From: Leucocoprinus leucothites
Taxonomy: Eukaryota > Basidiomycota > Agaricomycetes > Agaricales > Agaricaceae
Direction: 5' to 3'
Assembly: GCA_013368445.1 (NCBI GenBank)
Contig: JAACJO010000038.1
Coordinates: 124,001-188,000, forward strand
Length of the DNA stretch: 64,000 nt
In this document: positions 1 through 64,000 of the stretch, in pieces
How positions within the stretch are numbered: position 1 is the stretch's first letter
How the letters are laid out: each line of letters begins with the position of its first letter
Translations under genes and position numbers: made by a program
Notes under the pieces: generated by a model
What the model was told of the DNA's origin: nothing
What the model saw: the letters and a program-made list of their open reading frames with translations, nothing else
Databases searched by the model: none

Positions 1-482
1 TTTTGATGACATGTGATTGTTAAATATAGCTGTTCTATATTTGGACTATCTTGTGATTTAGTCAGATAATCAAAGAAGAACTTTTTTAGAAGAACTTCTA
101 AAGCTTCTTTGACAGATCACATCTTATATAGTTTAATTAGCATTAAGGAAGCTGTACACTTCTCTTCTTTCATTAGAAGCCCTTAGCCCTAGTTAATAAT
201 AGATACAGACTTGTATTGTATATAAGTCATCAACATCTACCAAGGAGAAACATTGTTTCTTCTTGGTTAGGTGGAGACTCAATACAAGCCTTTATCTATA
301 CAAAGTTGGATTGAACTTAAGCTCTAAGATCTCAATTACTAAAGTCTTTACTCTTATAATCACCATATTATAACTCTGACTTTGTAAATGACTTTGTCAC
401 TTACTGAGAAGGAGTCTCCTTTGATAAGATCAAGTTGATACTTATTGTGCCAGCTTAGGACCAGGCCAGTGTCACTATAACA
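1..482. repeat. Outer LTR, left copy (truncated by window edge)
   Basis: Bases 1-482 align with 9533-9917 plus 12074-12171, so this is one LTR of a pair; about 182 bases of its start lie outside the window. The right copy shows the full ends, TGTTATA and TATAACA, a 7-bp inverted repeat. Here the TATAACA end is at 476-482. This copy lacks the 2.15-kb insertion found in the right LTR and therefore shows the empty site. Orientation is unresolved because the element it belongs to is badly decayed. Confidence 0.85.
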
Positions 483-501
483 CAAGGTGCCTCATGAACA
501 G

Positions 502-909
502 ATGCATGATTTGATCATTGAGACACATGTGACTTGGATGGTCATGACTGAGTTGGTGGCAGAGGTGCGTGAGTTGTGGGCTGAGCTTGGTGGTTAGCAG
601 GAGTGGGTGATGAGATTGATGCAAAGGGGGAATGAGCAGCAGCATGAGTTGGTGGAGGAATTCAAGGCATTTTTCAAACGCTGTATGTGGCAAGGTTTGT
701 TGATGAGCGACAATGTGTATGAGAAGGCTAAGGAGCAGGAGGAGGAGGAGTGGAAGAAGAAGGCAGCTATGGTGGCAACATTGGGTGGGGAATTGTCAGA
801 AGCCACGGCATCAGGATTGGGTCTTTCCAAGGGAGCTGAGGGAGATGAGGAAGGTGATGGAGAAGAGGAGGATGATGGGGAGGGTGCAGGTGAGAGTGGG
901 AAAGAGTGA
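502..909 (+). pseudogene. Acidic-tailed ORF next to the LTR, one internal stop
   Basis: A plus-strand frame begins 20 nt inside the left LTR and runs to 909, interrupted by one TAG (595-597). The longest open part (607-909, 100 aa) has a helix-like segment rich in charged residues (EQQHELVEEFKAFFKR) and ends in a Glu/Asp/Gly tract. I do not recognise the family. It runs antisense to the chromovirus genes. It may be a remnant of the outer element or a chance frame in purine-rich DNA. Confidence 0.3.
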
Positions 910-1231
910 TTAGCCATTTCATCGTTCCAGGTCATCTTCTTGGACTTTGTGTATTTCAGCATATTTTTGGACTTGTGCTTTGTTGATAGCTATTAATGAT
1001 GATGCCCATTCCCACGCCTTGCAGTTGAGAGTGACCCTAAGATGGAAATTGGGTAAGAGAGTAAAAAGTGAGAGTTTATAAGTCCAAGCAGCCGAACAGG
1101 ATATACAGGATGACTATGAGTCAAAATGAGAAGATGAGTAGAAAAAGAATGTGGAAATAAAGAAGTGTTTGACAAAAGATGATTAGTCCAGTCAGAAGAG
1201 AGGGAAAGAATAACGACAGCCAATGGTATAT
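910..1231. other. No gene seen; expected site of chromovirus 3' LTR
   Basis: In the minus-strand reading this stretch follows the chromodomain and should lead into the 3' LTR of the Ty3/gypsy element. I could not align it with the 5' LTR-like segment at 6219-6782 or with the solo LTR at 9918-12068. Either the 3' LTR is deleted or it has decayed beyond recognition by eye. Confidence 0.4.
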
Positions 1232-1675
1232 CTAGGATAAAGGAAGTGGACTAGGCTTGTGAGGATAAGTGGCATGGAAATCAGCTATGAGTTCAGCCGC
1301 ATGCATGAGCTTGGTTGTGGGTAGCCAAGAAGACTCTTCTTCAGTGTCTTTGTAGCCTGACCAAAAGACCTTGTACAGGAGTTTACAAGCACAATGGTGA
1401 TCGATTTTAGAGTTGATGATGTGGTCAATTTTGTATTCTGGTTCACCGTTGATGACAACAGGTGTGGGAGCCAGTTCTGTATGATCAGAAAAGGTGTTAG
1501 GTGTAGACAGTTTGAGCATGGACACATGGAAGACTGGGTGAACAGCACACATGGAATCAGGAAGGTGAAGGGTGAATGAGTGAGAACCAGGCTGAGCAAT
1601 GATTTTGTATAGACCGAGGTAATGTTCAGAAAGCTTCTTGGAGGGGCAAGTGGTGTGGAAGAACTGAGCTTTCAT
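1232..1675 (-). pseudogene. Ty3/gypsy integrase C-terminus with chromodomain
   Basis: This is the 3' end of the pol region of a chromovirus-type Ty3/gypsy retrotransposon, read right to left. The first half carries the integrase C-terminal motif region (KLSEHYLGLYKII, then VHPVFHVSMLK, matching the usual F/VHPVFHVSLLK pattern). The second half is a chromodomain: YKIDHIINSKI, then LYKVFWSGY and ESSWLP, the canonical beta strands with aromatic cage positions. Chromodomains of this class direct integration to methylated-histone chromatin. The 147-residue segment is open, but it is separated from the integrase core by frame changes, so the polyprotein is dead. Confidence 0.85.
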
Positions 1676-1684
1676 GAAGACTTT

Positions 1685-2620
1685 CTAGCTGATCTGGAAG
1701 TTGGGAGCTGGTAACTGTTTTGCATCTGCAGATTGTTGATACCATTTCTGTGCCTTGGATATTTCAGCTTTGAGTGTGGTGTGTAGGTCATCGAGATTGA
1801 CTGTGAAGTCATGGGCATGAGCTGGCACAATATTGCACTCCAGATAGACTGTGAGGTTGGGGTGGTAACCCTTGTTGGTGAAGAAGGGGGAGATTCTGGT
1901 GGTAGCACTGGGGGTGTTATTGTAGGCAAATTCTGCAAGTGGGAGGAGGTCAAACCAGTTATCTTGCTGGTAATTGCAGTAAACACAAAGATATTGCTCC
2001 AAAGTCTGGTTGGTATGTTCCATCTGTCTGTTGCCTTCAGGGTGATAACCTGAAGTGAAATGTAGGTGCATGTCCAGAACCTTGCCAAGGGATCAGAAGA
2101 AGTGAGATACAAACTCTGAACTGCAATTGGATGTGACGTGAGAGGGAACACCATGCTTGGAGAATACATGAATGACGAAGAGCTGAGCCAGTTCTGTGGC
2201 AGTAATGGTGTCGTGGGTTGGAATGAAGATAGCCTGTTTGGAGAGTCGGTCGACAACTACAAGGATAGAGTTGAAACCAGAAGAGGTCAGGAGTTTTTCA
2301 ATGAGGTCCATAGAGATCGAGTTCCAAGGTCGTTCAGGAATAGGAAGTTGCTTGAGATTTCCATAGGGCTTATGATGCTGAGATTTGGATTGCATACAAA
2401 TGACACATGATTTACAGAAATCCTTGACCTCGGATCAGATATTTGGCCAAGTGTACTTGTGTCAGATGAGCTCCAGAGTCTTGTTCTGTCTGAAATGGCC
2501 AGAGAGGATGTGATTGTGTTTATACTGAAGGACTTGGAGTCAAAGATTGTTGACATCGGGTACATATATTCTGCCATCAAGCCTTAGGAGGCCAGTGGAG
2601 TCAACCGACCAGTGACCTTT
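1685..2620 (-). pseudogene. Ty3/gypsy integrase core (H2C2 zinc finger and DDE domain)
   Basis: Read on the minus strand, the segment shows an HHCC zinc-finger region (HNHILSGH, then CKSCVIC at about 2400-2530). Next comes the RNase H-like core: SMDLIEKL with the first catalytic Asp, a decayed SNCSSEF where TSDxGSEF is expected (second Asp replaced), and HPEGNRQMEHTNQTLEQYL, which keeps the catalytic Glu. At least two frame changes and in-frame stops split the core (2093-2395 and 1685-2071 are different frames). The loss of the second Asp and the frame breaks make it inactive. Confidence 0.85.
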
Positions 2621-2689
2621 GGGTGAGGAAATGTGGGTGGATGTGATCAGATCTTGAGGAAGTGAGGTGAGGATGTCAGAGTGGGGGTT

Positions 2690-3376
2690 TTCAAGATCTA
2701 ATATGGTGGCTGCATGAAGGGAAGGAGTGGAAAAATATGTAGCTTGAACGGAAGCTGAGAGTTGTTCATGTGTGAAGACAGGTCAGAAATTGTGTGGATT
2801 GACTGAAGCATAGCCATTATTCCCCCCTTTAGGGTCAACATCCCATTGTCTAGTAAGAGTGTCAGGTTTGGTTCTGAGTCAGCCGGGTTAAAAACAGATA
2901 ATGAGGTTGAACTGGGAGAGGAACTCGGACCAGCAAGCCTGTCGACAGGTGAGGATCTTGGTGGCACAGAAGTATTCAAGATTTTTGTGATCAGTAACCA
3001 TGTCAATAGGAGGAGAGGCCCCTTCGAAGTAATGCTGCCAGATGCAGAAAGCCTCAAAGATAGCTATGAGTTCCTTGTCATGAGTATTATAGTTGGACTC
3101 GGCCATGTTGAAGGTGTGGGAATGGAAGGCAATAGGATGAACTTCATTGTCATCCATCATGATGGACAGGATGGTGGCTAGGGCATAATCAGAGGTATTG
3201 GTCTCAATGATGATCTGAGAGTTGGGGATCCAATGAGTAAGGATAGGGGCTATGGTGAATGCTTCCTTGAGAGAGTCAAAGGCTTCTCAACATTTGTCTT
3301 CAAAGTTCCACTTAGCCGATTTGTGGGTAAGGCACATAAGCAGCACAACAATGTCGGAATAGTTGTAGATGAAGCA
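2690..3376 (-). pseudogene. Ty3/gypsy RNase H domain
   Basis: On the minus strand, directly downstream of the reverse transcriptase frame. It shows the gypsy-type RNase H motifs: HPIAFHSHTFNMAESNYNTHDKELIAI (the SRKLxxAExNYxxxDKELLAI pattern) and DMVTDHKNLEYFCATK (the TDHKNLxYF pattern). Stops and frame shifts interrupt it on both sides. It is part of the same polyprotein as the reverse transcriptase and integrase. Confidence 0.8.
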
Positions 3377-4513
3377 TCAATAGAAGTTTGCGAAACCTAG
3401 GAAGAACTGTATGTCCTTGACCTTCTTAGGTTCAGGCCACTCTTGGATAACCTTGATTTTGTCTTCTGACATTTTGAGACCAGCTGGGGAGAGGATGTAT
3501 CTGAGGTACTTGACAGAGTCAGAATGGAATTCACACTTATCTGCTTTAGCATATAGGCCATGCTTGCAGAGCTGCTTCAGGACATCTCGAACATGTTTCT
3601 TATGTGTGTCAAGATTGTCAGAGTAGATAAGGATATCGTCAAGATAGACCGTCACACAGACATCAAGGAGATCAGAGAAGATGTCATTCATAAACCACTG
3701 GAAGGCTGTGGGTGCATTGGTAAGACTGAACAGCATGACAAGCCACTTGAAGGAGCTGTAGCAGGTCCTGAAGGCTGTCTTCCATTCATCACCTTCAGCG
3801 ATGCAGATGAGATGATAGGCATGGCAGAGGTCAATCTTGCTGTAAATGCGGGCTTTGCAGGGAGAGTCAAGAAGGTTGGAAATGAGCGGAAGTGGATAAT
3901 GATCCTTTTTGGTAAGCTGATTGAGCCCATGGAAGTTGACACAAAGTTGAAGTGAACTGTCTTTCTTCTGAACAAAGAGAACAGGTGCGCTGTGAGGTGA
4001 AGAAGTGGGATGGATAAATCCAATGTTGATGTGCTCGTCAATGAACTCACAGAGGGCCTCAAGCTCGGATGGAGAAAGGGAGTAGATGGTGCCAATGGGA
4101 GGTTGAGCACCTTCTTCAAGGTTGATCTTGAGGTCATAGGGGCAATGTGGGGTGAGAGTATCAGCATGAGCCTTGCTGAACATGTCAGCAAATTTGTGAT
4201 ATTCACTGGGCACATTAGAAAGGTCTGCTGACTCATCAGAGACATGAGCTGAGCCAGCAGAAGCAGATGTCAAGTTCAAATTGAGATGGAAGTTTACTGA
4301 GCCAGGAAGACATGAAGTGTGAATAAAAGCAGGAGCATTGATGAGCGAAATGTGAGGATGTGCAGGAGCAGAATCAGAAGTGGATGAAGGGGTCCCAGAT
4401 GGTGATAAATCCAGAGGAAGGGTGTCAGCCATCGGACAGGGATTGGGTGATGATGTAGAAACTGCCATAGAAGCAGATGCGATGTGAACAGAAGGGGCAG
4501 GAGTATCTGGCAA
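3377..4513 (-). pseudogene. Ty3/gypsy reverse transcriptase
   Basis: A 378-aa open segment on the minus strand. The N-terminal 100 residues are Ser/Pro-rich linker. The reverse transcriptase follows: EYHKFADMFSKAHADTLTPH, the gypsy entry motif, then SSPHSAPVLFVQKKDSSL, SKIDLCHAYHLI (palm Asp), SLTNAPTAFQWFMNDIF and the catalytic YLDDILIYS. The catalytic pair is present, although several usually conserved residues are changed (VNFHGLN for VDYRGLN). The frame is lost at FLGFANFY at the start of the connection to RNase H. It is the best-preserved piece of this element. Confidence 0.92.
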
Positions 4514-4514
4514 A

Positions 4515-4800
4515 TGTGATCAGAATGTAATACTGCTCGAAGCCCAGTCAATCAACAGATTGTAGCAGGTGAGCCAGTTGTGTCCAAGAACCACAGAGCA
4601 GGAAGAATCGAGCCGGGTACATACAAGTCAAGGGTTATAGATTCACCACTAGGAAAAGTAACAGGCAAGTTCACTAACTCAGTAATATAACTATTCAATG
4701 ATCCATCAAATAGGCAAAGCTTGATTGGAGGGGTAGGAGAGGTCAGAAGGGAATGAGTGTGGGTGAATTCAGAATCAACAAAAGAATGCATAGAGCTGGA
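4515..4800 (-). pseudogene. Ty3/gypsy retropepsin-like protease remnant
   Basis: The minus-strand frame 4552-4791 reads SMHSFVDSEFTHTHSL, then [17 protein letters not shown], and in a shifted frame [15 protein letters not shown]. This is the usual gypsy protease order (DSGA-like flap region, then VLGxxWL). The D-S/T-G active site is replaced by D-S-S in a preceding frame. A single-base frame change near 4620 divides it. It lies between the gag zinc knuckle and the reverse transcriptase, as expected. Confidence 0.75.
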
Positions 4801-4985
4801 GTCAATGAGAGCACTGAAGGGGAGCTGTTGGATGTTATTAGATGAGCAAATTAAAGAAGAAGAAAGTGAAACAGAAAGGGAATTGGGATCAGAAAGAGCA
4901 GATGCATTGAGGCAGAGGAGACTCTCTGGTGCACAGATGAGCTCAATGTGACCCTCAGTCTGTGCGGAGTCCTGTAGACTGCTCC

Positions 4986-6154
4986 CTATTTTTCCGAACT
5001 GTTCTCAGAGTCCTTGGCAGGAGCTGCTTCGACTTTGTGGATCTTGGCCCTGTTCTGCTTTCTGTGGCATTGGTTGACCTTGTGACCTTTACCACTGCAG
5101 AATAAGCAGAGGTCTTTATCAATATGGTGTTTGTGCTCTTCCAGAGTCAATTTACCGTCCTTGCCTAGCTTGTTGGAAATATCCAGTTTCATGGGATGGG
5201 TCAAAGAGTATTGCTGGTTAGAGGTAGATGGAGCAGGGGTAGCTGATTTGGAGGGGCCTGAGAGGTATTGTGATTGCTGTTGCTGCTGTTGTTGTTGTTG
5301 TTGCTGCCCTGATTAAAGTTAGATGGTAGTGACAAAGAGCTGTGCTGGGGATTAGGCTGAGGGTTATTCAAGGAGTTGGAGGGTTTGGATTGCTTGCACT
5401 CAGCAAGATCCTTTTCCGTGGCATGGGCATGGGCTCATTCGCAATCACGTTCCCAATAGTGACCATCAATGAGCATAGCTGTATGGAGCATCTCCTAGAA
5501 GGTGTTGAGCTTGTCCAGGTCTGTTCTGCTGAATGTATCCAGAAGGCAAGCTTTATTGATGGGGGCTGTGTTAGGTTGAGGATGATGGTCGAGGTTGTCT
5601 GCTAACCAAAATAAAGCATTGGCTAAGCAACCTTAAAAACGATCATGATGACAAGGACAAGATGGAGGAGCAGGAAGGTAGTCAGATGAGGAAGAGGATG
5701 AGTCATCATCATCTGGGTCATTGTCATCGGGTTCGTTGGGATACTTGGGGCTACTGAGGTGATCTTCGATGTCTTCCCAATCATTGTTTTCGTCATCCTG
5801 GTGGGGAGGATCAACATAGTCAAGACCATCCTCATCACCTGGTTCTGAAGGGCCGGATAGATCCCAATTGGGTGGCATACTGCTGGGAGGTGCAGGAGTA
5901 CTAGGAGGATGAGTATCATGATGGTGAGGCAATGGATGAGTAGGACAAGGGATTTGAGAGGGTTGAGGAGTTGAGGGCAAATTGGGATTTAGACGACATG
6001 AACAGCAGATACAACTAGGAATACAATTATTTCCTAAGCTGAGAGTAGAGCTTTCAGCTGGGGTAGCAGGGACAGAGTTAGAGCATTTCAGCTCCTGAGT
6101 GGTGGAAGTGGTAGCAGTAGGCTGATGCCTTACTGTGGTGTGGGTGTTTGCCAT
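4986..6154 (-). pseudogene. Chromovirus gag with zinc knuckle
   Basis: The minus-strand ATG at 6154 (MANTHTTVRHQ) opens a 173-aa segment with a Pro-rich middle and a long Asp/Ser acidic run, typical of the N-terminal part of gag in mushroom chromoviruses. Capsid-like sequence follows in shifted frames (5205-5620). A polyglutamine-coding CAA/CAG run is at 5270-5310. The nucleocapsid zinc knuckle CLFCSGKGHKVNQC (C-x2-C-x4-H-x4-C) is at 5060-5110. Several frame changes break it. The start lies about 64 nt inside the proposed 5' LTR boundary at 6219, consistent with a 5' leader. Confidence 0.75.
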
Positions 6155-6218
6155 GACAAAGACAAGAGAAGGGAGCAGAGGGATGATGCGACAGTAGCAA
6201 GGTGAAGTCTGATAATAC

Positions 6219-6782
6219 TGTCAAGAACTGGGTTACTAAAGGATGGGGGCAGAGCTGATGTTCAAGACTGGGTGTCTAAGACAGAGGAGCAGAGATGACT
6301 GATCCAGTCATTGAACATGGGGGCAGGTCTTGGCCTCAACTTATGTGTTGTGCCACTACTGACACTGACCCAGATTTTGGAAACAGATAGAGATGGGAGG
6401 GTGAGGAGAGAGCAGAGGTCAGACAAGGTAGTAATACATGACTTAGTCAATTATCAGACTGAGGAGTATGGTACAAGTTTGACTACTTATATACAAGATG
6501 GTGGATGGGGTCAGATAGTAACAAAACAAAGACATTGCAGAAAAAGGATAGGAGGGTAAGAATGGTATCCAATATATCAGAAAGGCTAGAAGATAAGAAT
6601 GTCCGAAAACATTGGAGGAGGCTACAGATGACATGACCTGTGAAAGTCCAAATACAATGTGCAAGAAGATACAGGGTAAGAAAGAAGAGTAGAGTGAGTC
6701 GAGTGGAAGCAAGCTGAGGCAAGGGGATGGATGTGAAAAGAGAATATGATAGAAGTTCTAAGTTAGAATGCAAAGGTAAACA
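6219..6782 (-). repeat. Probable 5' LTR of the chromovirus
   Basis: The plus strand of 6326-6480 aligns with the reverse complement of 11830-12000 in the solo LTR (for example GGCCTCAACTTATGTGTT and TTATCAGACTGAGGA), so the two are the same LTR family in opposite orientation. Bounded as TGTCAAG at 6219 and TAAACA at 6782, it would be 564 bp, close to the 556-bp solo LTR. It sits directly before gag in the minus-strand reading. The exact right boundary is uncertain and I could not find a target duplication. Confidence 0.6.
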
Positions 6783-8092
6783 TGCCAGCCAGGCCATGAA
6801 AGTGGATTGGGTTGTGACACTTTGCATTTGTTTAAGTGCAAGCCATTTTCTGAGGAAGCTTTCTCCTTTGTTGAATAGTAGGAACAATTGATCCAAGGCT
6901 TGCCAAAATGCATCAGCAGTACCAAAAGTAGGTACTCCATTTTGCATGTGATGGGTAAGGAAGTCTCTCCTCTAGAAACTTGCTCCTTCTCCCATGTTAT
7001 ATAATGCACAGATGATGGTGTCATGGTCTGATGGGAATTGATCACGGTTGGCCAAGAAGTATAATGTGAGTTGTTCTTTCCATCTTTGATAATCCTGAGC
7101 AGTGCCATTGAATTCTTTGGATAGGTCATATTTGACTCTTCTATTGTAGTGTTGGGGTTGTTGTTGTTGTGCTTGTCCAAAGAATCCTCCTCTACCTCCT
7201 CCTCCTCTACCTCCTCCACTTCCTCCTCCACTTCCTCTGTCTGGACTTCCAGGCAGTCCTTTCCCTTTGAAACCTTGTGATACTGGTTGATAGACATTAT
7301 ATTCTGGATTATTTGCTCTGTATCCAAATGTGTTTGCTGCCAAGACTTCAGTTCCTCTATTGAATTCACTGGATTCCATTGGTGATCCTGCTCTTTGAGG
7401 TCTATAGGAGACCTTGGAATCTGATTGGGATGGGGCAGTAATAGTGGAAGATTCTTGTGAAGGCATTTCTTGGGTTTCAATAGGTTTGAATTGGAGTCTA
7501 GGTGGTTCTGTCTGGGCAAGGTTTTCGAGTCTAGTGAAGGTTTCTTCAAGTTGGGATTGGTGTTCTTCTTCATGTTGTCTACTTCTTTGTCTTTGGATAG
7601 CTGGGAGTAGTGAGGGTTTTGCAGGAGGGGTTGGAAGGTTTGGGAGTTGTTGTGAGAAGAGGGCATTCTGAGATTCTCAGGTTTCAACTGGTGAGTTTCT
7701 ACTAGTTGATTCTTGTGGTTTGTTCTTAGGGTGGAAATCATTTTGGAATCTCTTGGAGAGGCATGCTGCAAGGTGTGGGGGGTCTGCTCTTCTATGATTG
7801 TTGGAAGATGAGGTTTCAGGTATTCACGAACAACAATTGATGGGTGTCATTCAAGTATTAGTTTGATTATATGTTGTTGTGTATTGGGTGTGATATTAGT
7901 TCTAAAAATGGAATCAATAGAGTTGGATGAATTTGGATTTTTGTCAGATTCATAATCTAAATAGTTTTTGGTTTGATCGTTGATCTTGCTGATCCACAAT
8001 GGTGATTCAGGTTCTTCAGATGTCATTAGTCTACTAGTCAGACACTCATGGTCAGACTCTTCTGATTGGCTGCCTTCATAGTTTGTATGCAA
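6760..8092 (-). pseudogene. Second, unrelated gag-like region (outer element)
   Basis: Minus-strand frames contain a Gln/Pro-rich N-terminal part, an arginine-glycine run (SGGGRGGGGRGGFFGQ at about 7190) and then a gag capsid-like core: KYDLSKEFNGTAQDYQRWKEQL, YNMGEGASF, and after a frame change TADAFWQALDQLFLLFNKGE. This is the familiar order of gypsy-type gag proteins in mushroom genomes, but it differs from the gag at 4986-6154. It ends abruptly near 6782, where the proposed chromovirus LTR begins, suggesting the chromovirus inserted into it. Confidence 0.6.
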
Positions 8093-9350
8093 GGAATCAG
8101 GTCAGTTCTTTGGCATGCACCAGGGGTAATGTATAACTCTCAGGCGTGATTTCCAATTAGAGGCTTGCTGGTTATAGATTGGTTCAGTGTTCTGCTCAGG
8201 TGTAGCACAAAGCAATACTAGCTTGTAAGAGATGTTGGATGGCACAGCAACTAGGCAATGAAAACCAAACATGATGGGTTTGTTGTGGGGATACTACTGG
8301 AATCGGCACAGTAGGAAGTTTAATCTTATTGTTAGGATTTACAGTTAGAGCACCTAGTAACATCATGTGTCACAACATGTGATTGGGTTATGTAAGACAG
8401 CAGCTAACTGGTCTTTAACCTACTTCAATTAATGAGCTTGAGTATTCTCAAAAGCCCAGTAAGAGAAGGCCAAGAAGACTTGAGGTAAGTCTAAGGTAGT
8501 GCAAGGTTCAAGACAGCAACAATGGTACAAGTGAATTCAAGTTGAGGTGAGTAAACACAAGTAGTCCAGGAAACAAAGGAAAGATTAAACTTAAGTTTAA
8601 TCTTTCTAATACAAGGTCCTTGAATACTAACTATCCAAAACCATATCAAACTATGAAACTACAACTACAAGTCCTGGATCCCAATCATGATACTGATAAA
8701 TACTAATCTGTCCACTGATGTAACAGCTATCATAGTTAGATATCCAAATGTTCAAATCCAAACACGATGTCCACGAGACTATCATTGTCTGTTTATCAGT
8801 CTGTTAGTCCATTCCTATCAAATGGCAAAACCATTCCTCCTGATCCTAGTGATGACATCCATCCAGTTGTACTCATCCCAATTAATGTCAAACCTTTCTT
8901 CCTCAATGTCGAACTTCCCAATGTATTCCTCCCAATTGAGTAGGGCCACTGCAGACAGGGTGGCTGTGTCAGCATCTAGGATGATCAAGTCACAATGGGC
9001 AACAATCAAGTTGACATTTATAACAGAACCTGCCTAGCATGTTCAGGTCAAAGATATCTTCATCAGCTGGTTGGGAAACACCCATCCCACTGGTCTGGTT
9101 GCACAGATTTCCTGTCCATTCAATGTCCTGATATCTGGCCACAAAGGTGGCCAGACAGTCTTCAATGGGCATTGTCAGTCCTGATGGCCATTGTCTAGGG
9201 TCAAACCTGGTCTGATGGACCAGGTACATCATGGAGTCATCCCAGCTGGACTCCTCAGTCTGTTGGGCAATCCCATAGAGCTCTAACAAAAGCATGTATC
9301 CTTTGGCACATTGCTGAATGCATGTGTTGTTGTTGTTATTGTAGACAAAC
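8093..9350. other. Interior of the outer LTR element, two small minus-strand frames
   Basis: No known domain. Minus-strand frames at 8990-9295 (101 aa) and 8818-9009 (63 aa) overlap and may be one broken gene next to the LTR. The remaining sequence (8093-8690) is AT-rich and shows nothing. Just inside the LTR boundary at 9350 I see no clear tRNA-type primer binding site and no polypurine tract. Confidence 0.4.
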
Positions 9351-10211
9351 TGTTATATATATTGATTATATCTAGTATTTGTTCCATCTACAATGTGAAG
9401 TCAATATTAGCTTTACTTAAGTAATATTACAATTATGTTTTCTCTTATATTTGTTCTTGTTTTCTTTAGTTTGTTTTAACTTGTTTACTTTGTCTTGTTA
9501 TGACTCCTTTTGTATTATTTTGTCTTATTTACATTTTGATGATATGTGATTATTAAATATAGCTGTGCTATATTTGGACTTACCTGGTGATCATATCAGA
9601 TGATCAAAGAAGAACTTCTTTAGAAGAACTTCTAAAGCTTCTTTGACAGATCACGTCTTATATAGTTTAATTAGAGTTAAGGAAGCTGTATACTTCTCTT
9701 CTTTCATTAGAAGCCCTTGACCCTAGTTAATATTAGATACAGACTTGTATTGTATATAAGCTGTTGACATCTACTAAGGAGAAACATCATTTCTACTTAG
9801 TTAGGTGAAGACTCAATACAAGCCTTTATCTATACAAAGTCAAATTGAACTTAAGTCTTAAGATCTCAATTACTAAAGTCTTTACTCTTATAATTGCCAT
9901 ATTATACTCTGACTTCATGTCATGAGCTGGTCCTCTAGAACGGCTGAAGCTTTGGACTTAGTAATATTCTCATGAACTCTTATCTGCTTTCACCTATTGG
10001 TTATATTGGTTCTATCAGTCTTTCGCCTTTGGATTTATTCTGACATCTTCCATGTTATTAATTCATACCACCTTGTCAAAATTTTCTGACAATTGTTTAA
10101 TAGTAAATTTTATACCTTCTAGCCTTGTAAAATTTGCGGACTCTACTTTGATTATTTCTCTGTTTACTACTTTGCTTGTTTTCCTTATCCGATCCTATAT
10201 TCCACATTGTA

Positions 10212-11804
10212 CAGTGGCTCAAAAAACTGTCCCAATGTTTTCGCATTTTGGACATATTTGCTAATACCAGGGCAGATATATGGCCTAGCATCCTGAAAAT
10301 ATTCACACAGGTACCTTGACATATTGGGAGCATATATTCCCATGATCACATGACCTTGTCCATCAATGAATTAGTAATGAATTATTAAAAATATCTACTC
10401 ATTGGGACAGTTTTTTGACCCCCTGTCAGCCTCCCAGTATCTATCTTGTAACATGCCAGGGGAGCATCAGGGCAGGTGTGGGAGTAGTAAACAAGATCAT
10501 GTGACCTTGGTTGACATGTTGAGATGGCTACAACTGTCTTTCTTCCTGCCACTACATCATGAAAGCTATCTCCTCTACCTAATACTCCCAAGTCACTTCT
10601 CTTCTCAAAGATGGCTATTCCTTGTACCATATTGAACATAAAACTAGTCTAGGCAAGTCTACTGTTGGGAGGATCAATAAAGAAGTTGATGGGGACAAGG
10701 AAAACAACAAGGGAGGACGTCCTTCCAAGCTTTCTCCTCATGATAAAAAAGCAATAATTCACCAAATAACCTCTGGAAAGCTAGATAATGCTGTCCAGGC
10801 TACAAATTTCATTAACTCTACTCTGTCTGACCCTGTCACACCCCAAACTGTCAGAAATACCCTTCAGGATAATGGATTTTGCTCTGTAACCAAGATCAAA
10901 TGACCTCTACTCAAAAAGCAACATTGTGAGGAATGCCTTGACTCTGCACATGAACATAGGAATTGGACAGTGGAGGACTGGAAGAGGGTGTTGTGGACAG
11001 ATGAAACAAAGATCAACAGGATTGGGTCAGATGGAAAGGTGTATACCTGGAAGGAGAGGGGGGAACCACTGTCAGATAGGACCACTCTCCCTACTGTCAA
11101 ACATGGAGGAGGTGGTAACATGATGGTGTGGGGGTGTATGGGGTGGAATGGGGTAGGAAAGCTGATTGAGGTTCAAGGGAATATGGATGCAGTGAAATAC
11201 TGCGAGATTTTGGACAATGGGGTGGTGGAAAGCTTTGAAAAGTTGGAGATGGAGGAGGAGGAGAGGATATTCCAGCAGGATAATGACCCAAAACACACCT
11301 CAAAACTGGGACAACAATGGTTTGTGGACAACAACATTCAAGTTCTATCATGCCCTGCACAATCCCCTGACCTAAATCCCATTGAACACCTCTGGACCTA
11401 CCTGAAGGACCAGCTGAAGGCATATGAAAGACCACCTAAGGGAGTATTTGAATTGTGGGAGAGGCTAGTAGAGGAGTGGAATAAGATTCCAGCAGAAAGG
11501 TGCCAAAGGCTGATAGAAACCATGCCCAGAAGGATTGAGGCAGTTGTCAGGGCAAGAGGAGGTCATACAAAGTATTGAGTAGGTAGATAACAGAGGGTCA
11601 AAAAACTGTCCCAATGAATAGATATTTTCGATAATTCATTAATAATTCATTGATGGACAAGGTCATGTGATCATGGGAATATATGCTCCCAATATGTCAA
11701 GGTACCTGTGTGAATATTTTCAGGATGCTAGGCCATATATCTGCCCTGGTATTAGCAAATATGTCCAAAATGCGAAAACATTGGGACAGTTTTTTGAGCC
11801 ACTG
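10212..11804 (+). mobile_element. Tc1/mariner element copy 1 (inactive)
   Basis: A 1593-bp element flanked by TA (10210-10211 and 11805-11806). Terminal inverted repeats are about 207 bp (10212-10418 and 11598-11804), beginning CAGTGGCTCAAAAAACTGTC. Each arm is bounded by the same 19-mer in mirror orientation (10219-10237 and 10400-10418; 11598-11616 and 11779-11797). It is inserted in the solo LTR. Confidence 0.95.
10559..11578 (+). pseudogene. Tc1-type transposase, two nonsense codons
   Basis: Same length (1020 bp) as the open copy at 12987-14006 and nearly identical. An N-terminal helix-turn-helix region (LGKSTVGRI) and the DDE catalytic domain are recognisable: WTDETKI, QQDNDPKHTS and SPDLNPIEHLW. 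Two codons are nonsense relative to the intact copy: TAA at 10580-10582 (CAA in the other copy) and TGA at 10901-10903 (CGA in the other). Both are single C-to-T changes. The remainder is open, so inactivation is recent. Confidence 0.95.
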
Positions 11805-12171
11805 TATATAAGTAGCATGATTTTGTACTTGGATTCCTCAGTCTGATAATCAACTTAGCAATATGCTACTTTCCTCTGCTCTCTGTTTGTCCTCTGCTCT
11901 CTTATCTTGTCTGAAATCTGGGTCAAGCGTCAATAGTCAGCATAACACATAAGTTGAGGCCATGACCTGCTTCCGCATTCGACGATCGGCTTCTGTCTTA
12001 CCTCTGTCCCACCTCTGCCATCTGGTCATAGATATCAGTTCCTACCCATAGCATTTGTGCACTTAACACTTCATAAATGACTTTGTTGCCTACCGAGAAG
12101 GAGTCTCCTTTGATAAGATCAACTCAATACTTATTGTGCCAGCTTAGGACCAGGCTGGCATCACTATAACA

Positions 12172-12758
12172 GGATGGAGAGTTTAGTGCAGTGTGATCTC
12201 ATTACCAAAATGGGAAGTGACACATGTCCCAACTATGGTCATTTCTCTTGCAACTGTCATGCTTGAAATTGAGCATGCCCACTATACACTCAAGCTTCCA
12301 ATACCATAATAACTGGTAGAGCTAATGTAATATAATAAGTACTACAGCTCTATGTCTTTCTTAAAAGGACTGCCTCTGTTTTCTCTGCAAAAACCATGGT
12401 AGACAAAAATCTGTCCCAAATTGTACTACTACACTGTGTTAAAGATACTGATCTGTCAACCCCCATACCAGAGCCTCAACAGAAAGGCAAGTCTAATGGC
12501 ATGCATTGGCAACCTACCATGGCTTGAGCATAGCAAATGACACTCTGCTATCCCCAATGCATATGCAGCAGCATATTTACAGTATTTCCAATAATCACTG
12601 TGCCTGTACATATATTTGGAGTTTTTACTGACATGGGAGTCCTAATACTAATAAACAAGGAAGTCAACAGACTCAAAGGCAGATCAATGAGCTGCTATGA
12701 TGATGCCACAGTTATATAGCTTAAGCTGATGGGTCCATCCATATCCTCATACACCAGC
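12172..12758 (+). other. Retroelement debris with zinc-knuckle-like motif
   Basis: No intact gene. A plus-strand frame near 12206-12265 reads CPNYGHFSCNC, resembling a nucleocapsid zinc knuckle. A second frame (12537-12719) reads PVHIFGVFTDMG followed by LILINKEV, which resembles the region around a retroviral-type protease active site. Together they suggest a heavily decayed gag-pol fragment in plus orientation. Confidence 0.3.
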
Positions 12759-12760
12759 TA

Positions 12761-14353
12761 CAGTGGCTCAAAAAACTGTCCCAATGTTTTCGCATTTTGG
12801 ACATATTTGCTAATACCAGGGCAGATATATGGCCTAGCATCCTGAAAATATTCACACAGGTACCTTGACATATTGGGAGCATATATTCCCATGATCACAT
12901 GACCTTGTCCATCAATGAATTAATAATGAATTATCGAAAATATCTACTCATTGGGACAGTTTTTTGACCCTCTGTTATCTACCTACTCAATACTTTGTAT
13001 GACCTCCTCTTGCCCTGATAACTGCCTCAATCCTTCTGGGCATGCTTTCTATCAGCCTTTGGCACCTTTCTGCTGGAATCTTATTCCACTCCTCTACTAG
13101 CCTCTCCCACAATTCAAATACTCCCTTGGGTGGTCTTTCATATGCCTTCAGCTGGTCCTTCAGGTAGGTCCAGAGGTGTTCAATGGGATTTAGGTCAGGG
13201 GATTGTGCAGGCCATGGTAGAACTTGAATGTTGTTGTCCACAAACCATTGTTGTCCCAGTTTTGAGGTGTGTTTTGGGTCATTATCCTGCTGGAATATCC
13301 TCTCCTCCTCCTCCATCTCCAACTTTTCAAAGCTTTCCACCACCCCATTGTCCAAAATCTCGCAGTATTGCACTGCATCCATATTCCCTTGAACCTCTAT
13401 CAGCTTTCCTACCCCATTCCACCCCATACACCCCCACACCATCATGTTACCACCTCCTCCATGTATGACAGTAGGGAGAGTGGTCCTATCTGACAGTGGT
13501 TCCCCCCTCTCCTTCCAGGTATACACCTTTCCATCTGACCCAATCCTGTTGATCTTTGTTTCATCTGTCCACAACACCCTCTTCCAGTCCTCCACTGTCC
13601 AATTCCTATGTTCATGTGCAAAGTCAAGGCGTTCCTCACGATGTCGCTTTTTGAGTAGAGGTCGTTTGATCTTGGTTACAGAGTGAAATCCATTATCCTG
13701 AAGGGTATTTCTGACAGTTTGGGGTGTGACAGGGTCAGACAGAGTAGAGTTAATGAAAGTTGTAGCCTGGACAGCATTGTCTAGCTTTCCAGAGGTTATT
13801 TGGTGAATTATTGCTTTTTTATCACAAGGAGAAAGCTTGGAAGGACGTCCTCCCTTGTTGTTTTCCTTGTCCCCATCAACTTCTTTCTTGATCCTCCCAA
13901 CAGTAGACTTTCCTAGACCAGTTTTATGTTCAATCTGGCGCAAGGAATAGCCATCTTTGAGAAGAGAAGTGACTTGGGAGTATTGGGTAGAGGAGATAGC
14001 TTTCATGATGTAGTGGCAGGAAGAAAGACAGTTGTAGCCATCTCAACATGTCAACCAAGGTCACATGATCTTGTTTATTACTCCCACGCCTGCCCTGATG
14101 CTCCCCTGGCATGTTACAAGGTAGATACTGGGAGGCTGACAGGGGGTCAAAAAACTGTCCCAATGAGTAGATATTTTCGATAATTCATTATTAATTCATT
14201 GATGGACAAGGTCATGTGATCATGGGAATATATGCGCCCAATATGTCAAGGTACCTGTGTGAATATTTTCAGGATGCTAGGCCATATATCTGCCCTGGTA
14301 TTAGCAAATATGTCCAAAATGCGAAAACATTGGGACAGTTTTTTGAGCCACTG
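12761..14353 (-). mobile_element. Tc1/mariner element copy 2 (possibly functional)
   Basis: A 1593-bp element flanked by TA at 12759-12760 and 14354-14355, the same length as copy 1 and in opposite orientation 956 bp away. The terminal repeats (12761 to about 12967, and about 14147 to 14353) are near-identical to those of copy 1 and carry the same mirrored 19-mers. Because both ends are intact and the transposase is open, it may be mobile or may supply transposase to copy 1. Confidence 0.95.
12987..14006 (-). CDS. Tc1-like DD34E transposase
   Basis: An uninterrupted 339-aa intronless frame, the typical length of Tc1 transposases. Cut-and-paste transposition at TA sites is the known function. 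Residues about 8-60 form a helix-turn-helix (YSLRQIEHKTGLGKSTVGRI), and a basic segment follows (GRPSKLSP), consistent with a paired-like DNA-binding domain. The catalytic triad is the Asp of WTDETKI, the first Asp of QQDNDPKHTS and the Glu of SPDLNPIEHLW. Counting between the last two gives 34 residues (DD34E). No stop or frame shift is present. The start was chosen as the first ATG, which the decayed sister copy shares. Confidence 0.95.
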   Translation of the reverse strand: MKAISSTQYSQVTSLLKDGYSLRQIEHKTGLGKSTVGRIKKEVDGDKENNKGGRPSKLSPCDKKAIIHQITSGKLDNAVQATTFINSTLSDPVTPQTVRNTLQDNGFHSVTKIKRPLLKKRHREERLDFAHEHRNWTVEDWKRVLWTDETKINRIGSDGKVYTWKERGEPLSDRTTLPTVIHGGGGNMMVWGCMGWNGVGKLIEVQGNMDAVQYCEILDNGVVESFEKLEMEEEERIFQQDNDPKHTSKLGQQWFVDNNIQVLPWPAQSPDLNPIEHLWTYLKDQLKAYERPPKGVFELWERLVEEWNKIPAERCQRLIESMPRRIEAVIRARGGHTKY

Positions 14354-14355
14354 TA

Positions 14356-14933
14356 CATACAGCAAAATTCAGAGGTCCTCCATTTTCCAGGACATAGATA
14401 TATTCATTTATTGGGGACAGTTTTCATATGTACAACTCTTGTCTCACCAGCTCATTCTTTCTCATCTAAGAAACTGTACCCCAATGTGACGGTGATTTCC
14501 TGATTTTTTTTCGAAGCTTTACTCTACATGCTACCAAGACAGGTTGAGATGTTTTTTCATAAATCCCAAGTTCAAGTCCAGGTCTGGACGGTTTAGACTG
14601 GACTCCGTATTTTTTACCCAGTGTTATATACTTCCTCCATGCTAGCTGGGACCTCTCACATTGCCCCAGAGGGACCTCATTCCAGATCCAAATTTTATGA
14701 ATTAATGTAAATGATTGAGCTGAATATCTACAGTATGTTTTCTGGAACTTCTGGAAATCCCACATCTTCTGAGTATATTGCAGGACACAGCCAGTGGCTG
14801 AAGCAGCGCCTCTTGACTGTGACGGATCGGTGGTCCGCTGAAGCCTTTTCCTAAAGCCATTCCCTCACCGCTCGCTTCCCCATCGGATCCAAACCTTTCA
14901 GACAATTTTGGTCAACCCGGTACACCACTGGTA
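14356..14933. other. Intergenic, no gene recognised
   Basis: Between two DNA transposons. The motifs TTGGGGACAGTTTTC (14414-14428) and AACTGTACCCCAATG (14470-14484) resemble the Tc1 terminal 19-mer in mirrored orientation and may be the end of a more distant relative. A minus-strand frame at 14466-14765 has no recognisable domain. Confidence 0.3.
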
Positions 14934-17900
14934 CAGTAGGGGACACTTAAAGCCCACTACCCCTTGTTTCTCACAATCGGCTCGTTGAATTTGTGGAATT
15001 TTTTGGCATGGAGCTCAGATCGATTTTAGAGATGTTTTGGCATAGTTTTCATAATTTTCCCACGGGTTTTTGACTGTGCCAATTTTTTTGGGGAAATTTC
15101 CGAAAGTATAGGCATTAGGAGTGAGTTTAAGAGCTAGTAATTGCCTCAAGATGCATCATAGCCTGCTGTGAAACTGCCTGATGACCTTTCTGCTTGTGAA
15201 CGGCCCATGCAGCAGCCTTTCTGGTAAGCCCAATGTGGTATGTACTCATAAATCTCCATGATCGATTGATGAAACATCTGATGACATCAACCGGGCATAA
15301 ATCAAGTGCCACAATTGCAGCATGTTTCGCATCTTCGAAAGTCCTCTTTGGAGCCTGGTGATAGCGATACTTGCACCAGCCCCAATACTTGTAAATAATT
15401 AGTAGAAGTCAATCATTTTAATTAGACACATACCATTTCAATAGGATTTAATTCACAATGAAATTTAGGCAAGAAGATACACTCATGACCAGTGGCATGA
15501 ATGATTATCTCGAGTAATGACTCTTGGTTTACAAAGTCATCTTGCTGACTGAGCAAACGAGCCATACAACAGTTTTGACTCTCAAAAGGGCATACTGGAG
15601 CACACTTGGCCTTAAGATGTGAGACATCAAAGCCACACTCTTCGAGTGTTTGCTGCAGACCCTTAGCTAATCCTGAATCAGTTGTCATCTTCTGTGGTTG
15701 TCCATGGAAATTTGGATCAGGATTATTTTGAGGAATAATAGTATCCTGTTGATGTCATTGCTTGCCACCGTTTGTCTTATTCATATCAAATGCTTTGAGT
15801 GCATTAGGTGGGAGAGTGGCATGTGCAGAAGATTGATCAAAGACAAAGAGGGCCTGGCACCCTGGATGTGACTTCTCGAAGATCTGGATAGCCTTCTTCA
15901 CCTGTTGAATTAATTGGTCACCATCCCAATAGGGATCAGCACCTGCTCCAGGAAATATGATCTTCCGAGCATACTCCGTTATCTCCTTGCCTTTTTTAGG
16001 ATCAAAATAGACAGCCTGAAGGCGACCATTCTGTTCTTCAATAAACTCTGAGACATGAATCAAGCGGCCTCTTCCTTTCCTTCGGAGCACCTGTTGGTCC
16101 TGTGGCAACCTAGCTATTAATTAACCAAGTGAAACAATTTAGTTATGAAGCAAATAATCATACCAGATAACCGACGAAAATTCATTTGCATAAAAGCAGC
16201 TCTCATCTTGAAATTCAGTGATTATCTCTCGTTCTCCTGGAAGAAGCTTTGGCTCAATGCGGTGAAGAGTACCATCTTCACCTGGAACATAGTGAGCCAT
16301 CCTCCCTTCAAACTCCTTCATCTTGGGTAAGAATACCATTTCACGATACTTTTTCACATCCTCTCGCTCATGACCATCCATGTAAACACCTTTCCGGTAA
16401 ACACTCTTCCGCCATCCTAATTTTTCCATCCACCGTCGAGCTGTCCTCAAGCATGGAGGCCTAATGAGTGATAGACCAAGCCCTGGAAGAATGATGTCTC
16501 GAAGCACATGTTGAAACTTGACAGGTGTGACTGATCCAAGTGGCTGCTCCATCAACCAAGCTCGAACGCTTGAACGAACCGCTTCATCCTTCAACAATGA
16601 ACGAGTTCCTTTATCCTCAGCACAGCCCCTTTTCTCCTTTGGTAATTGTTCGAATGTTTGATAGTGACGTGCAAGAGCTCGAACTCAGCATGCAAAATAT
16701 GCACTAGGAGCATCTTCACCCTTGTGCCAGTTGAGAGCAATCTCAAAACTGGCTTGTGTGCATGTAAATCCTTTTATACAGAGGGTGGCAAAGTTTCGCA
16801 AGATCATTAATTGATTAATCTGTGCCAGGGTGAGAGGTGTTTTGGGAGTGTGTTTCTTGAGATCTGCCTTAATCTGCTCGCGCAAGTCATTCCAGCTCCG
16901 GATTTCAGATTCACTGGCAGCTTGTTGTCAAGGAGTCGCCTCCATCTCAACCTCCTCCTCCCAATCATTCACATCATCACCATCTACCTCATCCTCAGTG
17001 ATTTCCTGGGTCTCTGGTGCTGTGGTGGCTTCGCACTCAGGCTCTGATGAATGAATCGATGATGGGCTTGGAGTGGAATCACTATCTGAGTGCAGGGACC
17101 CAGCCGGCTGCTGTTCTGGTAACTTGGATGCTGGGGGGTCGATTGGTGCGAATCCGAAGTCATCAAGCCTCATCTGGTTGATGAGAAGGTGCCGATAACG
17201 ATAATATGTCCTTTTTGATTTACTCCATACATCCGGGCCTCTAATATAAGTACTTGGACGACCTGAGATGCACATTTATTGTTCTGAGAACACATAATGC
17301 ATGGGGCTGCGCACCTATGGGCTCCTTTGCTCTTTTCCATCGCAATCTGGGAGGAACCCAGTCCTCATCTCGGGGGTCATCACCGCAATCTGAAGCCATC
17401 ATCATCATCACAACCTGAAACCCTTCTCTATCCATCCCATCATGGTCCTCCAGAGATTTCTCACTGCCAATATCGCCCTTAACATCATTTGATTTCCAGT
17501 CAAATTTCGCAGTATCTTCATATCCGTGGTCTGCATGGTGCTGTGGTAGATCCCGATCTAAAGTGGTAGCTGGTGGAGGTGAAGCTGCTACTGCTTCGCT
17601 CTGTGGGTGATCTAGTAGGGCTTGGGTCATCTGTGGTTGGTTCCGAAGGCCAGTAACGTTCCTTCGCACTTTCTTTCTTGGTGGCATTGGGGGATATGGT
17701 CGGGAAGAGGTCCAGAAAGAATATTCTTGAGTATTATTTGTTGATTTAATTACGCAATAACCGCTCGATGAAATCGCGGTATTTCTTGGGATCAGACTCG
17801 GACTATTAAAAGCAGTCGATTGCACATGTTTTTGGATTTTTCCTATTGGTTTTCAGCGTTTTTGCCAAATTTTTGGACATACAGTCAATAATTGGCATTT

Positions 17901-18037
17901 TACGGGACAACCGCTCGATGAAATTTCATGATTCAAGGTTCGTTCGAAAGCTCTTAATGAGACCTATCGATTGACGGTATTTTTATTAGATTTCTATTAC
18001 TTTGACAAAACTAGTCGAATCTAAGTGTCCCCTACTG
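14934..18037 (-). mobile_element. 3.1-kb IS630/mariner-type DNA transposon
   Basis: Terminal inverted repeats CAGTAGGGGACACTTA (14934-14949) and its complement (18022-18037), flanked by TA on both sides (14932-14933 and 18038-18039). Length is 3104 bp. A subterminal repeat AACCGCTCGATGAAAT occurs twice near the right end (about 17759 and 17909). One intron-containing transposase gene fills the interior. Confidence 0.9.
15127..17687 (-). pseudogene. Large intron-containing DDE transposase with three TGA codons
   Basis: Minus-strand gene starting at the ATG at 17687 (MPPRKKVRRNVTGLRNQPQ). Exon 1 (17315-17687) is acidic. Intron 17263-17314 leads into GPDVWSKSKRTYYRYR. The catalytic domain follows: FQDESCFYAN (first Asp, about 16200), ALFVFDQSSAHA (second Asp, about 15850) and FHCELNPIEM (Glu, about 15430), then YWGWCKYRY after an intron near 15380-15430. 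This long form of the IS630/Tc1 DDE superfamily is common in mushroom fungi. In-frame TGA codons at 16928-16930, 16685-16687 and 15755-15757 stand where Arg (CGA) would fit, so it is probably dead through C-to-T change. Confidence 0.8.
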
Positions 18038-18446
18038 TATTACGCCGAAACTAGAACTTTGATGGGTTAATAGTCCATAATATTTTTCTGCACGGGATTG
18101 ATCAAGACGTTTCTTCCCTTTCTCTCTTTGTTATTTTATCTTATTTTTATCTCACTCTCATCCCACCAACATGGTTACCGGGATCTGGCAGCACTCACTA
18201 CCTTAAAGGGTAAGCAGCGGAGATTAACAACACCGTAAATCATGGAATCACCCTGGATTGTCATCCAATTCACTATCGCGCGCCATGAGATCGAAGCTCG
18301 CCAGATACGTTTTCACTTCGGACGAGTCCGACGTCTTATCCCTCAAATAAAAAGCCCTGGTTGCGCGTGTACATACCGACTGTCTCCCTCATCCCGAGTC
18401 CACTCACACCCCACCAGAATCATATCCACACTCTGGTGACCTTTTT
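18038..18446. promoter_or_regulatory. Upstream region of the MFS gene
   Basis: No gene. From 18110 the strand becomes pyrimidine-rich (TTTCTTCCCTTTCTCTCTTTG), as is usual in fungal promoters. A TATA-like TAAAAAG is at 18347-18353. The start of the MFS gene follows at 18447. Confidence 0.4.
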
Positions 18447-20336
18447 ATGCCTTCCACGGCATCCTCTAATGGAGAGGATTCCCCACTTCTCACAAGCAGA
18501 ACCTCCTCGCACCCTATCGCAGGTTCCTGAACTTCTCTAGGTCTTGATCAAGCTCATATGTTGTAGATCACGAAGATCACGAAGTCGATGACGAAGACTA
18601 TCTCAAGGATGATGATGATAAGGACAGGGAAGCAACGGAGAGGAGTTTGCTTCGAAAGCTGGATCTCAGAATGTCCTTTCTGATTATTTTGGACATCCTT
18701 AACTGTGAGTGTTTGTTTTTCGAAATGTGAAGATTTCATCGGCTTACTATTCGTGATGGCAGATGTTGACCGTACTAACGCTGCGTATGCCATTGCCCCC
18801 CGCGATTTGGAACGTAATGCTCACACTACTTTTGTGGTACAGCGCAGCTCGACTTCGTGGCTTCGAGGGTGACCTCGGGCTTGAAGGGAAACAATTCTCC
18901 TCCGTGCTATCCGTCTACTACACCAGCTATATCCTGATGCAGATACCTTCGTGAGTTACTCCTCCCTCTCCACCCCTTTTCACTCAAGACTAACACGTGT
19001 GTCCAGAAACATGCTGTTCAGTCAGACAAGCAGACCCTCGCTGTATTTAGGATGTGCCTTGATGGCACCTGGCATAGTCACATTTGGTACAGGTTCGTCC
19101 ACCTCCTGAGTCTTTTGATGAATTCTCCCGCACAGGTCAACTGATGTGCTATTACTTTTCCATTCAGGGTTGGTAACAACGTAAGTATACATATCCTTAT
19201 CTTCGCCAAACGCTGAACTCAATACAGATACCATCAAGCTCTCCTCGCACGTTTCCTTCTGGGCTTCACAGAAGCGCCATTCTACATAGGGGCAATCTTC
19301 TTTCTCGGAAGATGGTACAAACGCAGCGAACTATCCACAAGAATGGTCTACCTCATCAGCGGAGGCCTCATCAGTGTTGCATTCGGAACCCTCATTGCTT
19401 CCTTCCTACTGGACATCATGGACGGCGTGCTCGGATTACCAGCATGGAACTGGCTATTCTTCATCGAAGGGGGATTAACGACCGTAGCTGGCACCGCCGC
19501 CATGTTCATCCTCCCCGATCTCCCAGAAACCAAATCTATCAGCTGGCTTTCCCCTGCGGAACACACACTTGCAAGGAAAAGGATGTTTGAAGACCGTTCC
19601 GACACTGTCTCTCTCCCCACTGACGCTAGATTGGGCTTCACTCTCGCCGTCCTCGATTGGAAAACCTGGTACCTTGCTACGGCAATCTTCCTTGAAACTC
19701 TATCCACGTCGTTTGTCATATTCTTTCCAACACTCACAGCAACAATGGGCTTTAGCCCAACCATCACACTGATACTTTGTGCTCCACCTTGGTTAGTCGC
19801 TGCCGCATCGAGCTTCTGGCTCAGCAACCACTCCGACAGGACACAAGAACGCTGCATGCACGTTGTTATTCCATTCATGGTCGCCATGTCCGGGCTTCTG
19901 CTATCGATGGTGACGATGAATTCTGCTGCTCGCTACCTATCGCTGTCAGTACTCTACTCCCCCTTCAATTTCTTCCTCTCATTCGTTCACTTTGCCTAGG
20001 TTCTTGATGACTCAAGGAAGTGCCAGCGAAGTCATATTGTATACATGGGCATCCTCAACCGTGGGAGACCCCCCAGCAAAACGCGCCGTAGCACTCGCCC
20101 TCATCACCACGATTTCCCAAAGCGCCAATATCGCTGGTTCATACGTATGGGTCACAGAGTGGGGTCCAACATACACCAAGTCCTTCGCGATCTGCACTGT
20201 CTGTCTTCTCGTGTCAATTCTCATGTGTTTATATTTGAGAGAGGTGTTGAAAAGACTGAATCGAGCAATGGATCTAGAGGACGAAAGACAGGGGTTGCGG
20301 CTATCTCTGAGAAAAAGTTGGAGATATCACATCTGA
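18447..20336 (+). CDS. MFS transporter, Dal5/Tna1 (anion:cation symporter) type
   Basis: Eight exons: 18447-18522, 18567-18704, 18763-18784, 18843-18950, 19007-19086, 19168-19180, 19228-19944 and 20000-20336, giving 496 aa. All introns are 44-81 nt with GT..AG ends. The family imports organic anions such as nicotinate, allantoate, pantothenate or biotin precursors across the plasma membrane; the substrate cannot be told here. Motifs: an acidic cytosolic N-terminus, LDLRMSFLIILDILNYVDRTN (helix 1 signature, Asp-Arg-Thr-Asn), GYILMQIPSN-like YTSYILMQIPSN, ARFLLGFTEAPFY (helix 4), WNWLFFIEGG, and late helices around ITTISQSANIAGSYVW. Exon 6 is only 13 nt. The assembled frame stays open throughout, which supports the model. 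Confidence 0.92.
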
Positions 20337-20577
20337 CCATTAGCACAGAATAAATACTGTTTCTTTGGGGATCTGTTAGCACGTGGTGCATAAGTGGAAT
20401 GATTGTCGTCGCTGTGGCAGGTGCAGTGCAAAGAGCACCTGGGCACACACACAGCATGCAGGGTCATGATAAATAACAAGCACGCCCGAAAAGCGTGGCG
20501 GTGCTATACGGGTATACATAAAGGAGGTTGAACACAAGAGTCCCGCGTTGCTCGCTTCCTGCCTCTACACCATTCCC
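20337..20577. promoter_or_regulatory. Intergenic between MFS and kinase genes
   Basis: A stretch of 241 bp between tandem genes. A TATA-like ATACATAAAG lies at about 20514-20523, roughly 55 nt upstream of the kinase start. Nothing else is seen. Confidence 0.4.
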
Positions 20578-22650
20578 ATGGGTGCCCAACAAAGCCGCTC
20601 AGACTCTTCACCAGCTCCAGAGGGCCATGGCCACAAATTTACCCGCCATCTGAAACGCCATTCCGCTGCCGTTGGCGGTTTATTCAAACCCTCAAGTAAT
20701 ACCCCAGCAACTGGCAACACTCCATCAGACTCGGGTACCCGGAACGACGAGGGCACGTCGACACCGCAAACCCAAGCTGCAAACGGTAACACGTCTACGG
20801 TATCGGCAGCACTGGGAGGAGGAACTGCAGTATCAGCAGCGGCGCCTGTGAGTTGTTGGATTTCTTTTGGGATGCCACGCCCCAAGTTGGGTTTATCAAA
20901 TTCATCACTTTTCTCCTTTCTCTCCTATCTCTGTCCATCATCCTCAAGTTTGTCGCTCCTGCTTTCCAGAAAAACGCTTCCTCCATGCCACCAGTCACAG
21001 TTCCTTGTGCTGTACGTATCATCTTCTCAATGTGTCCGATGAATTTCTTAGCGAGGTTTCGCGTAGTATCGAACCGGCAGAACGCTCGGCAGTGGAACTT
21101 ATGCCATTGTCAAGGAAGCTATCCACATCCAGACGGGCAAGTACTATGCCTGCAAGGTTATTAATAAGAAGCTCATGGAGGGCCGAGAACACATGGTGCG
21201 CCCATCTTGTTGTCCTTATCTCGCGTCCAATTGTTCAATCGAGTGTCTATGTAGGTCCGGAATGAAATTGCTGTCCTCAAGAGAATCTCAAGTGGTCACT
21301 CCAACATCGTAACTCTACACGACTATTTCGAAGTGCGCACTGCCCATCACAGCCCCTCTCTCTCGCACACTCACCGAGCCTGTACAGACCGCCCACAATC
21401 TCTATCTCTGCTTCGATCTTTGTACCGGTGGTGAACTCTTCGACCGGATATGCGCCAAGGGCAACTACTACGAACAGTCAGTCTCCTAATCTCTCCATCC
21501 TTTCATCCATCTGAACATCTTCGTCTCTAGGGATGCTGCAAATCTCTTGCGGATCATCTTCAAAGCCGTCAAATACATCCACGACTCTGGCATCGTCCAT
21601 CGCGGTCCGTAATCTCACACCCATCTCCCTCAACCCCCGTTCCAATCCTCAATACCGCTGCCCTTAGACCTCAAGCCTGAGAACCTGCTATTCCGAACAC
21701 CCGCAGAAGATGCTGATATCATGATCGCTGATTTCGGTCTGAGCAGAGTGATGGAGGACCAAAAACTCACCCAGTTGACTGAGATCTGTGGTACACCCGG
21801 CGTAAGTCGCCCCTTCCACCTCCCTACCCCCACTCACGTTCAATATATCCCAAAAGTACATGGCCCCAGAAATTTTCAAACGAAGTACGTCGCGTCTCAC
21901 CCCCCCCCCCCCCCAAACTTAACACGCTCACATCATCCACAGCTGGCCACGGAAAACCTGTCGACGTATGGGCCATGGGCGTCATCACCTACTTCCTCCT
22001 CGCAGGTTACACTCCCTTTGACCGCGACTCCCAACAACAAGAAATGGAAGCCATCATCGCCGGCGACTATAAATTCGAGCCCGTCGAATACTGGGCAAAC
22101 GTCTCCGACACTGCCAAAGATTTCGTCAGATACTGTTTGACCATCGATCCCGCCAAACGACCAACAGCTGGTGAGGCTTTAGCTCACAAGGTCAGTTCTC
22201 TCTTCCCCTTTCTCCATTGTTTTCATTTCATTGATGTGATTCTTGATATGATGGTAGTGGCTCGCCGATGAGAAACCTCACTTCGTCACTCGCGATGGCC
22301 TACCCGCCGATCTCCTACCACACGTCAAGAAAGCCTTCAACGCCAAACAAGCCTGGCGCAAAGCCGCTTTCAGCATTACTGCTGTCAGACGCATGACGAC
22401 GCTCGCCAGCCAATCAACTCCGAATGCAGAGCAGCAAGAATTACGTGCTGAAGTCGATAAATACAAAGAGGAATCAGCAAAGGTGCGGTTTTCATTGTTT
22501 TCATTTTTCAGTCTATTGTTGACAGGTTTACTATTCTTGTAGGAGGCGCTGGAAGATGCATCAATCACTCATCAACATAACGAAGAGGAACCAAAAGCCG
22601 ATGATCTACCCGCCCAACTCGCACAGACAAATCTTGACGAGAAGAATTAG
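20578..22650 (+). CDS. Calcium/calmodulin-dependent protein kinase (CaMK I/II type)
   Basis: Eleven exons: 20578-20847, 20970-21011, 21067-21195, 21255-21332, 21388-21476, 21531-21604, 21668-21801, 21857-21884, 21943-22190, 22258-22482 and 22543-22650, encoding 474 aa. The N-terminus MGAQQSRS fits an N-myristoylation site, and about 100 low-complexity residues follow. Kinase domain from residue 105: glycine loop LGSGTYAIV (111-119), ATP lysine in YACK (K134), HRDLKPEN (D228), DFG (249-251), GTPGYMAPE and DVWAMG. Downstream, a basic amphipathic segment (AWRKAAFSITAVRRM) is placed like the autoinhibitory/calmodulin-binding helix. It phosphorylates Ser/Thr in response to calcium. Similar to fungal CMK proteins; the myristoylation signal suggests membrane association. 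Confidence 0.93.
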
Positions 22651-23131
22651 AATTTGAGAGAGAAGAATATATATGCATACGCTGCTACGATTTCTTTTTT
22701 TGACATTTTCGTAATCCTATCCTGTCTAACTACCCATTGGTCCCCATATCGCCCCATTTGCCCCCTCTAACTCACCCTTCCTGATTTCAACGCCGCTGAT
22801 TGTTTTCGTATCTCTGTCATGTACACATACTGCGAATCTATTGTCACTGTGCTAAACGTACCACCCGAACAACTCCGACGACTGAAATAGCGCCAGAGTA
22901 AAGCGCCCATCGGCCGAAATGAAATGTGGAATAAATTAGAAATGGATAAGGTCCGAAGGCCTCTGATCAATATGTCATTCGCTTATACCGGTACTTAGCA
23001 CCATTTCCCCCTGTCGTCGAGGACAACAAACCATCGCGTTCGGCCTTGCGTCCGACACCACCCAGACTATAAACAAGCAGCACCCCAAAAACACCCCAGA
23101 CTATCCATAACTTATTCTCTTATCAGCCGCA
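22651..23131. promoter_or_regulatory. Intergenic between kinase and HMG-CoA lyase genes
   Basis: Contains the kinase 3' UTR and the promoter of the next gene. CCAATGGGTA appears on the minus strand at about 22730. A C-rich stretch (ACCACCCAGAC, 23057-23067) precedes the lyase start. No coding sequence recognised. Confidence 0.4.
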
Positions 23132-24362
23132 ATGTTCCGCCTCACCTCCCGCTCTCTCCTGCACACCTCCAAGTCAACCACCCGAACGCTAGCAACAGTC
23201 TCTTCTTCTAATATAGTCAACATCGTTGAAGTCGGACCACGTGATGGCCTCCAAAACGAAAAAGGCAGTGTCATCCCCGTACACCTCAAAGCAGAACTCA
23301 TCAACCGACTCGTCCAGGCTGGGGTCACAAATGTCGAAGCAGGGAGTTTCGTCAGTCCTAAATGGGTTCCCCAAGTCAGTCTATTCCCACTATACATGTA
23401 ATAGCCCAACAGACTTGACACCACCTCCTAGATGGCCGGAACAGCTGATGTGCTCAAACAAAAAACGACCGCTCCAGGGGTGCACTACGCCGTTCTCGTC
23501 CCCAACCACCGCGGCCTAGACGACCTCCTCTCCCTCCTCTCATCCTCCTCTCAACCCTCGCAATCCCCACCTCTCACAGACGAAATCTCCATCTTCACAG
23601 CCGCAACCGATGCCTTCACCCGTGCCAACCTCAACTGCTCCACCTCCGAATCCCTCTCCCGCCTCTCACCCGTCGCACGCACTGCCCTCGATAACAACCT
23701 CCGCGTCCGTGGCTACGTCAGTGTCGTCATTGCTTGCCCCTATACCGGTAAAGTCGATTACAAGAGGGTAAGAGAAGTCGCGAAAGAGTTGTTGGAGATG
23801 GGGTGTTATGAAGTTAGTTTGGGAGATACAGTTGGTCAGGGTACGCCTTTTGAAATTCAAGAGATGATTGAGGAAGTTTCGAAGGATATTCCAGTTTCCA
23901 AGCTTGCCGTGAGTTTGTTCGTTTGTGACATTTAATCATACCTCTGATCCGGGTTAATACAGGGCCATGTGAGTTAAAAACACCTCCCATTCTAACCCCT
24001 AAATTCTCATCCATTTCTAGTTCCACGACACATACGGCACAGCAGTAGCCAACGTCCTCGCAGCACTCAACTCCGGCATCCGCACCATCGATTCCTCAGT
24101 CGGCGGCCTCGGCGGTTGTCCCTACTCTCCAGGCGCAACCGGAAACGTCGCAACAGAAGACGTCCTCTACGCCCTCCAAAACTCTCCCTACACCGTCGCC
24201 GGAACAGCAAACGGTACCATCGATCTGAACCAGATGGCCGATATCGGTTGGTGGATCAGCGAGAAGCTGGGCCGGGACAGCGTAAGCCGAGTTGGAAGGG
24301 CACTTCGTGCTCGTAGAAAGAGAGAAGAGCAGGAGAAGGAGAAAGCGAGAAGCAAGTTGTAG
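23132..24362 (+). CDS. Hydroxymethylglutaryl-CoA lyase
   Basis: Four exons: 23132-23374, 23432-23908, 23963-23968 and 24021-24362, encoding 355 aa. It splits HMG-CoA to acetoacetate and acetyl-CoA in leucine breakdown. Motifs: [12 protein letters not shown] (residues about 31-42, metal-binding Asp), [20 protein letters not shown] (residues 242-249) with the HxH metal site, and [15 protein letters not shown] (C275, the active-site cysteine loop). Exon 3 is 6 nt (Gly-His) and supplies the first metal-binding His. The N-terminus ([19 protein letters not shown]) is a basic, Ser/Thr-rich mitochondrial-type presequence, and the protein ends ...ARSKL, a perfect PTS1 peroxisomal signal. The N-terminal exon and start are well supported by the presequence. 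Confidence 0.95.
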
Positions 24363-24523
24363 TAGTTATTCCAAGGATGATCCTTGCTCGGAGTATCTTT
24401 AATATATCCATCCATAGATACCATTCCATTTATGCTATACAAGCGAATAACATGATACATAAATCTAAACCAAAAAAGACCAAGATATTGGGTTTCACAT
24501 ATGGGTAACTATATACCAAGGAT

Positions 24524-25623
24524 TCACTCGCTCTCGAGCAACTTTACGATACCAAAAGCAGCCCCAGCAGCCAAGCCACCAACCAAAAGTGTACTAACCG
24601 CACCCCAAATATAACCTCTTGCTCCGGCACCTGCTCCCGTCACACGCGCTTTGATAGCTCCAAAGACGAGCAACACAACACCAGTGACCAGACACGAATA
24701 GATAAGCGCAATATGCGCCTTCGGGATAAAGAAATACGGCATGAGAGGGATAAAACCACCAACAAGATAGCCCATCCCAATAGTCAACGCGGACACATAA
24801 AGTCGTAACGTCGGAACTTCCTCTACAAGAAGCAGCCACAGGGCGTCAATAATCATCAAAAAATATAAAAATACCATGACGTACCTAACCCCTGACCAAA
24901 CCGAAGCAAAAACGCAGTCAACCCAACCTCCTTACTCCACTTCAATGCCTGATTCTCAGAATCACCACTACCACTCGCCGTCGCCGAAGAAGACACCTCC
25001 CTACTCGCATTCTCACCCTCTACCTCACGTAAACACTGCGCCACCGCACGACAAGCTTTATCATCCACACCAACCGGTCCCAAAACCTCGGCGACTTCAC
25101 GTTCCATTTCTCCGGCACAGCTACGTTGAACGCGTAACGCCGTTTGTTTATGTAGATATCGATAGTGGTCACGTTCGGCTTGAGAGGCGAGGAAACCGCC
25201 TATGCCCATTGAGATGGCTCCAGCGATGAGTTCGGCGATGCCGCCTAGTACTACGAGTTTTGAGTCCCCGAGAGAAGAGAGGCCAGCGGTTAGAGCGAAT
25301 GGAACGGTCAGCCCATCCGAGAGACCTATAATCCTATATGCTCATGAGAAAACATGCCACTGCAGCTCAAAAAGCAACACTTACACATCTCTGACAACAT
25401 CCGGGTCAATAAGCGTACGCTCATCATTCCTAAGCTCCTTGCAACAAACCCCACCCGCACGGGAAGTTCGAGCACATTTGGCAAGTAGTGGCGTTGTCAC
25501 ACCTGGCTCGGCATGTTCAATCGGCCACACAGGTGGCCTCGAAGATTTCGAAACGGCATCTTGCCTATGAGGGAGGGGAACAACAGTCGACACTGAAGCG
25601 ACAGAGTTATCTGAACCGGACAT
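24524..25623 (-). CDS. VIT1/CCC1-type vacuolar iron/manganese transporter
   Basis: Three exons on the minus strand: 25385-25623, 24885-25333 and 24524-24822, encoding 328 aa. The family moves Fe2+/Mn2+ into the vacuole. After an 80-residue cytosolic N-terminus, exon 2 begins with DVIIGLSDGLTVPFALTAGL (helix 1 signature of the family), then LGGIAELIAGAISMGIGGFLA (helix 2). A charged middle domain of about 90 residues holds the QAERDHY and EREVAEVL segments. Exon 3 carries the last three helices (YVSALTIGMGYLVGGFIPLMPYFF, then two more). The splice 24885/24822 restores LRFGQGLEEVP and fits the family. Its start lies 173 bp from RPF2 on the other strand, so the two share a promoter region. Confidence 0.92.
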
Positions 25624-25796
25624 GGTGGGAGAGAGAACGGAAAAAAAAGAGCACTGCTCTGCATTCCATACTTATTTCTTTCAATTAGTGAGCTTTATTT
25701 GGCTACGTCATTAGATGTAAATCGAAGAATTCAGTCACGTGTACATCTTTTTCATATTCAGGGTTCGCAATCTTTCTCGTTCTTTCGCCGTGAGTT
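25624..25796. promoter_or_regulatory. Bidirectional promoter of VIT-type and RPF2 genes
   Basis: The 173 bp between two divergent start codons. AT-rich in the middle (TACTTATTTCTTTCAATTAGTG). TCACGTG (E-box/PHO-type CACGTG) occurs at 25735-25741. No other motif stands out. Confidence 0.5.
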
Positions 25797-27005
25797 ATGC
25801 TACGAACTGTGTGGGTGCATTGCCAAGTCGTTAGTTCTCACCACTGATTATGTTACAGAAAACCACGGAATGCCCGCTCAAAGCGGGCCATGGATGCTCG
25901 CCAACCAAAAGAGGTCGAAGATCCTCGCACATGTGTATTCGTCAAGGGAACTCATCCCGGCGAATTAGTCACCAACGCCATGAAGGAACTCGTACGCTGC
26001 TCCCCAGCTCTAAACACACACAACACCTCTAACGCATTACCCATATAGATGGCGCTTAAGCGGCCCGACGCCATTGCCTTCAACAAGAAAAACGATATCC
26101 ATCCATTTGATGCCTCATCAGACTCCCAAGCCTCTCTCGAGTTCTGGTCTAACAAAAACGACGCATCCCTCTTCGTAGTCGGCCAATCTACCAAAAAGCG
26201 ACCAAACGGTCTTACTTTCGTGCGAATGTTCGATGGTCGCGTGCTCGACATGATCGAAGTCGTCGTCGACAAGTTTATCAGCATGACAGAATTCAAGGTA
26301 AAAAAAAATACCCTAACATCACCCCTCCACACCACTCACTCACTCCGTCACATCCAGACACCAAAATCCACACCAGGAAACAAACCCCTCCTCCACTTCG
26401 CCTCTGACCTCTTCGAAACCCACCCTCGCTTCTCCCAACTCAAATCCATGCTCATATCCTTCTTCAACGGCGAAACAATCGAATCCATCTGTCTCCCAGG
26501 CATAGAACACGTTATCAGCATCTCTCTCAGTCCCACTCCCCCTACCCTCACCACCACCACCTCAACCGATCTTCCCACTACACAAACAACACCCGAAGAT
26601 CTCACCTCCCTACCCAAAATCCACATCCGCTCCTACACCATCAAACTAAAAGCCTCCGGCACCCGTATCCCCAAAGTCGAACTCACACCCATGGGTCCCT
26701 TCTTCGACTTCTCTCTCCGACGCCACACACCACCCGATCCTGAACTTCTCAAACAATCACTCAAGAGACCTAAACTTAAGAAACAAGATGTTGAGAAGGG
26801 TCTTGGGAAGAAGAGAAAGAATATGGAGGTGGATGAGATGGGTAATTTAAGAGGGAGGGTGCATGTTGCGAAACAGGATTTGTCGAGGTTGCAGACGAGG
26901 AAGATGAAGGGTTTGAAAGCGCATTTCGATGACGAGGATGCGATGGAGGAGGACGAGGGAGAGGAGGATGAGATGTCAGAGGAGAAGAAGCGACGGGTTT
27001 CGTAG
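25797..27005 (+). CDS. RPF2: Ribosome biogenesis factor RPF2 (Brix domain)
   Basis: Four exons: 25797-25810, 25859-25991, 26049-26297 and 26358-27005, encoding 347 aa. RPF2 with RRS1 brings the 5S ribonucleoprotein into the 60S precursor in the nucleolus. The 14-nt first exon gives MLRT and joins to VKPRNARSKRAM, matching the conserved RTVKPKNARxKR start of eukaryotic Rpf2. Then KKNDIHPF, NDASLFVVGQSTKKRPNGL, RMFDGRVLDMIEV, and the Brix-domain tail IRSYTIKLKASGTRIPKVEL, GPFFDFSLRR. The C-terminus is Lys-rich and then acidic. A partial duplicate is at 37479-38552, which lacks exon 1 and is broken. Confidence 0.95.
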
Positions 27006-27312
27006 TGGTCTGTACGATTTGTGTTTTTATTTTTCTATGAATGGTATATGTTTCATTTTGTGATACAATCTATGCCATGTGAAACGGAAAGAAAACATAC
27101 TAAATCTCTATAGATATCAATGGGAAAATGCAGAGGAAGGCATTTAAATCGAATGCACAAACCAAGCCAAAATGCAAAATATCTCAGCCCCTCAATATGT
27201 ACCTCCTACAACTTCGCCTCGGAACTTTGAAACCCCGTCAGTAAACCTCCCACATAAACCAAACACATACTCACCTATCAAATAATCCTCAGGCGCAACC
27301 ACTCTCCGATCC
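27006..27312. other. 3' ends of convergent RPF2 and HypX-A
   Basis: AT-rich 3' UTR sequence between convergent genes. It is conserved in the duplicated block (compare 38553-38766), showing that the duplication covered RPF2, this spacer and the HypX gene. Confidence 0.5.
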
Positions 27313-29817
27313 TTAACGGCAGAAGTCAAGCCGGCAGGCCCTATACTTCAAATCACAAGGCTGCACACGGTCACCCAGCCTACACTTCAATCGCCTCGCT
27401 TCATCTTTCGCTCTCACTGTAAACCACTCCGATGCCTTTTCAAAAAACGCCAGTCCCTCCTCAATCGAAATCCCAAATTTATCAACTATATCAAAAATCG
27501 CGTCGAATTCCTCCCCGAGGTCTGGTTTAATGTTGGCACGATTATCACGGCCATAAGCAAAGTCGACCCCGTCTGCGGTTTTGACGCCTTGAAAGAGGTC
27601 ATCAAGCTTAGCAGTTGAATCGTAGAAAGCAGGAGTCCAAGGCGCGTCGATCGGTGAACGTTGTGAGAGCTCGAAAACGTCTCCCTCCAACGTTGTGCGT
27701 CGCTTCCCTGTCAGACCATTCCGTTAATAGCCAGAAACGTCAAGTATTCTGAGGGAAAGTAGCTAATACCAGCGTTTGGATGCTCCCCTCCCGATTCAAT
27801 CATATGATCATACCGCCATCCCTCCATAAACGCCAAAACATGCGGGCCCAAACCTCCGTAATCCTTACAAAGTGGCCTCAACGAAATTCCTCTCGTCGAT
27901 ATTCCTTTCCCTTTCGTGAAGAAACGTAAGTCCCCGTTTTCTAATCGTCATGATTTAACTCACTAATTTTAAACACAGAATCACTTTCCACGGCCGCGCA
28001 AATCGGGAGTTCGTTGTCATGATTATCCATAAACTCCAAGACCTCGGCCAGGCCCTCTTCAAATGCTCGACGAGGTCGAATCGGAGGGAGAGGGAAAATG
28101 TCCAAAGAAGGACTTTGGACAACTAGCGGAGAGTAAGAGGTGAACGACACCCAGCATTAAGAGAAAATTCTGTTGACTAACCTATCCTAGGAGTGAATTC
28201 CTCCTCCTCGATTCGCTCGAGACATGGGTTCCTTCCCATTGGAAATTGGAGTTCAGAGTTGGGTAATACGAGGCCACCATGTATATCTCGTTGTGCTACG
28301 CAGTCATCGGAACCAAAGCGTGGAGTTTCCCTTGGATAATAAGAACAGCTGGCCTCGCCAAAGGAGAGGTCCGGAAGAATGAAATCGCACTCTTCCATAA
28401 AGTTTAACAAGTCGCACAACTTCTCCTCAGTATTTCGAGTCGGACGACCAAGTATATGCACGTCCGGAACAGGCGAGAGCAGCAGTGCATATCCAGGAGG
28501 GGAATGCACGGATCCGGAGGGCTGTTTGACGACCATGGCAGCACGAACGAGTACTTGCCCGACAGAAATCTCCTCCAGGACATCGCAAATAGCCTTATGC
28601 TCCCTCTCGATTTCAGTATCCTTTGTCTTCGACTTCTCCTCACGAGAAGAGGTCGCGATTCCCTTGATAACCTTTGCCATTTGTTGTATCCTCTCGTACG
28701 CAGGTTGGGACTCTTCGAGAATACTTCCAGCGCCAGCTAATCTTTCGATGCCTTGTATCTCGGCAATCCCGTCATCGCCAATTGCATCACTGCTGAAATA
28801 ATACTCAAGCACTGGGAAACGGTTATGGAATCAATTACATGTCACCCTGTTGAATTATATTAGTTACTATAGTATCTGGGCAATCTAAGAAATGCCCCCG
28901 TCTCCATTCTTGTTTCATATTATATTTTATTATTTCTCTATCACTTAAATGCAGTAGAGTAGTACATGTATTCCTCGCTGCTTTGCCCCCAAATACACCC
29001 GCTTTTCGTCCTCTCACACACCCTCCTAAGCAGGAGAGACGCTCACTATCGTCAAACAAATCATGGCTATCCAACGGCTCCATCACTTTCTCATCTCCAA
29101 CCCCCCCGGCGACTTCACCCTCTCCCCTAACCACATTGCATTTCTCGTCCCCGACATCGTCAACAGTCGTAGCCGAAGATGCAATGGACTGTCCCTCACT
29201 AAAACAGTCATCCTCCTCTGTGATTGTAGTGTCCGCAGAGAGGGCAGACTCCCTACTGAAACTAAAGTCGTTCGGCGTTTCACTAGGACCTGTACCGCGG
29301 TAACGTTCCATTGCCTCGACAATCTTAGAGGGAGCGAAAGGTTCTATGGTTATGACTGCCTCTTCTCCGACGGTATACCCTAAAATACTCAATTCAGTTT
29401 ATCGAATGAAAACCAGAATGTGAGTGCAACTTACAAGGACAATGAGTCGCAAAGTAGTCAAGTTGAGCTGAAGTATAGGTGGATAACTTAGCAGTACTAT
29501 CGGATACACGAGTAGCCTCGACATCAGCCTGAGCTGTAGTTGTACGTTAGATAACCACGCCATCAAAGCGAGCACGGAAGGTCCACACACCCTCAACGTT
29601 ATCCATGGTGGTGACCTTGCCAGCACGGTCGCCGACACAGTTCACCTCGATGGCGCGGACTACCGTTGCGTCATACGACCATAAAGAATAAACCACTTCC
29701 CAGACGAATGCGCATATAGTAGAGAGATAGGATACGAGAATAAAAGACATTGGCTTCGTAAATTGCATGGGTCATCCAGTGATAACAAGAGACTTTTATC
29801 ATGTCGAAACGGTCCAT
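27313..29817 (-). CDS. HypX-A, unrecognised multi-exon protein paired with a NACHT gene
   Basis: No known domain recognised. On the minus strand, at least seven exons can be followed. The best start is the ATG at 29817 (MDRFDMIK), followed after a possible 40-nt intron by a hydrophobic stretch PMSFILVSYLSTICAFVWEV that fits a membrane anchor. Then come TVGEEAVITIEPFAPSKIVEAMERY, an acidic Ser-rich linker (about 29060-29250), MLEYYFSSD, a charged coiled-coil-like part (EEKSKTKDTEIEREHKAI), LCDLLNFMEECDFILPD, FPLPPIRPRRAFEEGL, GPHVLAFMEGWRYDHMIE and a C-terminal segment ending in AKDEARRLK. Splice sites at 28833/29031 and 27719/27779 are consistent in the three copies. Copies B and C are broken, so this one is likely the functional member. 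Exact 5' exons are uncertain. Confidence 0.6.
28849..29018. mobile_element. 170-bp insertion in a HypX-A intron with CACCCT duplication
   Basis: The intron between the acidic linker and MLEYYFSSD is 59 nt in copy B (40322-40380) and similarly short in copy C, but 198 nt here. The extra segment is flanked by CACCCT on both sides (28843-28848 and 29019-29024), as expected for a small transposon insertion after the duplications. No clear terminal repeats are visible. Confidence 0.6.
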
Positions 29818-30850
29818 AGCGGCTGACTTGGAGTAATTGCGGGCCTCACACGCAATTGATTTATACAAGACAAGAAAAGTCACAAATGTCTGGACCTATG
29901 AAAATTGGGTTTAAGCAGTAATTTAAAAGGTGCAGAAAAACCGGACATAGGCCTACACATATTGCTAATGTGGTGGTGATGTCAGTCAGAGAACGGCATG
30001 GGGTAAAAATGACATACCGCTTAAGAAGTGTCGTCCTCAGCTTGACATCACATCCTATCGACCGTCCAGATGGTGAAATCCCTCCGATCTTCTGCTGCAG
30101 CGTAAGTGTCTCATGCACCCTCAGCGATGTTCTCTCCGCTTGTTGAGGACGGCTACATGCAAGACACCTTATACAAAGTGAACAGATATGACCGTCGAAG
30201 CTTGCACAGAGTGGGGGGTGGCAGGGGCGTCTCCCATGAAGTCCGTGATTGGTCTGTCTTCAAGGGAGGGCTGATTGCGGGGGGGTGGACTACGGCCGTT
30301 CTTGGTGAAGGCTCCTGAGGAGGTCTGGGAGGTATAGAGTATGTGAGGCATCCTGGAGGGTGTGCCGGTGTGTTCCATAAGTTGGGCAGTACTGTATGAG
30401 ATGCTCTCGCATCTGGAACTCCCACCGCATGGGCAGGAAGTGGTTTAGGAAACGGGAGACCGTTAGGGGTAAGTTACCGGTAAGATTGGTCCCGAGGGAT
30501 TTTTTCCACAGCCTTACGAGTCGGGTGCTCAACCCTGACTAGTAACTATAAATTCCATGTTTCTCTACATCGATCTGCGTTTTTGAACGTCAATGGAGGT
30601 ACTAGGTGTAGGCCGTCCTGTGCCTCCTAGTATTTGAATGTTGTGCACTGATGGCCGAGGTAAAGAACTCAGCACCGCTTGGCATAGCCCGATAATGGAT
30701 AATGGGCGTCTGGAGCCAAGCTATCACCACGCTGGTGCATTGTGTTTGTATTTACAAATCTCGTCGTATTCGCTTTTCATTCTCCTCCTCTTGCTCTCCC
30801 CCTTTTGATCTCCTACTGCGAATATTGTCCGGTGTTCTCGCCTGTCCATA
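29818..30850. promoter_or_regulatory. Divergent region between HypX-A and NACHT-A, with a decayed exon-like repeat
   Basis: Holds a minus-strand segment (about 30040-30210) reading KLRRSYLFTLYKV and, after stops, a QQKIGGISPSGRSIG tract. Related segments recur at 41390-41590, 52320-52507, 57440-57660 and 58795-58930. It may be an upstream exon of HypX or a separate repeat. Near the NACHT start, the palindrome CACCACGCTGGTG is at 30725-30737. Confidence 0.45.
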
Positions 30851-33274
30851 ATGCCGCGGGCCGTCAAACTCCCTCACGTCTCTGAAGACATCCATCATCC
30901 GTATCGTCGGGGTGCAGGTCCTCATGGCCCTACTCCTCAACCTTGGACGTCTGCGCCTCAACAACCTCCTGCGCCTCAACGACATCTTGCACCTCAACCA
31001 CCTCCTGTGCATCCTGCTTCTACTATTCCTATTTCTGCGCCACCTCATAGAGAGCCCCCTGATCCAACGTCTACTCCCTCGCCTTTCCCTTTTCCAGCTC
31101 CTGGTCTTCCCCCTCCTACTTTGTCTCCGCCCAGCCTGTCATCTACTTCTTCCTCGCAGCCGCGACATTTCCATACACGTGAAATGTTTCACAACGCACA
31201 AGGCTTCGTTATTAACAATCCTCAATTCATTGATGCCTCCCATGCAGGCTCTGGTGAGCTATACGGTTCCCTTAAGCTCGCCCACTGATCTCATGTGACG
31301 AATAGGCCTCGAGCGACTCCTCAGGTACTCAATGCCGGCCGCATTCCACGACTCCGGGGTTCGCTACCCGCCACCAAAATGCCACCTTGGCACTCGAAAC
31401 GACTACATCGACCTCATCACCAACTGGGCACTGGAAGCGTCGGATCGCAAGGAACCCATCCTTTGGATGCACGGTCCCTTTGGTGTTGGCAAGTCGGCTG
31501 TCGCACAGAGCTGCGCCGAGGCCCTCGAGCGCATGAACAAACTCACTGCTACCCTCTTCTTCTCCCGTTCCAATTCAGATCATGACGATCCTCAGCGCGT
31601 CTTTACATCCCTCGCATATCAAATCGCTACCGTATGCCCCTCATTCGGGGAAATCGTCAGCAAGCGCATGATTGACCATCCTGCTCTCGCGACAAAATCA
31701 CTGTTAAAACAGTTCGAGTATCTGCTCGTCCAACCCCTTAGCCAAGTTGACATCGCGGGGAGCGGCCTTAACGGGCGTGTTATAATCATTGATGGACTGG
31801 ATGAGTGCTGTGGAACGGCAGAGCAGTGCGAGATCATCAAAATCATTGCAGCTTCCGCTCACGAACGTACAACCCCATTCCGCTGGTTCATCACCAGCCG
31901 TCCTGAAGACCCTATCATCCGGACCATGAATTCCCCTGCCGTATATCCCGCTCGTTCTCGTATTGAACTTCCTGTATCGCGCAAGGTTGATCACGAGATC
32001 CTAGTCTACCTGACTGACGAGTTCAAGGTCATCCGCGAGGATCATGGTCTTCCTGAGTCGTGGCCATCGGAGGAGGCCCTTGCCCTACTTGTTGAACGTG
32101 GTGCTGGGCTGTGGATCTATGTGTCGACCGTTATTCGCTTCATCAAGGACGAAAACTCTTTTGGTCCCGAAGACCAGCTGCGTATTGTGCTCGAGTTTGC
32201 AAAGGATGTCTCTGGCAAGGTTGGGCCGGACAACCCGTTGGCAGAGATGGACTTTTTCTATACCCTCATTATCCAACGAGTCCCGCTAAAGATCAGGACA
32301 ACAGCCCGGAAAATCCTTCTGGCTTGTTCTACGTTGAGTGGGTTTCCATCTTCTATTGCCGCTACCCTCTGCCTTTCCGCAGAGCAGCTCCGTCGTGCCT
32401 GTGCTTCCATCCAGTCAATCATGGAGCTCCGAGGTTCTGACTTCGAATCCATGAGCATGAACTTCTACCACGCATCGTTCCTCGATTTCATGAAAGATCC
32501 CCAGCGGTCCAAGGAGCTATCTATTCACGGCGACTTCTTGATTGCGTGTCGACGGGAGCTTTTAGAGTGGTTGTATAATGTCTGTTCTCGCAGTACAGGT
32601 ACCATGTTTCCTGAACCCGTCTAGTGTTTCTTGCTCTGACGAGGTCCCATGTCACTTGCAGATTCCGAGCACACTACGTTTCCTTTGGGTACCATTCTCC
32701 CAGAAGATAGATTGGCTGCTGGTCACTATCAATATGTTTGGTGTTTGTTTTGGAGGCTTTCTCAAATACCCGAGCATCCGTTTGATTCCCAGACTGCTCG
32801 GTCTCTTGCAGAATTTCCATTCAGGAAAATGCTCAGGTTGCTGGGGGATCGTAGCGAGTGGAGGATCTTTGGTGGTCTGGTAAGAGACAATGTAGGCCCC
32901 CAATATCATTTATGTCCTTGGGTTATCACTCATTATGTGACTGGTGTTTGCAGCTCCCGGCTGAACTTCGTGACGAGGTTGTTCAATGGGGCAGGTGTCC
33001 AATTCCACGGTGCATGTATACCGAGGATGTCTGGGTTTGGGGGCATGGAGAGAATGCAATAATTCCTATATTGTCGGGTAATGGCTTTATATCAATGACC
33101 AATCAAGATGTGAGTAAATGCTTGCCTTATTATTTTATCTGTGTTCTGACTGTTTTATCTCAGCGGTGTGATGGTCGATGTCTCTGTGGAGCTTGGATGC
33201 AGATAGCTCATCATGAGAGGCAGAACACTGACATTGAGGATACTGACACTGAGGATGCTAATGATGATGACTAG
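30851..33274 (+). CDS. NACHT-A, NLR-like STAND NTPase
   Basis: Five exons: 30851-31253, 31306-32598, 32662-32879, 32954-33109 and 33164-33274, encoding 726 aa with no stops. STAND NTPases of this type act as fungal NLR-like signalling receptors in nonself or stress responses; the ligand is unknown. The N-terminal 100 residues are Pro-rich, followed by MFHNAQGFVINNPQF and GLERLLRYSMPAAFHDSG, the usual lead-in to mushroom NACHT domains. Walker A GPFGVGKS (residues 191-198), Walker B VIIIDGLDEC (293-302) and the sensor-like WFITSRPED. A helical region extends to about residue 565. The C-terminus carries a short Cys cluster (CDGRCLCGAW) and an Asp/Glu tail. No repeat sensor domain (WD40, ankyrin, TPR) is present. 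Confidence 0.88.
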
Positions 33275-33599
33275 TTCAGTAGGCATAGTGTTCTTACCCC
33301 AGAGTCACCTCAATCATAACCATTCTGTTTGTTGAATAAATGACATATGCATTGCATTGATGCTGTATTGTATGGGGCCATTCTCCCTCACCTGGTTACT
33401 ATGTTGGAACCTCAAATTGTCACATGTGATTATACAGTGTATGTCCAATAGTCACATATTTGGAGGCCCGAAAACCCATTTTTCATTCATGCAATGCTTC
33501 CTATGTTGACAGACACACTTCACCTCTATTACAGATACTGTATACACTATCTGTTCTACCAATGTCATCCACATCCGCACTCTTCTGCCCTCCTTGCTC
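33275..33599. other. Downstream region of NACHT-A
   Basis: Homologous blocks follow NACHT-B (50822-51150), NACHT-C (55375-55580) and the orphan block at 57910-58110, so the duplicated unit extends past the NACHT gene. No coding sequence recognised. Confidence 0.5.
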
Positions 33600-34110
33600 C
33601 TCGCTTCGACTGTCAATGCTCCATACATTCAATCAAAATTATCAACTATATCAAAATCGCCTCGAATTCCTCCCTGGGGTCTGGTTGGATGCTGGTACGG
33701 TTATCAATGCTATGGAAAAAAAATGATCGAGTTTGCGTCTTGAAAGGCACTCCCAAGCCTAGCAGATGAATAGAGAGCAGGTATCCAAGGCGCATCATCG
33801 CGGAGTTTAGCGAGAGCTCGTAAGCGTCTCCCTCTAAAGGTGGGTGCCGCCCCCCACCAGACCATTCGTCAATAGCTAAACAAGCATTCCGAGGGAAAAT
33901 AATTGATAACAGTGTTTGAACGTTCCCCCCCTCCCCTCAATTCGATCACACAATCATACTGCCATCCCTCCGAAAGCGCCAAAACGTGGGAGCCCACATG
34001 TCCGTAACTCCTATAAAGTGATCTCGACGGAGTCCCTCTCGTCGGTGTCCCTTTCCCAATCGTGAATAAACCGTGAAAGCCCGTAAGGCTCACTATAAGG
34101 GATGATACTC
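33600..34110 (-). pseudogene. HypX remnant (3' half)
   Basis: Minus-strand sequence matches the 3' exons of HypX-A (27440-27950): a decayed version of the GPHVLAFMEGWRYDHMIE exon lies at about 33950-34020, and the C-terminal exon at 33620-33850. It contains stops and a run of A, and is clearly nonfunctional. Confidence 0.65.
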
Positions 34111-35826
34111 ACGAATAGGTCACACGAGGGAAGGCGAGGTCTAGACGGTGGTATTCGTAGGTATACGTGTAATAAGATACAAGGGATGAGGTGAGAGTAA
34201 ATGATGATCGCGAGAGAGAGTGTGTGTGTGTATGATGTAAGCCGGTAGTAACAATTTTCGTGAACGGAACTTTGGGAGCGAGCGGAAACCAAGAGATAAC
34301 GGCGCGTGAGCCGCTATCACTTACCTCACACCGAGAATCCATCGAGGCTCGTCCTAGCTGCCGCCCACGATAAGCGCCCATCCATGAGCTGTGATCTTCT
34401 TAATCATACCCTAGATTCCTAGACGTGATGTGATATAGTAGCTAGGTAGACTGCATATAAAAATGCGTTGAATCTCTGTGGAGAATATATCTGGCTAGCC
34501 TACGAAGACCAAGCCCCCAAGCCCTTTTCCACTTCAGGAATCGGCAACAATGATAACCAGAGTCTAAGGTATTGATAAGTGTCAATATGGCACGAAGAGA
34601 GTGCCTCCAGCAACAAAACAAAGTGTGAGCATGGCCAAATTCAATATCCGTAGGACTTCCGAACTAAAGGTAATGTCCGAGGAGTCAAAACGACGAAGAA
34701 ACGAGTGGAATGGGACGGAGAGAACGGAAAATCTTTGAAGAGAGAGAGAGACAGAGACAGAGAGCGGAATAAAATGAGATAAATTCGAGAAAAAATACGA
34801 ATTATTCCAGGGGATTCAGACGAGAGGGATAGACGGTGTATTCGTTAGATTGCGACTGCACAGTGTACATGATTTAAATACGACGAGGAAATAATATTTC
34901 GAAGTAGAAATGTGAGAAGAAGATGAAAAGAAAAGAAAAGAAAGCTCAAAGCGAAAGTAAAAAGCTTCAAGTTGAAAGGGATTATTAGAACTATTATTTC
35001 GTCATTTTTTATACACGAAAGAGCAATGCAGATGCATACTCGTCACCATCCATTGCTTCTTTGTCTCTCTTGCCGAAATTCCGATCTCATCGAATCTCAA
35101 GCTTCTACCAGGACTGCTAATGTTAGTGACTACAATCACAAGCTTATGGATCGTCAATTTTGTGACATGGCCAAGCATGTCACCGAAGTTGCCGAAATTT
35201 GGCCCATACTGACTACCAAGGAGAGTAGCCTTGCCTACAATGATCCTTGATCTGTTCAATAACACGCCAGAGCCCGTGACAAATAACTCGATGATTTTGA
35301 CGCATTTATGCAAGCAATCGAGCCGACTTCACCTCAGACTGGTGGCGAGATAATCCATAGTCTCTTCGAGTGTGATGGCTGAGCCAATTGTAATTCACTT
35401 CGGCTCATATATTGACACAGATTGTCCAAATGCCTTTGCACCCGACTCTATCTTTGGCTCAGGTGCTCAGCCCTGTGGATACTATTAACTTAGAATAAAT
35501 CTCTACGTGCTCAAATGCCATCCAGTCTTAGTTATCTCTGATCATAATACATTCCATTGGTAATTTGGCTCCTCCGGTGATCAGTCCCAGTGTTAGGCGC
35601 CCTTCGGGCTCGCCGTGTTATCGCTGACGTGACGCTTGCTTCCCAAATTCCGTTCACGAAAATTGTACATACCCTGAGTCGCTCGAACCAACTAGAATCT
35701 ACTTACGTTCTATGTTGCTCTGCATTGACCTACGCTTTCCAGATACGGATGGAGGTCACTACAGGCCCAGTGTCGTCGATAATCGGCGTCTTGTAGGGTC
35801 AGACCATCCACCACGCTAGTGCATTT
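34111..35826. other. Long intergenic stretch with simple repeats
   Basis: No gene recognised. Simple-sequence DNA occurs at 34214-34235 (GA/TG), 34738-34765 (GAGA/GACA) and 34920-34960 (GAAAA). The segment from about 35740 resembles the upstream region of NACHT genes, and an imperfect palindrome CACCACGCTAGTG is at 35809-35821. Confidence 0.5.
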
Positions 35827-36800
35827 ATGAACCTAGGATACAAAGCTGCAGTGTTCACTTTCTTTCCCACTTCTGGCTTTCTACTGCAAGCATTGTCCCG
35901 TGTTCTCACCTGCCCACAATGCCCCAGCATATGTATAGCTTTTTTTTTTTTTGAAGACTTCGTTGATGCATCTCGTCGGGCTGCAGATTCCGGTGTTACT
36001 ACTCCTCAACCTTATACATACGCCCCTCAACGACCTCCTACACCTTTTCCCACCGCTCCGTTCTCTCAATCACCTACCACCGTACCTCCTACTCTTCCAC
36101 CAGTGCCTCCTGCTTCTTCGGCTCCTACTCCTGCGCCGCCTGATGTTGAGCCCACTAATCCAGCGCCTACTCACCTTCCACAGCTCCTGGTTCTCCCCCT
36201 CCAGCTTCTTCTCCAGCCGTCCTGTTACCTATCGCTCCCTTTGCAATACTCCCACAGAATCTTTGGGTATGTGAAAATTCCATAATACACATGACATTGT
36301 ATTGAGCTACCTTCAATTCAACGAATTCCCCTCTGGTTCTGGTGAGCTTCATAGTCCCTTCAGCTTGCCCACTGATCTCATGTAATGTATAGGCCTCGAA
36401 CGACTCCTCAAGTACTCAATGTCGGTGCATTCCACGACTCCGGTGTTCGCTACCCACCACCAAAATGCCGCCTTGGCATTCGAGACGACTACATTGACCT
36501 CAGCACCAAATGGGTGCTGGGAACGTCGGATCGCAAGTAACCCATCCTCTGGATGCACGATCCCTTTGGCATTGACAAGTCGGTTTTCTCGCCGAGCTGC
36601 ATGAGCAAACCCGCTGCTACTCTCTTATTTTCCCATTCTAATGCGGATCGTGACGACCCTCAACGTGTGTTTACACCCATTCCACATCAGATTGCATCCC
36701 TATCTCCTAAAACATTATCACTTGCAGTTCAACCTACAATTCTCTTGTGGATTACAGGGCGAATTAGAATTACGTACCACATCAGTGGGAGAAAATTATA
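35827..36800 (+). pseudogene. NACHT remnant E, deleted and frameshifted
   Basis: Begins with a Pro-rich part resembling the NACHT N-terminus (PPTPFPTAPFSQSPTTVPP; 35990-36250). After an intron-like gap it continues with GLERLLKYSM and decayed FHDSGVRYPPPKC-like sequence in shifted frames (36393-36550), then the HADRDDPQRV-like segment near 36645. At about 36690 NACHT homology stops and unrelated repeat sequence begins. The same join occurs at 59500. Confidence 0.75.
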
Positions 36801-37478
36801 ATGAGAACCTGCCGAATGATAGGCTGAGTACCTATGATCAGAACAAACAGAAAGCCTTGGATGCTCTCTTTGTGGTGCTCCTCAGTGGAAATATTGTTGT
36901 GTACCCTTAAATAATAAACATACGCCTTATGAGCTTCATGCACAGATGAGAGAAACCATAAGGGGCTTACAGCCGCGGCTTGAGCAAGATATTTTAGTAT
37001 TCGATGCCTCGGGCACAAGACCACGGTCTAACTGACCGAATCGTGATTGCACCAGAAGAATGCTCTCTTATCGCCTCGTCCTAGAACGTACGAGTGTGTT
37101 GTCACATAGCCGCCATACTCGCGACCAGGCCGCAATGCAGCCACAGACACAAATCTCGTATAAGGAGAATAGTCACCAGAATGATGCTGGCTTTATCTCT
37201 TAGCCTTTCACTTCTTTCTGATGATGGACGAAACAAAAAGCACTCTTCACGCATGCTCCTTGGCAAATCTGAGGTCAGGAAATAATGCTTTTGAGTTCCA
37301 CACTTTCCACTGTAACAGTCGTCTGGGCTCTTTAGCCAGTGAGTTCTTGTCACGTATATTCTGGTCCGATGATTAACTAGTATGGCTGTCTAGGCCTAAG
37401 GAACTGTTCAATGATGTAGCCCCTCCAACCCGAAAGAGAGGATACTGGCGGCGCACGCACCTCGTTATCATATCCACG
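36690..37478. repeat. Duplicated repeat block, copy 1
   Basis: 36690-37090 matches 59495-59930, and 37170-37470 matches 62285-62620, in the same order and orientation. A short shared frame (DRLSTYDQNKQKALDALF) at 36823-36876 is preserved in both with conservative changes, but no function can be assigned. Confidence 0.65.
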
Positions 37479-38552
37479 GAATGCCCGCTCAAAGCGGGCC
37501 ATGGAGGCTCGCTAACCAAAAGAGGTCGATCGCACATGTGTATTCGTCAAAGGTACTCATTCCGGCGAACTAGTCAACAACGTCATGAAGGAACTCACAC
37601 GTCCTCCTCTTATAAATAAAATAATTGTGACGCGCCACATAGATGGCTCATAAACGACCTAACTCCATTGCGTTCAACAAGAAAAACAACATCCATTCCG
37701 AGACCATTCGTTCGACTCCTCACCAAACTCCCAAACCTCTCTCGAATTTTGGTCTAACGATAACGATGCATCCCTCTCTCTAGTCAACCAATCCGCCAAA
37801 AAGCGACCAAAAGGCCTTACCTTCATCCGGATGTTTGATAGTCGTGTACCCCACATGATCGAAGTCGTCGTGGACAAACTCATCAGCATGACACAATTCA
37901 AGGTAACGAATAAGTAAGTAAATCGCACCCTCCACAGCGGAAACAAGCCCCTCCTCCACTTCGCCTCCGACCTTTTCGAAACCCATTCTCGCTTCTCCCA
38001 ACTCAAATCCATGCTCATATCCTTCTTCAACGGCGAAACAATCGAATCCATCTGTCTCCCAGGCATAGAACACGTTATCAGCATCTCTCTCAGTCCCACC
38101 CCCCTAACTTCACCACCACCTCCTCCACCGATCTTCCCAACACAGCACCAACAACACCCGAAGACCTCACCTCCCTACTCAGTTGAATCCACATCCGCTC
38201 CTACACCATCAAGCTAAAAGCTTCCGGCACCCGCATCCCCAAAGTCGAACTCACACCCATGGGCCCCTTCTTCGACTTCCCTCTCCGCCGCCACACACCA
38301 CCCGATCCTGAACTTCTCAAACAATCACTCAAGAGACCTAAACTTAAGAAACAAGATGTTGAGAAGGGTCTTGGGAAGAAGAGAAAGAATATGGAGGTGG
38401 ATGAGATGGGTAATTTGAGGGGTAGGGTGCATGTTGCGAAACAAGATTTGTCGAGGTTGCAGACGAGGAAGATGAAGGGTTTGAAAGCGCATTTCGATGA
38501 TGAGGATGCGCTGGAGGAGATGCCAGAGGAGAAGAAGCGAAGGATTTCGTAG
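37479..38552 (+). pseudogene. RPF2: RPF2 pseudogene
   Basis: Closely matches 25863-27005, starting inside RPF2 exon 2 (CACGGAATGCCCGCTC), so exon 1 and the promoter are missing. Codon CAA of the functional gene is TAA here (GCTCGCTAACCA at 37510-37521). Further damage: a deletion in the HIHPF region, loss of the 3' splice region near 37915, a stop in TCAGTTGAATCC near 38183, and a deletion in the acidic tail. The C-terminal Lys-rich half is still open. It marks the boundary of the segmental duplication. Confidence 0.93.
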
Positions 38553-38766
38553 TGGTCTGTACGATTTTGTGTTTCTGTTTTTCTATGAACGGTATATGTT
38601 TCATTAAGGGATACAATCTATGCTACGGGGACCAGAAAGAAAATAAGCTAAATCTCTAAATATTGATGCAGATGAATGCCAAAAATTCAAGGAAGCTGTC
38701 CAAACCAAATGCAAAATGCTCTAACTCATTACCAACAACAACTCCGCTTCGGAGCTTCCAACCTCA

Positions 38767-41168
38767 TCAGTGAACCTCCCGCTTTAACCAACACACACTC
38801 ACCTTGCAAATAATCCTCAGGTGCAGCCACCCCTCGATCCCTAACGGGGGAGGCCAAACTGGCAGACCTGCAGCCCCCAGCTTCAAATCGTCACCCCTCA
38901 GGCTGCGCTTTACCCTCCTCGCTTCATCTTTCGCTCTCGTGATTAACCACTCCCGCGCCTTGTCAAAAAACACCAATCCTTCCTCAATCGAAATCCCAAA
39001 ATTATCAATTATATCAGAGATCGCGTCGAATTCCTCCCGAGGTATGGTTTGGAGTTGGTGCGATTATCACGGCCATGAGGAAAGTCGACCCCTTCTGCGG
39101 TTTTAACGTCTTGAAAGAGGTCATCAAGCTTAGCAGTTGAATTGTAGAAAGTACGAGGCCGAGGCGCATCGACTGGTGAATGTCGTGAGAGCTCGTCAAC
39201 GTCTCCTTCTAACGTTGGGCATCGCTTCCCTGTAGGACGATTCGTTAATGGCCAGAGACGTCGGGTATTCTGGTGGAGAGCAATTAATACCAGTGTTTGG
39301 GTGCTCCCCTTCCGATTCAATCATATGATCATACCACCATCCCTCCATAAACGCCAAAACATGCGGGCCCAAACCTCCGTAATCCCTACAAAGTGGCCTC
39401 AACGAAATCCCTCTCGCCGATATTCCTTTCCCTTTCGTGAAGAAACGTAAGTCCCCGTTTTCTAATCATCATGATTTAACTCACTAATTTCAAACACAGA
39501 CTCGCTTTCACGACCGCGCAAATCGGGAGTTCGTTGTCATGATTATCCATAAACTCCAAGACCTCAACCAGGGCCTCTTCAAATGCTCGACGAGGTCGAA
39601 TCGGAGGGAGAGGGAAAATGTCCAAAGAAGGACTTTGGACAACTAGCGGAGAGTAAGAGGTGAACGACACCCAGCATTAAGAGAAAATTCTGTTGACTAA
39701 CCTATCCTAGGAGTGAATTCCTCCTCCTCGATTCGCTCGAGACATGGATTCCATCCCATTGGAAATTGGAGTTCAGAGTTGTGAAACAGGAAGCCACCAT
39801 GTATATCTCGTTGCGCTACGCAGTCATCGAAGCCAAAGCATGGAGTTTCCCTTGGATAATAAGAACAGCTAGCCTCGCCAAGGGAGAGGTCTGGAAGAAT
39901 GAAATCGCATTCTTCCATAAAGTTTAACAAGTCGCACAACTTCTCCTCAGGATTTCGAGTTGGACGACCAAGTTGATGCACGTCCGGAACAGGCGAGGGC
40001 GGCAGCGGATATCCAGGAGGGGGATTCACCGATTCAGATGGCTGTTTGACGACCATGGCGGCACGAACGAGTACTTGCCCGACGAAAATCTCCTCCAGGA
40101 CATTGCAAATAGCTTCATGCTCACTCTCGATTTCAGTATCCTTTGTCTTCGACTCGTCCTCGCGACAAGAGGTCGCGATTTTCTTGATAACCTTTGCCAT
40201 TTGCTGTATCCTCTCGTCCGCAGTTTCGGACTCTTCGAGAATACTTCCAGCGCCAGCTACTCTTTCGACGCCCCGGATCTCGGCAATCCCGTCATCGTCC
40301 ATTGTATCACTGCTGAAATAATACTCAAGCACTGGGAAACGGTTATGGAATCAATTACATGTCACCCTCCTAGGCAGGAGAGACGCTCACTATCGTCAAA
40401 CACTGTATCATCGCCATCCAACGACTCCATCATTTTCTCATCACCAGCCTCCTCAGTGACTTCACCCTCTCCCCCAACCACATTGCATTTCTCGTCCCCA
40501 ACATCGTCGACGGACGTAGCCGAAGATGCAACGGACGGTCCTTCACTAAACCAGTCATCCTCCTCCATAATCGTGGTGTCCGCAGAGAGCACAGACTCCC
40601 TAGTATTACAGCCAGAGTCATCTGTGGTTTCACCAGGAGCCTTACGACCGTAGCGTTCCATTGCCTCGGTAATCTTGGTGGGAGCGAAAGCTTCAATAGC
40701 TCTAGCTGTATCTTCTCCGACGGTATACCCTAAAACGTTTACTTTAGTTTGTTGAACAAGCTAGAATATGAGTGTGGCTTACAAGGGCAGTGAGTCGTAA
40801 AGTAGTCAAGTTGAGCCAAAGTATAGGTGGATAGCCTGACAGCACCATCAGATACGTGAATAACCTCGACAGCAGCCCGAGCTGTAATTGTACGTTAGAT
40901 AGCCTCATCAATAAAACGAGCGCAGAACATTCGCACACCTTCAACATTCTCTATGGTCGTGACCTCATTGCCAGCACGGTCACTGACACGGTTCACCTCT
41001 ATGGCGCGGACTACCGTTGCGTCGTACGACCATAAATAATAGACTACCTCCCAGACAAATGCGCAAATAGTAGAGAGATAGGATATGAGAATAAAAGACA
41101 TTGGCTTTATAAATTGTATGGGGCATCCAGTGATACTCAGAGACTTTTATCATATCAAACCGGTCCAT
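38767..41168 (-). pseudogene. HypX-B, frameshifted copy
   Basis: Collinear with HypX-A and its 3' spacer: start ATG at 41168 (MDRFDMIK), anchor MSFILISYLSTICAFVWEV, TVGEEA exon, acidic linker (40430-40620), MLEYYFSSD exon (39710-40320), FPLPPIRPRRAFEEAL exon and the C-terminal exon. One base is missing relative to copy A in the C-terminal exon (TTCCTCCCGAGG at about 39035 against TTCCTCCCCGAGG). This shifts the frame, so the C-terminal AKDEARR segment (38767-38976) is out of frame. The rest is well conserved, so inactivation is recent. Confidence 0.7.
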
Positions 41169-42175
41169 AGCGGCTGACTTGGGGTAATTGCGAGTCGCGA
41201 GCCTCCCAGGCAAACAATTTATACAAGTCAAGTCAAGGATATCTGAACCTATGAGAATTAGGTTTGACCGGTATTAATTTGAAAGGTGCAGGAAGATTGG
41301 ATACAAGCCTAGGGCGTGATCTACATACGAGTATATGGCTAATGTGGGTGGTGATATCAGTCAGAGAACAGCGTGACATAGGAGTGACATACCTCCTAAG
41401 AAGCGTTGTCCCCAGCTTGACATCACATCCTGTCGACCGTCCGAATAGTGAAATCCGTCCAACCTTCTGCTGCTGCGTGAGTGCCTCACGGATCCTCGGC
41501 GCCGTTCTCTCCGCTTGCCGAGGACGGGTACATACAAGACACCTGGGTTATGTGAACGGAGATGACCGTCAAAGTTTGCATCAATTTGTGAAATCGAGGT
41601 GTTCAAGCGGTGGGCTGGTTGAAATCGTGTACTGTAGGATCGTTAATTGGAAAAGGAGAGGTGGCTGCTGTGACGGAAGGGCGGGTTTGGTCACGGAAAG
41701 CAGCGGGGTCGGGGACTGTGATCGACCAAGAGCATTGATAGGAATTGTGGATAGGATTGAGATTTGATTATCTAGAGATTGTGCCAAGGAATAGGCAAAG
41801 TCAGCTATGAAAGACTTGGAAATGGCAACCAAGAACGGAGAGAATGCTAGAATTAGGAAGCAATGTCAGAGGGAAAGGTGGAAATGATTGTTTTTTTAGT
41901 ATAATTCCGTGCCATTTTGGTCCCACCTCGAAAAGCAGGAGGAGTTTTGGACGTGACCCCGAGATGACCGAACGCCAAAACGGCTTTTCGAATTAAGGAT
42001 CCTAAGGATCTGAGATCTGAGATCTGAAAGCTGAGCTTGTCACATGACGTCAGCTTGTTGCTCAGCCCTGAGGCCGCCGCTCAGTGCTGTGTTCTTCGCT
42101 TTTCGTTCCCTCCTCTTGCTCTCCCGCCTTTGACCTCCTATTGCGAGCATTGTCCGGTGTTCTCACCTGATCACA
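41169..42175. promoter_or_regulatory. Region between HypX-B and NACHT-B
   Basis: Includes the KLRRS/QQKVGRIS exon-like segment on the minus strand (41390-41590), preceded by an open minus-strand frame (41581-41832, 83 aa) of unknown nature. Homology to the NACHT-A promoter extends only about 85 bp above the start; further up, the palindrome found in A and C is absent. A GGATCTGAGATCTGAGATCTG direct repeat is at 42005-42030 and a CRE-like TGACGTCA at 42045-42052. Confidence 0.45.
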
Positions 42176-44664
42176 ATGCCCCGGGCCGTCAAACTCGCTC
42201 ACGTCTCTGAAGACTTCCACCATCCGTATCGTCGGGGTGCAGATCCCCATGGCTCTACTCCTCAACCTTGGACATCTGTGCCTCAACAACCTCCTGCGCC
42301 TCAACAATCTCCCGCACCTCAACGACATCCGTTTGAGTTTGTGGAGCCGTATCGCTGGACTGCAGATCCCTACGGCCCCACTCCTCAACCTTGGACACCT
42401 GCGCCTCAACGATATCTTGTGCCTCAACGACCTCCTGTGCCTCCTGCTTCTACGATTCCTACTCCTGCACCACCTCATGGAGAGCCCCCTAATCCAGCGT
42501 CTACTCTCTCGCCTTTCCCTTCTCCGACTCCTGGCCTTCCCCCTCTTACTTTGTCTACCCCCAGTCTGTCATCTACTCCTTCCTCGCAGCCGCAAAATTT
42601 TCATGCACGTGAAATGTTCCGCAATGCACAAGGCTTCATTATGCATAATCCTCAATTCATCGACGCCTCCCATGGAGGCTCTGGTGAGCTATACAGTCCC
42701 CTTAAGCTCGCCCACTGATCCTATGTGACAAGTAGGCCTCGAACGACTTCTCAGGTACTCGATGCCGGGCGCATTCCACGACTCAGGCGCTCGCTACCCA
42801 CCCCCAAAATGCCACCTTGGCACTCGAAACGACTACATCGACCTCATCACCAACTGGGCGCTGGAAACGTCGGATCGCAAGGAAGCTATTCTTTGGATGC
42901 ACGGTCCCTTTGGCGTTGGCAAGTCGGCTGTTGCGCAGAGCTGCGCCGAGGCCCTGGAGGCCATGAACAAACTCGCTGCTACCCTCTTCTTCTCCCGTTC
43001 TAATTCAGATCGCGACGACCCTCAGTGCGTCTTTACATCCATCGCGTATCAAATTGCTACCATTTGCCCGTCGTTCGGCGAAATCGTCAACAGGCGCATG
43101 ATTGACCACCCTGCTCTCGCGACAAAGTCACTGACAAAGCAGTTTGAGGACCTGCTTGTTCAACCCCTTAGTCAGGTTGATATCACAGAAAACGGTCTTG
43201 CTGGACGCGTTATGATCATTGATGGACTGGATGAGTGCCGTGGAACGGCAGAGCAGTGCGAGATCATCAGGATTATCGCTGCTTCCGTCGACAAGCGTAC
43301 AACACCCTTCCGTTGGTTCATCACCAGCCGCCCTGAAGATGCTATCATTCGCACCATGAATTCCACTGCCATATCTACCATTTGTTCTCATATTGAACTT
43401 CCTGTATCCCGCGAGATTGATCACGAGATCCTGGTCTACCTGACCGACGAGTTCAACGTGATCCGCAACGATCATGGCCTTCCCGAGTCGTGGCCATCGG
43501 AAGAGGCCCTTGCCCTGCTTGTTGAACGTGGTGCTGGGCTGTGGATCTATGTGTCAACAATCGTTCGTTTCATCAAAGATGAAAACTCCCTTGGCCCCAA
43601 AGACCAGCTGTGTATCGTGCTTAAGTTTGCAAAGGAAGTCTCTGCCAAGGTTGGGCCGGACAACCCTTTGGCGGAGATGGACTTTTTCTATACCCTTATT
43701 ATGCAACAAATCCCGCTAAAGGTCAGGACAACAGTCCGGAAAATCCTCCTGGCTCATTCTACATGGAGTGAGACTCCATTCCGTATTGCCGCTGTCCTCT
43801 GCCTTTCCGCAGAGCAGCTTCGCCGTGCCTGTGCTTCCGTCCAGTCAGTCATGGAGCTCCAAGGCTCTAACCTCAATTCCATGCGCATAAAATTTTACCA
43901 TGCATCATTCCTTGATTTCATGAATGATCCCCAGCGGTCCAGGGACCTATGTATTCAAAGTGACTTCTTGATTGGATGCCGACGGGAGCTTTTAGGGTGG
44001 CTGTATAGTGTCTGTTCTCGGAGTACAGGTACTTTTCCCGACCCTCTATAGTGTTTCTTGCTCTGACGGGATGCCACGTTTTAACAGGGAACTGCCCTGT
44101 GTTACCTTCAGATACTATCCTCCCAGAAGGCATATCGGATGCTAGGTACTATGAATTTGTTTTGGCTTGGTTTTGGAGGCTTAGTGCAATACCCGAGCAT
44201 CCATTTGATTCTCAAGCTGCTATGTGTTTTGCGTGGCTTCCATTCCGGAATATGCTCAGGTTGCTGGATAACAGTATCGGGTGGTCAATTGTTTGTTATC
44301 GGATAAGAGACAATGTAAGTTTCCAATACCATCTGGTGCCTTGGATTATCACTCATTACGTGACGGTGTTTGTAGCTCCCGGCTGAACGTCGCGACAAGA
44401 TCACTCGACAAGGCAAGTGTCCGATCCCAGGGTGCACAAATACCCAGGATGTCTGGATTTTGGGGCATGGAGAGAATGAAGTGGTCCCTGGGCAATTGAA
44501 GCATGGTATTGGCTTTGTGGTGAAGAAGAACGATCAAAATGTCCGTAAATGCTTGCCTAGTTATTTATCTCCATGTTCTGAGTGCTTTACCCCAGCGACG
44601 CAAGGACGGGTGTATCTGTGGAGCTTGGGATGCAGACAGATTGCGACGAGGGTCAGAAAACTGA
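42176..44664 (+). CDS. NACHT-B, NLR-like STAND NTPase
   Basis: Five exons: 42176-42683, 42736-44028, 44088-44314, 44376-44540 and 44596-44664, encoding 753 aa. About 85 percent similar by eye to NACHT-A in the NACHT domain. Walker A GPFGVGKS, Walker B VMIIDGLDEC and WFITSRPED are intact. The N-terminus is longer because a Pro-rich unit (PHGSTPQPW / PYGPTPQPW) is present twice. The exon 3 donor used in A and C is mutated (GT to AT, 44302-44303), and the next GT 12 nt downstream restores the frame, adding Ile-Arg-Asp-Asn. The Cys cluster remains (CICGAW), but the acidic tail is lost through an earlier TGA. The stop is 17 nt before the target duplication of a 6.1-kb transposon. Confidence 0.82.
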
Positions 44665-44689
44665 CATTGAGGACACGGACGATGATAAC

Positions 44690-44962
44690 CAGACTCCTTC
44701 CCAGGCGCCGGGATGCTGATTATATAACTTTTTTCCGAAGTTTAACCGAAACTTCGTAAGTTAACGCATCCCGACGACTGGCACGAAATGTAGTGTACAT
44801 TTGTTTACCAATACCATCCGTTGCCCAGCCATCGTATTTTGATCGATGCCATCAGCCCCCAGACGGCTATCATATGGCCATCACTAAGCCATCAGCGCGC
44901 CATCACCAATGACCTCAGATGTGTGGGAACCGCGCTCGCCACTGCCAAATTGAGAAGGGCAC
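44690..44962 (+). repeat. Left terminal inverted repeat of the 6.1-kb element
   Basis: Contains a hairpin (CGAAGTTT-AACCG-AAACTTCG, 44737-44757) and four GCCATCA motifs between 44845 and 44905, spaced irregularly. These subterminal repeats are candidate protein-binding sites. It reads continuously into the helicase 5' region, so the repeat may also act as its promoter. Confidence 0.85.
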
Positions 44963-44994
44963 ACGCACATTGTTTGTTGATTGGTTCCTGTTCC

Positions 44995-47480
44995 ATGTTT
45001 CCCAGAAGAAGCCCTCCTTCCATCCAGGAAATCCGCGAGAAAGTCAAGTCTCGTTTTGGTTACGAGCCCTGTCTCTTCCAAATAGAAGATGCATTGGCAC
45101 AATTCCGGGGCGAAGATTGCATCACCATTGCTGCAACGGGTTCCGGGAAAACACTGACTTTCTGGATCCCCTTGCTTTTTTTGCCAGGAATTTTGATTTT
45201 GATAACAGCTCTTAACATCCTTGGAGATCAAAATGTGGCAGAGCTCAAAGCACTGGGTATTGAAGCGGTTAATGTGACTGCAGAGAACTCCACAGATGAA
45301 TTGTTCAAGGTACCTATATATGAACTCTAATTAAACAACACCCTCACATACTATGGCAGGAAATCCAGTTGGGTGTGTACCGTGTAGTCATAATTAGTCC
45401 TGAGAAGGTTCTCCAGGACATACGTACTCAAGCATTGTGGAAAGATATCAAGTTCGTGTCGAAACTGATTGGGATCTCCTGTGACGAAGGTCATTGCATC
45501 AGCCACTGGGGAGTGACATTTCATCCCGAATACGGTCAACTAGCTCGCCTGTGATGGATCTTACCTGTACCAGTCCTGTTTCACATAGTATCCACCACAA
45601 TGCCCCACAGGATATTGCAAGATGTGTAGGAAAAGCTAAACATGCATTCCAACAATACTACTATCATTCGAACATCAAATAATCATGCAAACATTCATCT
45701 AACGGTTGAGCCTATGCAATATCCAATCAGCAGCGCCAAGGATTTGATTCGTGTCCTGCAACTCACCAATGACAAGCAACTACCGAAATTCATGGTCTTT
45801 GTTAACAAGCGACGCGAAGCGGAGGAAGCGGTGGAGAGAATCTGGGATGATACAGTCATTGTTAATAAGGAGCGTGGGGTAGAGGAAGTGGTAGTTTGGG
45901 ACGATATGCTGAGATATCTTGAGGACAGGATCACTTACTTCCATTCAGGCATGAGCCCCGAATTTCGAGAGAGCCGCATTGCGATGTTGAGGCACGGTGA
46001 GTTGTGGGGCATCATCTGTACAGATGCTGCAGGAATGGTGAGTCCAGAACTTTATGGCTTGAAATTAATACTCACTTGTTGTCCAAATAAGGGGCTCGAC
46101 TTGCCTGATGTAGAGCTTATCATCCAGGTGGGCTATACATCATCGTTATGTACACTGTTGCAGCAGTTTGGTCAAGGTGCGTGTCAACGGAATCGACACG
46201 CGATCATGATCTACCTTGTTGAAGCCCAGTACATCGATAACACACCGCAATCAAATGCTGCTGTCAAGCGAAAACAAAAATGTCAGGAGGCTGAGGATAG
46301 GAAGAGGGTGAAACGGTGGTGGTTACAAGTCAACAGTGATGCCCAAGTCAGTTCTGGAGGAAATGCTCGTACGTCAGATGCAAATGGAGGAGAACATATA
46401 CAAGACGATCACTTACCAAAGGCAATCTGTTGCGACCCTGCCAAACTACAATTTCCCTCACCATACTGGATGTCGAATGAGGAGTATGAAGAGGCGGTGA
46501 TGCTTCTATTCATCAATGCCTGCAGTCGAGGCTTCTGTCACCATATTGTCTGTGACTGCTACTTTGGGAATGATCTCGCAGGTTAGTAACAGCAATTACA
46601 TTCTAAAACTCAATAACATGGCTTACCATTCACTGCAGATGCGTACGATGAGTGCATTTGTGCATGATGTGGTGAGAGGGAGAGTGGTGAGATGGCTGAT
46701 GGGACCAGATTGTCACAGCTTCTCTGTTGTGACGGGTGCTTCCCAGACTTTGTCAAATTGCCATCACCACCACTTGCTAAATGCCCTCGTGCCCAATGCA
46801 CCTTCAAACCCAAACCGTTCGACATGGGCCCCACCGAGAGGAAGCTAATAGCTGTACTCTGTGAGTGGAGGAGTGAGGCTTTCAAGACCTCGCCGTTCAA
46901 GGACCAAGGTGGTCTTATTGGAGCCCAGCTCCTGATGACCAATATCCTCCTTGAGCGTATTGTTAATTTGGCACATTTTGCCAAACTTCCTGATGTCTCT
47001 GCTCTCAGTAAGCAGACTGGCTGGCGTTACACGGCGACTTACGGCGCAGCTATCCTGGCACTTGTGCACCTTCACATTCCCAAGAATGCCCCCCCTCAGA
47101 GTCTGCCAAAACTGTCTCCGCCCCCTTGACTACTGCAACTCCTAGTACTTTAACCACATCCACCGACAATGTGTTATCCGCAGGCTTCATGAGGGCCTCA
47201 CAGCACTGCTGCAGATTTTGCAGATCGATATCTCACATTGGTATGTTTTAGTGACACAAATAGCCGATGATTACTTATACAGTTGTTGTAGCTGGTAATC
47301 CTCACTGTCCTTGCTACAATGACTGGCTGGAAGTTTGGCATGAGAAGGATGCAAACAAGGAGAACACTGTGCCCACTCAACGCCAATGCTGCTCCTGCAA
47401 AGAGCTTGGACATAGGTCAGGGAGCACCAAATGCAAGAATTCCAACCTGGCGGACAAACAGCATTCTCGTCCACTCATTA
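44995..47480 (+). pseudogene. RecQ-like DEAD/DEAH helicase of the transposon, three nonsense codons
   Basis: ATG at 44995 (MFPRRSPPSIQEI). Exon 1 (44995-45309) has the Q-motif region FQIEDALAQF and Walker A AATGSGKT. Exon 2 from 45360 has CDEGHCISHWG (DEAH-type Walker B, the DExH-CISxWG form typical of RecQ). The second RecA domain follows: TYFHSGMSPEFRE, a 54-nt intron (46038-46091), GLDLPDVELIIQVG and QQFGQGACQRNRH. A Cys-rich region (46640-46800) and a terminal zinc-knuckle-like CCSCKELGHRSGSTKC (47386-47433) end the gene. Stops interrupt it: TGA 45552-45554, TAG 45627-45629 and TGA near 46660. It would unwind DNA, possibly in transposition; it is no longer functional. Confidence 0.8.
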
Positions 47481-47506
47481 CATCGTTGAACAATGCTGTA
47501 TGTCAT

Positions 47507-50418
47507 CTATTCTATCTCCAGGTCTCCTGCATCTACCTCGACTAAAAATTCATTGATCCCCTCGTTTACATAGATATCTTCGTTGACATCTGTCCCGTCA
47601 CTTCCACCTCCAGTCATCTCGTCATCTGAATCTGTTCCCCCAACATCTACGTCCATCCCACCATCCTCGACCCCTTCCTGACTGAGTTGTACCACACCAG
47701 ATGTCTGTGCCTCGTGTAGTCCTTGTAGAATTTGGTCTGGCGCTTTATACTGAGCTTTTCTTCCCGGTGTGAATATATGCAGTTTATTTCTGGTGAATTC
47801 TTTGTGGAGTTTCTGGATTGTCTGTGTCATATCCGGTGGTGAGTGTCGGAGTGTCCGATGCACCAGATAGAAGCCATTCTCAACAGTAACATGACAATCC
47901 CTGAAAAACTCGATGAGTATAGACTCCTCGAGTACTCACTCTAGACTCCGATTGACGCCTGTGCCGCCATAAATGACCTACAGAAAATTCAAATCACATA
48001 GCTTTCTGTAGGTGTAGAAAACTCGCCTTGGTATATAAATTGTTTCTTTCAACTAACCAATCAATCCCACAAAAGCCGTTTGGTTTACCAGTGGGATTAC
48101 AAAGCCAGTTCATCTGAATGATCTCGCTACAGTATATTCAGGTGAGTATCAATTCCAGTACACTGAAGAATATCACTCACGCCAACTCAGAAGGATATAC
48201 TTTATCCAGCTTCATCTTAAATTCAGCCATATGATGAGCATACTTGTGCTTTCCCATAGCCTTGAAAATGTAGATCCAATATGCCAATAGTTCCTCGAAG
48301 CGGCCAATGTCACCGGCTTTGATCCCATGATGAAGCTTGAGATAAAGCAGCTCATCTCAATTGTGCAGTATTTGATTTTTGAAAATACCATCTCTATGTA
48401 CAACCTCCCGACTCTGCAGATTGCACAATTGGGTGACGTCGCCAACATATTTCTTGACAATCAAATACGACATCTCTTCAATCAATTCCCAGGAAGGCTC
48501 AGCCACTGCAAATGCCTTGAGAGAATTCCAGGTATTATTTCACTGCTTTGCCTCGACGGTCCAACTATTAAGCATGGCAGCCCAAATATCATGATGGATA
48601 ACCTGATGTGTTCTTTGGTAACCAGGTTTTGACACAAAATTCCCAGAGTCATTTGGATGAAGAATACCGGCATGATTGAACATGCTGTTCAGATCCTTTC
48701 TAGAATCGCCAGGCTGTACCCAAGTTTGCCATAGTGCATCTGCACAGGCCATCTCAAAATGAAATAGGCCTGGCACAAATACAACATACTAGAAATGCCG
48801 CTTGGGTGTGTCTTCCACACGCCATGTCCGTTTTGCAGATTCAAGTCGCTCCTTTGTTAGAAGATCACCATGGATCAATATTACCCATGCAGTGATATCT
48901 GTGTCACCTAGTTTCATGTTGAAGCTCTTACTGCCAGCCTCGCCAATACCCCCTTGCCGTAGAAGTTCCTCCATGACCTGCATATTGCCATCTGCAGTCG
49001 ACTCCTTAATATGCATTGCTCAACAAGGTGTTTGCTGTGTTTTATGAACAGGGATTGGTTTCACAGGATCTGGTGTAGCCAGATATTTTTTATATCTTGA
49101 GAAACCTGGAGCCTGATGAACAAGAATATGCCGAACATGCCATGCAAGCTGCTGTAGAAGTGGACTAAGTTGAGTGTCCAATTCCTTAATCCCCTCATCT
49201 GGGTGGAAGAATACATCCAAGTCATTATCACTGACATGAATTGGTCTTGTGGCTTTTCAGTTATTGGGATCACGATCCCACAGTTCTTCTGAGCACTGGA
49301 GATGATGTAATTTATCTTTGATTTCAATCGGGGGGATGGTGGTGGCAGAAGTGGCGCTGACAAATGAAGTGTCATTCTTGACAGTGGGTTCTGCAACTCT
49401 GAATGACATGTCAAAGTTATCATAAGCGAATGCTGTTGTCATCTTGCACACAGAGTCTCAAAGCCTGGCACTGGCATCCTGTGATAATGATTTGATGGCA
49501 GAGTGGATTGAAGTGAGGCTAATAGATAAACCAGCATGTGATAAGACTTCGATAACTTTCTCGGGGACTGATGCTGAATGATAAAAGATCCCGAGAATGC
49601 TTTGAAGATGGTTGCAATGTCGATTTGAGCTTTGCAAAAAGATGGAGAGACAGACAACAGATCTCTAAATAGCAGTTTTATTGATCAATGACTTGAAGTT
49701 CATTAATGATCGAAACTCTCACAATCACCGGAAGGACAGCACTGAGCTGGGCTGCACGTGCTCCACTCTTTTTTGATTGTCTCCTCTTTGAAATTCCATC
49801 CTGCTGCTCACTTGTTGTGGCCTCCAGGTCTGAGTCCACATCAGTGAGGTCCTGCTCTTCAGCTATCTCAGGTTGGTTGACCTCCTCTTCATCTACCTCA
49901 CCAAGCTCATCAAGAATGGCTTCTCATTTTGAACCCAACCTCTGGAAAGCCCCATCCTCTCGGTCCCTCTGTTCTTCTTTCATATACACCCTTCGAAAGT
50001 CCGGCCAAGCATCCAAACAATGATTGATTAATTTCCAGGTTGAGGGGGCAAGTGATCGCATTTTTAGGGCAGCATCTTTCATGAATGACCCCTCCATATC
50101 TGACATGTCTGCAGTTGTTGCATGGAAATGTAGACCGTGACCTCACTGCGACAACTCGTGGATTTCCTTTCGAAGCTTCTTAACAACTAAATTGAAGGCC
50201 CATGAGAAAACATCATCAGTGTGATGATTATTCAGGCTTCCTAGGACATTTTCGACCTCTTCTTTTGAGAGAAAACAAGCTCCGGTCTTTTTACGGCGGC
50301 CCTCCTTTAAGGCCTCGGAGATGAATTGGGGTATGGTGATTGCATTATGCTCCATTGAAGCAAGCACAACGTGGAAGGGATTTGTGGAGGTCATTGAGTA
50401 GGACTTCAAATCATTCAC
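47507..50418 (-). pseudogene. DUF6589-type protein of the transposon, many nonsense codons
   Basis: Minus-strand gene with an ATG at 50418 (MNDLKSYSM). Recognisable order: LLxSMT-like N-terminus, NNHHTDDVFSWAFNLVVKK, DNFDMSFRVAEPTVKNDTSFVSATSA (about 49330-49430), WVILIHGDLLTKERLESAKR (about 48870-48930), FVPGLFHFEMACADALWQTWVQPG (about 48700-48775), GNFVSKPGYQRTHQVIHHDIW, LKLHHGIKAGDIGRFEELLAYW (about 48250-48340) and WLCNPTGKPNGF. These are the hallmarks of fungal DUF6589 proteins as I know them; biochemical function is not established. In-frame stops at 50143, 49924, 49258 and at least four others make it dead. A Glu/Asp-rich tail ends near 47507. Confidence 0.75.
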
Positions 50419-50540
50419 AAGTACGTGGGTTTACATCTTTCTGATAAGAGTTTATCATTTCCTATCGCAGATGCAGGAAGATTTATCATTTTATCATTGC
50501 AACAGTAACACCAGGTCTCATTTTGGCAAGTGATGACGCG

Positions 50541-50812
50541 TGCCCTTCTCAATTTGGCAGTGGCGAGCGCGGTTCCCGCGCATCTGAGGTCATTGGTGAT
50601 GGCGCGCTGATGGCTTAGTGATGGCCATATGATGGCCGTCTGGGGGCTGATGGCATCGATCAAAATACGATGGCCGGGCAACGGATGGTATTGGTAAACA
50701 AATGTACACTACATTTCGTGCCAGTCGTCGGGATGCGTTAACTTACGAAGTTTCGGTTAAACTTCGGAAAAAAGTTATATAATCAGCATCCCGGCGCCTG
50801 GGAAGGAGTCTG
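50541..50812 (-). repeat. Right terminal inverted repeat of the 6.1-kb element
   Basis: Reverse complement of 44690-44962 with about four differences, in each of which this copy has C (on the element strand) and the left copy T, or G against A. Includes the same hairpin and GCCATCA motifs. Homology stops sharply at GTGCCC (50541). Confidence 0.88.
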
Positions 50813-50821
50813 GATGATAAC

Positions 50822-52279
50822 CAGCTTAGTAGGTATGGTATTCTTGCCCCCAAGTCACCCAATCATAGTCATTTCGCTCGTTAATTACATGGCATCACAT
50901 TGATGCTGTATTGTATACGAGACCAATCTCCTTCACCCGTTCACTGCGCTTAAACCTCAGATCGTTGCGTGCGATTTTACATTGTACGTCCAACGGCCAC
51001 ATTACCGAAGGCCCGAAAACTCATTTCTCATTCATGTTCATGCAATGCTTCTTATGTTGACGGACACACCTCACCCCTATTACAGATACCATATACACTG
51101 TCTCTTGGATTGATATCATCTACATTCGCACTCTACCACCCTCCTGGCTCCTCGTTTCGACTCTCAAGGCCCTGTACGTGCTTCATACACGAACTCCGAA
51201 CAGCCACTGTCAGAAAGTATCGGTGAGGGCTACTAGCCACCGCTTTCACCCAAAATGATACCTCCATAGACAGAGGCACCCAAAGATCGGTGATTAGGCG
51301 GGAGGACAGCACTGGGTCTCTTACCTGAAGGTGACGTCCTCGCAAGAGCTACTCGTAGGGTGCTCGGGTCCATTTTGTCTACTAGGTGCCCGATGAGAGA
51401 AAAGTTTAAGGACATAGGATTGGAAGCGTAGCTCTGGTATGAGGTGGTTTGATCGGTCAAACATCGCCCCAGGGGTGCCGGGAGATGTGTGTGTGTCGAG
51501 AACACATCTTGCGACACGGAGGTTTGATATGGAAGTGTACCCGTGGGGCGTTGCTGAGCAGAGATGTGTGAGGCAATGGAGGAGCGGAGGAGAGTATAGC
51601 GATATTCGAATAGGAGATATGGGTAGGCGTTGTGACCACTAGAAAATGGCCGCGAGAAAATGCCACTCGCAGTCGGTATCGAGTGCTACGATGGTTAGTT
51701 ACACAGAGCCATACATATATATATCCCAGGACCTCTGGACATTGGACGCCCTTCTTGTCGTAGTACCTGCAAGCAACCCCGCTGCTTCTAAACTTGAAAT
51801 CTTCGGAATCGTTGAGATGACCAAGGTCGAGCTTTGTACTCCAGATCGGTATAGAGGGCCCGCAGAAAGCTCCTTTGCCCAGTGCTTTGAGTTCGTCTTG
51901 AGTGGATTCAAAGAAAATTGAAACAAACTGTACGGCGGAACTAATATGGACAAGTGCTGCGGGCGCTTGTCTGGTGGGCTGAGTTGGAAGAGAGATGCGA
52001 CTCGAAATGCGACATGGGCCGGTTGGAAGTGAAATCGAAGGACCATTGAGATATCTATGAAACGGTAGTGAGTTTCTCCCGCCAATGACATCGTTGCTAC
52101 ACATTCAACGTGAAACTCACCTGTCCGCTACTCATGTACCAAATGTGCCATGCGTGATCATCAACCTTCTGTGTGATCGGCGAGCGCGTCGAAGGTTGAG
52201 GTTCGAACGTTCAAACTTGACTTCAGTGTGAACGTAAGCCTAGGTATGGTCTACACATGTTGCTAGTTTTTCGGTGGTG
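50822..52279. other. Post-NACHT block and unclear minus-strand frames
   Basis: 50822-51230 continues the sequence that follows the other NACHT genes. 51457-52104 contains an open minus-strand frame of 215 aa, and 51699-52091 another of 130 aa; neither shows a domain. The same block, with an internal deletion, recurs at 57910-58760. I see a donor-like GTAACTAAC near 51700 and think this is a decayed or short-exon gene, but cannot model it. Confidence 0.35.
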
Positions 52280-52931
52280 TCAGTCAGAGAACGGCATGGG
52301 GTAGATTATGACATACCTCCTAAGAAGTGTCGTCGCCAGCTTGGCACACTGGCCTGTCGACCGTCCAAATGGTGAAATTCCTCCGATCTTCTGTTGCAGC
52401 CCAGGTGGCTCATGTATCATCGGCGCCATTCTCTCCGCTTGCTGAGCGCGGGTACTTGCGAGACACTTAGATAATGTGGGCAAAGATGACCGTCGAAGTT
52501 TGCGCATGGTTGTAAAACGGATGTGTATGCGTGCAGTGAAGAGGTGATGGAGGGATTGAATTCCTAATTAGATCACGTGCCATCAAACTTGTTGCTCAGC
52601 GCTTAGCTGTTCATTTCCTGAATATACATTCCATGTTTCTCCCACCGACCTATGCTTTTCAGGCGTGGATGGGGGTCGCTAGGTGCAAGCTGTCCTGTGC
52701 TTCCCAGTACTCGACTGCTGTGCACTGATAACCGAGGTTAGGAACTCGGCTTCAACCTTTAGTATATAACAATATCATCGATGGAGTCAGGCCATACACC
52801 ACGCTGGTGCATCGTGTGTGTATTATGAACTTACGATGCACAGCTACAGTATTCGCTTCTATTCCCTCCCCTTGCTATCCCCCTTCTAGCTTTCTACTGC
52901 GAGTGTCTTCGCGCGTACTCAGCTACCCACA
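52280..52931. promoter_or_regulatory. Upstream region of NACHT-C with exon-like repeat
   Basis: 52320-52507 (minus) reads KLRRSSLPTLSKCLASTRAQ and QQKIGGISPFGRSTG, the best preserved example of the recurrent exon-like segment. The palindrome CACCACGCTGGTG is at 52798-52810, 122 nt before the NACHT-C ATG, matching its place upstream of NACHT-A. Confidence 0.5.
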
Positions 52932-55325
52932 ATGTCCCTGAGCGTTCGTGACTTTTTCGTCAGACTCGCTCACGACTTCTTTGATCCATATCGACGATGT
53001 CATTGGGCTGAAGATCTCAGGGGATCTGCTCCTGAACCTTGCACATCTCCACCTCAACGACCTCCTACGCCTTTGCCCCCTCAAGATATCACCTCGCTCT
53101 CTCAGCTGGCTACCACTGCGCCTCCTACTCTCCTACTGGTGTCCCCGCCTTCCACGACCCCTGCTCCTGCACTTCCTAGTATTGAGCCCCATAGTTCAAT
53201 ACATAGTCCTGCCCCTTCCCCCTCCCTAACACTAGTTCCCCCTCCTACTTTGTCTCCGCCCGGTTTGTCGTCTACTCCCTCACAGCCGCAACATTTCTAT
53301 GCATGTGAAATGTTCCCCAATGCCCAAGGGTTCATTGTGAACAATTCTCAATTCAACGAAACCTCTGTTGGTTCTGGTAAGCTTCACGGTTCCCTTGAAC
53401 CCACCCGCTGACGTGATGTGATGAATAGGCCTCGAACGACTCCTTAAATACTCCATGCCGGACGCATTCCACGACTCTGGCGTTCGCTACCCACCCCCAA
53501 AATGCCACCTTGACACTCGCAACGAGTACATCGAGCGCATCACCAATTGGGCACTGGGAACATCGGATTGTACAGAACCCATCCTCTGGATGCACGGTCC
53601 CTTTGGCGTTGATAAATCGGCTGTCGCGCAGAGCTGCGCCGAGGCCCTGGAGCGCATGAACAAACTCGCTGCTACCCTCTTCTTCTCCCGTTCCGATTCA
53701 GATCGCGACGATCCTCGACGTGTCTTTACATCCATCGCGTATCAAGTCGCTACCGTATGTCCCTCATTTGGCGAAATTGTCAGCAGGCGCATGATTGAAC
53801 ATCCTGCTCTCGCGACGAAGTCACTGTCAAAGCAGTTCGAGGATCTGCTCGTTCAACCCCTTAGTGAGGTTGATGCCACCGAGAGTGGTCTTAGTGAATA
53901 CGTTGTGGTTATTGATGGACTGGACGAGTGCCGGGGAACAGAAGGGCAGTGCGAGATTATTAAGATTGTCGCAACTTCCGCTCACAAACGTATAACACCC
54001 TTCCGCCGGTTCATTACCGGCCGCCCCGAAGACCCTATCATCCGCACCATGATTTCCTCTGCTGTATCTCTCGCTTGTTCTCGTATCGAACTTCCCGTGT
54101 CTCTTGCAATTGATCATGAGATTCTTTTCTACCTGACTGACGAGTTCAAGGTCATCCGCGAAGATCACGGCCTTCTCGAGTCGTGGCCATCAGAGGAAGA
54201 CTTTGCCCTGCTTGTTGAACGTGGCGGTGGTCTGTGGATCTATGTGTCAACCATGGTTCGCTTCGTCAAGGACGAAAACTCTCTTGGTACCAAGACCAGC
54301 TGCGTATTGTGCTCGAGTTTGCAAAGCATGTCTCTGCCATAACTGGGGTGGACAACCCGTTGGTGGAGATGGACCTCTTCTATACTCTCATTATGGAACA
54401 GGTCCCACTAAAGCTCAGAATGGTCCGGAAAATTCTCCTGGCTCTTTCTACATTAACTAGGTTTCCGTCTTCTATTGCCGCCACCCTCTGCCTTTCCGCA
54501 GGGCAGTTCCGCCATGCCTGTGCTTCCATCCAGTCAGTTGTGGAGCTGCCAGGCCCTGATCTTAAATTTGAATGTATAAAATTCTACCACGTGTCATTCC
54601 TTGATTTCATGGAAGATCCCCAGCAGTCCAAGGAACTATGTATTCGTGGTGACTTTTTGATTGATTGTCGATGGGAGCTGTTAGTGTGACTGCATAAAGT
54701 CTGCTCTTGCAGTGCAGGTACTGTGTTTCCTGACCCTATCTAGTGTTTCTTACTCTGATGAGGTCCCATGTCATCTGCAGATTCTGAACACATTATATTT
54801 CCTCCAGATATTGTTCTCCTGGAAGGTGTATTAGCTACCTATCATTACTTGTATGTTTTGGGCTGGTTTTGGAGACTTTGTGAAGTCTGCAAGCATCCAT
54901 TTGATTCTGAGACTGCTATGTCTTTTGTGGGGCTTCCATTCCAGAAAATGCTCAGATTGCTGGGTGATAGTGGCAGGTGGCTGGTCAGTGGTCATCTGGT
55001 AAGACACAATGTAAGATTCCAATACCATTTGTTTCCTTGGATTATCACTTACAATGTGACTGGTGGTTGTAGCTCCCACCTGAACTTTGTGACAAGATTA
55101 TTTGAAAGGGCAAGTGTCCAGTTCTCAGGTGCACAAGCAACAAGGATGTCTGGATTTTGGGGTATAGAGAGAATGAAATGGTTCCTGTGTGGTCTGAGCA
55201 TGCTGATAGCTTTCAGTTAACAAACAATCAAAATGTAAGTGTATGCTTGCCTTGTTATCCATCTATGTATTCTGACTGCTTTACCTCAGTGGGATGATGG
55301 CAAGTGTGTTTGTGGAGCTTGAACA
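52932..55325 (+). pseudogene. NACHT-C, frameshifted with mutated Walker A
   Basis: Same exon plan as NACHT-A (exon 1 52932-53376, exon 2 from 53429). The N-terminus is MSLSVRDFFVRLAHDFFDPYRR followed by Pro-rich sequence. The P-loop reads GPFGVDKS, with Asp in place of the conserved Gly; Walker B VVVIDGLDEC remains. One base is missing near 54287 (GGTACCAAGACC against GGTCCCGAAGACC in copy A), shifting the frame; reading continues in the +1 frame (54234-54689). A TGA replaces Trp at 54687-54689. Later exons (54780-55325) are recognisable, ending in CKCVCGA-like sequence. Confidence 0.85.
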
Positions 55326-55599
55326 CAAGATTATGATGGGGGGCAGAAACTGATATTGAGAATGCTGATAACAATGACTGGTTTAGCAGGCTAGTATTCC
55401 TTCCCTTCCAGTTGTCTCAATTATTGTCTTCTGTTTGTTGAATACATGATACATGTGTTACATTAACACACCTTACCCCTATTACAGATACTGTATAATA
55501 CAACTGTCTATTCAATTGATATCATCCACATTTGCACTCTTTCACCCTCCTGGTTCCTTGCTTCAACTGTCCACATCCTATACATTCAATCAAAATCCC
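55326..55599. other. Post-NACHT-C spacer
   Basis: Counterpart of 33275-33599: the ACACACCTTACCCCTATTACAGATACTG block is recognisable at 55465-55495. No gene. Confidence 0.5.
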
Positions 55600-57240
55600 A
55601 AATTATCAACTATTTCAAAAATCACAGTGAATTCCTGCCTGAGGTCCAATTTGAAGTTGGTACAGTTATCAAGGCCATGAAAAAGTTGATCCCATTTGTG
55701 TCTCGAAAGGCACCATCAATCTTGGCATATGAATAGAGAGCAGGTGCCCAACATGCATTGATCAGGAGTTTTATCAGAGCTCATAAGTGTTGCCCTCTAA
55801 AGTTGGATGTTGCTTCCCCATAAGACTATTTGTCAATAGCTAATAATCAATCAGCCTTCTGAGGGAGAAAAAAATGATACTGATGTTTGAACATTCCCCT
55901 CCCCACTTGGTCATATGATCATAGTGCCATTCCTCCATAAACACCAAAAGATGGGAGCCCAAATGTCTGTAGCCCTTATAAAGTGATCTCATTGGAATCC
56001 CTCTTTCCCGTATTTTTTTCCCTTTTGTGAGTAAATGTAAGTTATCAACTACTAGCCCATGGTCTAACTCACCAATTTCGAAAATAGACACACTTTGCAT
56101 GACTGCGGAAATCAGGAGCTCATTGTCACGACTGCCCATAAACTCCAAGACCTCAAGCAGCTCCTCTTCACATCCTCGGTGAAGTCGAATCGGAGGCAGG
56201 AGAAAAATGTCCAAAGAAGAACTCTGAACGACTAGCGACGGGAGAAGAGATGAATAACATCCACCATTAAAAGGAACCCTCATCGACTTACTTACCCTAG
56301 GAGAAAATTCTTGCTCCTCAATTCGCTCGAGATATGGGCTTGCTCCTACCCAAGATTGAAGTCCACGAGTCAGAAAAACGAAACCACCGTGGATACCTCC
56401 TTGCGTTATACAGTCAGAATCTTGAGTTTGCCTTTTGCATGACAAGAACAGTCGGCTTCACCAGAGAAACGGTCCGGAAGAACGAAATTGCATTCTTCCA
56501 TAACGTTGAACAAATCAGACAAGTCCTTTTCAGGATTTTGAGCTGGGCGAACAGGCTTATGTACACCAGGGACAGACGAAGGTACCAGTTGATATGCAGG
56601 AGGGGAATGCAAGGATTCAAAGGGCTGTTTGTCGACCTCCGTGGGAGTGCTTGATACTTCTATAGTGGTATGAAATGGGATTTGCTCAATAGAGATGTCC
56701 TCTGGGACGTCGTAAGCGGCTTTAGGCTCCCTCTCAGTTTCAGTCTGCTTTCCCTTCACCTTATTCTGGCGATCTTCCTTAGTGATCTCCTCGATATCCT
56801 TCGCCTTGTGTTGCATCCTCTCTTTCGCGGGCCGAGACCCCTCAAGAACATTTCTAGTCCCCTTGTCCCCAACCACACCCGCATCCGATATCTCGGAAGC
56901 CTCGTTACCATCCATCATGTCACTCCTGAAATAATAATCAAGCACTAGGAAACGGTTTCATTAATCAATCTTATGTCACCTTCCTGAGTAGGAGAGACAC
57001 TTACCATCGTCAAACATATCATCGCTATCCAATGACTCCATGTCCTTTTCATGACCTACCTCCTCAACTCCTTCAGCGCCCTCCACTCCAGCCACATCGC
57101 ACTTCCCGTCCCCAACATAGTAGACAGATATAGCCGAAGATGCGACGGACCGTCCTTCACTCAAACAGTTATTATTCTCCGCAATCGTGGTATCCGCAGA
57201 GAGGACAAGCCCCTAACCGAAATCAGAGTCGTTTGACGTT
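55600..57240 (-). pseudogene. HypX-C, degraded copy, convergent with NACHT-C
   Basis: Minus-strand homologue of HypX. A 179-aa segment (56406-56945) contains MLDYYFRSDMMDGNEASEI, the charged helix region and LFNVMEECNFVLPD. A second segment (55840-56445) holds FLLPPIRLHRGCEEELLEVL and the GSHLLVFMEEWHYDHMTKW exon. The acidic exon is at 57000-57230. The 3' C-terminal exon (55600-55840) is reduced to fragments. Intron positions agree with copy A, and the short intron lacking the 170-bp insertion is present (56946-57004). Stops and shifts suggest loss of function, though long open stretches remain. Confidence 0.65.
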
Positions 57241-58940
57241 CGACCAGGACCTGCACCGCTGTCCTTAACATTTCATCGTCTCGGAAATATTAGAGGGAGC
57301 GAAGGCTATTATAGTTATGGCTGCCTCTTATCCAGTGGTATATTCTAAAATGTTCACTTTAGTTGTCGAATGAAAGCCAGAATGTGAGTGTGGACCTACA
57401 AGATCAATGACTCGTAAGGTAGTCAAATTAAGCTAAAATACAGGTGGATAACTCGACCTGTCGACCGTCCAAATTGTCTAATCCCTTCAGCCTTCTGCTG
57501 CAGCAGGAATGACTCATGCAACCTCCGGGTCATTCTCCCTGCTTGATGAGCATGAGTACATACAAAACACCTAGACAACGTGAACAGAGACGATCGTTGA
57601 AGTCTGCATGGGGTTTCGAAGCGGGTGGTGTCACGCGCATGTTTACAGGCATACATGCAGTGAAGAGGTGATGAAGGAAGATGTGCATAGAGTGCAAAAT
57701 GGGCCTTCGCGAGGAGAAGAGCTTTTTAATGTCAACGGCTGGGACTGTCAAAGCTGTTGAGGGAGACGGCTCAAGCCGTTCTCCCTTCGAGTGCTCTTTC
57801 GATTAATTTCGCTTCGAGAGGCGAATTCGGCGCAAAGTACTCCACCTGAGGGGTGGAGGTTGTTCTGTTCCAGTCGAGGGGCCGAGTACCTATCTATAGT
57901 AAAACCTCAGGTCGTCGTGTGTAGTAATACAGCATAAGTATGTCCAACGGCCACATTCCCGAAGGAAACACATCTCAACGTTCCTCGCGCTGGCGGACAA
58001 ATCTTGCCTCTATTACAAACGTTGCATACACACTCTCGTCCATTGACATGATCTACACCCGCACAGTTCCACCTTCCCGCTTCACTATAAGGGCCCCCGT
58101 CCATACTTCTTCATACATTACCTCTGAATAGGCACTACGACAAAATGTGTGCGAGCGTTATGATACAAGAGCACCACTTTTTCCAGTCGTGCCTTCATCG
58201 AACGATGAAGACGCAAAGAAACCCCAAATTCCATGGGAACATGAGAACATAGCGCCGAGTCGAGTATTCGAAAAGTTTCTCACCTTTGGGTGACATCCTC
58301 ACAGTAGCGTCCGATAAAGGTGCTCAAATTCATTTCGTCGACTAGTTGTCCAGTGCTAGACATGCCATAGGACTAATCAAGTGCTCTTCGAGTGGGGGAG
58401 TGTAGCTGGTACGGCGTAGTTCGATAGCTCTTTGTCTACAAGCGTGTTGGGGACAAGGGTGCAGGCACGGGAGCACACCTCGCGGTGCTGAGACAGATGC
58501 GGAAATGTAACCGTGAGGCGATGGAAAGATGAGGGAGAGCGAGGCCAGAAGCGAAATGTAAGAAATGCTAGGAAGAGCTGTCAGCCAATGAGACGGTTAC
58601 TGTATATTCGACGATAAACTCACCTTCCTTCTATCCGTTTACACAGCGTGCTATCCACGATCGTATTCTTGTGTGCAAGGACATAAGAGGCTGAGGCTCA
58701 AACGTCGGCACAAGCACTATCCCAGGGCGTAGTTATTGCATGTTATCAATTGAGCGGCGGTCCACGGCCTACAGCATCATCTATGTCAGTTGGAGAGTGG
58801 CGTGGGACGTGAGTAACGTACCTCCTATGAAACGATCTCCCCAACTTGGTACCACACTCTGTCGATCATCCAAATTATGAAGTTCCTCCAATCCTCTACT
58901 CCGGCCTGGATGTCTGCAGCACAAACGAATCCTAGGCGCT
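57241..58940. other. Duplicated non-coding blocks after HypX-C
   Basis: 57440-57660 (minus) is another KLRR-like/QQKAEGIRQFGRSTG exon-like repeat. 57910-58130, 58240-58560, 58600-58730 and 58795-58930 match 50960-51150, 51230-51600, 52080-52210 and 52280-52440 in order, so this is a shortened copy of the 50960-52440 block lacking about 400 bp (51650-52080). No intact gene. Confidence 0.55.
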
Positions 58941-59059
58941 GCGCTCTCCACTTTGCCGAGCACAGAGCACACGATGGGGGTCAGGATGATGGGGGTAGAG
59001 GTGACCACCGAGATTTGTGTGGAGGTGTGAGACGGGTGTGTTGCGTGCAGGTTCGACCT

Positions 59060-59590
59060 TAATTCACTGGAGAACTGGGTTCACTCCCAGCTGAGATTGC
59101 AGTTATGAGTCAGAAGAACAAAACTGCCATAGATATCTTGTTGTGCTATACAGCTATCAAAGCCTAAATCTTTAATTTCCTGTGGATAATAACAATCAGA
59201 TTCACAAGGGAAGAGCGAAATTGCATTCTTCCATGAAGTTTAACAACCTGGACAAGTCTTCTTCAGTATTTTAAGCCAGACGAACGGGCTTATACGCATG
59301 AGGGATAGGCGAGGACAGTAGTCGATACCCAGGAGGAGAATACATGAATTCGGAGGGCTGGTCCCCTGCTTCTACAACTCCTACTCCTGTGCTGCCTCAT
59401 GGTGAGCCCCCTAAGCCAGCACCTACTCGTCTTCACCTTCCCCAGCTCCAATACGGATCGCAACGAGCCTGGACGCGTATTTACACCCATTGCATATCAA
59501 ATTATGTACATCTTTATCTCCTACAATATTATCATTTGCAGCTCAACCTACAATTCTCTTGTGGATTACAGGGCGAATTAGAATAATGTA
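59060..59590. pseudogene. Chimeric remnant: HypX fragment joined to NACHT fragment
   Basis: 59080-59365 matches HypX (minus sense; the FMEECDFILPD exon region near 59225-59250). At about 59365 the sequence switches to plus-sense NACHT Pro-rich sequence (STTPTPVLPHGEPPKPAPT, 59373-59430) and then to the SDRDDPxRVFTPIAYQI segment (59455-59505). At about 59505 it switches again to the repeat block. Both joins are without visible target duplication. Confidence 0.65.
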
Positions 59591-60431
59591 CTATATCAGG
59601 AAGGCCAACCAGAGAAAGTTGTGACAGGGACCTGCCGAACGATAGGCTGAGCACTTATGGCCAGAACAAACAGAAAGCCTTGAATGCGCTCTTTGCAGTA
59701 CTCCTCAGTGGGAATGTGGCCGCGTACCCTTAATTAATAGCCATACGCCTTTATGAGCTTTGTGTGCGGACGAAAGAAACCATAAGGGACTTACGGCCAC
59801 GGCTTGAACGAGGTATTTTAGTATTCGATGCTTCGGATATGGGATCACGGTATAACTAGCCGAATCGTGGTTGCACCAGAAGAATGCTTTTTTATCTCCT
59901 CGTCCTAGAACGTACGAGGACGCTGGACAAGCAGGGCGGCGAGTGCTGTACGCTCGATCGATACCGTATGAGATTGAACTGCGATCACGTATGGGGTGGA
60001 CGATTTTGTTTCGTAGACTGTCGGGCAGCTAGGAGATCTCTTGTTAGGCGTGGTGTACGAGTATCCAAGATATTTTTGACTGAGTCACCTTTTTTACTAT
60101 TATGTCCACCGCACGAAGGGGTAATCCACCAAAGTCAATAGTCAATTCCCCGAACATGCAGAGTTTGTGGAAATTGAAATCTCGTAGCACAGAAGCAAAT
60201 CGGTTGTCCAAAGGCAAGAGATAGAGGATTTTGCAGAAACCATTAACGATATCTTGGTATGCTCTCGGCTGCGCTGAGTCAACCGCAGTGCTTGTTTCAT
60301 CTACCAGATAGGTTAGTTATAGCCGCTTTACCCCGTTGAAGATTAATTTTACTCACTCCCCATCAAGCCCGTAGAGTGTGTTTCATTCAGCCGCCGTAGA
60401 AGTTCTTCCCGAAATGTAAGCGCGGGAGAAG
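59495..60431. repeat. Duplicated repeat block, copy 2, and spacer
   Basis: 59495-59930 matches 36690-37090. From 59940 to 60431 no homologue or gene is recognised; an open plus frame at 59884-60141 lacks any supporting motif. Confidence 0.5.
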
Positions 60432-61795
60432 CTAACACGCAAAAGTCCCCGAGAATGCTGTGTCGGATACGAAATCCAGCAGGGAGGAATGAAAGAATGT
60501 TATGGAGCAATCGTCAGCAACCTGTATGACTGGACTCAGAGCTGCGCAAGCACTTTGGAATTGGGACTCCGAGAGGGAAAGGAAGGATAAGAGACGCTGG
60601 CCGCTGAGGGTGATCATTCGGAGGCAGCCAGCCAATAAAATTCGTTGGGCAGATGGAAGAAGGTCTAGAGGAATACGTTCCACGACGAGTGTGTAGAGCT
60701 GATAAAGGCCCCTGAGATGGTGCCCCCGGATCGACTGAGATAAATATCTCGGTAGTCGGAGGATTGTTCGTAGATTCTCGTCGGGTGCGTGCATGGTCGA
60801 TTTGTCGATGAACTGAATAGCCGCGCTCGCATAGATCGGCAATCCCGCGGAAAGGTCAAGGAGGGCGCGGACGTCCTGCTCCGATGGCCATGATTGTGGC
60901 AGGCCATGTTTGTGTCCGATTTTCCTGAGCTCGTCCACCAAGAAAGAGCCAATTTCGTGGTCGAATTGCCGGGAGATGCTGAGTTCCAGCTGAAAAGTAT
61001 AGGATAATATGTTTGGGATGTCGAATGTGTTGAGCAGCTGAGGCTCTGGTCGACCGAGGAATAGCCAACGGAACGGAGTACTTCGTTCACGTACTGATTG
61101 AGCGATAATCTTGACAATGTTTTCCTGTGCCCGTTCATCGGCACATTCCTCGAGACCGTCTATGATAACGATAGGTTCATCTAGAAACCATCCCTTATCC
61201 TTCACATCTCTCAGGGGCCTGACGAAAAGCTCATAAAATTGCTGAGATAGTGATTTCTCGTAGATGAGAGGGTTTTGGCGAACGATCTCATCCACGGAGG
61301 TGGCGTAGAGCTTGATGCGAAGGGAAAGCTGATAAGAGATGGATGGAAAGAAATGGCTGGGATTATTCGTGTGACCGATTTGAGAAAATCGGAAGAAAGC
61401 GCCCAGTTTGGGACCAAGGCTATCGGCGAAGGAGTGCGCCAGGGCTGACTTTCCTATACCAGCTGGCCCACACACCCAGGAAATACGCTTGGCGTTAATT
61501 GTGTTCTTTGCGCCCCACTGCCTAAGTCGTTCCAAATAGTGGCATGGTGAATAGGTGTATCGAAGGATTGAGTTATGGGTCTCTTCTGCGACGGGGAAGT
61601 CTAGTAGAAATCCTCGTCGTAGGTCTACTGCACAAGTGTCAGACACCATTGAAATTGATAAATAACCATATTGAACTTACCGGACGGTTTACCGCTGCTG
61701 GCTTCTGAGCCCTCCAAGTCAACAGATGTGTCCGCGGTGTAAGATCCTTCAGTCACTTCAGATGAGTGAGCTGTCTCAACTTCTTCCAAAGACAT
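60432..61795 (-). CDS. NACHT-D, divergent NLR-like STAND NTPase
   Basis: Two exons on the minus strand: 61681-61795 and 60432-61627 (53-nt intron), encoding 436 aa. It has a short acidic N-terminus (MSLEEVETAHSSE), CGPAGIGKSALAHSFAD (Walker A), IVIIDGLEECADE (Walker B, Glu for the usual Asp) and WLFLGRPEPQLL (sensor region). It lacks the Pro-rich N-terminus and FHDSGVRYPPP lead-in of the A-C family. The frame ends TAFSGTFAC-stop, but an overlapping frame continues DFCVLASPALTFREELLRRLNE, which aligns with GDFLIACRRELLEWLY of NACHT-A. A one-base change near 60455 may have truncated it. Confidence 0.8.
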
Positions 61796-63401
61796 AGGAC
61801 GGCAAGTTTGCTGCTATCGGTGCTGGAATGTATGTCAATTATAGAGGCAGGGACGGCACTGCCCTTTTTCTAGTGTTTCCCAATAGGCTTTAACAAGCTC
61901 CATTCTTGTCGGCTCGCGAAATGGTATACCCGTCCTGAAGTATATTTGGTGTGCGCTGCGCCGCGAGTCATCGAGCTGCAAATGCCTTGTCAGGCTTCAT
62001 CCCATCCCAAACGGCCCGGTCTTCTTCCACTTGTCACCGGGCGCATCTGCCACCGGAGGAATATAATCAGCAGATGGCTAATAACATATACTTTCTAGGT
62101 GAGGTGAAACCAAACGATGACCCATGCTGGCAGATGGCGCTTGTTTTTAGTCCATCACAGTCACGGGGACCAGTACTTGTGGATTGGGAGCCTCTGCCTA
62201 CTGGACCGAGTTCACTGTTTCGGCTACCATACTCGCGATAAGGCTGTGCAACTTCAGAAAAAAAGTTCTTGATAAAGTGGATATAGTCTGTAGAATGATG
62301 CTGTGCGTTGTCTCCTGACCCTTCACATCTTTCTCTGATGATGAGCAGAATAAAAAGCATCCTTCACACATGCTCTTTGGCAAATCTGAGGTCAGGAAAT
62401 GGTGTTTTTGAGTTCTGCGCTTTCCACTGTAACAATCGTCTGGGCTCTTTAGTCAGTGAGTTCATGTCACACATTCCGGTCCGTTGACAAATTAGTATGG
62501 CTGCCTAGGCCCAAGGAGCTAGTACTGTTACACCGCACAATGTAGCCCCTCCGATCCGAAAGAGATGATACCAGTGGTTCACGCACCTCGCTATCATACT
62601 GTTTCCAATTTTTCGCCCGGGCATTGGCATTAATGGAGGATGGAAATTCATGACGGGCTGGTTGACTGTGTGTGTGTGTGTGGTGGGGAGGAGATAAAGG
62701 GATCGACCTGACCACATGCTATCAGGCGATCAACCAAATTGTGGTGTACGTGCCGAGTCCGATGGGAAGTCACCTAGGAACCAGTTCCTCGAAATACATA
62801 AAGATTGTTAATCAAGTTATAAAAAGCCCTTCGGAGTACTTGAAGGTTTCAGCGACAAGACCGTGACCTCCTGTAAGTCGCCTGACCTACGATAATAATA
62901 CCCCAGATATTCCACCACACCTGGTAGAGTACACGGGACATCCTGACTGAAATACTTTCCTGTGCGATCCCTCATCGAATTTGCTTTATGACAGGAAATA
63001 ACTCTCGCGAGGGACAGAGTGAAAATGAAGATTTAGGTTTGGAAGCAGGTTATCCGCTGCATCGCCTTCCGGGTCAGCCACTGACCGCCACGAGTAAATA
63101 TAGGGCATAAACATATCGAGCTTAAATTTCCAACCGCTTTTTGATCAAAGGATCCGAGGCGTATGAAGATAACAGAGTCAAGCGCTCGCCGCATTGCCTC
63201 CTCCAGTCACCGAAGCAGCTCGGATGATCGTTAAAGAACACTCGGCCGGGTGTCAACGTGTCAGGCTTAAATCCAACACCTCCATACACCGACCCGAGGT
63301 ACCAAAATGATACGAAATAGTTCTAAAACTGAAGCAATCGCTTCATCGCCTCTTTTTGTTTATTCAAAAACCAACAAAAATTATTCATTCTCATATCTAC
63401 C
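61796..63401. other. Intergenic; duplicated block at 62285-62620 and a TG repeat
   Basis: 62285-62620 matches 37170-37470 (for example GGCAAATCTGAGGTCAGGAAAT). A TG microsatellite is at 62667-62681. The rest, including 62700-63400, shows no gene or motif I can support. Confidence 0.5.
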
Positions 63402-63557
63402 TCAAAACGTCCGTAACACCGTCACATCGTCCTGTCCATTAACACCCAAACCATCCGCAGAATCGGAAAGAAACGACGCAACGACATAAGCACCATTCAC
63501 GGCTCCTCCTTTAACAGTCAACCATCGACCGAATTGATGCTCTTGTCCAGTTTCCAG
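63402..63557 (-). CDS. Last exon of an unrecognised minus-strand gene (partial)
   Basis: After an acceptor (AATAG at 63558-63562) the minus strand reads LETGQEHQFGRWLTVKGG, AVNGAYVVASFLSDSADGLG and VNGQDDVTVLRTF, then TGA: 51 codons ending at 63402. The composition is protein-like, and pyrimidine-rich sequence lies upstream. A donor-like CTTCTG|GTACGTGCG at about 63927 suggests further exons to the right. No domain recognised; the gene extends towards or beyond the window end. Confidence 0.35.
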   Translation of the reverse strand: METGQEHQFGRWLTVKGGAVNGAYVVASFLSDSADGLGVNGQDDVTVLRTF

Positions 63558-64000
63558 CTATTATAAACGTAATCGGAGAAGACGAAAGAACGTGCATCGA
63601 TGAGGATGAGGTGAGGAAATGGAGTAGAGTGTGTGGAAGCCATGAGGACCCAGATCCGGGTATTGTTACTGTAACGGAAGCGGGGGTAATGAGGCGGCGG
63701 CGGCAATGGTGGAGTTTGATGCGGGAGTGGGTGGGGGATAGAGGTCAGGAACAATTTTGGAGGTGGGATAAGTTGGACAGAGTCGATAACACCGGGTATG
63801 GGTATGTTTCCAGTGATTTGAGCTCGGATCGAGTTTCTATAGTCTGATTTGACCATTCCATGAACCTATAAACAGCGCGTCAAGAGGGGAAATCTTGCAA
63901 GGAGATATGAATTTGTGCGCACGTACCAGAAGTGAAGAGATCGGAGTAGGGTAGGGCGGCTAGAGCTATTATCCAGCGTGGTATTGGATTAGACCTTTGG

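Follow-up and report, generated by a model that had tools for sequence, protein, structure and literature searches.

A dead transposon, very likely of the AcademH kind, with DUF6589 as its probable transposase in the mushroom Leucocoprinus leucothites

Organization of the element

The window, a stretch of 64,000 nucleotides from the 47.0 Mb genome of Leucocoprinus leucothites (110 contigs), contains a single unit of 6,123 bp (44690-50812) that is bounded by long terminal inverted repeats (TIRs) and a 9-bp target site duplication (Table 1). When joined, the flanks of this unit align without any insert to positions 32881-33619, across the insertion point (558 of 758 columns, 74%). The nearly identical TIRs, the exact duplication and this paralogous site lacking the insert bear out the initial annotation, which had described one mobile unit and had labeled the locus of the empty site NACHT-A. 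Stretches resembling the flanks occur in the window at 32881-33619, 54991-55571 and 57902-58077 (66-81%), indicating that the insertion took place in a locally repeated gene neighborhood.

The element encodes two genes arranged tail to tail. The plus-strand gene matches the Pfam families DEAD and Helicase_C, and the domains found with Pfam are those of the helicase core only. Its best NCBIfam model is the RecQ family TIGR00614 (129 bits, below the cut-off of 219.8), and its best PDB match is the RecQ structure 4tmu (E 1.8e-21). These matches are in keeping with the RecQ-type helicase proposed earlier, but the score does not reach the curated cut-off for the RecQ family, and the gene is here termed RecQ-like. 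The minus-strand gene matches PF20231 (DUF6589) above the cut-off, confirming the DUF6589-type protein that had been reported as convergent to the helicase. No other transposase was matched by Pfam among the ten open reading frames scanned.

Table 1. Features of the element and of its target site in the window (positions are those of the window)
Feature	Position	Strand	Basis or remark
Uninterrupted paralogous site GATGATGAC	33263..33271	+	target present once, ending at 33271
Target site duplication GATGATAAC, left copy	44681..44689	.	9/9 exact against 50813-50821
Left terminal inverted repeat	44690..44961	+	begins CAGACTCCTTCCCAG; 268/272 identical to right TIR
RecQ-like SF2 helicase gene	44995..47545 (ends approximate)	+	several exons, broken by stops; Pfam, RecQ profile, PDB, homologues
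DUF6589 gene (predicted DDE transposase)	47507..50394 (ends approximate)	-	PF20231, homologues, frames
DWLVERNN, predicted catalytic Glu	48039..48062	-	last helix of RNase H-like core, helix 758-773 (model)
PGLFH..., conserved G541xxH544	48747..48773	-	helix start after strand 536-540
GDLLTK, predicted second catalytic Asp	48852..48869	-	directly after strand 504-508 (model)
YDNFD, predicted first catalytic Asp (strand 1)	49410..49424	-	model strand 299-310
Right terminal inverted repeat	50541..50812	-	272 bp, paired with left TIR
Target site duplication GATGATAAC, right copy	50813..50821	.	9/9 exact against left copy

Decay of the window copy

The window copy is dead, with both genes broken, a point on which the initial annotation was silent. 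The helicase match is interrupted by a TGA and a TAG, and the DUF6589 gene carries a frameshift near 49690, with its presumed exons containing eight stops (two of them before the frameshift, six after it). The match to PF20231 itself holds six stops, two of which lie in a presumed intron. Compared with another copy in the genome (L009), the window element differs by 336 transitions and 12 transversions (28 to 1), and 177 of the transitions fall at a CpG of one copy, with CpG covering 6% of positions. The decay likely proceeded by deamination of methylated CpG.

Family members in the genome

The left TIR had 14 matches in a genome search, and the 15-base terminus, allowing at most one mismatch, occurs 54 times versus 3 for the reversed pattern. 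Among the fetched loci, with pairing done for part of these 54 ends, nine elements possess both CAGACTCC-type ends (window, L009, L010, L011, L014, L027, L051, L052 and L053) and sort into three kinds by TIR and end type. Each of these nine is flanked by a 9-bp duplication, exact in eight cases and matching at 8 of 9 positions in L011. The one-ended or unpaired copies L012, L013, L015, L016, L049 and L050 were excluded from this count, as was L054, a 130-bp sequence with the variant end CAGGCTCC whose flanks match, by eye, at 7 of 9 positions. Individual copies vary in detail: one end of L009 has its final base altered, and L014, only 181 bp long with an exact duplication, is indistinguishable from a longer element whose interior was lost after landing. 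The outermost bases of the duplications are G or C in all nine elements (first base 9/9, last base 9/9), with the excluded L054 deviating; at the window GC content of 0.468 this pattern has a post hoc, uncorrected probability of 1.2e-6.

L027 offers two possible right ends, of which 7165 has a duplication and 7374 has none; 7165 was chosen since its pair of end types recurs in L053. At 697-974 and 6912-7374 of this locus, a single GTCCTTGTC separates two element ends placed back to back, and part of the target sequence is repeated in inverted orientation near the right end. The arrangement suggests a nested or rearranged insertion.

A profile search of the genome with PF20231 returned at least 10 matches in at least five loci. 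In all five DUF6589 loci found (window, L009, L010, L011 and L027), each within a TIR element, a helicase is encoded by a separate, convergent gene. As these loci are related copies, the joint probability of the pairing is not counted as evidence. At the DNA level, L027 and the window element have only a single 59-bp match in common; the DUF6589 protein of L027 is 28-47% identical to P0003, stretch by stretch, and the L027 helicase is 27-34% identical to that of the window. With the helicase as query, 28 matches were obtained in 15 loci, five of them with DUF6589 and one with a DUF6589 remnant, namely L053 (2,059 bp), which retains the starts of both genes.

L051 (201-8209) and L052 (1002-5510) contain a helicase remnant only, in a common layout and at different target sites. 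Each carries one insert, which from its open reading frames was judged Copia-like in L051 and mariner-like in L052; leaving these inserts out, the two align over three collinear stretches of 87-96% identity. Their likeness at different targets implies that this helicase-only form has probably moved at least twice, presumably mobilized in trans. A pair of inverted repeats of similar construction lies next to L012, at 2505-4113.

Relatives in other fungi

Searches with DUF6589 yielded 51 and 91 proteins (124 distinct identifiers), and all 88 that carry an organism name are fungal; the helicase search yielded 130 proteins, 120 of which are listed. Both lists are partial, with about 8,000 candidates scored per search. 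The DUF6589 profile retrieved fungal or organism-unnamed proteins only, with no animal Academ protein among the matches listed, and no relatives emerged when viral_contigs and genome_contigs were scanned with the DUF6589 alignment.

Contig sharing was defined by equal species and equal contig size, irrespective of position, and was scored between 88 DUF6589 proteins (after exclusion of the 36 of 124 without an organism name) and 84 named fungal helicases (after exclusion of 36 of the 120 listed, unnamed or bacterial, in addition to the 10 of 130 unlisted). Among the matches listed, 15 of the 84 helicases share a contig with a DUF6589 protein. Six of the 15 contigs measure 8.8-43.9 kb, the shortest being one of 8,795 bases from Hygrophoropsis aurantiaca, and nine exceed 100 kb and carry little information on distance. 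In Gymnopilus dilepis, the locus tags of helicase and DUF6589 differ by three (CVT26_001802 and 001805). Among the matches listed, no contig sharing with DUF6589 was seen for the 14 named helicases that are the most remote relatives (P0195 onward). Species with a listed DUF6589 protein contribute 37 named helicases, 22 of which lie, on the same basis, off the DUF6589 contigs. Contig fragments, helicase-only copies and the partial lists may all contribute to the unshared cases.

Predicted fold and candidate catalytic residues of DUF6589

The fold was assessed with two AlphaFold2 models of DUF6589 homologues, the proteins being 43% identical to each other. In structure searches ordered by VIA-align, the first 18 entries for one model and the first 13 for the other are DDE transposases or RAG1, with Hermes, the P element, ISCth4 and RAG1 as top matches and Hermes outscoring ISCth4 in both models. 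At the sequence level, the DUF6589 core had no PDB match below E 0.038. The models thus favor the RNase H-like fold that had been suggested for this protein. The predicted likeness to hAT (Hermes), the P element, RAG1 and Transib consists of an RNase H core in which a helical insertion precedes the last Glu; it is a likeness of fold only, at 8-12% identity. Membership in hAT was set aside: hAT duplications are 8 bp long, and a Pfam scan of six homologues detected no hAT transposase or dimerization domain, with DUF6589 alone above the cut-off in 6/6.

Conserved acidic residues occupy the corresponding places in the models. The YDNFD motif contains D304 (42 of 47 rows with a residue, of 51) and D307 (45 of 47), the HGDLLT motif contains D509 (48 of 50 rows with a residue, of 51), and DWLVERNN contains E763, invariant in the 35 rows with a residue, 16 of the 51 being gapped. 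G541 and H544 are conserved in 51/51 and 49/51 alignment rows, respectively. The initial annotation had sought the catalytic residues in HGDLLTKER and the helix that follows; the Asp of HGDLLT is indeed a likely candidate, but the third acidic residue is not in that helix. It lies about 250 residues past HGDLLTKER, in DWLVERNN, beyond the large helical insertion, and the first (YDNFD) lies about 200 residues ahead of HGDLLTKER. Based on these predicted structures and conserved acids, DUF6589 is probably the DDE transposase of the element, in line with the role first proposed for it. The statement that no DDE enzyme was visible would be accounted for if such an enzyme is present as DUF6589, hidden by an uninformative name.

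Assignment to AcademH and competing explanations

The element very probably belongs to a transposon kind that has already been described. The fungal host, the RecQ-like helicase and the 9-bp duplication agree with published features of AcademH and point to this kind. RecQ helicases were reported in Academ transposons by Kapitonov et al., as cited in PMC3627910 (2013), where the RecQ helicase is likewise a non-transposase protein of the element. Kojima 2023 (PMC10045372) gives duplications of 9 or 10 bp for AcademH and 3 or 4 bp for AcademX, and ties these lengths to a helicase and a nuclease, respectively. AcademX, which needs 3-4-bp duplications and a nuclease, was rejected for an element with 9-bp duplications and a helicase. 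As summarized in PMC10799480, a screen of 1237 fungal genomes recorded AcademH as low-copy in Basidiomycota, Ascomycota and Mucoromycota, and according to PMC8290104, putative non-autonomous Academ elements have inserted widely in the genome of the mushroom Marasmius oreades.

Checked against the features of AcademH, which comprises TIR DNA transposons of fungi or animals, the present family comprises TIR DNA transposons in a fungus (fungal by the named homologues) that encode a helicase, show 9-bp target duplications in 9/9 two-ended elements and, by predicted structure and conserved acids, possess a DDD/E transposase. With the AcademH lineage (Kojima 2020, as described in later papers) it has in common a low copy number in fungi, a helicase gene, the 9-bp duplication and, by prediction for DUF6589, a DDD/E enzyme; the difference, at the level of these descriptions, is that the transposase here bears the Pfam name DUF6589. 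It is therefore highly likely that the window holds a dead, low-copy TIR transposon of the AcademH kind with DUF6589 as its transposase, AcademH transposases having been compared by description only. The earlier statement that no described element combines such a helicase with DUF6589 is very probably wrong, given the RecQ-bearing Academ elements (PMC3627910) and AcademH (PMC10045372) in print, as far as those sources describe them. What the present analysis adds is a proposed function for DUF6589, which is not known to have been named in print as an Academ transposase.

An unlikely alternative is that the family forms a separate, undescribed superfamily that follows the AcademH plan (RecQ helicase, DDE enzyme and 9-bp duplication) with an unrelated transposase. 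The name DUF6589 is not mentioned in the literature searched, which is compatible with this, but all three of the published characters examined here (fungal host, RecQ helicase and 9-10-bp duplication) fit AcademH. Chance capture, with the helicase, DUF6589 or both as passengers of an unrelated transposase, is very improbable. Helicase-bearing elements without DUF6589 exist and the genes are therefore separable; however, the pairing occurs in two kinds of element with almost no common DNA and on 15 contigs of other fungi, the scanned reading frames offered no other transposase, and the predicted D-D-E fold would make DUF6589 itself the transposase. The helicase, as a recurring companion of DUF6589, is better viewed as a putative accessory, as had been proposed.

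A Mutator-like element (MULE) with a captured helicase is extremely improbable. Long TIRs are typical of MULEs and, like the 9-bp duplications, fit such an origin, and ISCth4, an IS256-type enzyme, is among the DUF6589 fold matches. The 4-10-bp range given for MuDR duplications in PMC10045372 also agrees. Nevertheless, Hermes scores higher than ISCth4, no MULE domain was found by Pfam in 6/6 DUF6589 homologues scanned (of 124), and other species also have the helicase in association with DUF6589. The MuDR signature C/DxxH, as given in PMC9587614, moreover reads GxxH at the place judged equivalent, with the Gly invariant.

Among other helicase-bearing elements, KolobokH (PMC9587614) is also a fungal DNA transposon with a RecQ helicase, and the same source describes a rhodophyte Kolobok with RecQ on the complementary strand, as in the window element. 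The helicase of KolobokH is located downstream of the transposase domain, whereas here it is a separate convergent gene; this, the 9-bp duplications and GxxH in place of C/DxxH led to KolobokH being set aside. The subtelomeric fungal RecQ-like helicases of PMC7473861, compared by description, also have a RecQ core, but they are subtelomeric whereas those studied here lie between transposon ends.

Proposed mechanism and implications

In an AcademH-type element of this composition, DUF6589 would act as an RNase H-like D-D-E enzyme that binds the long TIRs, with the large helical insertion predicted before its last Glu placed as in hAT, the P element and RAG1. It may cut the element ends CAGACTCC...GGAGTCTG in a cut-and-paste reaction, and the cut ends would be joined to the target at points 9 bp apart on its two strands, gap repair then producing the 9-bp duplication. 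The RecQ-like helicase could serve as an accessory that unwinds the ends or the strand-transfer intermediates.

More broadly, we tentatively propose that helicase-bearing Academ elements have DUF6589 as their transposase family, with a fold of the hAT/P/RAG type, and that the RecQ-like helicase takes an active part in transposition. DUF6589, a Pfam family present in many named fungal genomes, would gain a testable function as a DDE transposase, with three candidate catalytic residues named for mutation, and the Academ elements with a helicase would be placed structurally next to hAT, P and RAG1. If the proposal is true, RecQ-assisted DDE transposition would be open to study with an intact mushroom copy. 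In genome annotation, DUF6589 and neighboring RecQ-like genes could leave the host gene count. Two of the helicase relatives, P0128 and P0198 from Leucocoprinus birnbaumii, are listed with protein kinase domains as well and may represent gene-model fusions or host-transposon fusions.
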